From a virus: a stretch of DNA of 39,091 nt. How positions within the stretch are numbered: the first letter of the stretch is position 1; each line of letters begins with the position of its first letter. The position numbers were made by a program, and so were the translations under genes. The stretch lies in the IMG/VR virus record IMGVR_UViG_3300042867_000366, positions 1-39,091 of that record. The stretch is one strand, 5' to 3'. The notes beneath the pieces are model-generated. The model searched no databases, was not told the origin of the DNA, and saw only the letters and a list, made by a program, of their open reading frames with translations. Of this stretch, positions 1 to 39,091 are shown piece by piece.

Positions 1-127
1 ATACTCCTTACCTACGATAGACCAATCAACAGGTTCAACCATCATCTCTACGTTCTTCTTCGATGCAATGATGCCTGATAGTGATAGGTTATGGTCGGCA
101 CAATAGTAAACCTTACCTTGTTGTTCC
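1..127. repeat. Terminal direct repeat, left copy
   Basis: The 127 bases are identical to 38965..39091, as seen by direct comparison. A reading frame runs through the junction without interruption, so the repeat marks closure of a circular or circularly permuted genome of 38964 bp. The length of 127 equals a common assembler k-mer size, so it is more likely an assembly overlap than a biological terminal repeat. Confidence 0.95.
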
Positions 128-414
128 TTAACTGTCTTAGTAAAACAACCATCGAAGTGAACGTCATCGTGGCTATCCATATACCTTGTAGTACTGATTA
201 TAGGATAGATATAGTTCTCCTTAGTGGCGAATCCTATGCCCTTAGTAGCTTCCTTAGTGTTGTGTGACTTACCAATCGTAGTAGACTTATCACAACCCTT
301 GTATACGTTAGCCGTCTTGAACTCAATGATGTCCATCTCGGAATCCTTCAATGCCTTAAACAACTCCTCTTTGGAAGTGAACGTGCGTGATGGGAAATAG
401 TGTGACTTAATCAT
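1..414 (-). CDS. Prohead serine protease, N-terminal part (gene continues at the right end)
   Basis: Capsid maturation protease that would cleave the capsid scaffold or delta region during head assembly. The ATG is at 414 and the frame runs off base 1 straight into the ORF that ends at 38551, because of the terminal repeat; the joined protein is 275 aa. Around residues 76-108 the protein reads like HK97-type (S78/U35) proteases: a short strand, the DSHDDVHFDG segment (like D..GD...pGAF), then VYYCADHN with His108 as the candidate catalytic histidine. The candidate serine, S230, lies in the other part. It sits between portal and major capsid protein, the usual place for this gene. Function is inferred from motifs and order. 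Confidence 0.85.
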   Translation of the reverse strand, partial: MIKSHYFPSRTFTSKEELFKALKDSEMDIIEFKTANVYKGCDKSTTIGKSHNTKEATKGIGFATKENYIYPIISTTRYMDSHDDVHFDGCFTKTVKEQQGKVYYCADHNLSLSGIIASKKNVEMMVEPVDWSIVGKEY

Positions 415-426
415 TTTAATATCGTT

Positions 427-1908
427 TTATGCTCCTTGAGTGCTTTGAGTTTGAGTTCCGTTAGACGTTTGATTTCCTGTAACTGTTGCTTCGTTAGTGG
501 CTGTTCCGCTACCTTGCGTTGTTGTGTTGTTTGTTCCATTGCTTGTGTTGTTAAAGAACTCAGGATAGTCTTGTCTTATCTGCCACGCATACATATCGCT
601 ATATGGCTCTGATACTTCGTGATATCCTATACTTACTAAGAATTGGTTATAAGTAATACCATTAGAGTTGAACTCCAATGTCGCTGCTTCGATGTTTAAC
701 TTCCTTACCTCTGCTCTTGCCTTGATGTCATCTTGTAAGGCTGCAACGTGGTCGAAACAAGTCACATACTCAACACCATTGATGTCACCATACAAACACT
801 CGTTAAACTGAGTATCCATATTCTTACTCTCAGGGATGATGAAGTTCTGATACAATGTCTTACCTGCACTCGCACCATTGGTAAACGTAGTACCCTTATC
901 CTTACCAAACAAGTCAAACGGATAACCCATACCATCGCATAGGATGGCAGCGTTAGCGGTTCGTAACTCAACCATCTGCAACTCACTAACTGGATACATC
1001 ATATGTTCCCACTTCAACGTAGCATCCGTGATGATAGTATCTTCTTGCCCATCACTTGTACCATAAGACTTGAACGCACGATGTAACTCTCTACGTTCCT
1101 TGCTACCAATCGGTAACGTACTGATGGTATCTCTTGCTTGATTCGCTAAGATACCCAATGGTTTAGAGATGATACGACCTTCCGTCTTGTATGACTTGAT
1201 GATGTTGTTGATAGGGAACTGCAACGATGATACCCTTGAGCAAGGTAGGTAACTATTATCTCTTAGAGGTGTTGTGTCCGTGAAGATGTATACGTCCTCC
1301 TTCTTGATGGTGTACTTTACGTTATCTCTACGCAAGGTAACCGATTCAATGAGGTTGCTGATGTTATCCGTGTACATCATATTACCCTTCTTGAACTTAA
1401 TCTCCGTTGAGTGTGGAGGAAGTACCCATAGTGCGCTTATCTCAGTACCAAACTCATATCCTTCAGGTATGATACGCAAGACAGGACAATAACCGAATGC
1501 CATTATGTAGAACTTCAACTGCGCCCTAAACGCTTCTCCATTCTGCAATACATTAGGATGTTCCATCAACGTCTGCCAACGCTTATCTTGACCTTTAACC
1601 TTGTTGCGTGTTGACTTAGATAACACTTCTACGATACCATTAACGTATGCGTTAGACTTGCTATGTAAGATTGCTCCGATCTGAGGACAATCCGTAACCG
1701 CTTTAATAATTTCTTGGTCTGATGATACGCTGAAGATGTTATCCGTAAGGTTCATATAGTCAGGGAAACTAAATTCGCCTGGTCTTATACCCTCATCCAA
1801 TCTTCCGTAGAACGGAGACAATCCTGTAACTCTCTTTAATGCAGAATCACCTCCAAATATTGAAGGTACTATACTCCTAATCTTTGTTAACAAACTAGAC
1901 TTAGCCAA
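427..1908 (-). CDS. Phage portal protein
   Basis: 493 aa. It would form the dodecameric ring at one capsid vertex through which DNA enters and leaves and to which terminase docks. Length fits portals. The body shows portal-like features: an alternating alpha/beta N-terminal half, and a central segment with LGILANQARDT and a glycine-rich FTNGASAGKTLYQNF stretch before a long C-terminal helix. The tail from about residue 455 is low complexity, rich in N, T, Q, G and S, with no visible domain. It lies between terminase and protease genes, 12 nt upstream of the protease start, the canonical head-module order. A promoter (2005..2033) and a structured leader precede it. The assignment rests on context plus overall resemblance to portals of Bacteroidota phages. 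Confidence 0.85.
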   Translation of the reverse strand: MAKSSLLTKIRSIVPSIFGGDSALKRVTGLSPFYGRLDEGIRPGEFSFPDYMNLTDNIFSVSSDQEIIKAVTDCPQIGAILHSKSNAYVNGIVEVLSKSTRNKVKGQDKRWQTLMEHPNVLQNGEAFRAQLKFYIMAFGYCPVLRIIPEGYEFGTEISALWVLPPHSTEIKFKKGNMMYTDNISNLIESVTLRRDNVKYTIKKEDVYIFTDTTPLRDNSYLPCSRVSSLQFPINNIIKSYKTEGRIISKPLGILANQARDTISTLPIGSKERRELHRAFKSYGTSDGQEDTIITDATLKWEHMMYPVSELQMVELRTANAAILCDGMGYPFDLFGKDKGTTFTNGASAGKTLYQNFIIPESKNMDTQFNECLYGDINGVEYVTCFDHVAALQDDIKARAEVRKLNIEAATLEFNSNGITYNQFLVSIGYHEVSEPYSDMYAWQIRQDYPEFFNNTSNGTNNTTTQGSGTATNEATVTGNQTSNGTQTQSTQGA

Positions 1909-1920
1909 CCTTTTCGTTTG

Positions 1921-1995
1921 AACCTATATTCCTCGTGGCTGATTTACATCGCTACTTTGCGGATATAGGCTGGTTAATTTCTATGAGTTCGTCTC
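1921..1995 (-). promoter_or_regulatory. Structured 5' leader of the portal gene
   Basis: Between the promoter at 2005..2033 and the portal start the transcript can fold. A small hairpin (ATGAG/CTCAT, 1981..1995) is followed by a longer stem in which CCTATAT (1963..1969) pairs with ATATAGG (1923..1929). The loop of about 33 nt contains a further CGC/GCG pairing. No ORF fills the space. This could be a translational control element or simply an RNA-stabilising leader; I do not recognise a known riboswitch. Confidence 0.4.
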
Positions 1996-2004
1996 ATTTC
2001 TTTG

Positions 2005-2033
2005 CAAATATACGAAATATTTACGTCAACAAA
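2005..2033 (-). promoter_or_regulatory. Bacteroidota-type promoter for portal and downstream head genes
   Basis: The minus strand reads TTTG, 17 nt, TATATTTGC. The -7 element matches the TAnnTTTG consensus of Bacteroidota with the extra C. The spacing to TTTG is slightly shorter than the usual 19-21, so the -33 element is less certain. It lies about 100 nt upstream of the portal start. Confidence 0.55.
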
Positions 2034-2041
2034 TCTTTTTT

Positions 2042-2236
2042 CTACAATATTGAAAAAATATAATAGAAACATACAAGTATTAACGATAATATCGCTAACC
2101 CTGCCATTACATCTACCTTTGGTTCATCTATGTGCATATTCTTACGTTTATTATAGTTTTTAATTTGATGATTAACCCAATATTTATTTTCCTTTGTAAA
2201 ATATTTATCAGGGAATAGTTTATTATTCTTATTCAT
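2042..2236 (-). CDS. Small protein with C-terminal membrane helix
   Basis: 64 aa, unknown function. The first 42 residues are Lys/Asn rich and basic. Residues 43-64 form one hydrophobic helix (VMAGLAILSLILVCFYYIFSIL) reaching the C terminus, a tail-anchored layout. It follows a 45-aa ORF by 2 nt and lies between terminase and portal. Many phages carry small non-structural genes here, so no role is claimed. Confidence 0.6.
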   Translation of the reverse strand: MNKNNKLFPDKYFTKENKYWVNHQIKNYNKRKNMHIDEPKVDVMAGLAILSLILVCFYYIFSIL

Positions 2237-2238
2237 AA

Positions 2239-2376
2239 TTAATCTTTTTCTTCCTTACCGATAGTTAACTCATTAGTTAACTTATTATACTCAAACTCCT
2301 TCACTTCACGCTTCCCTTCACTACTGACGTAGTAACACTTCATCTCACCATTCGGTGCTTCTTCTATTGTATACAT
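2239..2376 (-). CDS. Small hypothetical protein (45 aa)
   Basis: A 45-aa ORF beginning MYTIEEAPNGEMKCYYV and ending GKEEKD, with stop TAA 2 nt before the start of the next gene. It is short but well packed: it begins 26 nt after the terminase stop and has a typical charged soluble composition (several beta-like stretches, acidic and basic residues alternating). A possible -7 element lies just upstream. Function unknown. Confidence 0.55.
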   Translation of the reverse strand: MYTIEEAPNGEMKCYYVSSEGKREVKEFEYNKLTNELTIGKEEKD

Positions 2377-2380
2377 CTGT

Positions 2381-2411
2381 CAAAGATACATCAAACTTCC
2401 ATTAGAACCAA
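2381..2411 (-). promoter_or_regulatory. Possible weak promoter at the end of the large terminase gene
   Basis: The minus strand shows TTG, 20 nt, TATCTTTG, matching TAnnTTTG with acceptable spacing, 5 nt before the 45-aa ORF start. It overlaps the last codons of the terminase gene, so the match may be fortuitous. Confidence 0.3.
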
Positions 2412-4540
2412 TATCCGTGTACTTGGATCATATATCTAACCGTATCTATGCAGTTATGGACTAAAACTCCATTAGCAAAATATTCGTGTTCTTCTTCAAT
2501 CATTAAATCGTATACATTATCAAAATATTTTTCTCCTTGCTCTAAGCGCACGAGCCTTGCAGTTTTGATGGCAGTATTTTGTAATTCCTGTTGTTCTTGA
2601 AGTATATTCTTTACCGCATTGATGACAGTTGTATTTTTTATATTCTGCTTTATCCCAAGCCATTTTGCCAATCTTCCTATGAAAATCAAGTCCTGCTTCT
2701 GTGCCGTGCCATTTGTTTGCAAACTCTCTGGCATAATCCATTCTTGCCCTAAGTTCTTCTTTATCCCTTGATGACATATGTTGAGATAAATGTTTACTCG
2801 CTTCAATACATTCCAAATTGGATATATCATTATTTTGCTGATTACCATCAATATGATGTATGTGATAACCTTTAGGTATTTTGCCATTAAAGAATTGCCA
2901 AACTTCAGTATGCAGTCTTTTACAACCTTTTGAAAAATACTTCTCTCCCTTGTACAAGTAGTATGTTTTTCCATCAAATACTTGGTAAGGTATAGTTCCA
3001 TCCCCTGCTTCAATGACGCAATCTCTACCCATCCTGTTGATGTCTTTATCTTGTGGTTGTGTGTGCATATAACTTCTGTTTTAGTGTTATCCTCAAAGAT
3101 AAGACTATACTTGCATACCTCCTTGCATCCATTATAAAACTTATGCACAACTTGATGCCATCCGCTACTTGTCAGTACTAAGTCACCTTGCACCATACTT
3201 CGTATTGGCATCAAACCATAAGGTGTTGTAATTAGTGTACTACCTACGAAACAATGGTTATGAGCATCAATAGGCTTACCACTTGGCTTACCATCCTTGT
3301 CCACCGCCCATACATACTGCGAGAACTCAGCAATCAAGTTTGGTGAGTCACTCGTAACGTGAATCTTCATACTTAGTAGCTTATCTATACCACCCTTGAT
3401 ACTCTTGTTAGGTGCAGGTCTCATATTCCTAAACCCAAGTGATGCGTTAGGATACCTCTCCCTATCTTCCTCACTCAAGTACTTGGCTATACCAAACCGC
3501 AACTCACGGATGGTATCAGGCTCGGCACAGTCAGCTACGATAAGTGTGTCTTCCAACATACCCAAGTCATTCAACTTCTTACCCAACTCTACCAACGCAA
3601 GTGGCTCGTAGTTCAACTCCTTTAGGTAAACGTGGTCTCCTTTCACCTTCATCCATACAGTTGCCGCAGGACTGGCAGTACCGAAGTCTTGCCCATAGCA
3701 CTCGGCATAGTCCAACTCCGCAAACTCTTCAGGTGTGATGATGTCATAGTTCTTGAATATCTGACCCTTCAACCCTGTTGTAGAGTAACCCTTGATACTC
3801 GTCAAGTAGTGATGTAGGTTATACAAGTGCGACTCAGAGTCTCCATAGGCTTCATACTGCCGAACGGTCTTATCAGGTAGGAACGTGTTATCCTTGTAGT
3901 TACATTGTATCGTTACCAATCCGTGTACATCCTTCGGCACAAGCTTGAAGTACCCACTTCGTTCCGTATCCGTCAACTGAGGTTCATCCTCTTCGGTAAT
4001 CGGTATAGCGTTGAAGTACCTACGCACGATCCAATGGTAGATGTCAGGTGTGTTCATAATGAAGATGATGTACGAACCACGCTTCCTGATACTGTCGCTG
4101 AACGTATTGAACTTATCCTCATCTCTTATATCTTCGCCCTCCTCTATACACGCTATGTCTACGTTCGATACCGACTTCATATTCGCCTTCTTATCTAACG
4201 TACTCGCCCTAAACCCCTTAGTGAACACCGCCATCTCGCCAGTCTTGTTGTTCTTGATACCATTCTCCAACCTTGAGAACTGCTTATCCAACACCGACTG
4301 CTTGTTAGCCGTATCCCATCTAAGTAGTACCTCGTTCAAGATACTCTCCTTGATACCTTCCTTCTCATCACGCAACACTTGACAACGCTTACCCTTGATA
4401 GCTGCGGAATAGGCTATAAACTTCGACACTTCATAAGTCTTACCGCCACCACGACCACCGATACAAACTACTATCTCGGTATCTTCAGCTAACTCATACA
4501 AAGGTGCAAACTTGGGAGTTCTCTTAACTATTACGTCCAT
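2402..4540 (-). CDS. terL: Terminase large subunit, interrupted by an intein
   Basis: 712-aa precursor: N-extein 1-429, intein 430-696, C-extein 697-712; the spliced product would be 445 aa, normal for TerL. The packaging ATPase has Walker A GGRGGGKT (28-35), Walker B DIACIEE (128-134) and the coupling segment NTPD (about 163). The RNase H-like nuclease has acidic motifs in YGQDFG (about 288) and VADCAEPD (about 335). The third nuclease motif, which reads DAHNH then CIDTVRY after removal of the intein, is split by it. Splicing is therefore expected to be needed for an active nuclease. It translocates DNA into the prohead and cuts it. Small terminase lies upstream across a non-coding spacer. 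The start is the first ATG, 5 nt from a TACATTTG element. Confidence 0.93.
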   Translation of the reverse strand: MDVIVKRTPKFAPLYELAEDTEIVVCIGGRGGGKTYEVSKFIAYSAAIKGKRCQVLRDEKEGIKESILNEVLLRWDTANKQSVLDKQFSRLENGIKNNKTGEMAVFTKGFRASTLDKKANMKSVSNVDIACIEEGEDIRDEDKFNTFSDSIRKRGSYIIFIMNTPDIYHWIVRRYFNAIPITEEDEPQLTDTERSGYFKLVPKDVHGLVTIQCNYKDNTFLPDKTVRQYEAYGDSESHLYNLHHYLTSIKGYSTTGLKGQIFKNYDIITPEEFAELDYAECYGQDFGTASPAATVWMKVKGDHVYLKELNYEPLALVELGKKLNDLGMLEDTLIVADCAEPDTIRELRFGIAKYLSEEDRERYPNASLGFRNMRPAPNKSIKGGIDKLLSMKIHVTSDSPNLIAEFSQYVWAVDKDGKPSGKPIDAHNHCFVGSTLITTPYGLMPIRSMVQGDLVLTSSGWHQVVHKFYNGCKEVCKYSLIFEDNTKTEVICTHNHKIKTSTGWVEIASLKQGMELYLTKYLMEKHTTCTRERSIFQKVVKDCILKFGNSLMAKYLKVITYIILMVISKIMIYPIWNVLKRVNIYLNICHQGIKKNLGQEWIMPESLQTNGTAQKQDLIFIGRLAKWLGIKQNIKNTTVINAVKNILQEQQELQNTAIKTARLVRLEQGEKYFDNVYDLMIEEEHEYFANGVLVHNCIDTVRYMIQVHGYWF
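2453..3253 (-). other. Intein in the large terminase (267 aa)
   Basis: Protein-splicing element starting at Cys (codon 3251-3253) and ending HN before Cys+1 (2450-2452). Block A reads CFVGSTLITTPYG. Block B reads CTHNHKIKTSTGW with the expected Thr-x-x-His type residues. Block F reads VYDLMIEEEHEYFANG and block G VLVHN followed by Cys. All splicing residues are present, so the element should be active. The segment between blocks B and F is about 165 codons. In the intein frame it is an Ile/Lys/Asn/Gln-rich sequence with no recognisable endonuclease, because that DNA encodes an HNH protein in another frame. Confidence 0.93.
2520..3068 (-). CDS. HNH homing endonuclease nested out of frame inside the TerL intein
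   Basis: 182 aa, in the -1 frame relative to the intein. The HNH core runs about residues 50-86: a KRLHTEVW helix, the GYHIHHIDGN motif with catalytic histidines around 69-72, then NNDISNLE. A C-terminal zinc ribbon uses a CHQC pair and a later C..NC pair and ends in a basic tail (KARALRARR). Such enzymes nick or cut intein-less alleles and so spread the element. The ATG at 3068 lies inside the block B codons and the stop at 2520 falls at block F, so the gene fills exactly the intein linker. An A-rich stretch precedes the ATG, fitting independent initiation; a -1 frameshift fusion to the intein is an alternative. The first 25 residues may not belong to the domain; Met13 is another possible start. 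Confidence 0.9.
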   Translation of the reverse strand: MHTQPQDKDINRMGRDCVIEAGDGTIPYQVFDGKTYYLYKGEKYFSKGCKRLHTEVWQFFNGKIPKGYHIHHIDGNQQNNDISNLECIEASKHLSQHMSSRDKEELRARMDYAREFANKWHGTEAGLDFHRKIGKMAWDKAEYKKYNCHQCGKEYTSRTTGITKYCHQNCKARALRARRKIF

Positions 4541-4937
4541 ATTGCAAATGTACTATGTTATGTTGTTATGTTGTTATGTTATGGTAACAAGGTTATGTAT
4601 GGTATGGGTATGCTAAACATATTACGTTTTTTTATATATGTTCAAAATTTAGCATAAAAAGTAGGATAGGGGGATACCCCCACCCTCTTTTTCTTTTTAC
4701 GTTGAACTTTTGCTTATCCTAAATCAGTATCCATTCGTCCTATAATATTTATTATGTTAAATAGCATTTTGACCTATGCGTTTATCGTAATAGTATTACT
4801 ATCATTCGTGATAGTACAACCACTCCCCCACCCCACTCTATGCTATGATATCGCTATGTTTAAGGCAGTTTCAAATATTATATTCTAATTCCTTAAGGTA
4901 GTTTAGAGTAGTTATTTATATAGGTATATTAATACCT
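4541..4937. other. Non-coding, structured spacer between the terminase genes
   Basis: About 400 nt without a credible gene. It holds a TATGTTGT-like micro-repeat (4556..4585), a GC-rich palindrome GGGGG/CCCCC around ATA (4669..4681) in otherwise AT-rich DNA, a 13-nt palindrome GTAATA-g-TATTAC (4787..4799), and an overlapping hairpin with an 8-bp stem and TTCG loop (4797..4816). There is also a C-rich run near 4822..4838. Its position between small and large terminase makes it a candidate packaging (cos or pac) region, but this is inference. Confidence 0.5.
4545..4552 (-). promoter_or_regulatory. Possible -7 element immediately upstream of terL
   Basis: The minus strand reads TACATTTGC, matching TAnnTTTG plus C, ending only 4 nt before the terL ATG. 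No -33 TTTG is found at a normal distance. If used, it would give an almost leaderless mRNA, so confidence is low. Confidence 0.3.
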
Positions 4938-5276
4938 TTATTCAAAGGATATATTTTCAATCACTACGTTTGCGTTCACGTCAACCTGTGATCTGGTCAA
5001 CTTCGGCTTATAGTACTCTATGATCGCATTGAAAGCTACTATCTTATCACGTGGACCTAACTGATTCATTGCTTCCATATAGTCCTCAACTCCCTTTGTA
5101 GTTAGCCACTCACCGAATTTTTCCCAACTACTTAGCCCTACCTTTTCGAGTACCTTAGTTTTGTGATGCTTAGTACCCTTTGCCTTGCTTATTCGTACCG
5201 CAGCCATACGTTCGCTAGGGTTACTACTTTTGATATTCGGCACTACCTTAGCCTTATGTGTTACTTCTTTCTTCAT
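4938..5276 (-). CDS. terS: Terminase small subunit-like protein
   Basis: 112 aa. Small terminases recognise the packaging site on phage DNA and hand it to TerL. The N-terminal 40 residues are Lys rich and basic. A helical centre follows (SSWEKFGEWLTTKGVEDYMEAM, then a DKIVAFNAIIEYYKPKLTRSQ helix), and the C terminus ends in a short strand. The YKPKLTR segment near the end resembles the EYxxPKL motif common at the end of small terminases in Bacteroidota phages. It lies directly upstream of terL across the structured spacer. Function is inferred from this motif and the position. Confidence 0.7.
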   Translation of the reverse strand: MKKEVTHKAKVVPNIKSSNPSERMAAVRISKAKGTKHHKTKVLEKVGLSSWEKFGEWLTTKGVEDYMEAMNQLGPRDKIVAFNAIIEYYKPKLTRSQVDVNANVVIENISFE

Positions 5277-5296
5277 ATTGAATTACACTGATTTCA

Positions 5297-5339
5297 CAAA
5301 GTTAGCCACATATTCACATAAAAGTTAGACTAATCTAAC
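5297..5339 (-). promoter_or_regulatory. Promoter/operator region of the small terminase
   Basis: The minus strand has TAACTTTG (5297..5304), a match to the -7 element TAnnTTTG, 21 nt before the terS start. An upstream palindrome GTTAGA-ctaa-TCTAAC (5324..5339) lies where a -33 box would be, and no TTTG is present there. The palindrome may therefore be an activator or repressor site. Confidence 0.4.
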
Positions 5340-5387
5340 ATATTACTTATAACACATTGATATTCAACTATTTACATTCGTATGTAT

Positions 5388-5419
5388 ATACCTTGATATA
5401 TTGTATTGCAATACCTTGA
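5388..5419. promoter_or_regulatory. Palindrome flanked by direct repeats
   Basis: A perfect 12-bp palindrome GTATTGCAATAC (5404..5415) is flanked by two copies of ATACCTTGA (5388..5396 and 5411..5419, start-to-start 23 bp). It lies in the gap between the accessory-gene terminator and terS. It looks like a protein binding site; its role is unknown. Confidence 0.35.
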
Positions 5420-5443
5420 CTTATACCGATTGCATATACGCAT

Positions 5444-5469
5444 AAAAAAAGCACCTAATTAAAGGTGCT
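5444..5469 (-). terminator. Rho-independent terminator of the 7.2-5.5 kb operon
   Basis: On the minus strand a stem AGCACCT, loop TTAATT, stem AGGTGCT runs into seven T residues. It lies 25 nt beyond the stop of the last small gene (5494). This is the clearest intrinsic terminator in the window. Confidence 0.85.
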
Positions 5470-5493
5470 AAGTAGTTGAAGGTATATGTATCC

Positions 5494-5592
5494 TTAACCT
5501 AATAGAGCGATTAAATAAGCCCCACAATAAAGAATAAAAGCATACATTAGAACCTGTACTGTAATGATACCGTATATTAAGAGTTTACGCAT
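5494..5592 (-). CDS. Tiny single-helix membrane peptide, copy 1
   Basis: 32 aa: MRKLLIYGII start, then a hydrophobic helix through FILYCGAYLIALLG to the end. It is clearly related to the 34-aa peptide at 18859..18963; both share M(R/K)KLLIY.II..QV.M..FI.YCG.Y.IA. Two divergent copies with the same pattern argue that this is a real gene despite its size. It overlaps the upstream gene by 8 nt and is the last gene before a strong terminator. Expected to insert in the inner membrane; function unknown. Confidence 0.7.
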   Translation of the reverse strand: MRKLLIYGIITVQVLMYAFILYCGAYLIALLG

Positions 5593-5851
5593 TGTTATGT
5601 TCGTTTGAGATTATTGCTGTAGCTGCATCGTAACGTAATGAATAACCTTTGCAATAACTGTAATCTTTATCGTTACTCTTTAAGTATTTACGTCCTTCGC
5701 TTAATGCCTTAACGGCTTCACGCTTAGTTTTAAAAGTTAGAGTAACGCTGTTGAACATTCCTCTAGTTTCTTCGCAGTTATAATCTTTAATAACTGAGCG
5801 GAGCATAAAGATGCTGTTTAATTGTCCTGTGATTATTATTTTTGTTTGCAT
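5585..5851 (-). CDS. Hypothetical protein (88 aa)
   Basis: Unknown small soluble protein, beginning MQTKIIITGQLNSIFMLRSV and containing a segment with VTLTFKTKREAVKALSEG, which suggests a beta-alpha fold with an amphipathic helix. It is preceded by an A-rich leader ending ACACAATG. It lies in an accessory operon of short genes transcribed 7171 to 5494, probably early functions acting on the host. Confidence 0.6.
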   Translation of the reverse strand: MQTKIIITGQLNSIFMLRSVIKDYNCEETRGMFNSVTLTFKTKREAVKALSEGRKYLKSNDKDYSYCKGYSLRYDAATAIISNEHNNA

Positions 5852-5888
5852 TGTGTTTATGGCTGTAAAGTTAGCCTTACTTTTGTTT

Positions 5889-6200
5889 TTAGAATCTTTT
5901 TAAAATTACGTTTGCAATATCATTTTTTAAATTTCGCATTTCACCGAATACAGAACTATTATAGTCGTATACGTGATATCCTTTATAAAATGTTGGGTAA
6001 ATTTCAGCAATACTTTTGCCATAGTCACACGGATATGCTGAATCTATTTTATTTACTTCTTTATCCTCCATTTGTAGAATACCTGTGCAAATGTCTCTCA
6101 TAGTACTTTTACCGTTTTTAATATCTATTATGTGGCTGAATAACTCTATTAATTCAGGCTGTAAATTCATATACTCGTTTATTTCGTTTATTGTTTGCAT
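5889..6200 (-). CDS. Hypothetical protein (103 aa)
   Basis: Unknown. The N-terminal half is helical (ELIELFSHIIDIKNGKS). The C-terminal half has aromatic-rich segments (IYPTFYKGYHVYDY). No signal peptide or membrane helix. The start follows the leader AAAAACAAATAACA and lies 2 nt after the upstream stop, consistent with co-transcription. No family recognised. Confidence 0.6.
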   Translation of the reverse strand: MQTINEINEYMNLQPELIELFSHIIDIKNGKSTMRDICTGILQMEDKEVNKIDSAYPCDYGKSIAEIYPTFYKGYHVYDYNSSVFGEMRNLKNDIANVILKRF

Positions 6201-6202
6201 TG

Positions 6203-6400
6203 TTATTTGTTTTTATTGTTTATTAATAAGTTCAAAAAATATTCTCTTACTTGTAAATTCGTAACTGGTGCTGTAAATATATGATGGTCCAAACAGACTC
6301 GACCTTCGTATACTTTTGCCATCTGAATGAAGCCGTCTGTAGTGTGTTTGATAGGCGATATCGTGACATGATAAGTTCCAAATAATTTTAGTCTTTTCAT
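6203..6400 (-). CDS. Hypothetical protein (65 aa)
   Basis: Unknown short protein with alternating beta-like segments (GTYHVTISPIKHTTDGFIQMAKVYEG) and a helical C terminus (VREYFLNLLINNKNK). It is packed 2 nt from each neighbour in the accessory operon. No motif identified. Confidence 0.55.
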   Translation of the reverse strand: MKRLKLFGTYHVTISPIKHTTDGFIQMAKVYEGRVCLDHHIFTAPVTNLQVREYFLNLLINNKNK

Positions 6401-6402
6401 TG

Positions 6403-6786
6403 TTAGATAGAGTTTTGAAGTTCGTTAATAATAGCCTTCAAGTCTTCCTCGTCTAAGCGATTATTCAACTTGCTTTGTAACGTATTAGATACGCTTAGTA
6501 CCTCTTCGCCTAGAATATAGACTGCCATATTAACTACCTTTTCAGCACTTGAAAAGTCTGTCATCACTTCGCCAAAATTTGATTCTTCGTACTCTTTGAT
6601 TAAGTCTATGTTGTAAAATGTACCTCCGTTATTTAGTAACCATTGCTCAGCATAGTAATACCCAATTATGTAGTAGTCTGAGTTAAAAATTTCGTGGTGC
6701 AAGTCGAAACCATAACAAGACGGTTGACAATCTTTGATGTGGTCAATTGCGAAGTTTACTAGTTCGGTTTGTGTAGTGTGTTTCAT
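6403..6786 (-). CDS. Hypothetical protein (127 aa)
   Basis: Unknown acidic, mostly helical protein. The sequence resembles small phage proteins with an N-terminal helix (TELVNFAIDHIKDCQPSCYGFDLHHEIF) and a central aromatic stretch (YYIIGYYYAEQWLLNNG). This pattern is shared by uncharacterised proteins of many phages that seem to monitor a substrate or inhibit a host factor; no function is claimed. It sits in a tight operon. Confidence 0.6.
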   Translation of the reverse strand: MKHTTQTELVNFAIDHIKDCQPSCYGFDLHHEIFNSDYYIIGYYYAEQWLLNNGGTFYNIDLIKEYEESNFGEVMTDFSSAEKVVNMAVYILGEEVLSVSNTLQSKLNNRLDEEDLKAIINELQNSI

Positions 6787-6788
6787 TT

Positions 6789-7004
6789 TTATTTGTTTTT
6801 AGTGTTTAAGTGAAATTTGCAGATACTGTCGCATTTGTAAGACGCATTAAGGCATTGTTTACCGTTCGTTTTTATAGCCTTGCAACGTAATGGTGCGGTG
6901 ACCTTGTTACATTGTTTAAAGGATACTGGCTTCGAACTTGCTACTATGCTACATAGTAGAATGATGATGATGATGACGATTGAATAGTCTTTTTTGTTTG
7001 TCAT
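6789..7004 (-). CDS. Membrane-anchored small protein with Cys/His motif
   Basis: 71 aa. Residues 8-24 form a strongly hydrophobic N-terminal segment (IVIIIIILLCSIVASS). It is followed by a motif RCKAIKTNGKQC...C..HL, which matches the small CKAxTKxGxxCxxxA...CxxH pattern (DUF5763-like) that probably binds zinc. The protein could be anchored or exported. It is second in the accessory operon. Confidence 0.6.
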   Translation of the reverse strand: MTNKKDYSIVIIIIILLCSIVASSKPVSFKQCNKVTAPLRCKAIKTNGKQCLNASYKCDSICKFHLNTKNK

Positions 7005-7024
7005 TGTGTTAGTTTTATTTGTTA

Positions 7025-7171
7025 TTAATTATTTTTTGTGCAAATTGTTACAAGAAAGAAAGCGAAAGATACTACCAATAAAGAAGGATTGATGCTAACC
7101 GCTGCACCCATTGTAAATACTGTCATAACTGATGATGAAAGGAAGATAATTTTGTTTAATTTGTTTGTCAT
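7025..7171 (-). CDS. Small membrane protein (48 aa), first gene of the operon
   Basis: 48 aa, start MTNKLNKIIFLSSSVMTVFT, then a second hydrophobic stretch SLLVVSFAFFLVTIC ending TKNN. Two membrane segments are predicted, so it is probably an inner-membrane protein. Its start codon context is the same as that of its neighbours (ATGACAAACAA). Function unknown. Confidence 0.55.
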   Translation of the reverse strand: MTNKLNKIIFLSSSVMTVFTMGAAVSINPSLLVVSFAFFLVTICTKNN

Positions 7172-7340
7172 TGTGTTTTAGTTTTTTTTCTTAGCGGAAT
7201 TGCTTTGATAGTGCAATACTACTATGCTAAGTAATACAATGTACACTATTCGTATCTCATTAACATCACAATAACAAATGCATATATTTAAGCTATTGTA
7301 AAACAGATACTATATACATACTTACTACTATCTACTAAAG
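7172..7340. promoter_or_regulatory. Divergent promoter region
   Basis: This gap separates the minus-strand accessory operon from the only plus-strand gene, so it must contain promoters facing both ways. For the minus strand only near-matches to TAnnTTTG are visible (for example TAGTATTG around 7223..7230). Short repeated ACTACTAT-like words occur on both sides. I cannot place the minus promoter firmly. Confidence 0.35.
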
Positions 7341-7348
7341 TACATTTG
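7341..7348 (+). promoter_or_regulatory. -7 promoter element for the plus-strand gene
   Basis: TACATTTG matches TAnnTTTG and lies 9 nt upstream of the ATG at 7358. No TTTG or TTG sits at -33, so an activator may be needed. If this promoter is used, the earlier ATG at 7346 is not transcribed, which decides the start at 7358. Confidence 0.45.
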
Positions 7349-7357
7349 TATTCAAGT

Positions 7358-7570
7358 ATGGCGAAATATAAAACAGAGAGCAAACGAATGAATATCGAAA
7401 TTCCGATTTCACACATTGACCAGGTGAAAAAATTAGTACACGATTATTTAAGTATGGAGGGATTGGCTGTTAAGCCATCAAGACATAAAGATATAAAGCC
7501 TGTTAACTGTTACCTGAGTAATGGATCTAGCTTACTTTGCCCTCACTGTGAAAATGAGATTGAATTGTAG
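7358..7570 (+). CDS. Only plus-strand gene: small RHH-like protein with C-terminal zinc-type motif
   Basis: 70 aa from the ATG at 7358. The N-terminal part (KRMNIEIPISHIDQVKKLVHDYLSMEG) has the strand-helix layout of ribbon-helix-helix DNA-binding proteins. The C terminus holds a CPHC pair that may be half of a metal site. It is divergent from the accessory operon and convergent with the replication operon, a typical position for a regulator, so a transcriptional repressor or switch is a fair guess but unproven. A short repeat array follows its stop. Confidence 0.6.
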   Translation: MAKYKTESKRMNIEIPISHIDQVKKLVHDYLSMEGLAVKPSRHKDIKPVNCYLSNGSSLLCPHCENEIEL

Positions 7571-7583
7571 TTACCTACACACA

Positions 7584-7739
7584 TTGCTCTTTGTATTGCT
7601 CTTTCTGAAATATTGCTCTTTGTGAAATTGCTCTTTTAAGGCTCTAAATATCTTTCTAAGGTTATCTATTGCTCTTTGGTAGAAGTTGTCTTAAATCGCC
7701 TTTAAATGCTCTTTACGATGCTCTTTAGAGTTGCTCTCT
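7584..7739. repeat. Array of TTGCTCTTT repeats
   Basis: Five exact TTGCTCTTT copies (7584, 7596, 7613, 7628, 7669), two with A for the first T (about 7706 and 7718) and one TTGCTCTCT (7731), plus a partial GCTCT near 7642. Spacings of 12-17 bp are common. It lies just 3' of the plus-strand gene in a gap without ORFs. It may be a protein binding array, or in RNA form (AAAGAGCAA on the minus transcript) a sponge or processing element. Confidence 0.75.
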
Positions 7740-7794
7740 GATATTACATCTCAAGTCTTTCGTTTTTAGTGGTTAGTTAGTGTTTAGAATGAGA

Positions 7795-7820
7795 AATGCC
7801 CCAACTATTATTGGGGCATT
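7795..7820. terminator. Bidirectional hairpin between convergent transcription units
   Basis: Perfect 10-bp stem AATGCCCCAA / TTGGGGCATT with 6-nt loop. It lies between the plus-strand gene and the end of the minus-strand replication operon, so it can stop transcripts from both sides. Downstream T content is modest on either strand, so termination efficiency is uncertain. Confidence 0.65.
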
Positions 7821-7853
7821 CTTGTATAGATCATCGAACTGCTTATTTGACTA

Positions 7854-7979
7854 TTTTCACTTTGTGTAGAACTGGAGATTATAGATTTTGAGAATTTTCA
7901 CTTTTTTCACTTTTTGTGTATAGAATATTATTCCTGCCGATTTTCACTTTTTTCACTTTTTTCACTTTTTTCACTTTTT
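7854..7979. repeat. Array of 9-bp TTTTTTCAC repeats
   Basis: Four TTTCAC units in exact 9-nt register at 7943..7979, two more at 7895..7910 and one at 7854..7860. Two of the runs end in CACTTT(TT)GTGTA. The minus strand reads GTGAAAAAA repeatedly. Together with the TTGCTCTTT array it fills the 446-nt gap 7571..8016, which otherwise contains no gene. Confidence 0.75.
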
Positions 7980-8016
7980 CTACTATTTCTACTTTCAGAT
8001 ATAGGATTCACTATTT

Positions 8017-8208
8017 CTACTTAACTCGCATTATTGACTTTAACTGTTCCATAATCTCATCAGCGACATCACCCCAAAACATCTCACATTTACCATCCTT
8101 AATTGGCGATTCCGTGAAGTACCATTGGTTTGTTGCATCCGCAGGTGATGTATACCGCTTACATTGTTCTTTCATTGGGCAGTTGTTGCCCTTGCAGAGT
8201 GTGTCCAT
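8017..8208 (-). CDS. Small cysteine-containing protein (63 aa)
   Basis: Begins MDTLCKGNNCPMKEQCKRY, with three cysteines in the first 16 residues and a fourth near residue 41 (GKCEMFWGD), a pattern that could bind a metal. Similar short C...C...C proteins recur in Bacteroidota phages and prophages; the function is unknown. It is the last gene of the replication-side operon, sharing one base (TAATG) with the upstream stop. Confidence 0.6.
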   Translation of the reverse strand: MDTLCKGNNCPMKEQCKRYTSPADATNQWYFTESPIKDGKCEMFWGDVADEIMEQLKSIMRVK

Positions 8209-8435
8209 TATTTGTATGTTTTGTCGAAGTAATATTGTTCGGCTCTTGTTTCATCATTCATAGCTTTAAAAACTTGTGCATCTTTAAAGGTATTAATTAT
8301 TTGATTTTTCTCCATTTCTTTGGCTTGTTCAATTACTTTTTTTACATTGTTACTTTGCCCATAATTTTTAGAATGTAAATAACCTAATTTAATTAAATTT
8401 TCTACTAAATATTCTACTGCTGTTTTCTTACTCAT
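8208..8435 (-). CDS. Hypothetical protein of the SKKTAV...AEQYY family, short paralogue
   Basis: 75 aa. The start MSKKTAVEYLVENLIKLG, the middle AKEMEKNQI and the end RAEQYYFDKTYK match the layout of the gene at 8624..8974 (SKKTAVNWLIETLE, ALEMEKKQI, NAEQYYNETYKKD). They are paralogues; this one lacks the N-terminal Cys-rich part. The family is widespread in Bacteroidota phages without known function. Mostly helical, probably cytosolic. Confidence 0.65.
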   Translation of the reverse strand: MSKKTAVEYLVENLIKLGYLHSKNYGQSNNVKKVIEQAKEMEKNQIINTFKDAQVFKAMNDETRAEQYYFDKTYK

Positions 8436-8623
8436 CTTATTTCTATTTTTATTTTTTTATTGTCTTTAATAATTTTATAACCTAAATTTTCGTAAAGTAA
8501 CAAGTATCTATATACTGTCCTATTACTTACTTGGAGGTATTTTTCAATAGTGTGAATGTGCCTTGCTTTCTCTTGTAGTAATTGCATTAATTTAATGCAC
8601 ATATACATTTTATGTTGATTCAT
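8432..8623 (-). CDS. Small helix-turn-helix protein
   Basis: 63 aa. Residues about 15-52 (LQEKARHIHTIEKYLQVSNRTVYRYLLLYENLGYKI) match a winged or HTH_11-type DNA-binding domain: a helix, a turn at VSN, then the recognition helix RTVYRYL. The C terminus is Lys/Ile rich (wing-like strand). It overlaps the next gene by 4 nt (ATGA). Likely a phage transcription regulator; target unknown. Confidence 0.65.
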   Translation of the reverse strand: MNQHKMYMCIKLMQLLQEKARHIHTIEKYLQVSNRTVYRYLLLYENLGYKIIKDNKKIKIEIR

Positions 8624-8974
8624 TTAATCTTTTTTATATGTTTCATTGTAGTATTGTTCTGCGTTCACTAATTGAATATCTCCTTGGTCATAACTTTCAA
8701 TTATCTGCTTTTTCTCCATCTCTAACGCTACTTGCTTAGATTTCACATAATCGTGTTCGTGTATTCTGATGGTAACTATATTTGATTCATCAACCTTAAT
8801 ATCGGATTCCAATGTTTCAATTAACCAGTTAACTGCTGTTTTCTTGGATTCATCTAATGGACTACAATCACAATAGCTTGTATGACCACAATAACACTTA
8901 ATCTGATTAGGTTCTAATGCACCTTTCAATGACATATAGTTTTTGGCTCTTTGTTTAGCTTCTTCGTTACTCAT
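8624..8974 (-). CDS. Hypothetical protein of the SKKTAV...AEQYY family, long paralogue
   Basis: 116 aa. An N-terminal helix is followed by a Cys cluster (CYCGHTSYCDC, residues about 27-37) that may bind metal. The conserved unit also found at 8208..8435 comes next: SKKTAVNWLIETLE, ALEMEKKQI and a C-terminal AEQYYNETYK. The spacer between these blocks contains RIHEHDYVKSKQ. Paralogy with its neighbour-but-one suggests a local duplication with a HTH gene between. Function unknown. Confidence 0.65.
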   Translation of the reverse strand: MSNEEAKQRAKNYMSLKGALEPNQIKCYCGHTSYCDCSPLDESKKTAVNWLIETLESDIKVDESNIVTIRIHEHDYVKSKQVALEMEKKQIIESYDQGDIQLVNAEQYYNETYKKD

Positions 8975-8975
8975 C

Positions 8976-9149
8976 TTATTTATAATTTAAAGCAGTTATC
9001 ATTCCACTAACCCAAATTGATGTACAAGCATAAATAAATCTTAATCCAATATTCCAATGATATGGGTTAAAATCCCACATACAAAATGACCATACTATGT
9101 AGAAAAATATCATTAATAAAATAAATGTTATAGCTGTTTTCTTACTCAT
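8976..9149 (-). CDS. Small membrane protein (57 aa)
   Basis: Starts MSKKTAITFILLMIFFYIVW and has a second hydrophobic stretch (IYACTSIWVSGMITAL). Two membrane helices with a short WDFNPYHWN loop between. Its first codons (ATGAGTAAGAAAACAGC) closely match those of the 75-aa family member at 8435, suggesting a shared upstream segment. It lies in the replication-side operon; function unknown. Confidence 0.6.
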   Translation of the reverse strand: MSKKTAITFILLMIFFYIVWSFCMWDFNPYHWNIGLRFIYACTSIWVSGMITALNYK

Positions 9150-9164
9150 AATGTGTTATATATT

Positions 9165-9347
9165 TTACTCGTTTACGTTTACGTTGTGTCCTTTATTACT
9201 CATATACTCCTTAATCTTACGCTTGGCATATTCATCAAAGTCTTGCATCTTACTTGCTGGTATTGTATAACTCTTGCTCTTAGTTGATGGCTCGTTATAC
9301 ATTGGCTTTCGACCTGCGTTACGTTCGTTGTGTATTGGTTTACTCAT
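9165..9347 (-). CDS. Small basic protein (60 aa), possible DNA binding
   Basis: An N-terminal NERNAGRKPMYNEP segment resembles an AT-hook-like GRKP motif. It is followed by KSKSYTIPASKMQDFDEYAKRKIKEYM, a strand-helix layout similar to the plus-strand regulator. It could bind DNA, but no family is certain. A TATATTTGC promoter element lies about 20 nt upstream of its start. Confidence 0.55.
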   Translation of the reverse strand: MSKPIHNERNAGRKPMYNEPSTKSKSYTIPASKMQDFDEYAKRKIKEYMSNKGHNVNVNE

Positions 9348-9367
9348 AGTATGTATGTTCTATTGTG

Positions 9368-9375
9368 CAAATATA
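9368..9375 (-). promoter_or_regulatory. -7 promoter element upstream of the 60-aa gene
   Basis: The minus strand reads TATATTTGC, a full match to TAnnTTTG plus C, 20 nt before the start at 9347. There is no matching -33 TTTG at 19-22 nt. Confidence 0.45.
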
Positions 9376-9389
9376 TGCAACTTAATTAA

Positions 9390-9899
9390 TTATTTATACT
9401 TATTTAATAGGTTATCATAGAACTTAAAGAACTCTTCCATCGAATGAACAATTACATACACACCCTTTGATGTTATAATGCTTTCTTGATACTTCTTCTG
9501 TGCTTTCGATTGTTTGTCCTTCATCTTGATTTCAATCTTAACCGAAAGACCAACCTCGTGTTCACCTATCATAACTGCGATAGTTGAATGGATATCAGCC
9601 GTTCCTTTTGTTCCTTGACCAGGAGTAAAGGTAACACCTTGTGTACGATTGCCTATCTGTTCACCTGTTAAGCCATCTATAACCTTGTTAACTCTTGCCT
9701 GACCTTGATTACTTACCCTTTCTACTTGATGTCCTTCGTACTTTAGGTAATCTCGTACACAAGCCGTTAGTCCATTAGCCGTAGTATCGGTTCTGTCGTA
9801 ATGGTCAAAGCTATCTTGTTGAGGTGTGATGCTTGGATACTTGGCTCTTGAGTATCGTTGCTTGGCTTGGATGATTCGTTGTTTTTCTGCTCGTGTCAT
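9390..9899 (-). CDS. VRR-NUC-like PDDEXK nuclease
   Basis: 169 aa. The C-terminal half has the VRR-NUC pattern: GTADIHSTI (Asp), then VGLSVKIEIKMK giving the ExK pair, a conserved Gln helix (AQKKYQESIITS) and GVYVIVHSMEEFFKFY. The N-terminal 50 residues are basic and helical. VRR-NUC enzymes act on branched or flapped DNA, and phage versions may resolve replication intermediates. It lies directly past the origin and primase. The annotation follows the pattern match; substrate unknown. Confidence 0.75.
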   Translation of the reverse strand: MTRAEKQRIIQAKQRYSRAKYPSITPQQDSFDHYDRTDTTANGLTACVRDYLKYEGHQVERVSNQGQARVNKVIDGLTGEQIGNRTQGVTFTPGQGTKGTADIHSTIAVMIGEHEVGLSVKIEIKMKDKQSKAQKKYQESIITSKGVYVIVHSMEEFFKFYDNLLNKYK

Positions 9900-9936
9900 T
9901 GGTGTTCAAGTGTTAGTCCAAGTATGGATATGAGTT

Positions 9937-10134
9937 TTATAAGGTTTTCGTTTCGTTGAGACATTGCGTTAAGTGTTGTTGGTATCGTGTATTCACCATT
10001 TCCGCTTCTAGGCGGTTCATCTTGTCGGTCTTGAGTGAGATTAAATCCTTCCGTTGTGACGAGGTCAAATGTTCTCGTGTGACGCAAGATAATCGGTTTG
10101 CTTGTTGGCATAGTTTGAGGATGTTTGAATTCAT
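9937..10134 (-). CDS. Small helical protein next to the origin
   Basis: 65 aa (MNSNILKLCQQANRL...), helical and charged, with an ATG two bases after a perfect DnaA box. A second frame (9896..10111, 71 aa) overlaps it and would end in ATGA coupling to the nuclease start. I prefer this frame because its composition is that of a normal helical protein and the other is Pro/Thr/Arg rich. The two cannot be separated with certainty. Function unknown. Confidence 0.45.
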   Translation of the reverse strand: MNSNILKLCQQANRLSCVTREHLTSSQRKDLISLKTDKMNRLEAEMVNTRYQQHLTQCLNETKTL

Positions 10135-10135
10135 T

Positions 10136-10144
10136 TGTGGATAA
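10136..10144 (-). promoter_or_regulatory. Perfect DnaA box
   Basis: TGTGGATAA on the plus strand, that is TTATCCACA on the minus strand, the exact bacterial DnaA consensus. It is 19 bp from the first TGCGACAT iteron. The phage also encodes a DnaA domain IV-like protein (14643..15008). Confidence 0.75.
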
Positions 10145-10162
10145 GTTTATAAAGTTATCAAC

Positions 10163-10421
10163 TGCGACATAGGTGCGACATTTTTAAGACCAATGTCGCA
10201 GTAAATGTCGCAGTAGTTTTTCAATGATACCAATGGTTTCAGAGCCTTACTGCGACATTTGTCGCACTTTGCGTTTTCAAAATATTTTTTTACAAATTTC
10301 ATTTTTGTAATCCTTTTTAGTAGGTGCGACATTCAAAATGTCGCAGTTGGTGTTAAATCGTTGATAGCATTGAGTTTGCAAGGAATATGAGGTGCGACAT
10401 AGTGCGACATAACTGCGACAT
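10163..10421. other. Probable replication origin: TGCGACAT iteron array
   Basis: Eleven copies of TGCGACAT or its complement (one shortened to TGTCGCA) at 10163, 10174, 10193(c), 10205(c), 10251, 10260(c), 10325, 10338(c), 10393, 10403 and 10414. Neighbouring tandem copies are 10-12 bp apart, one helical turn, and three pairs are inverted. An AT-rich tract (10279..10320) lies in the middle, as in a DNA unwinding element. The array fills the gap downstream of the primase gene, whose stop overlaps the last copy. A 61-aa ORF across it is made of repeat-encoded residues and is not called. It could instead be an operator array. Confidence 0.75.
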
Positions 10422-12685
10422 TATTTGCTCAATTCAGCAATATATCTCTGAATTTGCTTCCTTGATACATTCAACAACTCGGCAACTTCACTTCTATTCA
10501 ACTCAGGGTTAAGTGTGTATAACTCTTTGAATTTATCCTTTGTATTCATACTTTTATTAGCTATCATAGCCGTCTTCATTTCCTTCACTTCCATCGTGTT
10601 TACCTTAATCTTTTTAGCCATTGCCACAAAGTATTTAGATAACCGTTCAGCCTTTAGCATAGATTCCTTAGATATAAGCAAGGATGCCTCAGTTGGCTTC
10701 TCGGTCATATAGCAATCAAGACAATGGATCAACAATGCGAAACGTGGGATATAAGACTTCTGCTTAGGCAACATTGACTTCATATATTCGTTCTCCTCAT
10801 CAGAGTTTTGAACCGATGTTATCTCATTAAAGATACGCTTCCATTCAATACGAGCATCATCCGATAAACGTGCGATATAAGGGTCTATTTCCATATCAAG
10901 GTTATAGTTTACCACCCTACGCTTATAATGGTCATAAAACGCTTGTATTGCATTCGTATACCACTCCACCGCATCATACGGCATCTCGTTATCGTTATAG
11001 TGTTCTACTTCCAACTCAGGGAATGTAAGTAGCATCCTATCAACGAATCCATTATCCTTGTTCTCATCGGTATAGAACGTATTAAGAATCGAAGGTTGTA
11101 TACCACCAAGTACAGGAATCAATGGACGTTCAACAAATGAACCAACCCTTGACATCCGATTAAACGATACAGGCGAACCTGACCAAGTACTCAACCAAAA
11201 CTCCAAATCAGAACCCTCACGATACTTATTCATATCCTTGAACCAACCATTCAACTCATCCTTGAACACACCGACTGCGTTCTTCGATTGCTCGTGTAAG
11301 TCAACAAGAGCCTCAAGAGTGATGTCATTAGCTATGAACTGCGTCTTAACTGGCTTTGGTACATCCTCTACTTGCTTCTTCTCGGCTTCACTTGACTTGG
11401 AGTATACGGCATACTTCTCAGCGTGTTTGAGGTAAGACTTAATCTCTTTGGAGTTAATCTTCATCAATGGATGGATGATGTTCTTAATACTTGGTGTCTT
11501 ACCAAGTCCTGCCTTGCCAACAACAGCTATCCATACGTTGGCAGTCTCAACCCATCCACGTTTAACTTCGATGTGTATAGAGTTCCCAACTACAATAGAT
11601 GTCACCCATAACATAGAACAACCCATATAATCAATGCTACTATCAAGTGTGTTGTTGCACTCAATCATATAGTTCTGAATAGGTGCAGGGAAGATGTCAA
11701 TAGGAAACTTCAAGTCATCGGTATTGATACTTGTCTTGATGCGATTCTCTGGCAATGGTTTCACGATCCGTGAGCCAAATCCCTTAGAGTATAACTCCTT
11801 ACCTGCAACACTCATATTCCCATTGTGATACTTGTACGCGTATGCAATAAAAGGAGTAATTAGTTTCTCGTTCGGATAGATAGTTCCAGTTGAGAATAGA
11901 AACATACAACCACTATCCTTGTACACATATCCTGATTGTGAAGATTCTGCTCCGTGTCGAAGGATAATATCGTGCTTGGATAACTTACGAACTATCTTAA
12001 AGTCTTCACCAATGATGTCATAGATTGAAGTCTTCTCGTTATAGTCTTGCCACGGAGTAATGTTACTTGCATCGTACTCCTTAGTTATCTTCTTATCAGG
12101 TTGCAGTTGTTCGGATTGGTCAACGTAATTGTAAGTACGGCAGATTGACCACAAGATGCGTCTATCTCTCTCGCTAATCGTTTGGATAGATAGATAGTCT
12201 AACTTAGAGATTTGATTGTCATAAACAACCACATAGCCACCAATACCACGAGATTCAATGATGCACTCTTTATGTCCTTTGAGTTTGGCTATCTTAGAGT
12301 TACCTTGAATAGTATCGCACTTGTAAAGGATATGGTATCCCTGGTTCTTAGTCTTGTAGATTACGAACTTGCGATGGAAGTCATCAATGTTATCTTTAAG
12401 GTAGGAATGTAGTTCGTGCCAAAATTCTTCTTGTTCAGGAAGTGTGGGGAATACCTTTAAGTCAACATCTATAACTTCAAGGTTGTTATATCCTGTAAGG
12501 ATGCCTATTATCTCAGTCTTTGCTGATGTTGTTTCGCCATTATATGCTTTAGCCATCTCAGGCTTAGTGATAGGAGTTGTTTGATACTCCTTCCAAGTGT
12601 GCATATTAGGTTTCTTGTTCGCAGATGCAGTTATAAGACTAAACCCTGTGTCAAGTAATCGGTAACATCTATCTAATGTAATCAT
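10421..12685 (-). CDS. PrimPol - DUF3987 primase/helicase
   Basis: 754 aa. The N-terminal domain is an archaeo-eukaryotic primase fold: EVIDVDL with D73 and D75, GYHILYKC with H119, and ESRGIGGYVVVY. The middle and C-terminal part is DUF3987: a helical lead (FPAPIQNYM), then a Walker A GKAGLGKTPS near residue 391, ending with a small HTH (ELNRSEVAELLNVSRKQIQRYIAEL) that could bind the iterons. The protein should prime and unwind DNA at the origin just downstream. A promoter element and a leader of about 85 nt precede it. PrimPol-DUF3987 proteins are common replication proteins of mobile elements. Confidence 0.85.
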   Translation of the reverse strand: MITLDRCYRLLDTGFSLITASANKKPNMHTWKEYQTTPITKPEMAKAYNGETTSAKTEIIGILTGYNNLEVIDVDLKVFPTLPEQEEFWHELHSYLKDNIDDFHRKFVIYKTKNQGYHILYKCDTIQGNSKIAKLKGHKECIIESRGIGGYVVVYDNQISKLDYLSIQTISERDRRILWSICRTYNYVDQSEQLQPDKKITKEYDASNITPWQDYNEKTSIYDIIGEDFKIVRKLSKHDIILRHGAESSQSGYVYKDSGCMFLFSTGTIYPNEKLITPFIAYAYKYHNGNMSVAGKELYSKGFGSRIVKPLPENRIKTSINTDDLKFPIDIFPAPIQNYMIECNNTLDSSIDYMGCSMLWVTSIVVGNSIHIEVKRGWVETANVWIAVVGKAGLGKTPSIKNIIHPLMKINSKEIKSYLKHAEKYAVYSKSSEAEKKQVEDVPKPVKTQFIANDITLEALVDLHEQSKNAVGVFKDELNGWFKDMNKYREGSDLEFWLSTWSGSPVSFNRMSRVGSFVERPLIPVLGGIQPSILNTFYTDENKDNGFVDRMLLTFPELEVEHYNDNEMPYDAVEWYTNAIQAFYDHYKRRVVNYNLDMEIDPYIARLSDDARIEWKRIFNEITSVQNSDEENEYMKSMLPKQKSYIPRFALLIHCLDCYMTEKPTEASLLISKESMLKAERLSKYFVAMAKKIKVNTMEVKEMKTAMIANKSMNTKDKFKELYTLNPELNRSEVAELLNVSRKQIQRYIAELSK

Positions 12686-12772
12686 ATTGTGTACGTTTTT
12701 TATATACGTTAGTAAAGAAAATCAGGGAAGTAACGTATAACTTTTACGGATTTGCCGTCCAACCCGATTGTG

Positions 12773-12780
12773 CAAATGTA
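12773..12780 (-). promoter_or_regulatory. -7 promoter element for the primase
   Basis: The minus strand reads TACATTTGC, matching TAnnTTTG plus C, 87 nt upstream of the primase start and just after the end of the upstream OB-fold gene. A TTTG is present only 14 nt upstream, too near. The 87-nt leader holds no ORF. Confidence 0.45.
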
Positions 12781-12785
12781 AGAGA

Positions 12786-13157
12786 TTAGAATGGCAAATT
12801 TGATGAATCTCCCAATGGGTCAGTCGGTTGCACCACTTCCGCTTGTACTGTCTCAATGTGTTGACCACTACCTTGTTTATCTAATTTCCAAATTTCCAAA
12901 GAATTGAAACATTTTTCAATGCCATCAGATCCTGTCCAAAGCCTTCCTTTTACATTTACGGTACAAATAACTCTATCACCACCGTGTAAACCATCTAATA
13001 AGGAAGTTTTATCATTACCTGCTTGAATTTGCAAATACTGAGGGTATTCTCCATCCGTCTTAACGATAAAGTCAATTTTTTTGAACTTTTCACTTACTAC
13101 CTGAATAGGATTTTTTTTGTATAGTGTTCCTGACACTATGTAGCTTGTTTCCGCCAT
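12786..13157 (-). CDS. DUF3127 single-strand DNA-binding-like protein
   Basis: 123 aa. Matches the layout of DUF3127, an OB-fold family of Bacteroidota: GTLYKKNPIQVV.EKFKKIDFIVKTDGEYPQYL..Q, then DKTSLLDGLHGGDRVICTVNVKGRLW, FNSLEIWKL and a flexible tail. The final NLPF resembles the acidic DDLPF tip by which SSBs recruit partners, though less acidic here. It would coat single-stranded DNA during replication and recombination. It lies directly upstream of the primase. Confidence 0.8.
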   Translation of the reverse strand: MAETSYIVSGTLYKKNPIQVVSEKFKKIDFIVKTDGEYPQYLQIQAGNDKTSLLDGLHGGDRVICTVNVKGRLWTGSDGIEKCFNSLEIWKLDKQGSGQHIETVQAEVVQPTDPLGDSSNLPF

Positions 13158-13169
13158 TTTTTTGTTGTT

Positions 13170-13712
13170 TTAAATGTTAATATAAGTCTTTCTATTTTTT
13201 ATATTTGAAATTGCAGTTATACTCATTGAATATCTTTCTGCAATGATACGCATTGGTTTCCCATTTTTCATTTCTTCTATGATTCCAGCAATATGTGAAT
13301 TTGGTATTTTTGACATATGGTGATTTTCACCATAATTAGGATGAGTTAAATTACTTTTTATTGCGTGTAATTGATTTTCTTGATTTGTACACCATTCTAA
13401 ATTTTCCAATCTATTATCATCCTTAATGCCATTAATATGATTAATTTGAGGCTTATTAAATTGATTATTTAAAAAAGCTATTGCCATAACTCTATGAACA
13501 CTAGTATTAAATTTAATACAATTTTTAGAAAGTGATACTTGAATATATCCCTTTTTACTTTTTGAATATTTTATATTACGACCTTTTTGTAATCTTTTTT
13601 TTCCATCTTTATGATAAACTATATGGTCAATACTTTTAATAACTCCATATTGATTAACCATATAAATGCCTTTATAATTAATAACGTCTTTCCATATTAT
13701 TTCTGTACTCAT
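13170..13712 (-). CDS. Free-standing HNH homing endonuclease (NUMOD4-HNH-HTH)
   Basis: 180 aa. NUMOD4-like start (IIWKDVINYKGIYMVNQYGVIKSI), then the HNH_3 core (SVHRVMAIAFL... PQINHINGIKDDNRLENLEW) with the NHINGxxxDNR residues, and a C-terminal HTH-like repeat (MRIIAERYSMSITAISNIKNRKTY) that gives sequence specificity. It sits between the DUF3127 gene (12 nt away) and the cassette-like region and is more AT rich than its neighbours, signs of an inserted selfish gene. Expected to cut related phages lacking it. Confidence 0.9.
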   Translation of the reverse strand: MSTEIIWKDVINYKGIYMVNQYGVIKSIDHIVYHKDGKKRLQKGRNIKYSKSKKGYIQVSLSKNCIKFNTSVHRVMAIAFLNNQFNKPQINHINGIKDDNRLENLEWCTNQENQLHAIKSNLTHPNYGENHHMSKIPNSHIAGIIEEMKNGKPMRIIAERYSMSITAISNIKNRKTYINI

Positions 13713-13770
13713 TGTATATGTGTTGCTGAATCACAGCTTGTTTATGTGTTATGTGTTTGTTTTGCGATAT

Positions 13771-13784
13771 GTTAGGAGAAATGC
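13771..13784. repeat. Cassette-end sequence, copy a
   Basis: GTTAGGAGAAATGC on the plus strand; the minus strand reads GCATTTCTCCTAAC. It is nearly the complement (12 of 14) of the sequence GTTAGCAGAAGTGC (minus strand, 14521 to 14508) that starts the same two-gene block. The 14 bp are followed by GCGAC, as at copy c (15501). Confidence 0.6.
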
Positions 13785-13795
13785 CAAGCGACACC

Positions 13796-13999
13796 CTAAA
13801 CCTTTGGCAACTTTTTAAGGAAATCAATTTCTTCTTTAATATCCATCATAGAATTATATTCTAATTCGACTTTTAAAGAGTTGATGATTTTCCCTGCTGT
13901 GTTGGCTAATTCCTTGCCAACATTCAAACCCATTTTACCAGCTTTCATTTTAGTGTAATTATCACTAAGGCTTGTTCTTAATTCTGTGATGTTTTGCAT
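13796..13999 (-). CDS. Hypothetical protein (67 aa)
   Basis: Helical, basic N-terminal half (TELRTSLSDNYTKMKAGKMGLNVGKELANTAGKIINSLKVELEYN) with a short acidic helix at the end. Small proteins of this appearance accompany phage recombination genes, but no function is known. It overlaps the upstream zinc-ribbon gene by 22 nt and shares its cassette-like block. The stop lies 11 nt from the CCTAAC cassette end, with a small TGCCAA/TTGGCA hairpin over the stop codon. Confidence 0.6.
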   Translation of the reverse strand: MQNITELRTSLSDNYTKMKAGKMGLNVGKELANTAGKIINSLKVELEYNSMMDIKEEIDFLKKLPKV

Positions 14000-14583
14000 A
14001 ATCTTTGTGTTTTAATTATTAATCTTTGTGTTTCTATTAATTCAGGATATTGTCTTATAAATTCCGCTTTTTTACCTATTCTTTTTGATAGAGTATAAAT
14101 AACGTAGCAGTCTTTTAATTCTTCACGCATCTTTTTATCTGTTGCGTTTTGCCATTTTCTTACTTTGTCTTTTGGTTGTGGATTGTCTTTATTATATTGA
14201 AGTCTATGTTCTTTATTTTTTATGTCCCAATCTTTTTTCCATTGTTTTACTTTATCTGCATTTTCTTTTTTGTAACATTTTTTATATTCAGTAACATATT
14301 CTTTATTTTTTTCTTCCCATTCCTTTTTTTTAATAGTGCTATAACCTTCATTTTTTTCATTCCATTTTTTACAAACAGAATATCTACATTTTCTGCATTG
14401 GCTGTGATACCTTTGTTTTTTTGTTCCGTCTTTTCTTTTATGTCCAAAAACAATAGGGAAATCATTTATGCTTTTTTCAATATTACATTTTGAACAACAC
14501 TTGAAAGGCACTTCTGCTAACATCGGTTTTGCAAAAGCAAGGGCTTCGGTGGTGGTATCAACATTTGTATTTCTATCAATCAT
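13978..14583 (-). CDS. Zinc-ribbon protein with highly basic helical region
   Basis: 201 aa from the first ATG. Residues about 29-66 hold CSKC...CRKC (KCCSKCNIEKSINDF then HSQCRKCRYSVC), the zinc ribbon seen at the N terminus of phage HNH-type nucleases; no HNH motif follows. Instead there are about 90 residues rich in Lys, Asn, Glu and Trp, probably a long DNA-binding helix, and a C-terminal helix. The first 20 codons lie inside a palindromic element whose homologue at 15.8 kb has in-frame stops, so the real start may be Met21 (14523), where ATGTTAGC overlaps the cassette end. AT content is high. Confidence 0.65.
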   Translation of the reverse strand: MIDRNTNVDTTTEALAFAKPMLAEVPFKCCSKCNIEKSINDFPIVFGHKRKDGTKKQRYHSQCRKCRYSVCKKWNEKNEGYSTIKKKEWEEKNKEYVTEYKKCYKKENADKVKQWKKDWDIKNKEHRLQYNKDNPQPKDKVRKWQNATDKKMREELKDCYVIYTLSKRIGKKAEFIRQYPELIETQRLIIKTQRLCKTSQN

Positions 14584-14650
14584 TTGTGCTAATTTTAAAG
14601 TTTAGTGTTTCTAATCCCTTGCATTCGCAAGTCTGCAAACCGTTATGCGC
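14508..14650. repeat. attC-like palindromic element S1
   Basis: An imperfect inverted repeat. The left arm reads CTAAC, then CGGTTTTGCA and GCAAGGG; the right arm reads CCCTTGC, TGCAAACCG, TTATGC. The pairing is TAAC/GTTA, CGGTT(T)TGCA/TGCAAACCG with one bulged base, and GCAAGGG/CCCTTGC. TAAC to GTTA spans 128 nt. The right arm has a local hairpin (CTTGC/GCAAG). About two thirds of positions look conserved with S2 (15738..15876), with compensating changes in the stem, so the structure appears selected. Confidence 0.6.
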
Positions 14651-15008
14651 ACCGCACTATCTGAAACCTACTAATGATACAACCATCCCCACTATACCTC
14701 TTACGAGGCTCATACAACGATGTTTTCAAGTTTGGTGCATTATGTCTTAGCAAGGTAACAAATCTCTCGTAAAGAGCATCTTGTGTATCTCTCATATTAT
14801 TTACAACTTTAATCGAATTAATGATGGTTGTGTGGTCACGATAGGAAAGGAATCTGCCTATCTCGGAAAGGTTATAACCATTCTCGTAAGCTATGAAACA
14901 AAACAAATGTCTTGCCGTTGCAATGTCAAAAGTGCCTCGTCCACTATCTTGAATCTTTTTGATGGGGATGTTAAGTCCTGTTGCAATGTCTATAAGTATT
15001 CTATCCAT
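14643..15008 (-). CDS. DnaA domain IV-like origin-binding protein
   Basis: 121 aa, no ATPase part. Residues about 24-68 match the C-terminal DNA-binding domain of DnaA: FDIATARHLFCFIAYENGYNLSEIGRFL then YRDHTTIINSIKVV, with the RDHTT signature that contacts the DnaA box. It may recognise the perfect DnaA box or the iterons at 10.1-10.4 kb, or block host DnaA. It overlaps the upstream HTH gene by 8 nt. A stand-alone domain IV protein in a phage is uncommon but known types exist. Confidence 0.8.
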   Translation of the reverse strand: MDRILIDIATGLNIPIKKIQDSGRGTFDIATARHLFCFIAYENGYNLSEIGRFLSYRDHTTIINSIKVVNNMRDTQDALYERFVTLLRHNAPNLKTSLYEPRKRYSGDGCIISRFQIVRCA

Positions 15009-15423
15009 TGTTCGAAGTTTTTAATCCGTAATCAGATAACGATGGATGTACCCATTGAAAGTCAATCATATCAGGTGCAAGTGGTGTGTTATCAATAAGC
15101 AATGCTTTCTCTTTCTTTGCTTTAATCTTTGCACCGAATCCTGACTTCACTTTGATCCCACGATATCCAATGTAGTGCCTTATTTGGTGTTCAGTTATCT
15201 TGTAATAATCTGCCCATTCAAGTGCGGTTTTTTCCATTGCGTGTTCCATTATGTATTCCAAAACTATCGGTGTTTTTCGATACCCTGAATCTTTCCCTTT
15301 AAGTCCATTTCTGTAAAAGAACTGGTGCATTGTTCGATACGTTACGTTTGCAAGTTTCGCCCATTCCTTGTAGGTGTACTTGGTTGGTGTTGCTTTGATT
15401 TGTTGTACTATTTCTATGTCCAT
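15001..15423 (-). CDS. Tandem helix-turn-helix protein
   Basis: 140 aa from ATG 15423, preferred because the upstream region to 15477 belongs to a hairpin element and an A-rich leader (AAAACAAAACAAA) precedes this ATG. Two similar HTH units are visible: YKEWAKLANVTYRTMHQFFYRNGLK (about 18-42) and ALEWADYYKITEHQIRHYIGYRGIK (about 64-88), each with the EWA..(T/Y)...Q.....G(L/I)K pattern. A basic linker follows (KIKAKKEKA). It probably binds DNA, perhaps with the DnaA-like partner encoded next to it. Function unknown. Confidence 0.65.
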   Translation of the reverse strand: MDIEIVQQIKATPTKYTYKEWAKLANVTYRTMHQFFYRNGLKGKDSGYRKTPIVLEYIMEHAMEKTALEWADYYKITEHQIRHYIGYRGIKVKSGFGAKIKAKKEKALLIDNTPLAPDMIDFQWVHPSLSDYGLKTSNNG

Positions 15424-15454
15424 TTTGTTTTGTTTTGATGTGTTATTTAATATG

Positions 15455-15514
15455 TGATAACTTGCGCTACAAAGCAATGAGGCACTGCTTGTAGCTGACA
15501 GTTAGGTGCAATGC
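15455..15514. repeat. attC-like hairpin element S3 (with cassette end c)
   Basis: Minus strand: GCATTGCACCTAAC, TGTCA, stem GCTACAA-GCA, 9-nt loop, TGC-T-TTGTAGC, GCAA, GTTATCAC. A 10-bp stem with one extrahelical base is framed by CCTAAC and GTTA core-like ends over about 50 nt, close to the size and layout of short integron attC sites. The gene upstream stops (TAG) directly at the CATTGCACCTAAC end. Confidence 0.6.
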
Positions 15515-15717
15515 TATGCGACCTCCGATAAAAGCTGGTTTATTACTTCATCAACTTGCTTCCCGTTACCTAAATTATCTTCCAACATTGACTTAAAGAA
15601 CTCTTTATAAACTTCATCAGTCAATATTGTTTCAGTTGTTACTTCGGGATAACCAAACTCTTTCAAGTTCTTTACACCAGCTTTTAATAAATGTTCTCTA
15701 ATTTGTTCGTTTGTCAT
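15514..15717 (-). CDS. Hypothetical protein in a cassette-like unit (67 aa)
   Basis: 67 aa from ATG 15717 (MTNEQIREHLLKAGVKNLKEFGYPEVT...). The 12 further codons of the longer frame start only at TTG and lie in the flanking repeat. Mostly helical and acidic; the YPEVTTETILTDEVYKEFFKSMLEDN segment recurs in small phage proteins of unknown function. It is flanked by inverted GTTAGGTGCA(A/G)TGC sequences at 15501..15514 and 15738..15751, 13 of 14 bases complementary, like a single-gene cassette. Confidence 0.65.
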   Translation of the reverse strand: MTNEQIREHLLKAGVKNLKEFGYPEVTTETILTDEVYKEFFKSMLEDNLGNGKQVDEVINQLLSEVA

Positions 15718-15737
15718 TTTATTTGAATTTGTGAGAA

Positions 15738-15876
15738 GCACTGCACCTAACAAGGTATTGCCAAAAGCAGGGCATTCTCGGTTAATTAATCATTTGTACT
15801 TCTATTGGGCATTTGTACAAGGTTGAAACATTTATCTTTCAAATCCCTGCCTTCGGCAATACCCAAACCGTTACCA
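15738..15876. repeat. attC-like palindromic element S2 (with cassette end d)
   Basis: Left arm GCACTGCACCTAAC, GGTATTGCC, GCAGGG; right arm CCCTGC, GGCAATACC, CAAACC, GTTACC. The GGTATTGCC/GGCAATACC stem is perfect (9 bp) and GCAGGG/CCCTGC adds 6. TAAC to GTTA spans 126 nt. The right arm folds locally as TGCC-TTC-GGCA. The loop holds two GTACAAATG start-codon-like words about 20 nt apart on the minus strand. Homologous to S1. Confidence 0.6.
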
Positions 15877-16179
15877 TCACTCCAAATATATCACCAACTT
15901 ATCTTCATTGCTTTCTTCCTCATCAATCTCAAAAACTCCAAGTGGTACATTTTGCGATATGGCAATATGAAACAACCGATGGTCACGAGATGATTTTGGA
16001 ACGCATACCCTATATGTCTTCCCTTGATAATCAATCGTTGGTCTTGTGATGGTCAGCACACCACCACGATACGATGTAAGCACTTCGGTAGTATGCAAAA
16101 AGAATGGATGTTGAGATGCTACACGATAGCTATGTTGATTAGTGCTATACACTATCTTGATGCAGTTAGGAGGTGTCAT
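15877..16179 (-). CDS. Hypothetical protein (100 aa)
   Basis: Beta-rich protein (IKIVYSTNQHSYRVASQHPFFLHTTEVLTSYRGGVLTITRP...YRVCVPKS...RLFHIAIS) with an acidic tail. No motif or signal peptide. It overlaps the upstream nuclease gene by 4 nt (ATGA), so it is translated with the recombination genes; a partner role is possible. The S2 element follows its stop. Confidence 0.6.
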   Translation of the reverse strand: MTPPNCIKIVYSTNQHSYRVASQHPFFLHTTEVLTSYRGGVLTITRPTIDYQGKTYRVCVPKSSRDHRLFHIAISQNVPLGVFEIDEEESNEDKLVIYLE

Positions 16180-16868
16180 AGTGATAACGTATTATAGTAT
16201 TCTCTTGCCTTGATAATCTTTCCTTGCAACTTCTCCATCAACACGGCATCATAGTCAAAGTTAAAGACCTTGATACGCTTTTCAATAGGCAACTCAAGTA
16301 TGATGTCATTGTTACGTTGGATCTGCTGACATTGTGCGATGTAATCTTCGTTCTCATAGTTGCGTCCAAACTTCCAAGCAAGACGTTCGCACTCGGCTAT
16401 AACCATCTCCTTCGTATTAGGCACAAGAGCATAGATTAACCGATACTTATGAACCCCTGTTAACTTCATATAGCATTGCGCCTGTGTTTCATACATTGTA
16501 GTTGGTTCGGCTTCAAAGAACGTGCGTAATGACCACGAAGTCTTGATGTCTTCCACCGCATCCGTGAGGATAATATCAGGTGTACCAATGATGAACTCAT
16601 CTTGTAACTTCTCACGATTCTTGGTTCTAAACGCACCGCCAAGAACATCTTGTACAAGTTGCATCGAATCTTGTTCCATTGCCAAGCCTTTGTCCATATA
16701 CTCGTTGTTCACAAATTCACGATATCCGTATTCATATTGTAACCACATTGATTCAACCAATGTCTTACCGGTTGCTGACAAGTTACCTGCGTCTTTATCC
16801 GCTTTTAGTTTCGGTTCAGTTAGTAATGCACCCACACCACTACATCTGAAAAGTATTTGCTTATCCAT
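16176..16868 (-). CDS. PDDEXK (YqaJ/lambda exonuclease-like) nuclease
   Basis: 230 aa. Features of the lambda exonuclease fold: an N-terminal helix with GKTLVE, then GLAMEQDSMQLVQ, the catalytic IIGTPDIILTDAVEDIKTSWS (Asp, then Asp-x-Lys), and Y..QAQCYMKLTG with the conserved Gln. Such exonucleases resect one strand so that the annealase next to them can load. The pair forms a two-component recombination system like Red exo/beta. It overlaps the annealase gene by 8 nt. Confidence 0.82.
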   Translation of the reverse strand: MDKQILFRCSGVGALLTEPKLKADKDAGNLSATGKTLVESMWLQYEYGYREFVNNEYMDKGLAMEQDSMQLVQDVLGGAFRTKNREKLQDEFIIGTPDIILTDAVEDIKTSWSLRTFFEAEPTTMYETQAQCYMKLTGVHKYRLIYALVPNTKEMVIAECERLAWKFGRNYENEDYIAQCQQIQRNNDIILELPIEKRIKVFNFDYDAVLMEKLQGKIIKAREYYNTLSL

Positions 16869-17547
16869 TGAGTAACGCCTCCTTCGTGTAGTATTGTGAT
16901 GTTAAACCAAGTGTTTGAGCCACATCCTTAACTGATGACAAGTCGCTAAGATTCAAGCATTGTTCAATGAACTTTGATACCCTTTCTTTCTCTTTAGCAT
17001 CGTTAATCTTGTCATAAGATAACAACTCAGTATCGCCTGTAAAGGCTATCACATCCTTGCGGTTTAAGTTCGCACCAAACAAGTCACCGAAGTGGTCACA
17101 AGCGTCTTTGATAGCGATTGTCTTAGCGATTGGTAGTGCCATCATTACCGCACCTTTGCCTACGTTCGACATATCCATCTGAAGTGAACCGCTACCTGCT
17201 TTGGTTTGTAGTTCTTGCGCACCTACACCATCGTGGAACTCCATTGTATTGGTTGCAGGATTCAAATAATGTACCCTAACTGTCACCTCAACTGCATTCA
17301 TAAGCATACCAGTCTTCAGTACTTCAATAGAATACTTTTTAAAGCATCTACGAAGCAGATATTCAACCTTATCAATCGGTAGGTAGTTGTACCCCTTAAT
17401 GAATGGATGTTGTTTAACCCAAGCCTGTGGTGGCGGTGTAGCAAGTACCACATTGAGTTGCTCAAGTGGTATTGCTACGTCAAGTTGTTTAAATAGCGAA
17501 GTGATAGTCGGCTTAGTTGCCTTGACTAAGTTAGTGTTATTAGTCAT
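16861..17547 (-). CDS. Rad52-superfamily single-strand annealing protein
   Basis: 228 aa. The core (PFIKGYNYLPIDKVEYLLRRCFKKYSIEVL, VEVTVRVHYL, FHDGVGAQELQ, then NVGKGAVMMALPIAKTIAIKDACDHFGDLFGANLN) follows the Rad52/Sak-type order. In that order a K..A..DA....G..FG helix ends the DNA-binding beta-beta-alpha fold. It anneals complementary strands in recombination-dependent replication. A C-terminal helical tail (DLSSVKDVAQTLGL) may bind partners. It pairs with the exonuclease downstream. It could also be labelled RecT-like; the Rad52 assignment is my preference. Confidence 0.72.
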   Translation of the reverse strand: MTNNTNLVKATKPTITSLFKQLDVAIPLEQLNVVLATPPPQAWVKQHPFIKGYNYLPIDKVEYLLRRCFKKYSIEVLKTGMLMNAVEVTVRVHYLNPATNTMEFHDGVGAQELQTKAGSGSLQMDMSNVGKGAVMMALPIAKTIAIKDACDHFGDLFGANLNRKDVIAFTGDTELLSYDKINDAKEKERVSKFIEQCLNLSDLSSVKDVAQTLGLTSQYYTKEALLNG

Positions 17548-17884
17548 TGTTACCTCCTTCTCTTTCGCCTACGAAATCACTACCTTCGTGGACATCATCT
17601 TCACGTTCACGCATACGTTCAACTTCGGTCATTGATGATAATGTTTGGTAAGCAAGTAATTTCGCTTTTGTAATAACTTGTTCAGCAATAATAATCGCAT
17701 CGAGAAATTCATTTTGTGTTGATGGAATGTAGCCTTGTTCAAGATGCCATTCTAATCCAAGATTGCTTACTTGAATGTCTCGCAAAGAGACTACATCAAT
17801 AGATTCTTTTTCGTTTAGCCATAGTTGTTGGATTATACCGCTTGGCGATTGCAGGAACATTGGAAATTTGTGTTGTGTTTTCAT
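17540..17884 (-). CDS. Hypothetical protein (114 aa)
   Basis: Unknown. The N-terminal region has beta-like strands (MFLQSPSGIIQQLWLNEKESIDVV). A helix (EFLDAIIIAEQVITKAKLLAYQTLSSM) follows and then a very acidic and arginine-rich tail (VERMREREDDVHEGSDFVGERE). It overlaps the annealase start by 8 nt, suggesting translational coupling with recombination genes. Confidence 0.6.
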   Translation of the reverse strand: MKTQHKFPMFLQSPSGIIQQLWLNEKESIDVVSLRDIQVSNLGLEWHLEQGYIPSTQNEFLDAIIIAEQVITKAKLLAYQTLSSMTEVERMREREDDVHEGSDFVGEREGGNND

Positions 17885-17946
17885 TGTGTATATAATTTTT
17901 GTAAAAGTAATTAATTTTTTAATACGAAATCATCGTTAACTAAATA

Positions 17947-18225
17947 TTAGCAAACGTCAGTCGGTTGAGGTTCGTGATATTCCAAGTCACCCTTAACTCC
18001 TTGCTCATCATCCAATCGCACCCAGTCTTGAGATAATGCCACCTTAGATGCAGTCCATTGACGATGTCCGTTCTTCAACTTCCAATAAGCTACCAAGTCA
18101 TCGTGTGTCTTTTCATCGGTAATGAGTCGATTGATAATAAAATCAATGACCGAATCCATTTGTTCGGTTGTGATGCAGGAATCTATCCACGCAGATACGA
18201 TGTTGTAATGTGTTGATGGTATCAT
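17947..18225 (-). CDS. Hypothetical protein (92 aa)
   Basis: Unknown soluble protein with a helical N-terminal half (YNIVSAWIDSCITTEQMDSVIDFIINRLI) and a mixed C-terminal half containing WTASKVALSQDW. It overlaps the upstream gene by 4 nt (ATGA). Part of the early operon started at 19351. Confidence 0.6.
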   Translation of the reverse strand: MIPSTHYNIVSAWIDSCITTEQMDSVIDFIINRLITDEKTHDDLVAYWKLKNGHRQWTASKVALSQDWVRLDDEQGVKGDLEYHEPQPTDVC

Positions 18226-18449
18226 TTGTTTAGTGGTTTAAAGGTGTAAATTAAGGCTCGTTGAATGCTATCTGTGTATGTCATACTATCCGCCATATTT
18301 TTGTGAAATTCCTCAAGGTACATCTGCATCTCGTGAGGTTGTACACCGTTATCTTCTGCGGTTAGTTCAGCAATAGCTTCGATTCGTGATATGTCTTTGT
18401 TCTTTGCCATATCAATAACAAGTGGATGGTTGATGTGTAGATTAGTCAT
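18222..18449 (-). CDS. Hypothetical protein (75 aa)
   Basis: Helical protein (PLVIDMAKNKDISRIEAIAELTAEDNGVQPHEMQMYLEEFHKNMAD). No known motif or membrane segment. Overlaps both neighbours by 4-8 nt in the early operon. Confidence 0.6.
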   Translation of the reverse strand: MTNLHINHPLVIDMAKNKDISRIEAIAELTAEDNGVQPHEMQMYLEEFHKNMADSMTYTDSIQRALIYTFKPLNK

Positions 18450-18705
18450 TGCACACCTCCTTTTCTACTACTATTCCGTCATTGAAGTGTCCGAGATATG
18501 CTATGCCATCTGACCTCATCTCGTTGTAAGCAAACATAAGGTCATAACCCTCTCCATAATCTTTGCATATTAGTTCAATATTACCCCACCCTAAAGTACC
18601 TGTACGTGCAGGTGGATTAGTATCTATATCAATGAATTTAACAAACTCAATAGGCTTCTTTTTTTCTATCGGTGTTGCCTCTCCGATAATAGTTACTTTA
18701 GTCAT
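18442..18705 (-). CDS. Hypothetical protein (87 aa)
   Basis: Beta-rich, opens MTKVTIIGEATP, with PPARTGTLGWGNIELICKDYGEGYDLMFAYN and a second half ending VVEKEVCND. It resembles small uncharacterised phage proteins. It overlaps the upstream 47-aa gene by 8 nt. Confidence 0.6.
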   Translation of the reverse strand: MTKVTIIGEATPIEKKKPIEFVKFIDIDTNPPARTGTLGWGNIELICKDYGEGYDLMFAYNEMRSDGIAYLGHFNDGIVVEKEVCND

Positions 18706-18841
18706 TCTTGATAAGATGTTTAGTTAATAATTCTTTTTCGGTCTTGCGGATAACTTTCTTATCCTTTTCGTTTGCCACTCGGACAAATACGCCCATTAGT
18801 GGTGTTTTGTACTTCGGCTTTGCGCCTGTTTTTTTTGCCAT
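18698..18841 (-). CDS. Small basic protein (47 aa)
   Basis: MAKKTGAKPKYKTPLMGVFVRVANEKDKKV..., Lys rich, with one short hydrophobic strand (MGVFVRVA). It is packed between the tiny membrane peptide and the 87-aa gene. Composition suggests nucleic-acid contact, but that is only a guess. Confidence 0.55.
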   Translation of the reverse strand: MAKKTGAKPKYKTPLMGVFVRVANEKDKKVIRKTEKELLTKHLIKND

Positions 18842-18858
18842 TGTTTATGTTTTAGTTT

Positions 18859-18963
18859 TTAAAAATGTGAACTTGCTGCGATAATATACATTCCGCAGTA
18901 GATGATGAATGTGACCATTATTACTTGAATGGCAATAATTGAGTAGATGAGTAGTTTTTTCAT
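18859..18963 (-). CDS. Tiny single-helix membrane peptide, copy 2
   Basis: 34 aa: MKKLLIYSIIAIQVIM start, helix through FIIYCGMYIIAASSHF. It is a clear relative of the 32-aa peptide at 5494..5592 (shared KLLIY, QV.M, YCG.Y.IA), yet they lie in different operons. It is the second gene of the early operon, so it should be made soon after infection. Function unknown; a membrane-acting early peptide is plausible. Confidence 0.7.
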   Translation of the reverse strand: MKKLLIYSIIAIQVIMVTFIIYCGMYIIAASSHF

Positions 18964-18967
18964 TCTA

Positions 18968-19333
18968 TTAGTTTTTTTTGTATTCTTTTATTGTGATTAA
19001 ATTTTTGCCATATTGAACTTGCTTTGAAGTGATTGTAAATCTTTCAGGGTTAGTTACTTTTTCTATTTGAGTAAATATTGTTTCAATTCCCTTTGAGATA
19101 CAAAACATCATCTCATTTGCTTGTCTTACAGAATTGGTTGCATCGTGGTCACTTACTCTAACTTTAACTTGCTCATTTGTATTTGCATTTAATACATAGA
19201 AATAAGTTGAACATCCGTAATCAGTAAATGAAGAAGTGATGTTTGATTTTAATTCAATATTTAACATTGATGCTTGTGTTTCAATCATATTTGAAATTAA
19301 GTCTTTTGATTCTATTAGTTGCTGTGCGTTCAT
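18968..19333 (-). CDS. Hypothetical protein, first gene of the early operon
   Basis: 121 aa, unknown. N-terminal helix (MNAQQLIESKDLISNMIETQASMLNIEL), then a beta section (CSTYFYVLNANTNEQVKVRVSDHDATN) and a helix/strand end. The VRVSDHDATN segment recurs in uncharacterised phage proteins. It begins only about 10 nt after the predicted transcription start of a strong promoter, so it is probably one of the first proteins made. Confidence 0.65.
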   Translation of the reverse strand: MNAQQLIESKDLISNMIETQASMLNIELKSNITSSFTDYGCSTYFYVLNANTNEQVKVRVSDHDATNSVRQANEMMFCISKGIETIFTQIEKVTNPERFTITSKQVQYGKNLITIKEYKKN

Positions 19334-19350
19334 TGTTTTTAATTGATATG

Positions 19351-19383
19351 CAAATATAATATTATATTCTCCATACTACCAAA
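19351..19383 (-). promoter_or_regulatory. Strong Bacteroidota-type early promoter
   Basis: The minus strand reads TTTG (19383..19380), 21 nt, TATATTTGC (19358..19350). Both elements and the spacing match the Bacteroidota sigma consensus. It starts the replication/recombination operon running down to about 8 kb. Confidence 0.8.
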
Positions 19384-19452
19384 TCTTTTTTTCAAATTTC
19401 GCTGAAACTCAATGACACCAACGGAAGAAATTTTTTAAGAATGTGGAATTCA

Positions 19453-19467
19453 GTTGCAAATTGCAAC
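19453..19467. promoter_or_regulatory. Palindromic operator-like site upstream of the early promoter
   Basis: GTTGCAA-A-TTGCAAC, perfect 7-bp arms with a one-base centre, 70 bp upstream of the -33 element and in a gap (19334..19584) that otherwise holds only the promoter and a terminator. A candidate regulator site. Confidence 0.4.
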
Positions 19468-19530
19468 CACAAACGTGCCAAATTGATGCCGACTTGCACC
19501 CGAAGGGAGATAAGATACACCCCAAAAGCA

Positions 19531-19556
19531 AGTCACCTCGTAGAAACGAGGTGGCT
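19531..19556 (-). terminator. Terminator of the late operon
   Basis: Inverted repeat AGTCACCTCGT with ACGAGGTGGCT around a 4-nt loop, 11 pairs with one G-T. On the minus strand the stem is followed by GACTTGCTTTTGG, a short T run. It lies between the last late gene (19585) and the early promoter, and so insulates the two units. Confidence 0.7.
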
Positions 19557-19584
19557 CTTAAAATACACATATGAAAACAATCTT

Positions 19585-19689
19585 TTACCTACTCAATAAC
19601 TCACGCATCAACTTGCGTAATCGTTCTGCTTCGGCTTCTATCAACAATAATCTTTTCATCACTTCAATACGTTTCTCTTCGTTAGTCAT
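19585..19689 (-). CDS. Small coiled-coil peptide (34 aa)
   Basis: MTNEEKRIEVMKRLLLIEAE..., one amphipathic helix with Leu every 3-4 residues, ending LRKLMRELLSR. It overlaps the previous gene by 8 nt and is the last ORF before the late terminator. It could oligomerise; function unknown. Called from coding overlap and composition. Confidence 0.45.
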   Translation of the reverse strand: MTNEEKRIEVMKRLLLIEAEAERLRKLMRELLSR

Positions 19690-19924
19690 CGGCACTTGGG
19701 TCAAATAATTCACTATACATTTCATCTACGCACATATCAATAATCTTAAAACAACGAGTAAGGATTCGGTTCTTCATTGCTCTACCATCTGCCGTCATTG
19801 GATCAAGTTCTTGAACGGCTGAGATTGCCCAGTAACTATTGGTGATATACTCACTATTCGTAGTGAACTCAACGATTGCATCAGCAAATAATTCTTCTTC
19901 TTTTTCTTTTTCTTCCTTTGCCAT
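19682..19924 (-). CDS. Hypothetical acidic protein (80 aa)
   Basis: Starts with a very charged helix (MAKEEKEKEEELFADAIVEF), then a helical domain (SYWAISAVQELDPMTADGRAMKNRILTRCFKIIDMCVDEMYSEL). Follows the phosphoesterase by 2 nt. Function unknown. Confidence 0.6.
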   Translation of the reverse strand: MAKEEKEKEEELFADAIVEFTTNSEYITNSYWAISAVQELDPMTADGRAMKNRILTRCFKIIDMCVDEMYSELFDPSADD

Positions 19925-19926
19925 AG

Positions 19927-21081
19927 TTAAAATAAATGTGTTATTCTACTGACTTGTCCGTGTTGTTTGTGATGCAAAAATCCTTCAACTGCTTTGATAC
20001 TCAAGTACCCATTTCGATGATGCCAACTATCCGTGCCACTTGGCGAACGTAATGATTCAACAGTTACTCCTGCATAATCTTTGGATGACTTATGATGGAT
20101 ATGATGCGTATAGATGTATCTATGTTTCGTTTCTGCCCATTCTCTGCTATACTCAAGTGCCATAAGCAATGGAAGGTCTTGTTGTTTCGCACCATCTCCG
20201 TGCGTTGTACCTATCAAGTTATTGTGGTATTGATATGCCTTGCGATGTGCTATCGAACAATCGAAAGTTATGTTTGTGCAATCTTTAAAATAAGTTTGAA
20301 TAATCTGCGCCAAGAAGAATCCATTGGTATAATCGTGGTTTGATGGATTAAACGTAAAGTGAACATCGGCAACCGATAACAATAATTCCAAGACATCGGT
20401 GTACAACTTCTTGGCTATCATAAAATTATCATACCACATCCCATCGGTATCTTGTTGCGTAAGTGATGTAGTCGAAGACTTGGCATTGTCAACGTGCAAT
20501 ATATCGTTACCACCAATGAAAAGTATCTTGTCGATGTTATACGCAGACACCTTACTTAAGATGCCGTTAACCCCCTCTAAAACTCGTTTAACCGCTATTT
20601 GCGAATTATAATCTTCGCCTGTTTCAAACGCTGAACATAACTTACCAATATGTATGTCGGCAGGATCAATAACTAACAAGTGACCATCCTTGCAAATCTC
20701 ACGTTTTATCTTTGTGAATGTTGGTCGGTAGGCTTGTAAATCGGCAATCAATTCAGAACGAAGTGTCTCAACTCGTTGCACTTCTTGTGGCACATAATTC
20801 GGATTCTTAACTTGTATTGATGCGCCTTCATCCTTTAGCCACATTGTCTTGGCATCCATTATTGATACACCAAGCCGATTCGCAGCCTCGTAGATTCCTT
20901 CTTGAATATCGGCAATGCGTCTTCCGTGTCTTGAGATATATCTACCTAACTCTTTAACATCATTGTTCTCTTTACTATTGGCTTTAACATTCAAGATGGT
21001 TTGTGCTATCTCTACTCCTGTTTTCTCCTCCGAATATATCTGCTTAATAGCGTCATCGTACTTAATCCACTTCGATGTCAT
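19927..21081 (-). CDS. Calcineurin-like metallophosphoesterase with N-terminal HTH-like region
   Basis: 384 aa. The first about 80 residues are helical with an HTH-like look (ISRHGRRIADIQEGIYEAANRLGVS). The catalytic domain has the metallophosphoesterase order: ADIHIGK (D142, H144), GGNDILH (N192, D193), SNHD (N248, H249), THGDG (H294) and THHIHH (H327, H329). Phage members of this family are thought to act on nucleic acids or nucleotides, for example in replication or repair. Its place after the lysis genes is unusual. A hairpin terminator precedes it. Confidence 0.85.
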   Translation of the reverse strand: MTSKWIKYDDAIKQIYSEEKTGVEIAQTILNVKANSKENNDVKELGRYISRHGRRIADIQEGIYEAANRLGVSIMDAKTMWLKDEGASIQVKNPNYVPQEVQRVETLRSELIADLQAYRPTFTKIKREICKDGHLLVIDPADIHIGKLCSAFETGEDYNSQIAVKRVLEGVNGILSKVSAYNIDKILFIGGNDILHVDNAKSSTTSLTQQDTDGMWYDNFMIAKKLYTDVLELLLSVADVHFTFNPSNHDYTNGFFLAQIIQTYFKDCTNITFDCSIAHRKAYQYHNNLIGTTHGDGAKQQDLPLLMALEYSREWAETKHRYIYTHHIHHKSSKDYAGVTVESLRSPSGTDSWHHRNGYLSIKAVEGFLHHKQHGQVSRITHLF

Positions 21082-21096
21082 TTGTGTATTTTAAAG

Positions 21097-21126
21097 TGAA
21101 AAGGGTGACGAATATACGCCACCCTT
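21097..21126 (-). terminator. Hairpin after the lysis genes
   Basis: Minus strand AAGGGTG, 12-nt loop, CACCCTT followed by TTC. The stem is 7 bp and the T run is short, so it may be a partial terminator that lowers expression of the phosphoesterase. Confidence 0.55.
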
Positions 21127-21137
21127 ATAAGTCATTA

Positions 21138-21353
21138 CTACTTGTTGCCGTAAGCCTTGTACGCTGGGTTTATCCAATTAATCAACACAGGTAAGTTCGC
21201 CACTATTCCTGCCGTCAATAACTTCTTAACCATAACCATATCAAATGAGAATAAATCGTGACCATTGGATAACTCAACAAGCCACAAAGATAGGATAATA
21301 GTTGCGAATCCTTTTACGAATGTTCCAAACGGAGTTGTTAATGCTTTTTTCAT
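21138..21353 (-). CDS. Holin-like membrane protein
   Basis: 71 aa with two hydrophobic segments (FVKGFATIILSLWLVEL about 12-28 and KLLTAGIVANLPVLINWI about 44-61) and a short charged loop, a class II holin-type layout. It is close to the GH24 lysozyme, with a 59-aa ORF between. It may make inner-membrane pores that release lysozyme. Assignment from topology and neighbours only. Confidence 0.6.
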   Translation of the reverse strand: MKKALTTPFGTFVKGFATIILSLWLVELSNGHDLFSFDMVMVKKLLTAGIVANLPVLINWINPAYKAYGNK

Positions 21354-21529
21354 TTTTTTGTTATTTTAATAAATGGCAATATTACCAAAAGTCCTTTTAC
21401 AATACCTCTCCAAAGTTTACCTCCGAAGGTTCTTGATGGTGTTGATGCAAGTTGATTAGCGACTATCGAAGCCTCATTGACTATGATGTCTTTTCCTTCT
21501 TGCGTAATGTTTACTTTAATGTCTGACAT
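21350..21529 (-). CDS. Small protein (59 aa) in the lysis module
   Basis: MSDIKVNITQEGKDIIVN..., basic, ending in a hydrophobic stretch (IVKGLLVILPFIKITKK). Its stop overlaps the next start (ATGA), and it begins 4 nt after the lysozyme stop. It may be a membrane-associated lysis accessory protein. Confidence 0.6.
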   Translation of the reverse strand: MSDIKVNITQEGKDIIVNEASIVANQLASTPSRTFGGKLWRGIVKGLLVILPFIKITKK

Positions 21530-21533
21530 ATCT

Positions 21534-21995
21534 TTAAGTTGTTGATGATGTTGTTGTGAAATACAAATCTGCTTCTGCCTTGCGCCTACGAGTTAACCCT
21601 TTCTCAAATGATGAACCCTTATTAACCCACTTCATAAACTCCGTACGAATCGTGGCATCTGATGGATTCGCATTTACCTTCTTGAGTAGCGTTGACTTGT
21701 CAAGATTGCCTAACCCAAGATTATAACTAAATGATACTAACGCATCGAACATACCTTGAGTTAGAACACTTCGTACTCGCTTAGTAACTCCATACTCAAA
21801 GCTAAGTAATATCGTAGCGAATAACTCATCAGCACGTTGCTGAGTAAGTACATCACCCTTCTTAACTCTGATGCCGTTCTCGTATTGCGTATTGCCCCAA
21901 CCGATTGTCCAAATAGCCTTGCTATCTTGATACGCTTGTAGACGGCAAGATTCAAAGGTTTGGATTAGTTTAATTCCGACTTGTGATACTTTCAT
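21534..21995 (-). CDS. GH24 (T4-type) lysozyme, endolysin
   Basis: 153 aa, a single catalytic domain. The GH24 triad is visible: E15 (TFESCRLQAY), D24 (YQDSKAIWTIGWG) and T30. Later conserved parts are ADELFATILLSFEYGV, ALVSFSYNLG and GLTRRRKAEADLY. It cleaves peptidoglycan for release. No signal peptide, so a holin is expected to let it out. The preceding start overlaps by one base (TAATG). Confidence 0.93.
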   Translation of the reverse strand: MKVSQVGIKLIQTFESCRLQAYQDSKAIWTIGWGNTQYENGIRVKKGDVLTQQRADELFATILLSFEYGVTKRVRSVLTQGMFDALVSFSYNLGLGNLDKSTLLKKVNANPSDATIRTEFMKWVNKGSSFEKGLTRRRKAEADLYFTTTSSTT

Positions 21996-22336
21996 TACTT
22001 ACGGATTGCTTTAACTCTTCTACCTATATGCTCTTGATACAACTCACCTTCCTTGAAGTCTTTAATCTCTTCGATGATACACTCCATCACTTTAGCCGAC
22101 CTATCCATCATCAAAGATTGTCTATCAATGCTACGAGTATTGGTTTCAATGATTCCATACATCTTTACTCTATCTTCTTCCATAATACGCTTCACTTCCG
22201 CACGAAGTGAATCAAGTTCATTCATTGTACGTTCGGTAAACTTATCGTATCGTTTCCATAGTATGTAACCACAAAAAGCTAACACACCTACAAGTGCGCT
22301 TTGCTTTAACATCTCTTCTATCAGTTTTGTTTCCAT
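21995..22336 (-). CDS. Membrane protein with long coiled coil (possible holin or spanin)
   Basis: 113 aa. One N-terminal membrane helix (SALVGVLAFCGYILWKRY about 14-31) followed by a charged coiled coil to the end (TERTMNELDSLRAEVKRIMEEDR...). This resembles BhlA/UviB-type holins or i-spanin-like proteins. It is coupled to the lysozyme by one shared base. No lipobox, so not an outer-membrane spanin. Confidence 0.6.
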   Translation of the reverse strand: METKLIEEMLKQSALVGVLAFCGYILWKRYDKFTERTMNELDSLRAEVKRIMEEDRVKMYGIIETNTRSIDRQSLMMDRSAKVMECIIEEIKDFKEGELYQEHIGRRVKAIRK

Positions 22337-22521
22337 TGCTTTATATCAACTTTTGCTTTTATTTTATTATTCAAGGTTAGGTGTTGCATTAATCCAAAGA
22401 CCATCTCTGCTTTACTTTCCACATCATCTCCAAGTATGGCATCGGTTTCGATATGAGCAATGTATAACTGCTTCAAATCTTCGTATGTGCCAGTCCAAGT
22501 GAGGGTGATTAGGTTACTCAT
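22321..22521 (-). CDS. Hypothetical protein (66 aa)
   Basis: MSNLITLTWTGTYEDLKQLYIAHIETDAILGDD..., mixed alpha/beta. Start at 22521 chosen because its ATG overlaps the stop of the previous gene by 8 nt; the longer frame (from 22542) would run deep into it. It lies between fibre and lysis genes. Unknown function. Confidence 0.55.
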   Translation of the reverse strand: MSNLITLTWTGTYEDLKQLYIAHIETDAILGDDVESKAEMVFGLMQHLTLNNKIKAKVDIKQWKQN

Positions 22522-22918
22522 CGTTCTTCCAAGTAGAGCCATCGAATGTTTGACCTAATATCCAATCAGATGCGTTGATTTGTATCGTGTTCAATTTACT
22601 CAATAATGATAACCATTTGGTTTGTATGAACGCTTTAATACTCGCTTCGTTTTGATAGTTGTAAAACTTATCATTACATCTAAATACAACCATATTGCCG
22701 TCAATACGTTCTATCTCAGGTATCTCTTGTTTTAAAGATTGAAAGGTTGCATCCTTATCAGGAATGGCAATGAATTTAGCAGGAATCGTTATGTATAGTT
22801 CATAACGTAGATTAAAAGTAGAATCATCGTTCTTTAAGTTTTCTAAAATTCTTGCCTTTGTTTGGGCTTGTGTTGCGATTGTTAACAGCATCAAGGCTGT
22901 AATGATTATGTATCTCAT
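22514..22918 (-). CDS. Secreted protein with Sec signal peptide (134 aa)
   Basis: Starts at ATG 22918: MRYIIITALMLLTIATQAQ is a textbook Bacteroidota signal peptide (cleavage after AQ). The longer frame from 22966 would bury it. The mature part has beta strands (NLRYELYITIPAKFIAIPD) and ends in LNASDWILG-like and WKNDE segments, with no family. It follows a large signal-peptide fibre protein by 11 nt; both may be exported and act at the surface. Confidence 0.7.
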   Translation of the reverse strand: MRYIIITALMLLTIATQAQTKARILENLKNDDSTFNLRYELYITIPAKFIAIPDKDATFQSLKQEIPEIERIDGNMVVFRCNDKFYNYQNEASIKAFIQTKWLSLLSKLNTIQINASDWILGQTFDGSTWKNDE

Positions 22919-22929
22919 ATAGTTATTGT

Positions 22930-24918
22930 TTACCAAGTTTCTGTCCATTCGATTGTTACAAAACAAGCACCACCTGTCATAGTTACTCCTCCAAGATTTA
23001 TAGATAATGCTTGTGATGCTGAATTGAGTATTATAGGTTTGCTTCTTAATCCAAAGTCAAACACATATTTTTCTGGTTGTGTTGCCGTAGTTGAACAAAA
23101 TATAGGCGCAGTTTCAACCGAACCAATCGTAGTGCCAAGTGTAGGATTAGCAGTATAATATTGAACAATTGAACCTGCCGCAGCATCTGAGGCATCAAGT
23201 GGTACTGCCGTCATAGCCGTTGCCGTTCCTGATGTATTAGCCGTTGACCTTTTAATTAATGCAACATTGAATGTGCTACCTGCCGTTTGCGTAGCTGAGA
23301 ATATAATCTTAGTTATCATTATTGTTTTAGATGCAACACCTGAAATAGTGAATATATCGGTAGCTAATGCAGCAGGACTAAAACTACCTGATGATGCACG
23401 ATATGTTACACGATGGCGCATCTCATCTTTGGTTAATAAAGAACCATTTTTAGTTACAGAAAATTGCGTATAATCACCATTTGCTGATGATGGTGTAGAT
23501 GTAAGTGTATCAGAACGAATGCCCATAATAAAAGAACCACCATCTCCACTTGCGGAAGCGGCATCTTCTAATTTATAACCTCCACTTGCCCCTGAAGCTA
23601 AAAGTGTATTTGTAACTACAACTGATTGGCTTGGATTAATATAAACAATATTATTTGCCGTATTCAAAACTATAAATACAGTTGCCGTTCCTGTCATTGC
23701 TGATAATCCTGTTAATCTAATTCTTTTAGCACCCATTGTTGGCATAAAATATAAAGAAGTATCTCCACTTGAAATACTTGAACTTGCACCTGCACCTGAT
23801 ACTGTATACCTATACAACAAATTTGTAGATGGAGTTGTCCAAGTTGAATCATCATTACTAAATTGAGCAGTTAATGCACCTGTGTAACCTCCTCTAACTT
23901 TTATTGATGCTGTTGCATATCCATCACACAATGCCAATACCGCACTACCTGCCGTTGCCGTTCTAGTTGGTGTTAAGTTTTGTGTAGTAATAGTACCGCT
24001 TACCGAATACGTTGGTACTGATGATGTAAAAGTACCTGTAACCGCTTGTGTAGCAGGAAAATTGCTAATCTTCATAGTTCCTCGTTGCGTAGCACTATCC
24101 AATGTTGCTTCAACAGTTAATGCGCCTGATGGGTTAACTTTTACATCGTGATATCCACCACCACCGCCTGTTGTCAAGCCGTGCATAACTGCATTAACAA
24201 CTAACCCTGTATCTGCCGATACTAATTGCGTACTTAATGTTTTTTTAGTAACATCTGATATGGTTGTGTTAACATTACCTGATACTGATACAGGTTGTGT
24301 TACCCCACTACCGTCAACTAATAACCGAGTTGATGTCACCGTTAACCCTGATGGTAGCCTTGATGTATTTGTAGCCGTATTTGCAAGATTAGTGGAATCA
24401 ACTGCATCTAAACTTGTTGTACCTCCACTACCGCCACTTCCAAACCCATTAGTTGCAAAAACCCTAATACTATCAGGACTATAAATAGCAAGTCTGTTCC
24501 CAGCAGTTGATAACCCTGATGGCACTTTGCTATTTAAAGCGGATAGAGTTGTTTCAGTTGACGCACCTGATGGAAGTGAAACCGTCAACGTGCCTCCTAA
24601 CTTGCTATTGATACCTGATAAATTAGTACTATCCGTTACATCAAGATTCGCAGTTACGCTACCTGTTATCGTAACACCTGTACCTAACTTGGCAAGATTG
24701 ATGCTATCTTGGTACATACGTTTGTAGATGCTATCTGACTTTAACTTCATAGCTGATAGATAAACACGAGATGCACTATCTGATACTTTCAATGCAACGG
24801 AATCTACCATCACAGTTCCTGTAAGTCCGCTATTCTTTTTGCCAGTTATCTGACCTCCGTTTTGTGCTATTGCACTTGTTGTTAGTAGCACTAATAGTGC
24901 CGTAATGATTCTTCTCAT
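22930..24918 (-). CDS. Large secreted or fibre-like protein with signal peptide
   Basis: 662 aa. MRRIITALLVLLTTSAIAQ is a clear signal peptide. The mature chain is low in Lys/Glu and rich in Ser, Thr, Gly and Val, with many repeated strands (TGSVTANLDVTDSTNLSGINSKL; PSGLTVTSTRL), typical of phage fibre stalks. About residues 330-420 hold a beta-sandwich (DGYATASIKVRGGYTGALTAQFS..DSTW) related to the domain in the 163-aa lipoprotein-like gene. The C-terminal about 160 residues look like a second sandwich. Likely receptor-binding or tail-tip decoration; the signal peptide is unusual for a virion part. Confidence 0.65.
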   Translation of the reverse strand: MRRIITALLVLLTTSAIAQNGGQITGKKNSGLTGTVMVDSVALKVSDSASRVYLSAMKLKSDSIYKRMYQDSINLAKLGTGVTITGSVTANLDVTDSTNLSGINSKLGGTLTVSLPSGASTETTLSALNSKVPSGLSTAGNRLAIYSPDSIRVFATNGFGSGGSGGTTSLDAVDSTNLANTATNTSRLPSGLTVTSTRLLVDGSGVTQPVSVSGNVNTTISDVTKKTLSTQLVSADTGLVVNAVMHGLTTGGGGGYHDVKVNPSGALTVEATLDSATQRGTMKISNFPATQAVTGTFTSSVPTYSVSGTITTQNLTPTRTATAGSAVLALCDGYATASIKVRGGYTGALTAQFSNDDSTWTTPSTNLLYRYTVSGAGASSSISSGDTSLYFMPTMGAKRIRLTGLSAMTGTATVFIVLNTANNIVYINPSQSVVVTNTLLASGASGGYKLEDAASASGDGGSFIMGIRSDTLTSTPSSANGDYTQFSVTKNGSLLTKDEMRHRVTYRASSGSFSPAALATDIFTISGVASKTIMITKIIFSATQTAGSTFNVALIKRSTANTSGTATAMTAVPLDASDAAAGSIVQYYTANPTLGTTIGSVETAPIFCSTTATQPEKYVFDFGLRSKPIILNSASQALSINLGGVTMTGGACFVTIEWTETW

Positions 24919-24919
24919 A

Positions 24920-25519
24920 TTATTGTGTTCTTATTAATTTACTTGCTATTTTAGTATATACAGTTGTCCATTGACCAAGTATTTCAGTTATCACGTTTGA
25001 ACCACCTGAATCATATACCGTACCGCCTGTAAACGATAGATGCCAATCATCGTAATTCTCCTCAATGATAAACATTACTTGCGTTGTTATGCTACCTATG
25101 TTAACCAATCTATTGGCAGATAAAGTATGAGCAGGTAAATAGTATCTTGTATCGTTAGCTGCGGTAAAGTTAGCATCAGTTATAGTTGCATCAGTCCAAG
25201 ATGAACCGCCACCACCTGACATTGTAAATAGCAATACCCAAGCACCTGATTGTTGTTCATATACTGCACCATTTGAAGTACGGATATAGTAATCGTGGTC
25301 ATTGTATAATGTTGATGGTACAGTTGTTCCGTTGTATATTCTTGAACCATCAATGGCAAGATATTGTAACGTAGTCCAATCATCAGTTGCGTTACCAATC
25401 TTCATCTTGGCAGCAGGTGAGGCATCCGTTTCGACACCTAACTCACCATCGGCAAGTGTTGGATTCGCAGAAGTCCAATTAGCACCTAAGTCTCTTCGTA
25501 TTTGTATTATGTTAGCCAT
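24920..25519 (-). CDS. Tail fibre protein with Mtd-like N-terminal domain
   Basis: 199 aa. Residues about 4-52 (IQIRRDLGANWTSANPTLADGELGVETDAS..KMKIGNATDDWTTLQYL) match the widely shared phage fibre N-terminal motif (IQLRRG...W...NP.L..GElG.EtD....KiGDG...W..L), also seen in Mtd-type fibres. The C-terminal part is beta rich (TRYYLPAHTLSANRLVNIGSI). Likely a trimeric fibre or cap. No reverse transcriptase or VR/TR pair seen, so no DGR. Confidence 0.78.
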   Translation of the reverse strand: MANIIQIRRDLGANWTSANPTLADGELGVETDASPAAKMKIGNATDDWTTLQYLAIDGSRIYNGTTVPSTLYNDHDYYIRTSNGAVYEQQSGAWVLLFTMSGGGGSSWTDATITDANFTAANDTRYYLPAHTLSANRLVNIGSITTQVMFIIEENYDDWHLSFTGGTVYDSGGSNVITEILGQWTTVYTKIASKLIRTQ

Positions 25520-25740
25520 TATGCGTTACCTCCATCTATTTTTTGTGTTATTAAATATCTGCTATTCGCATCGCCTCCATCAATATCGTTATTACTTACA
25601 TACGTCATAAAATCTTCTTTGCTTATACTCATATCGTCTCCGTTATTAGCTTTCATAAGTATGTTATAATCAGCTTCAACGGTTGTTACTTGTAACCTAT
25701 TGCTATAACGCTTTCTATTTCCTATTGGTAGTAGTGCCAT
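25519..25740 (-). CDS. Small tail-region protein (73 aa)
   Basis: MALLPIGNRKRYSNRL..., with a charged helical middle (DDMSISKEDFMTYVSNNDIDGG) and a C-terminal SRYLITQKIDGGNA resembling short fibre or tip adaptors (the IDGG repeats suggest a beta-roll edge). Overlaps neighbours by one base (TAATG). Inference by context only. Confidence 0.6.
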   Translation of the reverse strand: MALLPIGNRKRYSNRLQVTTVEADYNILMKANNGDDMSISKEDFMTYVSNNDIDGGDANSRYLITQKIDGGNA

Positions 25741-27431
25741 TAGTCGGTAGTTAAAGTTGTTATAAGTGATTTAATAGTAGACTTAAACAAGTTAATGCCT
25801 TGTGTATTACTTGGAGGTGCAGATGGTGTTTGACCATTCAAATATATTGTACAAGTTGAGTGAAGTCTTGTCCTTGCATCGTAGAGGTTCATTATGATAC
25901 TATCTATCATAGATGAAGATAATGATAAGTCATTGAATAGTAAATACTTTAAACTTGTCATATACTTGAATAAGTTTCCGATAGTATTTGTGCCAATCAT
26001 TGAAGACATTGATAAATCAGTACAACCTATTGCTAAATCTCCATCAACTTCAGTAATTTTTATTGTACTACTTGTTGTATCGTATGTTTTAATATTACTT
26101 CCAAATATAAAAACATCTTTTACACTATTGATTGCAAAGTTTTTAGTTATTGTTGTTATAGATGTATATACTGCCAATGCAGTTTTATTAACTGATGCAG
26201 AACCATCTGAATAAGCTATTGCATAAAAGTTGCTACTTGCAGGTGCTGATAAATCTATTGTAAAATCTCCAGTTCCAACGCATCTGAATCTAATACCATA
26301 AGCTAACGTATTAGCCGTTGTAAGTGTTGTTGTGTTTATGCTTGTAGTTATAGAGTTAAGTACAAACACAAGTTTATTGTTATAATCTTCTGCCCAATAA
26401 CCATAAGTAAGCAAGTACGTTGCGTTCAAGTAGTCTAAGAAATTACGCTTACCTTTGAACATACGTCTTACGTCAACTGATGCGTTATTAATTGTCATAG
26501 TCTCAATCCAAAAGTAATCCGTCTGAGGCATTGCTCCGACTACATAAGACTTCTTTTGAACTATATCCAATGTTGACGTATTGTATCTTTCTCGTAACTT
26601 GATAGTATACATATTCAAAGGCTTACCTGCTTCCTTCTTAGACTCTAATTTAGCACCTTCTGCTCTTGTGTAAGCAATACCATCAATCATAAGAGTATCG
26701 GTCAACAAGGCACGTTCTATGATGTCTGCGTACCATTGTGGAATACCTTTACTACCACCAAGTGTTAACTCAAACGTGCGATACGGAATGCCTGATACCA
26801 TCTCTACATTCATAGGTTGGTCTTCGTATACATTGAACTTACTTTCGTTAGTTACATCAGTAATACATCCGTGAACTCGTATTTGTGGTATATAAGCGGA
26901 AGTAGGGTATATAACCGATTGGTCATTGAACGAGTTAAAATAATCTATTCTAACCGTCTTGATGTGAACTTGCTTAACGTGGAATGGCTCAAAGATAATA
27001 TAAGTTCTATCGTTGGATGCAGGAAGATGATATACCGATAAGAAGTATTTGCCCTCGTTGATATTCCACAATGGAAGTGTAATGGTGTACAAAGTCCTAC
27101 TGCCTATTGCCGAAGAACCTACTGAAATTGAAACACCTGTATCCGATCCATTGCTATCAAGTAACTTAACGTGGTCATAAAAGCCTGATGTATTGTCGCT
27201 ACCTATCCATTGAACTCTAATAGTATCTGATTGCTGAAATGGTTGAACGTAAGGTTGTTTCTGCTCATATTCCTTTAGAGTTCGATAGTACCAATCGGAA
27301 TCTATGTTACGATAGTTATAAGAAGGATTGAAGGCTTGATATAGTATAGTTCCTGCGTCTGCATTCAGTTTATCACTTTGCCATATTGCCCTAAGTGGAT
27401 TGAGTAAAGGTATTTCAAATATGTTTGCCAT
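25740..27431 (-). CDS. Distal tail/baseplate protein with LRR-like C terminus
   Basis: 563 aa. The N-terminal half is beta rich with FEIPLLNPLRAIW and QSDTIRVQWIGSDN segments, typical of tail proteins of Bacteroidota phages that follow the tape measure by one gene. A later region (about 430-530) has leucine-rich-like repeats (TDLSMSSMIGTN..LFKYMTSLKYLLFNDLSLSSSMIDSI), as in BspA-type surface proteins. It may mediate host contact. No catalytic residues seen. Confidence 0.65.
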   Translation of the reverse strand: MANIFEIPLLNPLRAIWQSDKLNADAGTILYQAFNPSYNYRNIDSDWYYRTLKEYEQKQPYVQPFQQSDTIRVQWIGSDNTSGFYDHVKLLDSNGSDTGVSISVGSSAIGSRTLYTITLPLWNINEGKYFLSVYHLPASNDRTYIIFEPFHVKQVHIKTVRIDYFNSFNDQSVIYPTSAYIPQIRVHGCITDVTNESKFNVYEDQPMNVEMVSGIPYRTFELTLGGSKGIPQWYADIIERALLTDTLMIDGIAYTRAEGAKLESKKEAGKPLNMYTIKLRERYNTSTLDIVQKKSYVVGAMPQTDYFWIETMTINNASVDVRRMFKGKRNFLDYLNATYLLTYGYWAEDYNNKLVFVLNSITTSINTTTLTTANTLAYGIRFRCVGTGDFTIDLSAPASSNFYAIAYSDGSASVNKTALAVYTSITTITKNFAINSVKDVFIFGSNIKTYDTTSSTIKITEVDGDLAIGCTDLSMSSMIGTNTIGNLFKYMTSLKYLLFNDLSLSSSMIDSIIMNLYDARTRLHSTCTIYLNGQTPSAPPSNTQGINLFKSTIKSLITTLTTD

Positions 27432-29657
27432 CTATCGTATTAAGTTCGTTAAAGTTGTGTTTGGTGCTGCTAACAATTTGAACTGTGTTGTACCTCTTAT
27501 TACTGGTTTACTTTTCGCTGATATTATGAACCCTGCATATTGATTATCCAAGTATGTAAAAGTAATATAATTATACGGATTATCTTCAATTAAATTGTAC
27601 AAATTTATGACTTCCTTTGTTTCAAATTCAAAGATTACAGGTTGGAATAACAAATCCTCATCAGGGCATAAATCACTAATTAGAACCGCACCGCCTTCAT
27701 TGAAGTCTAATGCTCCATTTGTATAGGTAATCATCTTCAAGTTACCAACATTATTCATTCCGCTTAATTGGAAGTTAAGTGAATTTGCATCATTAAGTTT
27801 CAGCAATGAACGGAAGTAAGCACCATTTCTAAATAGAGAACGCTGAGGTGAGAAAAGTATGTTGTATGCAGTTTCAGGTGAAGATATATTTTGTATCTCC
27901 CAAGTACCTGCAACTATTGGTGTGCGATATAAAAGGTAGTAAGGTGTTGAAACTATTGCTCCTGTTGTTTGGTTTAGTAAATTAAAGTTACCGCTACTAT
28001 CTTCGTTTTTATGAATGGCAAATACATCATTATCACTTGAAGAATCTGATAAAGTTTTTCCTTCAAGATTAACTCTTACAAGTTCAATACCATACATATC
28101 ACAACGAATAGGACTAATGTAATCAGCAGTTTTATTTATTCTTACTAATGGACTAAGACGTACAGTTTCAGTATTAAACTCATCTTTGCCATTTGTTATT
28201 TCAGTATCGTTTGCACCACGTTGGTCGTATGATTGTTTTTTATCTCCAATTTTTAAGTTTACAAATGCTTCAGATGTAAATGGAGTTATTTTAAGATTAT
28301 TTACACTTCCAATATTACCATATCCTGCACCTTGAGAATTTATAAACACATTTGATTTATCTTGTAAGTGGCAAATGTTTGTAGTCTTATCATAATAAAA
28401 TGCTACTCCAAACTTTATGTTCAAGAATTTAAACAAATCTGAAAACGATATTTTTAATTTACTACCACCTAAATTTCTAATACCATCACCTGATGTAATT
28501 ACTATTTGATTTGGGAATTGAGATTCAATAGTATGGTCAATAAAAGCAGGAGTTTGGTCAGGTTGACCTAAACTATTTTCTCCTATTTTATTAATAAGAT
28601 ATTCCATTACATCAATTGCTCTTAAAGTTGGTATATAAGTAGGTTCATATTTATTTACAAAATATGCTGATAATTCAAGTGCGTTAATTTCGGCTATATA
28701 ATCATTTGATGTTAGAACTCCACCACTTGTTTTTTGCATTCTAAAAAGTAATGCAAGACCATATCCAGTAGGGACTGTAATAGTTTGTGAATTTACTCCT
28801 GAATAAATATGAGATACATTACCTCCGTGAACAAATGAACTATTTAATACATAATAATAAGATGAAAAAGTACTACCCATAGGGTATAATCCATATAGCA
28901 TTTGTGCTTGAGCATTTGGAGTACCTGCATTAGTGCTTACTGTTATATTAAAATTACATTCAAGTGTAACATCTATACTATTTCCGCTTGTATTTTCTAA
29001 AAATGTCAATAATCCGCCAGTTGGAAGTACTTGTTGTGTATAAGGATGTAATGCAACATTTGTTCCTTCATCAAAATAATAATTTAAATCAGGATAAAAG
29101 TTAAAATTTTGCCCAACAGACCCAATCCAATATATTTTAGATTGTAAAGCTATGCCATCATTAAACACATACTTCACATCAGGATTACCATCAATAGAAA
29201 ACTCGTAAGGTGTATCTTCTCTTGCCTTTAACTTTGCAGGGAAACCACTTTCCATTATTGGTACAACAACATAATCAAACTCATCAGTAGCTTTAGACAA
29301 ATCCAAATCTCCAATAAAAAATGTTTCGTAATCGAATACCGCAGTATCACTATTAAACTTTTCTACAAGCAACTCGCACTTAGCTTCGATGCCATAAGTA
29401 TATTGTAAGTAACGAAGTATCAATGCGCCATCTTTGTGAAACTTTAAAGGTGTTGCGTATGATGTAAACATTCCGTAGTAAGTAAAACCACGTTCCCAAC
29501 CAACTTCATATTCTTGCCATCCTTCAGGCGCACGAGCAAGTTCAGTTTTATTTAATATAGTATCTACTGTATTCCCTGTTACATAATAGTATTCGTATGC
29601 TAATGCAGATAGATTATAGTACCTTAGATAATGTTTATATGGTTTAGGTTGCGCCAT
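27432..29657 (-). CDS. Distal tail (Dit/Tal-like) protein
   Basis: 741 aa, directly following the tape measure, the usual place of the distal tail and tail-associated hub. N-terminal 160 residues are beta rich (FHKDGALILRYLQYTYGIEAKCEL..FFIGDLDLSKATD). The centre has loops and IRNLGGSKLKISFSDLFKFLNIKFGVAFYYD, and the C terminus resembles a hub domain. No peptidase motif was recognised. Function inferred from order and size. Confidence 0.7.
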   Translation of the reverse strand: MAQPKPYKHYLRYYNLSALAYEYYYVTGNTVDTILNKTELARAPEGWQEYEVGWERGFTYYGMFTSYATPLKFHKDGALILRYLQYTYGIEAKCELLVEKFNSDTAVFDYETFFIGDLDLSKATDEFDYVVVPIMESGFPAKLKAREDTPYEFSIDGNPDVKYVFNDGIALQSKIYWIGSVGQNFNFYPDLNYYFDEGTNVALHPYTQQVLPTGGLLTFLENTSGNSIDVTLECNFNITVSTNAGTPNAQAQMLYGLYPMGSTFSSYYYVLNSSFVHGGNVSHIYSGVNSQTITVPTGYGLALLFRMQKTSGGVLTSNDYIAEINALELSAYFVNKYEPTYIPTLRAIDVMEYLINKIGENSLGQPDQTPAFIDHTIESQFPNQIVITSGDGIRNLGGSKLKISFSDLFKFLNIKFGVAFYYDKTTNICHLQDKSNVFINSQGAGYGNIGSVNNLKITPFTSEAFVNLKIGDKKQSYDQRGANDTEITNGKDEFNTETVRLSPLVRINKTADYISPIRCDMYGIELVRVNLEGKTLSDSSSDNDVFAIHKNEDSSGNFNLLNQTTGAIVSTPYYLLYRTPIVAGTWEIQNISSPETAYNILFSPQRSLFRNGAYFRSLLKLNDANSLNFQLSGMNNVGNLKMITYTNGALDFNEGGAVLISDLCPDEDLLFQPVIFEFETKEVINLYNLIEDNPYNYITFTYLDNQYAGFIISAKSKPVIRGTTQFKLLAAPNTTLTNLIR

Positions 29658-32212
29658 TATCTTATGTTTGCTTGTTTATATGATTCAAATGCACCCAATC
29701 CGTTATATGTTGCAGTTAGGTTCTTAGACTTCATTGTGAGATGGAGAGCCTTAATCTCTTCAGTATTCTTTTCAAACTCATATATCAATGCCATTTGTAA
29801 CTTATCAGTAGTAACAGTTCCTTGTCTTGCAAGTGCTACATACGCTGAGTTCTTTATCAATTCGTTATGAGGAATTACATCCGCACCTTGTGGGATGTAT
29901 GCAAGACTTGGAGTTGATGGTGTAAGTGTTACTTTACCATCAGTAGTTACGATTGCCTCTTGTCCTATCTCACCCACGATAGCGTGTTCTGCTTTACCAC
30001 CTTTACGACCTTTTGCGTATTGTGGAAGGGGTGTTGCAATAACTCTAGCTATTTGCGCTGCACCTATTAACCCTGCCGCAACTGCATTAGCAATCCTTAA
30101 ATAAGGAGTTTCAATAGTTTTATCTCCTAATGCTTTAAGAACTGCAAGTGCCGTACTAGCTACTGCTTGGTTTATATCTAAAGCCTTTTGTAATTTTGCT
30201 TGTTTTCTTAATGCGGTAACCCTTTCTCTATCAATTTGTTTTTGTTTAGCTTCGGTTTCCGCAGCTAATTTAGCTTTCATTTTTTCTTTTTTCTCATTAG
30301 AAAAACCTGAACTTTCAATAAATTTTAATTCGTTATCATAGTAAGATTTTAATGCCTTATCTTGTGCATCAAATTGCTGCATTTGCTTTGCAAATATTGC
30401 ATCTGATATTGAATTTGCAATATCAAATGTAGAATTTGCCATTGACTGAAAAGCATCTATAAAAGCCTTTCGATCAGCTTCTCTTTGTTCCTTGTCTTTT
30501 TCTTGTCTATCTTGTTGTTTTTTCCAAGCATCTTCACCTGCTTTGTCTATATCATCACAAGCCTTTTCTTCATCTTTTACTCTTTCGCTATTATTTTTAA
30601 TTTTAAGTTTTAATGCTCTATTATGTTGGTCAATATCATTTTTAATCTGCTTATTTATTTCAGCAGTTTGTTTTTCAACTATTGACTGAGTATCTTTAAG
30701 TATTTGTTCTTTTAATTGTTTGCTTGAGTGTTCTTCATCTTTGTTTAAATTTTTAACTGCTTTTAATTTTTCAGTAGCGTATTTTTTATAAATTTCTAAG
30801 ATGTCTTGCCTTAATTCATTTTCAGTTTTATATGCTTCACTAGCTGCAACTTTTGCAACAGCTATATCATCATCCATTTGCTTTTTAAGGTCATCAATAC
30901 GATTAACTGGTTTAGTAGCGGTTGGTTTTTTATCTTTGCCACCTTTAGATATATCGCTACCATCTATTTTTAGTCCACCAGCGTTAGCTGCTGCATCATA
31001 TTTACCTATTGCATTGGCTGCTTTATTCATTGAATTTTCTAATTCATTATTTCGATTTGTTAATTTCTCAATTTCAGATGACATTGAAGAAATTGCATTA
31101 GTTGATTTATTTGCTCTTTCAACAATCAAATTATAATAATTATCATTTCTATTTATAGTTTTAGTTTGTTCTAAAAATATTTTTTGATTTTCTTTTTCAA
31201 GTATTAACTTAGCCTTTAATTCATCAATATTTTTTTCATTAGAATATTTTTCAGATGCATTTTTATCAATATCTGATTGTGCTGCCCTTGCCATTGATAC
31301 TGCTATTAAAGCCTTCCCAATTAATTTAATTGCTTCTGACGCTTTACCTGCTGCAATTTCTTCTGCTGAATAATTTTTTAATGCTGTTGGATAAAGTTCT
31401 TGCAATTCTTTTGCCGCCCTAATGTGTTGTTCTTTACTTAAATTATGGTCATTTAATTGCCTTGTAAGTGTTTCAAATTTACCTGTTTGTTTGCCAATAT
31501 CTTCGCTTAATTCTTTAGCAGCTTTTTTCGCCTCTGCATTACCATTTACAATTTTATTATAAAACTCTTCTATTTGAGGAAATAATTTAGTTATAGCCTC
31601 ACCTGCCAAATTAAATATACCTGCAATACCAAGACCAGGCAATATGTAAGCTAACTGTCTAATACCACCCCATACCTTAGATATTGCTGAACCATAGTTA
31701 CCTACGTTACGTTGCATATTACCAAGTCCTGCATCTAAATCTTTCAATGACTTATTCGCCATTGCAATATCGGCTTGTAATCCCTTACCGATTGCCCCAC
31801 TACGCATCTCAGCACTCAATGATTTGTACTTCGCAATGAGCAATGACATATTTGCTTGTAGTTCATTGTAACTACCTTTGGAGGCATTCGCTGATTGTGC
31901 GTCTAACCTATTAGCAGCCGTTTGTTGCTTAGTTAGTTGTTGTAGTTGTATGTACTCCTTACCTGCATCTTCATTAGCCTTAATCAAGGCTTTAAGTGCC
32001 TTCTCTTGCTCATTGATAGCGGTTGTATTACTCTTTAGTCCACCACTACCACCACTACCTGCTTTATTCAAAGCATCATTCATTAAGTTAACCGCAGTAA
32101 CTGATTCCTTGAAGGTAGTTAATAACGTACCCATTTTAGCGGTAGCGTCATCAATCTGCTTAATCGCTTCCTGCCCAATTATTTCATCTATACTGCCGTT
32201 AGCGTTTGCCAT
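29657..32212 (-). CDS. Tape measure protein
   Basis: 851 aa. N-terminal coiled coils (AINEQEKALKALIKANEDA; LQQLTKQQTAAN), a hydrophobic stretch around residue 185 (LAYILPGLGIAGIFNLAGEAI), a long Lys/Glu coiled coil (about 430-670) and a C-terminal part with VAAGLIGAAQIARVIATP then the conserved GEIGQEAIV segment before a TPSTP linker. This is the standard layout; the protein sets tail length and may enter the host membrane. An internal promoter-like TTG-N19-TATATTTGC lies 56 nt upstream. The long module argues for a non-contractile tail of moderate length. Confidence 0.88.
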   Translation of the reverse strand: MANANGSIDEIIGQEAIKQIDDATAKMGTLLTTFKESVTAVNLMNDALNKAGSGGSGGLKSNTTAINEQEKALKALIKANEDAGKEYIQLQQLTKQQTAANRLDAQSANASKGSYNELQANMSLLIAKYKSLSAEMRSGAIGKGLQADIAMANKSLKDLDAGLGNMQRNVGNYGSAISKVWGGIRQLAYILPGLGIAGIFNLAGEAITKLFPQIEEFYNKIVNGNAEAKKAAKELSEDIGKQTGKFETLTRQLNDHNLSKEQHIRAAKELQELYPTALKNYSAEEIAAGKASEAIKLIGKALIAVSMARAAQSDIDKNASEKYSNEKNIDELKAKLILEKENQKIFLEQTKTINRNDNYYNLIVERANKSTNAISSMSSEIEKLTNRNNELENSMNKAANAIGKYDAAANAGGLKIDGSDISKGGKDKKPTATKPVNRIDDLKKQMDDDIAVAKVAASEAYKTENELRQDILEIYKKYATEKLKAVKNLNKDEEHSSKQLKEQILKDTQSIVEKQTAEINKQIKNDIDQHNRALKLKIKNNSERVKDEEKACDDIDKAGEDAWKKQQDRQEKDKEQREADRKAFIDAFQSMANSTFDIANSISDAIFAKQMQQFDAQDKALKSYYDNELKFIESSGFSNEKKEKMKAKLAAETEAKQKQIDRERVTALRKQAKLQKALDINQAVASTALAVLKALGDKTIETPYLRIANAVAAGLIGAAQIARVIATPLPQYAKGRKGGKAEHAIVGEIGQEAIVTTDGKVTLTPSTPSLAYIPQGADVIPHNELIKNSAYVALARQGTVTTDKLQMALIYEFEKNTEEIKALHLTMKSKNLTATYNGLGAFESYKQANIR

Positions 32213-32354
32213 CTTCTTCTAATTGGTTAAAATAGTCCGTTAAAAAGTCTTCATCTTCCTTCCTTTGCAAATATATGTCAAGCATCTTATTATACAACCA
32301 AGAGGTTGCAAATGTGAAAATAATACCACCTATAAAACAAACTGCGTACATCAT
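32199..32354 (-). CDS. Small membrane protein overlapping the tape measure start (51 aa)
   Basis: MMYAVCFIGGIIFTFATSW forms one N-terminal hydrophobic helix; the rest is charged and helical (MLDIYLQRKEDEDFLTDYFNQLEEDGKR). Its ATG overlaps the upstream stop (ATGA) and its end overlaps the tape measure start by 14 nt, typical of coupled real genes. The tail-chaperone position may suggest a tail-assembly helper, but the membrane helix argues otherwise. Confidence 0.65.
   Translation of the reverse strand: MMYAVCFIGGIIFTFATSWLYNKMLDIYLQRKEDEDFLTDYFNQLEEDGKR
32268..32297 (-). promoter_or_regulatory. Promoter-like sequence before the tape measure gene
   Basis: Minus strand TTG, 19 nt, TATATTTGC: both elements and spacing fit Bacteroidota consensus. 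It lies inside the 51-aa ORF, 56 nt from the tape measure start; the rest of the late operon shows no such site nearby, so an internal promoter is possible. Confidence 0.45.
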
Positions 32355-32971
32355 ATATTTTGCTTATTTAATTGTTCTGCGTATTGCTTGTATTTGACTA
32401 CATAAGCACAATACATTCGTAAAGATATATCATCCGTTACGGACATCTTGAATGCCGTTGAAATCTCAACCAACATTGAGTAAAAATAATCTCTTGTGTA
32501 ACTTCCTTTAGTCTTTGGTAATGCGTTTTGCAAAACTTGTAAGTCCACCGATTCTAACTTCAAGTGCGGTTCAATCTGCATTATCAACTTCTCTATGTTC
32601 TCATCAGAAAACTCCAATGCTTGTGTAGGATACTCAAAGGACATAAGCAAGTCAAACATATCCTTGCTCCTTGTCATTAGTAACATCTCAATAGTCTTAG
32701 CGGTAACGATAACCCTTGAACGTAGAGTTACTATCTCCTTGTTCTGATCCATTGATTGTTCTAACTGCTTACCGCCAATAGATTCGCAAAACTCAATGTA
32801 AATATCTTCAAAGTTATCAATATCTTCGGTATTGCCATCTACGATTGCATCAATGAATACTCGTAGTGGCATATCAATAGAGTTATAGAGGCGTGTAATA
32901 TTCAACGGCTTTATAACCTCGCTTTTGCGCTGTTTCCAAATCCGTTGTATAATACTTTTTATCTTCCTCAT
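32351..32971 (-). CDS. Tail assembly chaperone-position protein
   Basis: 206 aa, helical, between tail tube and tape measure genes, the place of tail assembly chaperones. The conserved-looking part starts at NITRLYNSIDMPLRVFIDAIVDGN; the first 24 codons overlap the upstream 68-aa gene by 89 nt, so the true start may be later (for example Met34 at 32872). No -1 frameshift site was recognised. The remainder has a long helix (VTLRSRVIVTAKTIEMLLMTRSKDMFDLL). Function by context. Confidence 0.6.
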   Translation of the reverse strand: MRKIKSIIQRIWKQRKSEVIKPLNITRLYNSIDMPLRVFIDAIVDGNTEDIDNFEDIYIEFCESIGGKQLEQSMDQNKEIVTLRSRVIVTAKTIEMLLMTRSKDMFDLLMSFEYPTQALEFSDENIEKLIMQIEPHLKLESVDLQVLQNALPKTKGSYTRDYFYSMLVEISTAFKMSVTDDISLRMYCAYVVKYKQYAEQLNKQNI

Positions 32972-33089
32972 CGAAATATACTACTATTGTTTTGTTTTCA
33001 TTTATTGCTCGTTGTTTAGCCAATTTACCATACGTTGGTAATTTAGCCTTCTCTCTCTCACACGGCAAACATATCTTATCTTTAGCCAT
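32883..33089 (-). CDS. Small CxxC protein (68 aa)
   Basis: MAKDKICLPCEREKAKLPTYGKLAKQRAINENKTIVVYFDEEDKKYYTT..., with one CxxC near the start and a beta-type end. It overlaps the preceding gene by 8 nt and the next by 89 nt. It might be a small adaptor in tail assembly; unknown. Confidence 0.55.
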   Translation of the reverse strand: MAKDKICLPCEREKAKLPTYGKLAKQRAINENKTIVVYFDEEDKKYYTTDLETAQKRGYKAVEYYTPL

Positions 33090-33516
33090 TTACTTGCCGT
33101 CTTACTCTTTTCATAAAGGCATCAAAGAATACACCATTTCTATACTCATCCAAGTTCTCCTTGTTCAATCCGAATGCGTTAGGATACCAACCAAGTAACT
33201 TTGCCGTCTTGCCATCCGTACTCTTGATGACGTAGTTCTTAGCCGATATATCCATAAACATTCCTGCTTGAAAAGAACCAGTTAGGTACAAGTCAACATT
33301 ACCATCTGCTCGTGGATTCATCTTAAACTTCTTATCTGCGTACCAAGGTAATGCGTATTCGCCCATTGCTTGTCCATCATTACCTTCACCACTTAACATC
33401 TGCTCCTTATTGTAATCCAAGAACTCTTTTTGAGTATCTCTCATAGAATCCATACCACATATATCAAGGTCTTTTTGCAACCCTTTAAATCGTTGGTATT
33501 TCTCTTGAATTGTCAT
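33082..33516 (-). CDS. Neck or tail-associated structural protein (144 aa)
   Basis: The start at ATG 33516 (MTIQEKYQRF) is preferred over the one 7 codons earlier (33537), which lies in the loop of a 10-bp hairpin. The N-terminal half is helical (LQKDLDICGMDSMRDTQKEFLDYNKEQM), then GEYALPWYADKKFKMNPRADGNVDLYLTGSFQAGMFMDI and a basic end (FMKRVRRQVNG). This resembles head-tail completion proteins with a FYLTGSF-type segment. Its place after the tail tube is a little unusual. Confidence 0.6.
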   Translation of the reverse strand: MTIQEKYQRFKGLQKDLDICGMDSMRDTQKEFLDYNKEQMLSGEGNDGQAMGEYALPWYADKKFKMNPRADGNVDLYLTGSFQAGMFMDISAKNYVIKSTDGKTAKLLGWYPNAFGLNKENLDEYRNGVFFDAFMKRVRRQVNG

Positions 33517-33524
33517 AAGGTAAT

Positions 33525-33550
33525 GGAGGGTACGCATTACCGCACCCTCC
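33525..33550 (-). terminator. Hairpin between the 58-aa ORF and the 144-aa gene
   Basis: GGAGGGTGCG, 6-nt loop, then a matching arm ending ACCCTCC (10 pairs with one G-T). No T run follows, so RNA processing or translational control is as likely as termination. It isolates the 5' end of the 33516 gene and hides an upstream ATG in its loop. Confidence 0.55.
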
Positions 33551-33557
33551 GTATTTG

Positions 33558-33734
33558 TTATTTGTTTTTACCTTTAGGTTTCTCTGCGTTAACCAATTCA
33601 TATACCAATTTCAAATGCTCATCTGAATGGTCGCTTGTAGAATGCCAAGCTATAAAATCGGAAATCGAAGTGAACGATGAAACGTGGTCAACTGACCAAT
33701 TCGTATTATCTACTTTAATTGATTCGTTATTCAT
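33558..33734 (-). CDS. Small protein (58 aa) after the tail tube gene
   Basis: MNNESIKVDNTNWSVDHVSSFTS..., ending ELVNAEKPKGKNK. The helical middle (ISDFIAWHSTSDHSDEHLKLVYELV) is plausible. It begins one base from the tail tube stop and a hairpin follows it. Unknown, perhaps an assembly factor. Confidence 0.6.
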   Translation of the reverse strand: MNNESIKVDNTNWSVDHVSSFTSISDFIAWHSTSDHSDEHLKLVYELVNAEKPKGKNK

Positions 33735-33735
33735 A

Positions 33736-34734
33736 TTATATAGTTGTTGCTACTAATGTTGCGTTACCAAATCCTGAAATTGTAGGTGAAGCTGCAATCA
33801 ATCCTGCGATTGAAGGACTTGTGATTGTGTACTCAGTACCTGCACTACCTGATGATGCACCAAGAGTTAATGTAACTACATTGGCTGCGTATGCACCTGC
33901 TGATGGTGTTGTTAAAGCTACTCCAGTTGCGTTATTGGTAACAGTAAACTGAGCAAACAAAGTAGCTAAAGTAGCACCATAAATAGGACCTAAATCAACC
34001 GCACCACCATCGGTAGTAAAGCGAAGTTTCAGGACTGTTGTACCACCTGTAAAGTTAGCCGATACAGGAGCAAGTGACATCTCCAAGTTACGCAAACCTA
34101 CGATGTTATTAACCTTTTGTGAAGTAGGTAATACATAGTAAGCCATTGATTGCATCAACTCGTTAGCATCAGAGAATATCAATCCAATCTTGTGTGTTGT
34201 AACACCATCGGCAGATAACTTAGGTAGAGGGCAGATAATCAAGTCAAGGCTAAGACCTTGAAGTACGTTACCAAGAGCATTAGCATCAGGTGTAGTTCCG
34301 ATTACCGCATTCGCAGTCTTATCGAATAACAATACATCGTATGAATCTTGATGTCCTTCAAAAGTAGTAAGCATAACATCGTAGTTCATACCACCATTCT
34401 TATACTCCCACTCAAAGTAAAACTTACCTTTCTTACCAAGAATCATTGAGCCATATCCTGTTGAAGTAGTAGTCGTTTCCGTACTCTTATCTTCAATGTT
34501 TATGAACTTACCGATTGGGTAACCTCTTCCTGATTCGGTAGGATATTGCGCTGAACCTACTACCGATGAACCATTCAAGACTGAGAATAAAGTCTGAACG
34601 TGCGTTTGTGTGAACTTAGTCCCTTTTGGGATAAGCATAAATTTTTCAATAGTTCCAAAGTCGAAGGAACATTGAGGAATCCCTGTATTGCTATTCGCAG
34701 TATTACAAGCGATTATGTTTGTGTATGTTGGCAT
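33736..34734 (-). CDS. Major tail tube protein with Ig-like C-terminal domain
   Basis: 332 aa. The N-terminal about 230 residues are beta rich with a tube-like order (FDFGTIEKFMLIPKGTKFTQTHVQ..., FINIEDKSTET, KGKFYFEWEYKNGGMNYDVMLTTFEGHQDSYDVLLFD). The last about 90 residues (GATLATLFAQFTVTNNATGVALTTPSAGAYAANVVTLTLGASSGSAGTEYTI) look like a surface Ig/bacterial-type decoration, as in lambda gpV. Placed before the chaperone-position gene and tape measure. Function inferred. Confidence 0.72.
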   Translation of the reverse strand: MPTYTNIIACNTANSNTGIPQCSFDFGTIEKFMLIPKGTKFTQTHVQTLFSVLNGSSVVGSAQYPTESGRGYPIGKFINIEDKSTETTTTSTGYGSMILGKKGKFYFEWEYKNGGMNYDVMLTTFEGHQDSYDVLLFDKTANAVIGTTPDANALGNVLQGLSLDLIICPLPKLSADGVTTHKIGLIFSDANELMQSMAYYVLPTSQKVNNIVGLRNLEMSLAPVSANFTGGTTVLKLRFTTDGGAVDLGPIYGATLATLFAQFTVTNNATGVALTTPSAGAYAANVVTLTLGASSGSAGTEYTITSPSIAGLIAASPTISGFGNATLVATTI

Positions 34735-34739
34735 AATTT

Positions 34740-35930
34740 TTAATTTGTTTTATAAAATGATTGTGAATTTAAATATTGATCGTCAACCAAAACGGTATAA
34801 GTTATATCCGTAGGAGATAATGGTTTTTCTTGATTAATTGTTGTTGTTATTTGCGTTGTGTCTAATACATAAGGTGCAAAGAATTGTTGGTATTGTACGT
34901 TACCGCCATTTGATGTCAATTCAATTTGTTGTATGTTTTTATCAGAATAAATAAATTTATGAGTAACATCAAATGGGTAATCGCTATAATCTACTCCTGA
35001 TACAATAAAGTTATTTAAATAATGCTTAACAAATGTGGTGCATTTAACGGCATTGCCACTTTTAACGTAGAATCCGAAATATAATGTACTTCTTGTTGTA
35101 CCATCATCTGAAAGAACGTATCCATAGTAATTTCCATCTTCTAAACTTACAGTTTGAAACAAGACAGCCGACCCACCCTCTTCTATCTTTTTGTTACCCA
35201 TATCTGCTTGAGATGAAATAGGATAATACAAGTAATAACTTGGAGTAGGAACTACACCATTGATGTATTGTGCATTATTTAGAGTTACACCTATTGTAAA
35301 GTTAGTAACCGAAATACTTAACTCCGCTACGTTATTCAAGTATGTCAACTGAACTGGAGGCCCATAGTTAAACCCAACACAACGTGATGGCACAACCCCT
35401 AACTTCAATCCGCTTATGATAATACCATCAACGCAATCAGGAAGTAAGTACTTAGTATTACCTTGTGTTCCATCAACTCCCAAGTGCATATTATCAGTCT
35501 TGGTATGCTCAATGGATATACCATAACCTAAGAAGTAAGGCGATTCAGCAAGTACCGACATCAACTCAGCATAGATAGGATATAATATTGGTGTGTAATT
35601 ATCTACTTCTCTGTCCTCACTCTCTTTCGTGGGTGTAGATGGAGTTACAATCACCAATGTCAATGATACTTCAACAAGATCGGTGTTAGCTTTATACTTC
35701 TCATCAAAGTTGCGTAATAATGCAACAAGAGGATACTTTGCTTCATCAAATGTTGCAACCTGAGATTCCTTACTTAGCCTTTCCATTAACTTAATCCAAG
35801 TCTCGCATTTAAACGATACTCTTGGAATGTCAAGTGATGCTTCATCTATTAAGTTAGTTTCTACCTCGCTAACAATCGCCTTCATAATTGAAGGTATAGA
35901 TATAGGAAGTGAAGTATAGGTTGCTCCCAT
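34740..35930 (-). CDS. Tail terminator/completion-like protein with C-terminal extension
   Basis: 396 aa. The first about 170 residues (ISIPSIMKAIVSEVETNLI..., FDEKYKANTDLVEVSLTLVIVTPS..., YPIYAELMSVLAESPYFLGYGISIEHTKTDN) have the alpha/beta pattern of tail terminator proteins. The remainder is beta rich with extended loops (TYLNNVAELSISVTNFTIGVTLNN) and lacks a known fold; it may be a decoration or neck whisker. Unusually long for a terminator. It precedes the tail tube gene, as expected. Confidence 0.6.
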   Translation of the reverse strand: MGATYTSLPISIPSIMKAIVSEVETNLIDEASLDIPRVSFKCETWIKLMERLSKESQVATFDEAKYPLVALLRNFDEKYKANTDLVEVSLTLVIVTPSTPTKESEDREVDNYTPILYPIYAELMSVLAESPYFLGYGISIEHTKTDNMHLGVDGTQGNTKYLLPDCVDGIIISGLKLGVVPSRCVGFNYGPPVQLTYLNNVAELSISVTNFTIGVTLNNAQYINGVVPTPSYYLYYPISSQADMGNKKIEEGGSAVLFQTVSLEDGNYYGYVLSDDGTTRSTLYFGFYVKSGNAVKCTTFVKHYLNNFIVSGVDYSDYPFDVTHKFIYSDKNIQQIELTSNGGNVQYQQFFAPYVLDTTQITTTINQEKPLSPTDITYTVLVDDQYLNSQSFYKTN

Positions 35931-36490
35931 TAGATGCCGAATGTATTAATCTTTCTATATAAGTTTACGAACTCTTGAGACCTTGCGTAATAATCGTTGC
36001 CTATCCAAGATGGATATATGTCTTGATTAGCGTATAAGAATCCGTATAGCTTGATATTAAAATCAACCATCTCATTCCAAGCACTACACATTGGAATCTC
36101 AGGAGAGACACGAGTAGCGTTTTCCGCTACCGTGTTCACCTGACCAATTCCTGTTGTTTGTTGTGCGTTGTTTTTCAACAACTGATAATAAATATAATTC
36201 GCTATGGGATTTGTACCAACCGATGCAAAACCATACCATTTCTCCGTGCGACCAGTCCAAACATCAGTATAGGTAACCCCATCTCTGATATTCTTGTAAA
36301 TAGTCGTATTAGTTAATAAACCATTCTCAAATAAATCATATAACTCGTAACCAAGTATATATTGCAAATACTCAGGCTCATATTTATTAATGAACGCAGT
36401 AGCTTTTGCACCTTCTACGGTAGCTTGTGAAGTTACATTAGGTAAATAAATATTACCTGCGAAATGATTTAATTGAGTTATTTGGCTCAT
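35930..36490 (-). CDS. Head-tail connector (head completion) protein
   Basis: 186 aa. Helical with a conserved-looking GYELYDLFENGLL...YKNIRDG and FVNLYRKINTFG ending, and a segment PIANYIYYQLLKNNAQQTTGIGQVNTV. This matches a family of connector proteins (DUF6712-like) found next to the capsid gene in Bacteroidota phages. Linked to neighbours by one shared base each. Role: attaches portal and tail. Confidence 0.68.
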   Translation of the reverse strand: MSQITQLNHFAGNIYLPNVTSQATVEGAKATAFINKYEPEYLQYILGYELYDLFENGLLTNTTIYKNIRDGVTYTDVWTGRTEKWYGFASVGTNPIANYIYYQLLKNNAQQTTGIGQVNTVAENATRVSPEIPMCSAWNEMVDFNIKLYGFLYANQDIYPSWIGNDYYARSQEFVNLYRKINTFGI

Positions 36491-36981
36491 TAGTTAAACG
36501 AATATAGCTTTACAGATGAAATACGAGTTACTTGTGTTCCTGTTCCTATGAATCGAACTCTAACATATAATACACGACCTCCACCATTATAGAATTGTGT
36601 AGAATATACATATTTACCACCGCCCGGTATGCTAGTCATTGTAAATTGAGCGGCAGTTGAAACACCTGTACATTGAAGTGTATCAGTATTTCGACCATCA
36701 GTACCTGAATTACCTGTTAAATTAAACCAAGTAGTTCCATCCATAGAACCTTCAAGAACTGCTTTAAAAGTTGATGTACCTGATACATTAACAGCAGTAA
36801 ATACCACTCTATAATTACCTGATACCAAACTATTTAAGGCAGGAGTTTTAAATGCAGTAGTAGTTCCTGCATTCAAAATACTATCCAATGAGGCAGTAGA
36901 TGCAGTCATTGTAATTTGCGCTTGTGTGTCGTTGCAACTGAAGAGCGCAGCCATCAGTAATATGATTCCTAATTTTTTCAT
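36490..36981 (-). CDS. Signal-peptide protein in the head module (163 aa)
   Basis: MKKLGIILLMAALFSCNDTQAQ is a signal sequence with a possible lipobox (LFSC) and a Bacteroidota-type AQ site 6 residues later. The mature part is a beta-sandwich (NYRVVFTAVNVSGTSTFKAVLEGSMDGTTW..LTG) related to the domain in the 662-aa fibre-like protein. It lies between capsid and connector genes, an odd place for an exported protein; it may decorate the capsid or the host surface. Function unknown. Confidence 0.65.
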   Translation of the reverse strand: MKKLGIILLMAALFSCNDTQAQITMTASTASLDSILNAGTTTAFKTPALNSLVSGNYRVVFTAVNVSGTSTFKAVLEGSMDGTTWFNLTGNSGTDGRNTDTLQCTGVSTAAQFTMTSIPGGGKYVYSTQFYNGGGRVLYVRVRFIGTGTQVTRISSVKLYSFN

Positions 36982-37206
36982 TTATTTGTTTTTTAAAGAG
37001 GCAAAACCTTTAGTAATTAAAATAGTAGCTATGTCGGATGACACCTTATATTCCTTATCCTTGACAAGTCCACCTAAACCTAATCCGATGATTGTTTGGT
37101 CTCCTTTTAAGATAGGTAGTTCGACAACCATAGGTTGCTCTTCAACGATAGGAGTATCTAATACATCCAATTCTTCTATTACTTTATTTACTTTAGATTT
37201 TGCCAT
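36982..37206 (-). CDS. Small head protein (74 aa)
   Basis: N-terminal charged half (KVNKVIEELDVLDTPIVEEQPMVVEL), then GDQTIIGLGLGGLVKDKEYKVSSDIATILITKGFASL. Small proteins ending in a similar V..I...LI.KG.A motif occur after major capsid genes and may be capsid decoration or head-closure factors. Lies right after the capsid gene with 11 nt between. Confidence 0.65.
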   Translation of the reverse strand: MAKSKVNKVIEELDVLDTPIVEEQPMVVELPILKGDQTIIGLGLGGLVKDKEYKVSSDIATILITKGFASLKNK

Positions 37207-37217
37207 TGTTATTTAAT

Positions 37218-38549
37218 TTATGCTAATGCTACTGAAGTTAAAGCTGCGATAGCTGTTGCGAAATCACCTTTTACCAAACATCCTGTATCGTTAGCAGATG
37301 CAAACTGAACAAGACGTGCCTCAACGATAAGTGTCATCAAGTTATTGATTGGATCATCACCTGATGGAGTTAAACGGATGTTTAAACTTTCTCTGAACAA
37401 TACATTCAACACTTTCATATCACCACCAATGAAACTACCTGCGGTAACGGCAGGAGTAGCAATTACATTCATACCTGCAACAACCAAGTTACGACCTGTA
37501 CCACCAATAGACCAATCCATATAATCTTTGTACAATGGTTCGCCTGTTGTTGATTTCAATCCGAAGATTTTGTTCAATGTATCAGGGTGAACAAAAATTG
37601 CGTTAGGCGCACCAAAAGCTAAATCAACTTGATTTGCAATTGCGTGAATAACATCAATTTCGTTAGCGTAAGCAATAGTATTAGCTAAGTTACCTGCGGC
37701 AAATGTAGTTGCCCATTCGTTAGCACCTTTAAGAGCAGGTGCTACACCTGTACCTGAAAATAATTGAGTTTCAATAGCTACGTTAACACGCTTCAACATT
37801 GAGTTTTGGATAAAACTTGTCAATTGTGGCAAGTCAGCCAACATCTCCGTAGAAATTTTAGAGTAAACGGCAATCTTTTGAACTGGCTGAGTTTTCTCAA
37901 CATACAATACAGAGATTTGAGTTTTTGCTGCTGCTTCTGAAATCATTACAGGAGTACCATCTGCACCAGTTTCTTCAATCCACAATGCAAAACGATTGTT
38001 GATAGTTCCAGTAGTAACGGCTTGTAAATACTTTTCAGTACGAAGTCTAATAGGACTAATTACACCTGTATTTTGCGTAAGTGTATTTTCAGTAGCACCT
38101 GCAATAATAGTTAATTCTTCCGTGATGTTAACTACTGCCTTAACTTCAAACTCTAAATCTTGACCTTTACGAAGACCACCTTGTGAACGTACTTGTTCAA
38201 GCGTAGATGATTGAGCATCAAATGTTGCCTTCAATGCTTCGTTAAAAGTAGTAGGTTCTGCGTTAGGAACTAACTTACTTGCTTCAATACGGCTAATAGC
38301 CAATCCTTGCGCTTGTAATGTCTTAGCCATAGCTTTGATAGTCTCTTGCTCTTTAAGTTGCGCAAGGGCATCTTCTAAGGCTTTAGCGGTAGCTTCTTCG
38401 TTCTCCGAAGTTTGTTTAGCTAATGCTGAATCAATTTGAGACTTTACTGTTCTCATCAGGGTCTTTTCAGTTTCAGGCAAATCTTTAATGCTTTCTTCAA
38501 ACTGGGCTAGTATAGCAGCGTCTTGTGCTGCCTTTTCTACTTTTGTCAT
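37218..38549 (-). CDS. Major capsid protein (HK97 fold)
   Basis: 443 aa. Residues 1-105 form a coiled, Ala/Glu/Lys/Gln-rich delta domain that should act as an internal scaffold and be removed by the protease. The remainder has the HK97-type order: N-arm, SKISTEMLADLPQLTSFIQNSMLKRVNVAIETQLFSGTG (spine helix), then FVHPDTLNKIFGLKSTTGEPLYKDY and GMNVIATPAVTAGSFIGGDM, ending with a P-domain strand. The gene lies 1 nt beyond the protease stop, as in HK97-like phages. Confidence 0.9.
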   Translation of the reverse strand: MTKVEKAAQDAAILAQFEESIKDLPETEKTLMRTVKSQIDSALAKQTSENEEATAKALEDALAQLKEQETIKAMAKTLQAQGLAISRIEASKLVPNAEPTTFNEALKATFDAQSSTLEQVRSQGGLRKGQDLEFEVKAVVNITEELTIIAGATENTLTQNTGVISPIRLRTEKYLQAVTTGTINNRFALWIEETGADGTPVMISEAAAKTQISVLYVEKTQPVQKIAVYSKISTEMLADLPQLTSFIQNSMLKRVNVAIETQLFSGTGVAPALKGANEWATTFAAGNLANTIAYANEIDVIHAIANQVDLAFGAPNAIFVHPDTLNKIFGLKSTTGEPLYKDYMDWSIGGTGRNLVVAGMNVIATPAVTAGSFIGGDMKVLNVLFRESLNIRLTPSGDDPINNLMTLIVEARLVQFASANDTGCLVKGDFATAIAALTSVALA

Positions 38550-38550
38550 T

Positions 38551-39091
38551 TTAAATGAATTTAATTTTTGAATAATCTTTGTTTCGTTCCGTTTGAGTGA
38601 CCGTAGTCGGCTCTATAATAGTCTGAGTGACTTTAGTCGGCTCAGTATATATTCGTGTTGCATCGTTACTACCACCTGCAATAACCATACTTCCTTCCTT
38701 GTGTATCTTCAACTCTTCTACACCAAAGAAGTATCCTTGTTCCTTTACTACATCAGCATTGGCAATCTCGCCTATGCGACTATCGTAGTACCTCTTGTTC
38801 TCTGCATACATCTTATCCATTGAATCTATACCCATCTGCACCTTAACGTACTGCATACGGATACTATTCTCTAACTCTGGATCGGATTCAATCATATCTA
38901 ACGCTAACTGATTCGTAATCTTAGCCTTATCTATGGCAAAGACTAACGCTTCCGTCTGCCCATCATACTCCTTACCTACGATAGACCAATCAACAGGTTC
39001 AACCATCATCTCTACGTTCTTCTTCGATGCAATGATGCCTGATAGTGATAGGTTATGGTCGGCACAATAGTAAACCTTACCTTGTTGTTCC
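38551..39091 (-). CDS. Prohead serine protease, C-terminal part (gene starts at 414 across the junction)
   Basis: Completes the 275-aa protease begun at 414 on the left. The frame from 39009 alone would start at an internal Met; that ATG is within the terminal repeat and is not the real start. Here the domain holds EEL..HKEGSMVIAGGSNDATRI with S230 as the candidate nucleophile, matching the end of HK97 prohead proteases (.E.SlV...aNpdA). The C-terminal tail is polar with two TEPT.VTQT repeats. The capsid gene follows 1 nt downstream. Confidence 0.83.
   Translation of the reverse strand, partial: EQQGKVYYCADHNLSLSGIIASKKNVEMMVEPVDWSIVGKEYDGQTEALVFAIDKAKITNQLALDMIESDPELENSIRMQYVKVQMGIDSMDKMYAENKRYYDSRIGEIANADVVKEQGYFFGVEELKIHKEGSMVIAGGSNDATRIYTEPTKVTQTIIEPTTVTQTERNKDYSKIKFI
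38965..39091. repeat. Terminal direct repeat, right copy
   Basis: Identical to 1..127. Remove one copy to obtain the 38964-bp unit genome. Confidence 0.95.

Follow-up and report, generated by a model that had tools for sequence, protein, structure and literature searches.

The terminase gene and its intein

The window (the whole 39,091-nt stretch of viral DNA analysed here) carries a terminase large subunit (TerL) precursor ORF, the intein host, on its minus strand. The ORF runs from 4540 to 2402 as a single uninterrupted frame of 712 aa and was matched by Pfam Terminase_3 (E=6e-21), by phrog_2 (terminase) and, below cut-off, by TIGR01547. The N-extein (3254..4540, minus strand, as are all features of the window given below; 429 aa) closes with ...PIDAHNH, within motif III of the nuclease domain. 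It is followed by an intein of 267 aa or 801 nt (2453..3253), from C1 at 3253 to the terminal HN, with Asn267 ending at 2453. The C-extein (2402..2452) consists of CIDTVRYMIQVHGYWF and the stop codon. Three close relatives (L004, L005 and L011) have the same TerL minus exactly the 801-nt block, the junction reading ...AHNHC(I/L)D..., and the element is therefore an insertion that has been gained and lost. Intein blocks A, B, F and G, named in the initial annotation, are present, and the ends it gave were confirmed by these empty alleles.

The Hint-N half (2978..3253, residues 1-92) contains blocks A and B and the Hint-C half (2453..2575, residues 227-267) blocks F and G. Both were modelled by AlphaFold (intein alignment A3) with a pLDDT of about 95. 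The intervening linker (2576..2977, residues 93-226) was modelled with low confidence; in the TerL frame it is stop-free and neutral. The catalytic residues are C1, T64/H67 (block B TxxH), His266-Asn267 and a +1 Cys. When the model was searched using Foldseek, 41 PDB chains were matched at E<=0.001, the best being the gp41-1 intein (E=5e-8). Pfam Intein_splicing (2e-7) and Hint_2 (7e-6) matched the insert slightly under their curated cut-offs, and the NCBIfam intein_Cterm score exceeded its cut-off. By its residues, its Hint fold and its in-frame insertion the insert meets the criteria for a class-1 intein; splicing activity itself is inferred, with indirect support from purifying selection on both Hint halves. 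A group I intron was ruled out, the TerL frame being open throughout and no Rfam family matching positions 1900-4700 at E<=1; nor was an RNA intron matched by Rfam at the HNH of nine relatives.

The HNH gene in the -1 frame

In the -1 frame relative to TerL, the minus strand is open from 3068 to 2520, and the third frame carries 21 stops across the HNH gene. The initial annotation had placed a complete zinc-ribbon HNH protein here with its start at 3068. The protein was upheld and the start was not: the ATG at 3068 is missing from most relatives, and the conserved start is the inner ATG (3032..3030) of GGATGG (3029..3034), which supplies the block-B Gly-Trp codons of the TerL frame. From this start the ORF (2520..3032) encodes 170 aa followed by a stop; the extension of 12 codons up to the upstream ATG (3033..3068) probably does not begin at the main start.

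The -1 frame was matched by Pfam HNH_3 (PF13392, E=8e-16). His60, Asn68, Asn72, His81 and four Cys are invariant across 44 aligned sequences, and the AlphaFold model (alignment A2) had a pLDDT of 89. Searched against PDB sequences, the HNH profile gave I-HmuI (1u3e, E=1.6e-4) as its sole match; a Foldseek search of the model against PDB returned nothing significant, with I-HmuI again the best (E=0.06). Judged on its sequence, the protein qualifies as a putative member of the HNH_3/I-HmuI-like, homing-type family, and site-specific cutting of an empty allele is inferred.

When the synonymous HNH codons of the window were permuted, a mean of 4.5 stops fell in the intein frame and the probability of an open frame was P=0.00015 (P=0.001 using TerL codon usage). 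The earlier observation of two open frames and a closed third was thus borne out, and openness of the intein frame by chance was ruled out by these permutations together with the stop counts across lineages given below. A canonical intein with an in-frame endonuclease domain was also ruled out for the window, the HNH lying in the -1 frame and the linker being of low model confidence and neutral; the initial annotation was right that the linker holds no in-frame nuclease.

Occurrence of the nested layout

An alignment of 35 HNHs (A1) was searched against genome and viral contigs, plus phage records, and the HNH places found were scored using HMMs for HNH, Hint-N and Hint-C. Among 256 scored places, 173 had the HNH nested within an uninterrupted Hint ORF but in another frame, 26 were split, with an ORF for each Hint half and the HNH between them, and 47 were free-standing without Hint; a few had one Hint half only, and in one the HNH was in frame with Hint-N. 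Lineages were defined by clustering at 80% HNH identity with an HNH score over 100, which gave 115 nested, 22 split and 18 free-standing lineages. Most loci are metagenomic contigs, and the HNH search patterns were biased toward the KYCHQNCK-type zinc ribbon. In the viral-contig scan made with the HNH, all 80 loci had the HNH out of frame within a longer open host ORF.

The initial annotation had suggested that related terminase inteins be searched for the same overlap, which was found in these 115 lineages, three annotated phage genomes among them: Tetrasphaera phage TJE1, Acinetobacter phage Highwayman and Rhodobacteraceae phage LS06-2018-MD07, where the host ORF is annotated merely as terminase large subunit. 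Genome-contig record titles with the layout include Bacteroides, Prevotella, Patescibacteria, Byssovorax, Actinomycetes and Nitrospiraceae, and among Archaea Nitrosotalea and Thermoplasmatales. Judged by a simple pattern of the flanks, the insertion lies at motif III of the TerL nuclease domain in all split lineages and in about three quarters of the nested ones. The first residue is Cys in 134/134 lineages, the last is Asn in 131/136 and the +1 residue is Cys, Ser or Thr in 130/136. Recurrence of one layout in 115 lineages marks it as a real and largely unnoticed way to build a mobile intein.

To avoid recovering only what an HNH query recovers, viral contigs were also scanned with a degenerate DNA pattern for the intein C-terminal motif HEYFANG. 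Among the matches listed, 97 inteins had Hint-N detectable in the same ORF, near-duplicates being kept in the counts. An out-of-frame HNH was present in 88 of the 97, the other 9 were mini-inteins of 111-147 aa, and none had an in-frame endonuclease detectable with the HNH profile or a LAGLIDADG expression, the only two means used.

Relatives with the HNH in frame, or with the intein frame broken, had been named beforehand as observations that would refute the nested reading. An HNH in frame was found only in an unrelated intein, that of a ribonucleotide reductase (RNR) by inspection. Frame-broken relatives do exist, but these are split inteins that keep both Hint halves.

Several single loci may be recorded here. 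The one clear in-frame relative is the RNR-intein HNH at 1144-1384 of L174, an Armatimonadetes contig. The 1458-aa ORF 408-4781 of a Nitrosotalea contig (L138, JAHEYD010000005.1) has an in-frame LAGLIDADG_3 match followed by a separate Hint with an out-of-frame HNH, so that both architectures occur in one gene. Two out-of-frame HNHs are nested in ORF 1331-4732 of L163 and two in ORF 1-2832 of L208, where Pfam gave one and two intein matches, respectively.

Constraint on the two frames

Stops in the host frame were counted against permutations of synonymous HNH codons. None was present in the +1 class (103 lineages; 260 expected) or in the +2 class (12 lineages; 127 expected), which makes 0 against about 387 for the 115 nested lineages combined. 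The same frame showed no avoidance in the 18 free-standing HNHs (144 stops, 149 expected) and held 164 stops in the 22 split lineages (168 expected). Since an open host frame was itself the criterion for calling a lineage nested, the fair comparison is that of all 137 Hint-flanked lineages, in which the host frame is open in 115 or 116 against about 8.5 expected.

For related pairs, observed over expected amino-acid changes were 0.59 and 0.44 in the HNH frame and 0.97 and 1.06 in the host frame over the same linker DNA. This test includes a few near-duplicate pairs; the free-standing set had no close pairs and was excluded. Along the host frame, a reduced pair set gave ratios of 0.47 for the N-extein, 0.57 for Hint-N, 1.01 for the linker and 0.26 for Hint-C. 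Purifying selection acts on the HNH frame, on Hint-N and on Hint-C, and the linker is neutral in the intein frame, its sole detectable constraint being the absence of stop codons. From these ratios it follows that the splicing halves and the nuclease are conserved and that the linker peptide is free to change except to a stop. Both the codon-shuffle comparison and the two-frame selection test had been proposed in the initial annotation, and their outcome supports its inference that splicing and homing reside in different frames, with the linker a stop-free by-product of the HNH gene.

Proposed mechanism

What was observed directly is the layout, its conservation and the pattern of selection; splicing, HNH translation by internal initiation, cutting and homing are inferred. 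We consider it highly probable that the element is a mobile intein of phage terminases and that its homing endonuclease has a gene of its own, which overlaps the linker out of frame. Translation of the TerL frame would run straight through N-extein, Hint-N, unstructured linker, Hint-C and C-extein, and the class-1-type Hint domain would then splice itself out of TerL. The HNH-zinc-ribbon enzyme would be a second product of this message, its translation initiating internally at the conserved ATG that overlaps the block-B Gly-Trp. The enzyme would cut TerL alleles that lack the intein, at the conserved motif III of their nuclease domain, and repair would copy the intein in; this step is inferred from the HNH family, the empty alleles and the scattered distribution. 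Should a stop arise in the linker, the arrangement could persist in split form, the HNH gene then separating the two intein halves; the direction of this change is inferred as well.

The nested HNH might instead serve the terminase as a DNA-packaging cofactor, without homing. HNH proteins adjoining terminases are known packaging factors, according to work cited in PMC12613952, and the free-standing relatives of this HNH mostly adjoin TerL. Closely related phages (L004, L005 and L011) nevertheless do without the whole element, the domain is HNH_3/I-HmuI-like and of a homing-type family, and one relative lies inside the RNR intein, so that a packaging role appears very unlikely.

Slightly less credible still is the idea that only the HNH matters, which would make the insertion a read-through into a bulky, unspliced TerL with Hint-like ends as mere remnants. 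The published ShiLan domain, an HNH encoded out of frame within the methylase gene of an actinobacteriophage, is thought to act in this way, staying in the methylase product (Arsenault, Gosselin and Gogarten 2025, PMC11855218). Remnants, however, would not be expected to show the purifying selection measured on Hint-N and Hint-C, nearly invariant catalytic residues or a predicted Hint fold; the insert moreover interrupts a motif that is conserved in the nuclease domain of TerL, and the split versions have retained Hint-N as well as Hint-C.

Initiation of HNH translation

The first HNH start codon overlaps a host-frame Trp codon in 71 of 103 +1-class lineages, and in many of these that codon is part of the block-B Gly-Trp (GGATGG in the window). 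The base preceding start-overlapping Trp codons is A in 72/95 against 29 expected from codon usage of the same ORF; for control Trp codons elsewhere in the N-extein the figures are 158 and 153. Anti-Shine-Dalgarno pairing of -5 kcal/mol or better was found at 41% of nested +1 starts, 44% of free starts and 73% of split starts, compared with about 19% of control ATGs. No Shine-Dalgarno signal above background was found in the +2 class (12 lineages) or at over half of the +1 starts, and initiation therefore remains unproven there.

The initial annotation had allowed for internal initiation or -1 frameshifting, and the two fared differently. Programmed frameshifting would move ribosomes from TerL into the HNH frame and yield a TerL/Hint-N/HNH fusion, to which the +1 class lends itself, since its HNH occupies the -1 frame, which is open over a short distance (median 10 codons) ahead of the domain. 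Canonical slippery heptamers before the HNH domain, however, occur in 3% of lineages, equal to the 3% in control stretches; the second class, with its HNH in the other frame, would require the opposite shift; the HNH owns a conserved ATG, with A enriched before the TGG; and the fusion would not splice because it would lack Hint-C. Frameshifting is accordingly given about as little credence as an unspliced remnant. With no slippery-site enrichment, two frame classes and a conserved start codon, internal initiation is the best-supported route to the HNH, although its translation is inferred without expression data.

Assembly or sequencing indels masking an ordinary in-frame HNH intein, conceivable for a metagenomic virus record such as the window, can be set aside almost entirely: each of more than 100 lineages, annotated phage genomes included, would have to contain two compensating indels, which rules out assembly error, and stop avoidance and substitution patterns match two real frames.

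Relation to known elements

Inteins are usually treated as one polypeptide that does both the splicing and the homing. Those with an in-frame HNH are known (Dalgaard et al. 1997, as cited in PMC8966425); they share with the window element a Hint domain and an HNH placed between blocks B and F, where intein endonucleases usually lie, and L174 is a relative of that kind. They differ in that the nuclease is part of the intein polypeptide, which it is not in the window.

The nearest precedents are the intein-less ShiLan element and the 'fractured' split inteins. Like the terminase element, ShiLan is an HNH gene with zinc-binding motifs inside a phage gene, in another frame, with both frames open and a patchy, homing-like distribution; internal (leaderless) initiation has been proposed for it (PMC11855218). 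It has no Hint or other splicing domain, whereas the terminase HNH overlaps a complete intein. When the window was considered as a ShiLan element, a complete HNH in another frame of an uninterrupted ORF was met, and the absence of a splicing domain was not. No actinobacteriophage methylase was among the matches listed in the HNH phage searches.

As for the 'fractured gene' split inteins, Dassa et al. reportedly described them in 2009 as having a free-standing endonuclease between the halves. The best structural match of the window intein, gp41-1, we take to be one of them. In both arrangements the endonuclease is a separate gene between the sequences of the two intein halves; the window differs in having a single continuous ORF overlapping the endonuclease gene, and its enzyme is HNH_3/I-HmuI-like. 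Halves in separate ORFs, which define the fractured genes, are not found in the window and are found in 22 related lineages, Vibrio phage 1.238.A for example.

TerL is a favoured intein host in mycobacteriophages as well. According to the available portion of Kelley et al. 2016 (PMC5050341), terminase inteins there lie in the TerL ATPase domain, whereas the nested inteins lie mostly at motif III of the nuclease domain; that portion does not describe an out-of-frame HNH. The HNH_3 nuclease core is shared with I-HmuI and with other intron-encoded and free-standing HNH homing endonucleases, although no group I intron or other Rfam family surrounds the window HNH.

Full-text literature searches turned up no intein described as containing an endonuclease gene in another frame; preprints and most subscription journals were outside the scope of these searches. 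A 2025 preprint by Gosselin is said to treat a 'non-canonical architecture' of actinobacteriophage inteins and, judged by its title, may overlap. The statement in the initial annotation that no such class had been described is nearly right, with ShiLan and split inteins with the endonuclease between their halves as close precedents that it missed. We place the element among mobile inteins as a new form, which is neither a canonical nuclease-bearing intein nor a ShiLan element.

A large intein family separates splicing and homing yet keeps both in the same DNA. Endonuclease and splicing domain can evolve without a common fold, the sole price being a stop-free second frame. The family also supplies many natural examples of overlapping genes in which one frame is constrained and the other nearly unconstrained, and one silent codon change would separate splicing from HNH function. 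Standard annotation conceals the nuclease within many terminase genes.

Origin and split forms

Long ORFs adjoining the free-standing HNH relatives matched terminase large subunits in 8/10 cases, and no Hint was detected in them. On its well-supported branches the HNH tree requires several changes of state, at least 4 for nested +1, 3 for nested +2, 2 for split and 5 for free. The tree is poorly resolved, with 72/155 branches open, and the number and direction of transitions among the free, nested and split states are therefore uncertain. A plausible series, its direction unproven, begins with a free-standing HNH beside TerL, passes through nesting within a TerL intein and ends with the HNH lying between the halves of a split intein; it would offer a route from free-standing homing genes through inteins to the split inteins used in biotechnology. 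On balance, but with considerable reserve, we favour the broader view that these elements form an undescribed and widespread class of mobile inteins with the endonuclease as an overlapping out-of-frame gene, an arrangement that would be standard for terminase HNH inteins, would have arisen more than once and in two frames from terminase-adjoining free HNHs, and would provide a route to split inteins.

In Vibrio phages 1.238.A and 1.245.O (L250 and L251), TerL ends in Hint-N and is followed first by an unannotated HNH ORF and then by a distinct 'hedgehog/hint domain protein' that carries Hint-C together with the C-extein of TerL. These are probably split inteins with the HNH between the halves, in annotated genomes. 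A free-standing HNH of the same family, also unannotated, lies at 2968-3486 between the terminase and portal genes of Brevundimonas phage Poludnitsa (L095). At 3758-7870 of a Quinella sp. sequence (L147), four consecutive ORFs without Hint gave weak HNH-profile matches (63-71 bits).

Follow-up and report, generated by a model that had tools for sequence, protein, structure and literature searches.

How a phage with a fused primase-helicase begins to copy its genome, and where, is the question raised by the 39,091-nucleotide virus record IMGVR_UViG_3300042867_000366 (IMG/VR), the whole of which was analyzed and is referred to here as the window. Nearly all of its genes lie on the minus strand, and they include portal, terminase, capsid, and lysozyme genes as well as a replication block. 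An intein interrupts the gene for the terminase large subunit (2402 to 4540, minus strand), with Hint and intein-splicing matches at residues ~430 to 696. The first-pass annotation had proposed an iteron-type origin bound by the helix-turn-helix (HTH) of the neighboring primase, and this core reading is supported by comparative evidence. A ~260-bp repeat array is interpreted here as the phage replication origin, with the adjacent 754-amino-acid primase-helicase as the putative initiator and its HTH reading the iterons. We place the probability of this interpretation at about 84%; there are no binding, footprint, or replication data, and both origin activity and primase binding are inferred from comparison rather than demonstrated.

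A total of 10 exact copies of TGCGACAT were found on both strands between positions 10163 and 10421, and the 8-mer occurs nowhere else in the window (Table 1). The expected number in 39 kb is 1.19, and none of 100 shuffles reached 10. Eleven copies had been claimed; 10 of these are exact, but the eleventh, TGCGACAA, matches at only seven of eight positions. Neighboring iterons are ~9 to 14 bp apart within clusters and form two mirrored sets with an AT-rich core between them. This core, which the annotation had also described, is 79% AT (87.5% in the best 40-mer) compared to a window mean of 64%. Since the array begins at the primase stop codon (10421), it lies 3′ of the primase gene in the sense of transcription. 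Counts, shuffles, and Pfam matches together confirm the claim of a real repeat array after the PrimPol-DUF3987 gene. GC skew, put forward earlier as a check on an origin at 10.2 kb, gave no sign of one: no switch was seen at the array, and the skew was mostly negative throughout the window, as expected with nearly all genes on one strand. An open reading frame of 61 codons (10147 to 10332, minus strand) extends across half of the array and is probably due to chance; the DNA at this site is replaced in the close relative L095.

TABLE 1 Features of the putative origin and nearby genes (window positions unless a relative is named)
Feature	Position	Strand	Basis or remark
Exact DnaA-box consensus TTATCCACA	10136-10144	-	Accessory at most, clade-specific
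Iteron TGCGACAT	10163-10170	+	Exact-copy count
Iteron TGCGACAT	10174-10181	+	Exact-copy count
Iteron TGCGACAT	10193-10200	-	Exact-copy count
Iteron TGCGACAT	10205-10212	-	Exact-copy count
Iteron TGCGACAT, inner pair	10251-10258	+	Exact-copy count
Imperfect iteron TGCGACAA, inner pair	10259-10266	-	TGCGACAT at same site in close relatives L093 and L097
AT-rich center, presumed DNA unwinding element	10268-10324	none	AT content; equivalent centers in relatives
Iteron TGCGACAT, inner pair	10325-10332	+	Exact-copy count
Iteron TGCGACAT, inner pair	10338-10345	-	Exact-copy count
Iteron TGCGACAT	10393-10400	+	Exact-copy count
Iteron TGCGACAT	10403-10410	+	Exact-copy count
Iteron TGCGACAT, one-base overlap with primase stop codon	10414-10421	+	Exact-copy count
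Putative initiator: archaeo-eukaryotic PrimPol (N terminus), DUF3987 MCM-like AAA+ (residues 330-698), C-terminal HTH (residues 715-753)	10421-12685	-	Pfam, model, fold matches
Codons of C-terminal HTH (residues 715-753); modeled recognition helix 742-753 at codons 10427-10462	10427-10543	-	Model and association scan
SSB-like protein (DUF3127/phrog_4932), immediately upstream of primase	12786-13157	-	Pfam and phrog match
Stand-alone protein like DnaA domain IV, without ATPase part	14643-15008	-	Bac_DnaA_C 3e-10; E. coli DnaA domain IV 1j1v 5e-4
Array 5′ of primase in relative L350 (TGCGACA; helix SRRTVQRL)	L350 219-345		DNA-first scan
Array 5′ of primase in relative L357 (TGTGACA; helix SRRQVIRA)	L357 7034-7300		DNA-first scan
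Array 5′ of primase in relative L333 (TGGGACA; helix SRKTIQRW)	L333 1740-1960		DNA-first scan

The primase has the three marks of an archaeo-eukaryotic (AEP) PrimPol: a Pfam match above the cut-off (Prim-Pol, PF09250, 1e-5; 26.5 bits versus 22.8), the AEP acidic pair and histidine (D73, D75, and H118, invariant in 57 primase sequences), and a PrimPol fold, for which the best solved match was pRN1 ORF904. Pfam also identified DUF3987 (2e-57) and, at the cut-off, HTH_Mga. NCBIfam had no family for this protein, and phmmer found no solved structural relative by sequence. Residues 330 to 698 of an AlphaFold2 model (pLDDT of 84.9) matched MCM with Z scores of 17.1 to 15.7 over ~270 residues, mostly at 3.6 to 3.9 Å, and the 50 best fold matches listed for this segment were MCM or MCM-containing complexes. 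Judged by the model and by its Walker A motif (G390, G393, G395, and K396, invariant in 57 primase sequences), the DUF3987 part appears to be an MCM-like AAA+ fold, with helicase activity inferred. The fold matches and the invariant Walker A and AEP positions point to a protein that combines a PrimPol with an MCM-like AAA+ ring part and ends in a tip for reading DNA. The HTH at this tip has modeled helices at residues 715 to 725, 731 to 737, and 742 to 753, with the recognition helix starting exactly at 742. Since the whole-model pTM is only 0.58, the domain arrangement and hexamer stoichiometry are not given by the model.

Relatives recovered from IMG/VR and genome contigs comprised 292 loci in which the 3′ end of the primase was complete, or 126 after removal of duplicates. 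Nearly all are metagenomic contigs; the contig of one was binned as Psychroflexus and that of another as Bacteroidetes, which suggests Bacteroidota hosts. The strongest 7-mer array per locus was sought blindly over the whole locus, and adjacency was counted in the 101 nonredundant loci with both primase flanks present. In 97 of these, the strongest array adjoined the primase (47 directly 3′ and 50 directly 5′), compared to ~12% expected by position alone; in the other four, it lay elsewhere and none was adjacent at this threshold. Within 350 bp, the top 7-mer was present in a median of 10 copies, whereas the background maximum was 4. Multiple short repeats beside an initiator gene, beyond chance, are one criterion of an iteron origin, and it is met. 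Their sequence varies among relatives (TGCGACAT, TATGCAAA, GGTTTAAA, GGTTTACACT, GGTTACACT, GGTTCAATT, ATGTTACAC, TTTGACA, and others). The first-pass annotation had suggested looking for the 8-mer itself next to related primases; an array is there, but the 8-mer is not conserved, and because it changes with the HTH, the check has to be read as one for an array. A DNA-first scan with the window’s iteron pair recovered at least three further primase relatives outside the window’s clade, each with a nearby array (Table 1); among the matches listed, most were two-copy sites unlinked to this primase. No array was found beside the primases of the cultured Cellulophaga phages phi38:1 and phi4:1, in which only the PrimPol part matched.

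Repeats were also observed in several more distant settings. An AGTGACA array (L299 7540-7790) lies directly 3′ of a PrimPol-helicase gene in the cultured Arthrobacter phage Peas; the helicase part is without a match to that of the window, and the phage could serve as a laboratory model for origins of this type. Weaker arrays were seen directly 3′ of a distant primase relative in Streptococcus prophage Javan191 (five copies; L301 6425-6775) and near another in a human fecal phage contig (seven copies; L302 4000-4350). TGCGACA arrays in L308 (~3535-3880) and L383 (~2737-3080) lie near a different protein of 599 amino acids, likewise with an HTH at its end, and may represent a convergent origin. 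In L271 (~2675-3025), ~22 copies of a 15-bp unit (consensus AATCAGCGTTGGATA) lie ~1 kb 5′ of the primase and are unlike the iteron arrays.

A common layout was found in 55 of 58 representatives, with sites clustered 3-2-center-2-3 on the average profile. Median values were 12 sites, a span of 247 bp, and a central gap of 64 bp, and the commonest split was 6+6. Distances between neighbors peaked at 11 bp for the same orientation and at 9 to 10 bp for opposite orientations, and inner pairs were divergent in 58 of 97 cases. The middle 40 bp of the relatives’ arrays had an AT fraction of 0.88 to 0.91, versus ~0.70 around it. Although the layout search imposed the central hole, it did not dictate the outer clusters or the AT content. 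An AT-rich, presumed unwinding region within the array, a further criterion of iteron origins, is present.

It is possible that the array is instead an operator through which the primase HTH or oligomer autoregulates the replication operon and its neighbors, with replication starting elsewhere. Such a role would fit the half or so of relatives’ arrays that lie 5′ of the primase, at the expected promoter, and the position of the window array 5′ of the next small open reading frame. However, the other half of the arrays have the same layout in a 3′ position, and a symmetric, 12-site arrangement of ~250 bp with a melting-prone AT center exceeds the needs of an operator. We consider this explanation unlikely, and regulation could in any case coexist with origin function. 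Plasmid iterons also serve copy control, and without independent mapping of the origin, the array could be a primase-bound site for incompatibility, copy control, handcuffing, segregation, or packaging, the true origin being elsewhere. Yet no ParA/ParB or plasmid Rep was identified among the window proteins scanned with Pfam, the only detected candidate binder is the primase-helicase, and the AT-rich center is conserved, all of which make a site of this type very improbable.

Support for an origin read by the primase HTH also came from an association scan across 58 representatives (<90% identity outside the HTH) and 583 variable primase columns. Iteron profiles were aligned from DNA alone, with protein data unused in motif placement; the alignment was seeded with GGTTTACACT after inspection of the motif list, and a minority of iterons mis-registered in the blind alignment were left so. 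The columns that best explained iteron variation were 742, 747, and 744, followed by 514 and then 743, and residues 742, 743, 744, and 747 all lie in the recognition helix of the C-terminal HTH. R742 paired with C at DNA position 7 in 32 of 32 cases, and L, V, I, or T at 742 paired with A7 in 22 of 23 (adjusted R2 = 0.90). K747 paired with G at position 2 without exception (33/33), while N747 occurred mostly with C or T at position 2 and R747 with T2-G3. R743 was paired with C5 in 8 of 10 cases, and other residues at 743 mostly with T5. In partial Mantel tests, the motif followed the helix given the body (0.65; P = 0.001) and not the body given the helix (0.02), and the best of 1,000 comparable control column sets reached 0.29. 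Primases with the same helix agreed at 95% of iteron positions even at body identity of <60%, compared to 52% for different helices. Helix residues remained near the top after stricter thinning to 44 or 33 representatives; in the set of 33 (<70% body identity), helix columns were within the top five but no longer led alone. The R742-C7 and K747-G2 pairings had no exceptions for R and K in either set.

The representatives are not phylogenetically independent, and natural swaps provide the best answer to this concern. The L095 primase is 98 to 99% identical to that of the window but has SKRQIYNY where the window has SRKQIQRY, and the repeat in its array is TATGCAAA. Nucleotide identity between the two drops from ~95% to ~40% from the recognition helix through the array and rises again past its end. 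Helix and array are also both exchanged between L290 and L291, which have bodies at least 99% identical; with the array 5′ in these loci, two separate segments changed together although ~2 kb of DNA between them is 98% identical. The combination of near-identical bodies with a different helix and array was also seen in L231/L234, L099/L113, and L108/L105. Swaps in near-identical bodies speak against common descent alone as the explanation for the covariation. Since helix and array evolve and exchange together, related phages would carry origins of different specificity. The earlier suggestion that the C-terminal HTH of the primase may bind the repeats is now strongly supported by adjacency, covariation, swaps, and layout, and the comparison supports a recognition helix that fixes the iteron sequence, although binding remains an inference in the absence of a binding assay.

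A perfect DnaA box beside the array had also been claimed. The box is exact but not general: of the 58 diverse relatives, 1 has it at its array, with 0.35 predicted from chance alone, and one-mismatch boxes were not enriched in the window. It is kept in L093, L096, and L097, and in L095 despite the replaced array, and the phage encodes a DnaA-domain-IV-like protein (Table 1) that is, by inference, a possible partner. A DnaA-dependent origin, at which host DnaA or this phage protein binds TTATCCACA and the repeats merely assist, could draw on these observations. Nevertheless, the DnaA-like gene has relatives in 19 of 58 loci, covariation links the arrays to the primase helix, and the conserved boxes by which a DnaA-dependent origin would be recognized are lacking as far as sequence can tell; we give this alternative very little credence. 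A clade-specific accessory role of the box is possible, whereas a general role is not supported. A NUMOD4-HNH homing-type endonuclease gene (13170 to 13712, minus strand) lies between the SSB-like and DnaA-like genes.

Phage P4 likewise unites primase, helicase, and C-terminal origin binding in one protein (alpha) and has iterons at its ori, with a different helicase/primase arrangement. Among known systems, SaPI Rep/ori and SCCmec Cch/Cch2 come closest, and the best reading, by analogy, is that the window has a self-contained origin that works like SaPI Rep/ori. These systems share with the window an initiator helicase with a C-terminal origin-binding domain and a short-iteron origin directly downstream, and Cch (DUF927) is MCM-like (PMC7581432). 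The window, like the relatives whose arrays are 3′ (47 of 101 loci), has the SaPI-type layout of two iteron sets flanking an AT-rich region in a putative origin directly downstream. By sequence, the protein does not belong to the SaPI Rep families, as Pfam gives DUF3987 rather than DUF927 or D5/Primase_Cterm. Unlike in SaPI and SCCmec, PrimPol is here fused to a DUF3987 helicase, the phages are probably those of Bacteroidota, the reader is a small HTH, the array may be 3′ or 5′, and the iteron varies with the helix over ~100 phages. The PrimQH/PrimPol-PV1 primases of mobile elements combine AEP with diverse AAA+ domains, including DUF3987, and their C-terminal domain is predicted, but untested, to recognize the origin (PMC5862659). 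The word “iteron” is absent from that paper, and the PrimQH domain is a winged helix, whereas that of the window is modeled as a tri-helical HTH.

Covariation of initiator and iterons has precedents. The N-terminal domain of RepA and the iterons covary in PLE, satellites of Vibrio cholerae phage, and have undergone several swaps; replication requires cognate pairs, and a phage nuclease targets the PLE origin (PMC8263062). PLE differs in having three ~30-bp semi-palindromic iterons and an N-terminal specificity domain, and no residue-to-base table was found in the text consulted. In the geminivirus Rep iteron-related domain, the iteron covaries with a short initiator specificity region (work cited in PMC12548392), but this is a rolling-circle HUH Rep of eukaryotic single-stranded DNA viruses, unrelated in protein and mechanism. 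For the fused PrimPol-helicase ORF904 of Sulfolobus pRN1, an essential origin lies immediately 3′ of the gene (PMC4234260); this origin is a ~100-nucleotide stem-loop and not an iteron array.

At an origin of the kind proposed, the C-terminal HTH would read each iteron of 8 to 9 bp, and about a dozen copies in mirrored sets of 3+2 and 2+3, near a 10- to 11-bp phase, would flank an AT-rich center of ~60 bp. By inference, approximately six protomers per half would position a pair of MCM-like AAA+ rings flanking the center, the center would melt, the rings would unwind outward for a bidirectional start, and the fused PrimPol domain would make primers. A more specific version has the two rings loaded head to head with one HTH per iteron (6+6) and a simple residue-to-base helix code, and origin specificity switched by exchange of helix and array, perhaps as an escape from competing phages, satellites, or origin-targeting nucleases. 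This version is tentative, and we would not give it even odds.

The residue-base table over many phages, the natural swaps, the symmetric conserved layout, and the assignment of DUF3987 as MCM-like by fold appear to be new; no report of them was found in the literature searched, although absence is not proven. Approximately 100 natural variants point to the specificity residues, suggest a residue-base table, and offer ready cognate and noncognate pairs. If the layout does correspond to two rings per origin, it would be a compact, self-loading counterpart, in a bacterial virus, of MCM double-hexamer loading. That helix and array have been exchanged repeatedly between otherwise near-identical phages suggests that a change in origin specificity is under selection.

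Follow-up and report, generated by a model that had tools for sequence, protein, structure and literature searches.

A probable integrase-less array of integron-type gene cassettes, with genes antisense to their attC sites, in a phage of a probable Bacteroidota host

We analyzed a 39-kb stretch of an IMG/VR virus record (the window), which carries portal, terminase, major head and tape-measure genes. A region at 13.7-15.9 kb, within the replication block on the minus strand and flanked by an exonuclease gene (phrog_5715, RecE-like) and the gene for a single-strand binding protein, is very probably an array of integron-type gene cassettes that has no integrase of its own and would be served in trans by an integrase-like recombinase of the host. 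The host is probably a member of the Bacteroidota, as judged from the family to which the attC sites S1 and S2 belong. Clusters of attC sites lacking an integrase (CALINs) are a known kind of element in phages; the form described here is inverted, with the attC at the 5' end of the gene and often apparently inside it. The array is classed as a CALIN because no integron integrase is present: S1 and S2 lie 1.1 kb apart, no TIGR02249 match was obtained in the window, and there is thus no sign of the intI gene that would make it a complete integron. The original prediction of an integrase-free, integron-type array agreed with three lines of evidence, namely, matches of an attC model to S1 and S2, whole-block presence or absence in related phages, and the occurrence of one cassette in an unrelated phage contig. 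Its opposite, no model match together with perfect synteny of these genes without the elements, was observed in neither part.

The features of the region are listed in Table 1, where a slash marks the cut point. Each cassette consists of a gene and the palindrome on its 5' side, with G/TT boundaries on the plus strand. The blocks that had been proposed are real; the unit drawn for them on the minus strand, a gene with the palindrome that follows it, was wrong. The four 14-mers at the block ends were found where they had been reported, and the complementarity of start to end was reproduced at 13/14 and 12/14. The palindromes S1 and S2 (about 127 nt) and S3 (about 50 nt, with one extrahelical A) all form hairpins as described. 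S3, which had been taken as a palindrome between blocks, is the recipient site and lies outside any cassette; a role as the closing end of cassette 1 was ruled out, as phages with the empty site retain S3 and lose S1. The R' boxes of the filled sites are GTTACCA and GTTATGC, so that strictly GTT alone is constant, compared with the GTTRRRY of integrons.

Table 1. Cassettes, attC sites, open reading frames and recipient sites of the array
Feature	Positions	Strand	Details
Cassette 1	15502..15870, 369 nt	+	From TTAGGTGC to G of GTTACCA; cuts 15501/15502 to 15870/15871
attC of cassette 1 (S1)	15745..15876	+	R'' ACCTAAC 15745-15751; R' GTTACCA 15870-15876
Cassette 1 gene, 67 aa	15514..15717	-	ORF; antisense to own attC; ATG within cassette body
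Cassette 2	13772..14642, 871 nt	+	From TTAGGAG to G of GTTATGC; cuts 13771/13772 to 14642/14643
attC of cassette 2 (S2)	14515..14648	+	R'' TGCTAAC 14515-14521; R' GTTATGC 14642-14648
Cassette 2 gene, 201 aa	13978..14583	-	First ATG 14583 in S2 loop
Second ORF of cassette 2, 67 aa	13796..13999	-	ORF
S3, compact attC-like hairpin	15455..15507	+	Receives cassette 1; TGATAAC...G/TT
Site B, recipient	13766..13774	+	G/TT point, no model-recognized hairpin

Complementarity between the start and the end of the same cassette exceeds chance. It reached at least 11/14 in 13 of the 17 cassette sequences collected from both sites across this group of phages; among the 17, three are versions of one cassette and two of another. 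Shuffled bodies reached this level in 42 of 3400 cases, and pairs of starts and ends taken from different cassettes in 19 of 272, partly between homologous cassettes. L028_A2, which stands outside the 13, showed 12/14 by eye; its R'' box lies less than 80 nt from the start and was skipped by the script. L025_A2 and L027_A2 reached 10/14, and L029_B2 failed at 7/14.

We compared the window with 25 related loci found via the exonuclease, whose alignments to the window break at identical bases. As had been proposed for a comparison of gene order, whole blocks were present, absent or replaced at the predicted junctions. When 26 loci, counting the window, were searched by motif, 14 showed one or both sites. 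Of the 13 loci in which site A could be read, three (L021, L022 and L031) were empty and keep S3 without a cassette; in seven further loci, other cassettes occupy the junctions of cassette 1. Site B was read in 11 loci: two were empty (L026 and L028), both reading TTATG/TTATGCGC, and one held a 37-nt mini-element only. The motif missed L024, L033 and site A of L023, which were judged by eye; L024 carries inserts although its S3 hairpin is missing, and L023 and L033 also lack S3. Over the stretch that they cover, L008 and L018 have 100% identity to the window and so are not independent of it. Inserts begin with TT after G and end with G before T(T), and a few right junctions are TAA or TCA (L019, L025, L026 and L029). 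At both sites, filled and empty loci differ as exact excision or insertion at G/TT would leave them, in the manner of integron cassettes. The flanks of these loci are 87-97% alike, and cassette exchange falls within the time scale of this phage population.

A simple scan for AAC...GTT hairpins gave 27 in the window and 58 in six shuffled versions of it. Because hairpin energy alone is therefore not diagnostic, we used a covariance model. A pattern derived from S2 was found in 28 stretches of bacterial genomes, mostly Bacteroidota, and 23 hairpins from these bacterial stretches were used to build the model, R1, which contains no phage sequence. R1, standing in for the IntegronFinder models that had been suggested as a check, recognized S1 (104.5 bits, E 7e-21; reverse strand, 12.7 bits) and S2 (98.5 bits, E 1e-19; reverse strand, 9 bits), both on the plus strand; the next best score over the window was 13.5 bits. 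S3 at its true span was not recognized by R1, and an Rfam search of the window gave no match. S1 does not contain the S2-derived pattern used for model building. In the accessible part of one source, an attC is defined as an imperfect hairpin whose bottom strand is more stable than the top (PMC5371416). Both S1 and S2 have this form, with -20.4 versus -16.3 kcal/mol in S1. In 44 of 46 phage sites the bottom strand was the more stable; for two sets of bacterial sites, the figures were 36 of 52 and 55 of 65. An attC-like hairpin at 9633-9768 was rejected, as it lies inside an ORF and has no R1 match.

R1 sites are common in bacteria of this kind. All 22 genomes chosen for holding stretches of the pattern contained them (2-92 per genome), as did 70 of 100 genomes drawn from a single bacterial family, the one to which the Chryseobacterium record G010 belongs. 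Over three class 1 integron stretches, R1 gave one match, to a true attC, at 8.7 bits (E 5.3). Since class 1 attCs are not recognized by R1, the kinship to the classical attC rests on anatomy and junctions. Two loci, L003 and L009, which are the contigs of L020 and L018 in the other orientation, were left out of part of the locus scans.

Cassettes are shared between different phages. The locus L014, 9.8 kb of a 30.5-kb contig with genes for a RecE-like exonuclease, an endonuclease-VII-like protein, a homing endonuclease and a terminase, has in common with the window only 13771-14645, at 92% identity, cross-matches between attCs apart. By DNA comparison, then, L014 appears to be an otherwise unrelated phage contig that carries exactly cassette 2, with no similarity detectable elsewhere. 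Relatives of the cassette 1 protein occur in 13 viral loci. The DNA match to cassette 1 is bounded by 15501 and 15752 in L132 and L136 and by 15501 and 15749 in L134; it extends slightly past these ends in L131 and L133 and stops slightly inside them in L135; L137, L138, L139 and L140 match part of the gene only, and L141 has no DNA-level match to it. Directly upstream of the cassette 1-type gene, attC model matches were found in L131, L132 and L133, and in L136 the hairpin at this position was not matched by the model. These upstream hairpins differ from S1, which suggests that bodies and attCs were re-paired or that the arms diverged. Among GenBank phages, cassette 1 had no DNA match; with the wider region, the best 20 of 88 matching records align over the HNH gene only.

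The pairing of bodies with different attCs is not predicted by simple cassette excision and insertion. Together with the RecE-like and other exonuclease genes of the phage and the similarity of the flanks, it would suit an exchange of blocks during mixed infections in which similar hairpins or flanks recombine by the ordinary homologous route or through phage-encoded functions, with no integron-type recombinase acting in the infected cells. We consider this unlikely, however: the junctions fall at G/TT around unrelated inserts, L014 shares cassette 2 but has no detectable DNA similarity outside it, and site B can be empty without any hairpin.

The direction of the genes separates the phage cassettes from those of bacteria. 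We scored, in clustered sequences, ORFs of at least 50 aa that end (sense) or start (antisense) near R''. Phage clusters were antisense to the attC in 54 of 57 cases, with none sense and 3 unclear, whereas bacterial array clusters were sense in 78 of 102, with 4 antisense (50-98 aa) and 20 unclear. Part of the phage loci in the count of 57 had been obtained via antisense cassette genes; loci obtained by the attC pattern alone gave 24 of 25 attCs antisense and none sense (distinct sequences, unclustered). L062, a contig from a MAG with 5/5 antisense, may be viral and was therefore kept apart from both counts. Within the group of the window, the longest ORF was antisense in 16 of the 17 cassette sequences; the exception, in L021, has a sense ORF of 171 aa beside an antisense one of 159 aa. 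An earlier count (phage, 40/46 antisense, 4 sense and 2 without ORF; bacteria, 97 sense, 13 antisense and 7 without ORF, n=117) was replaced because resident genes had entered it; it had also omitted weak-end R1 matches and reverse-strand duplicates. Integron genes usually, though not obligatorily, run along the attC, and both window cassettes depart from this. The integron orientation that had been read from the block ends did not hold, in that the genes are antisense on the strand that gives S1 and S2 the proper attC form. A cassette made of a gene and an attC at its 5' end, the gene being antisense to the attC, is apparently unreported: in accessible sources, mostly outside subscription journals, no account of reversed-gene cassettes or of a start codon within an attC was found.

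In this arrangement, the attC may be translated in part. Of the 54 antisense phage clusters, 28 have a longest ORF that starts within the attC, cassette 2 among them, and in these the attC would encode the N-terminus. In cassette 2, the frame crosses the S2 arm and the R'' box, reading MIDRNTNVDTTTEALAFAKP followed by MLAEV.... The leader MIDRNTNV, or one nearly identical, occurs in 12 distinct sequences, one copy being kept of those identical over 150 nt. Ten of the 12 continue into ORFs of at least 85 aa; L054 runs off its contig, and L122 stops at 38 aa. The bodies behind this leader are one gene in the window and L014, and most of the others are unrelated. From the leader set, L045 encodes a C-5 methylase; the leader of L046, an N6/N4 methylase, is nearly identical. 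In L128 the body of cassette 2 stands behind a different attC, and the ATG in the loop of that attC opens MDESLIEKQNGNFANT, which continues in frame into the body, so that this body is found with two different in-frame attC leaders. For the MIDRNTNV class, the start may instead lie at the R'' box (ATG, GTG or TTG before TTR). In another class (two in L049; L039, L029, L032 and others), the R'' box is read as GTT and gives no start codon at that point. A recombination hairpin that doubles as the translated start of a mobile gene would be an unusual case of one sequence with two functions.

The absence of an integron integrase from the window, as had been noted, extends to the 21 phage records searched, which have no TIGR02249 match over the cut-off, although some may be fragments. 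In Bacteroidota genomes, an IntI-like recombinase gene lies within about 2 kb upstream of a same-strand attC in 5 of 14 loci examined (L097, L099, L100, L101 and L112); one of these five arrays was pre-selected, the G003 recombinase having been picked with knowledge of attCs nearby. All five proteins score 177-224 bits against the TIGR02249 cut-off of 265. The IntI family is set apart by an IntI-specific stretch. The TIGR02249 alignments of the array neighbors are split in two around a gap at about model positions 180-237, and in P0001 aligned with IntI4 (2a3v) residues 186-245 are unmatched; by this profile, these recombinases fall outside the IntI family, being below the cut-off and without that stretch. 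Their C-termini have SPLD- or SPFD-like tails, where IntI4 has SPLS. The search itself is unspecific, as sub-cut-off matches appeared in all 14 control genomes. The IntI-like recombinases of Bacteroidota are candidates for the mobilizing enzyme.

A recombinase of phage or satellite origin, other than an integron integrase and either absent from the contigs or unrecognized, would account for phage cassettes forming a separate orientation class, and weaker tyrosine-recombinase matches occur in two of the 21 phage records (G036 and G042). The other 19, some of them fragments, and the window have no such match, and the attCs belong to the same family as the host arrays. We regard such an enzyme as improbable.

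A more far-reaching reading, somewhat short of probable, is that phages of Bacteroidota have a cassette pool of their own, inverted relative to host integrons, in which the attC would serve as recombination site, 5' leader, start codon and N-terminal segment, with an inserted cassette translated at once, and that host IntI-like recombinases without the IntI-specific domain move the cassettes in trans. In the explanation that we favor as likely, each cassette is a unit of 0.2-1.2 kb cut at G/TT, the folded bottom strand of its attC would be the substrate, and a recombinase from the host or from another element in the cell would insert or remove whole cassettes. There would be two entry points in the replication-gene block, the attC-like S3 and the bare G/TT site. 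With the gene antisense to the attC, the attC occupies the gene's 5' end; where the attC loop holds the first ATG, as it does in roughly half of the phage cassettes, the attC arm and R'' box would be translated as part of the gene, and the cassette would thereby bring its own translation start into the phage operon.

The cargo offers a possible benefit to the phage. Pfam searches of 10 cassette proteins, taken from longer ORFs and several because they were methylase-like, gave six N6_N4_Mtase matches, one C-5 methylase and one general methyltransferase domain; of the two remaining, one had a GIY-YIG match just under the cut-off and one no match. The 201-aa protein of cassette 2 had no match in protein family searches. 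The cargo identified by domain matches is mostly DNA methyltransferases, which, with the small proteins, suggests an exchange of counter-restriction genes. The orientation rule, antisense in phages and sense in bacteria, sets the cassette pool of the phages apart from that of their hosts and suggests a trade in counter-defense genes by cassette among phages as well.

An old array, captured long ago and decaying since, would fit the lack of an integrase in the phages, but many different cassettes and empty sites share identical points between closely similar flanks, the boxes and complementarity are intact, and most host cassettes have the opposite gene orientation, which makes a static array very unlikely. 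Hairpins, insertion beside a short motif and the absence of target duplication are also traits of single-strand transposition systems of the IS200/IS605 or REP-associated kind, but with start-end complementarity around GTTRRRY/RYYYAAC, a bottom-strand bias, arrays adjoining integrase-like tyrosine recombinases and no such transposase among the window proteins scanned, that origin is hardly credible.

Cassettes can also insert outside integrons, at sites termed attG. The empty site B, a bare G/TT without hairpin, resembles attG in this description. The term is that of the cassette-insertion literature, as represented by the accessible part of PMC12901181. CALINs with methyltransferase cargo are described in virulent phages in the available text of Qi et al. 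2023 (PMC9892861), where phage attCs, including attC2 of P12002L, recombined with IntI1 in E. coli, and TJE1 and PH101, phages of other hosts, have a typical array structure. The present cassettes resemble those CALINs of lytic phages in their integrase-free attC clusters and methyltransferase cargo, and that set includes a Bacteroidota phage, P12002L. They differ, as far as the available text of that paper goes, in having relatives with empty or exchanged sites, the inverted-gene rule and apparent starts within the attC. They record integron-type exchange in a natural phage population at base resolution, with empty sites and no integrase. In P12002L the methyltransferase genes are also opposite in strand to the R1 matches, whose weak scores (22.1 and 20.8 bits; E 0.002 and 0.004) differ from those of S1 and S2. 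The sedentary chromosomal integron arrays of Bacteroidota share the attC family, as recognized by R1, and the G/TTRRRY ends, and have a recombinase nearby in some cases; their genes are mostly sense, whereas those of the phage cassettes are antisense. The accessible part of one survey names a single complete integron in Bacteroidetes proper, in Salinibacter ruber (PMC9024848), which contrasts with the presence of this attC family in 70 of the 100 genomes sampled here.

At the G|TTA junction of cassette 2, an integron-type gene cassette of the replication block, we found the stop codon of the neighboring DnaA-like protein.

Features adjoining cassette 2 and elsewhere in the window
Feature	Position	Remarks
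121-aa protein that has, of DnaA, just the C-terminal helix-turn-helix	14643-15008	Adjoins cassette 2
HNH/NUMOD4 homing endonuclease gene	13170-13712	Between site B and the single-strand binding protein (SSB) gene
Terminase large subunit ORF, 712 aa	2402-4540	

At site B, the recipient point of cassette 2, five loci of related phages (L019, L021, L022, L023, and L029) carry a mini-element of 32 to 37 nt that contains no gene and has G|TT at its flanks. The mini-element is 37 nt long in all of them except L021, where it measures 32 nt; it stands alone in L023 and is followed by a cassette in the other four. At the place of the homing endonuclease gene, the alignment of most of the relatives covering it skips from 13700 to 12874, and these phages have a shorter, differing stretch there instead. 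In another related locus, L034, an insert of about 0.55 kb (9475-10034 in the numbering of L034) breaks the alignment to the exonuclease region and contains a stretch resembling the HNH gene of the window.

Large arrays of the attC family of the window were observed in Bacteroidota genomes (L097 to L107 and L112), with a maximum of 92 sites per genome detected by R1, the covariance model built from bacterial-genome hairpins. Some of these arrays start immediately downstream of candidate IntI-like recombinases that lack the IntI-specific stretch. In the alignment of attC sites (A1), the motifs TTTGT and AGTGCT recur and are common to the attC loops; the loops might be the location of a promoter.

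Downstream of its terminase domain, the terminase ORF has intein-like matches to Intein_splicing and Hint_2, each slightly below the cut-off.
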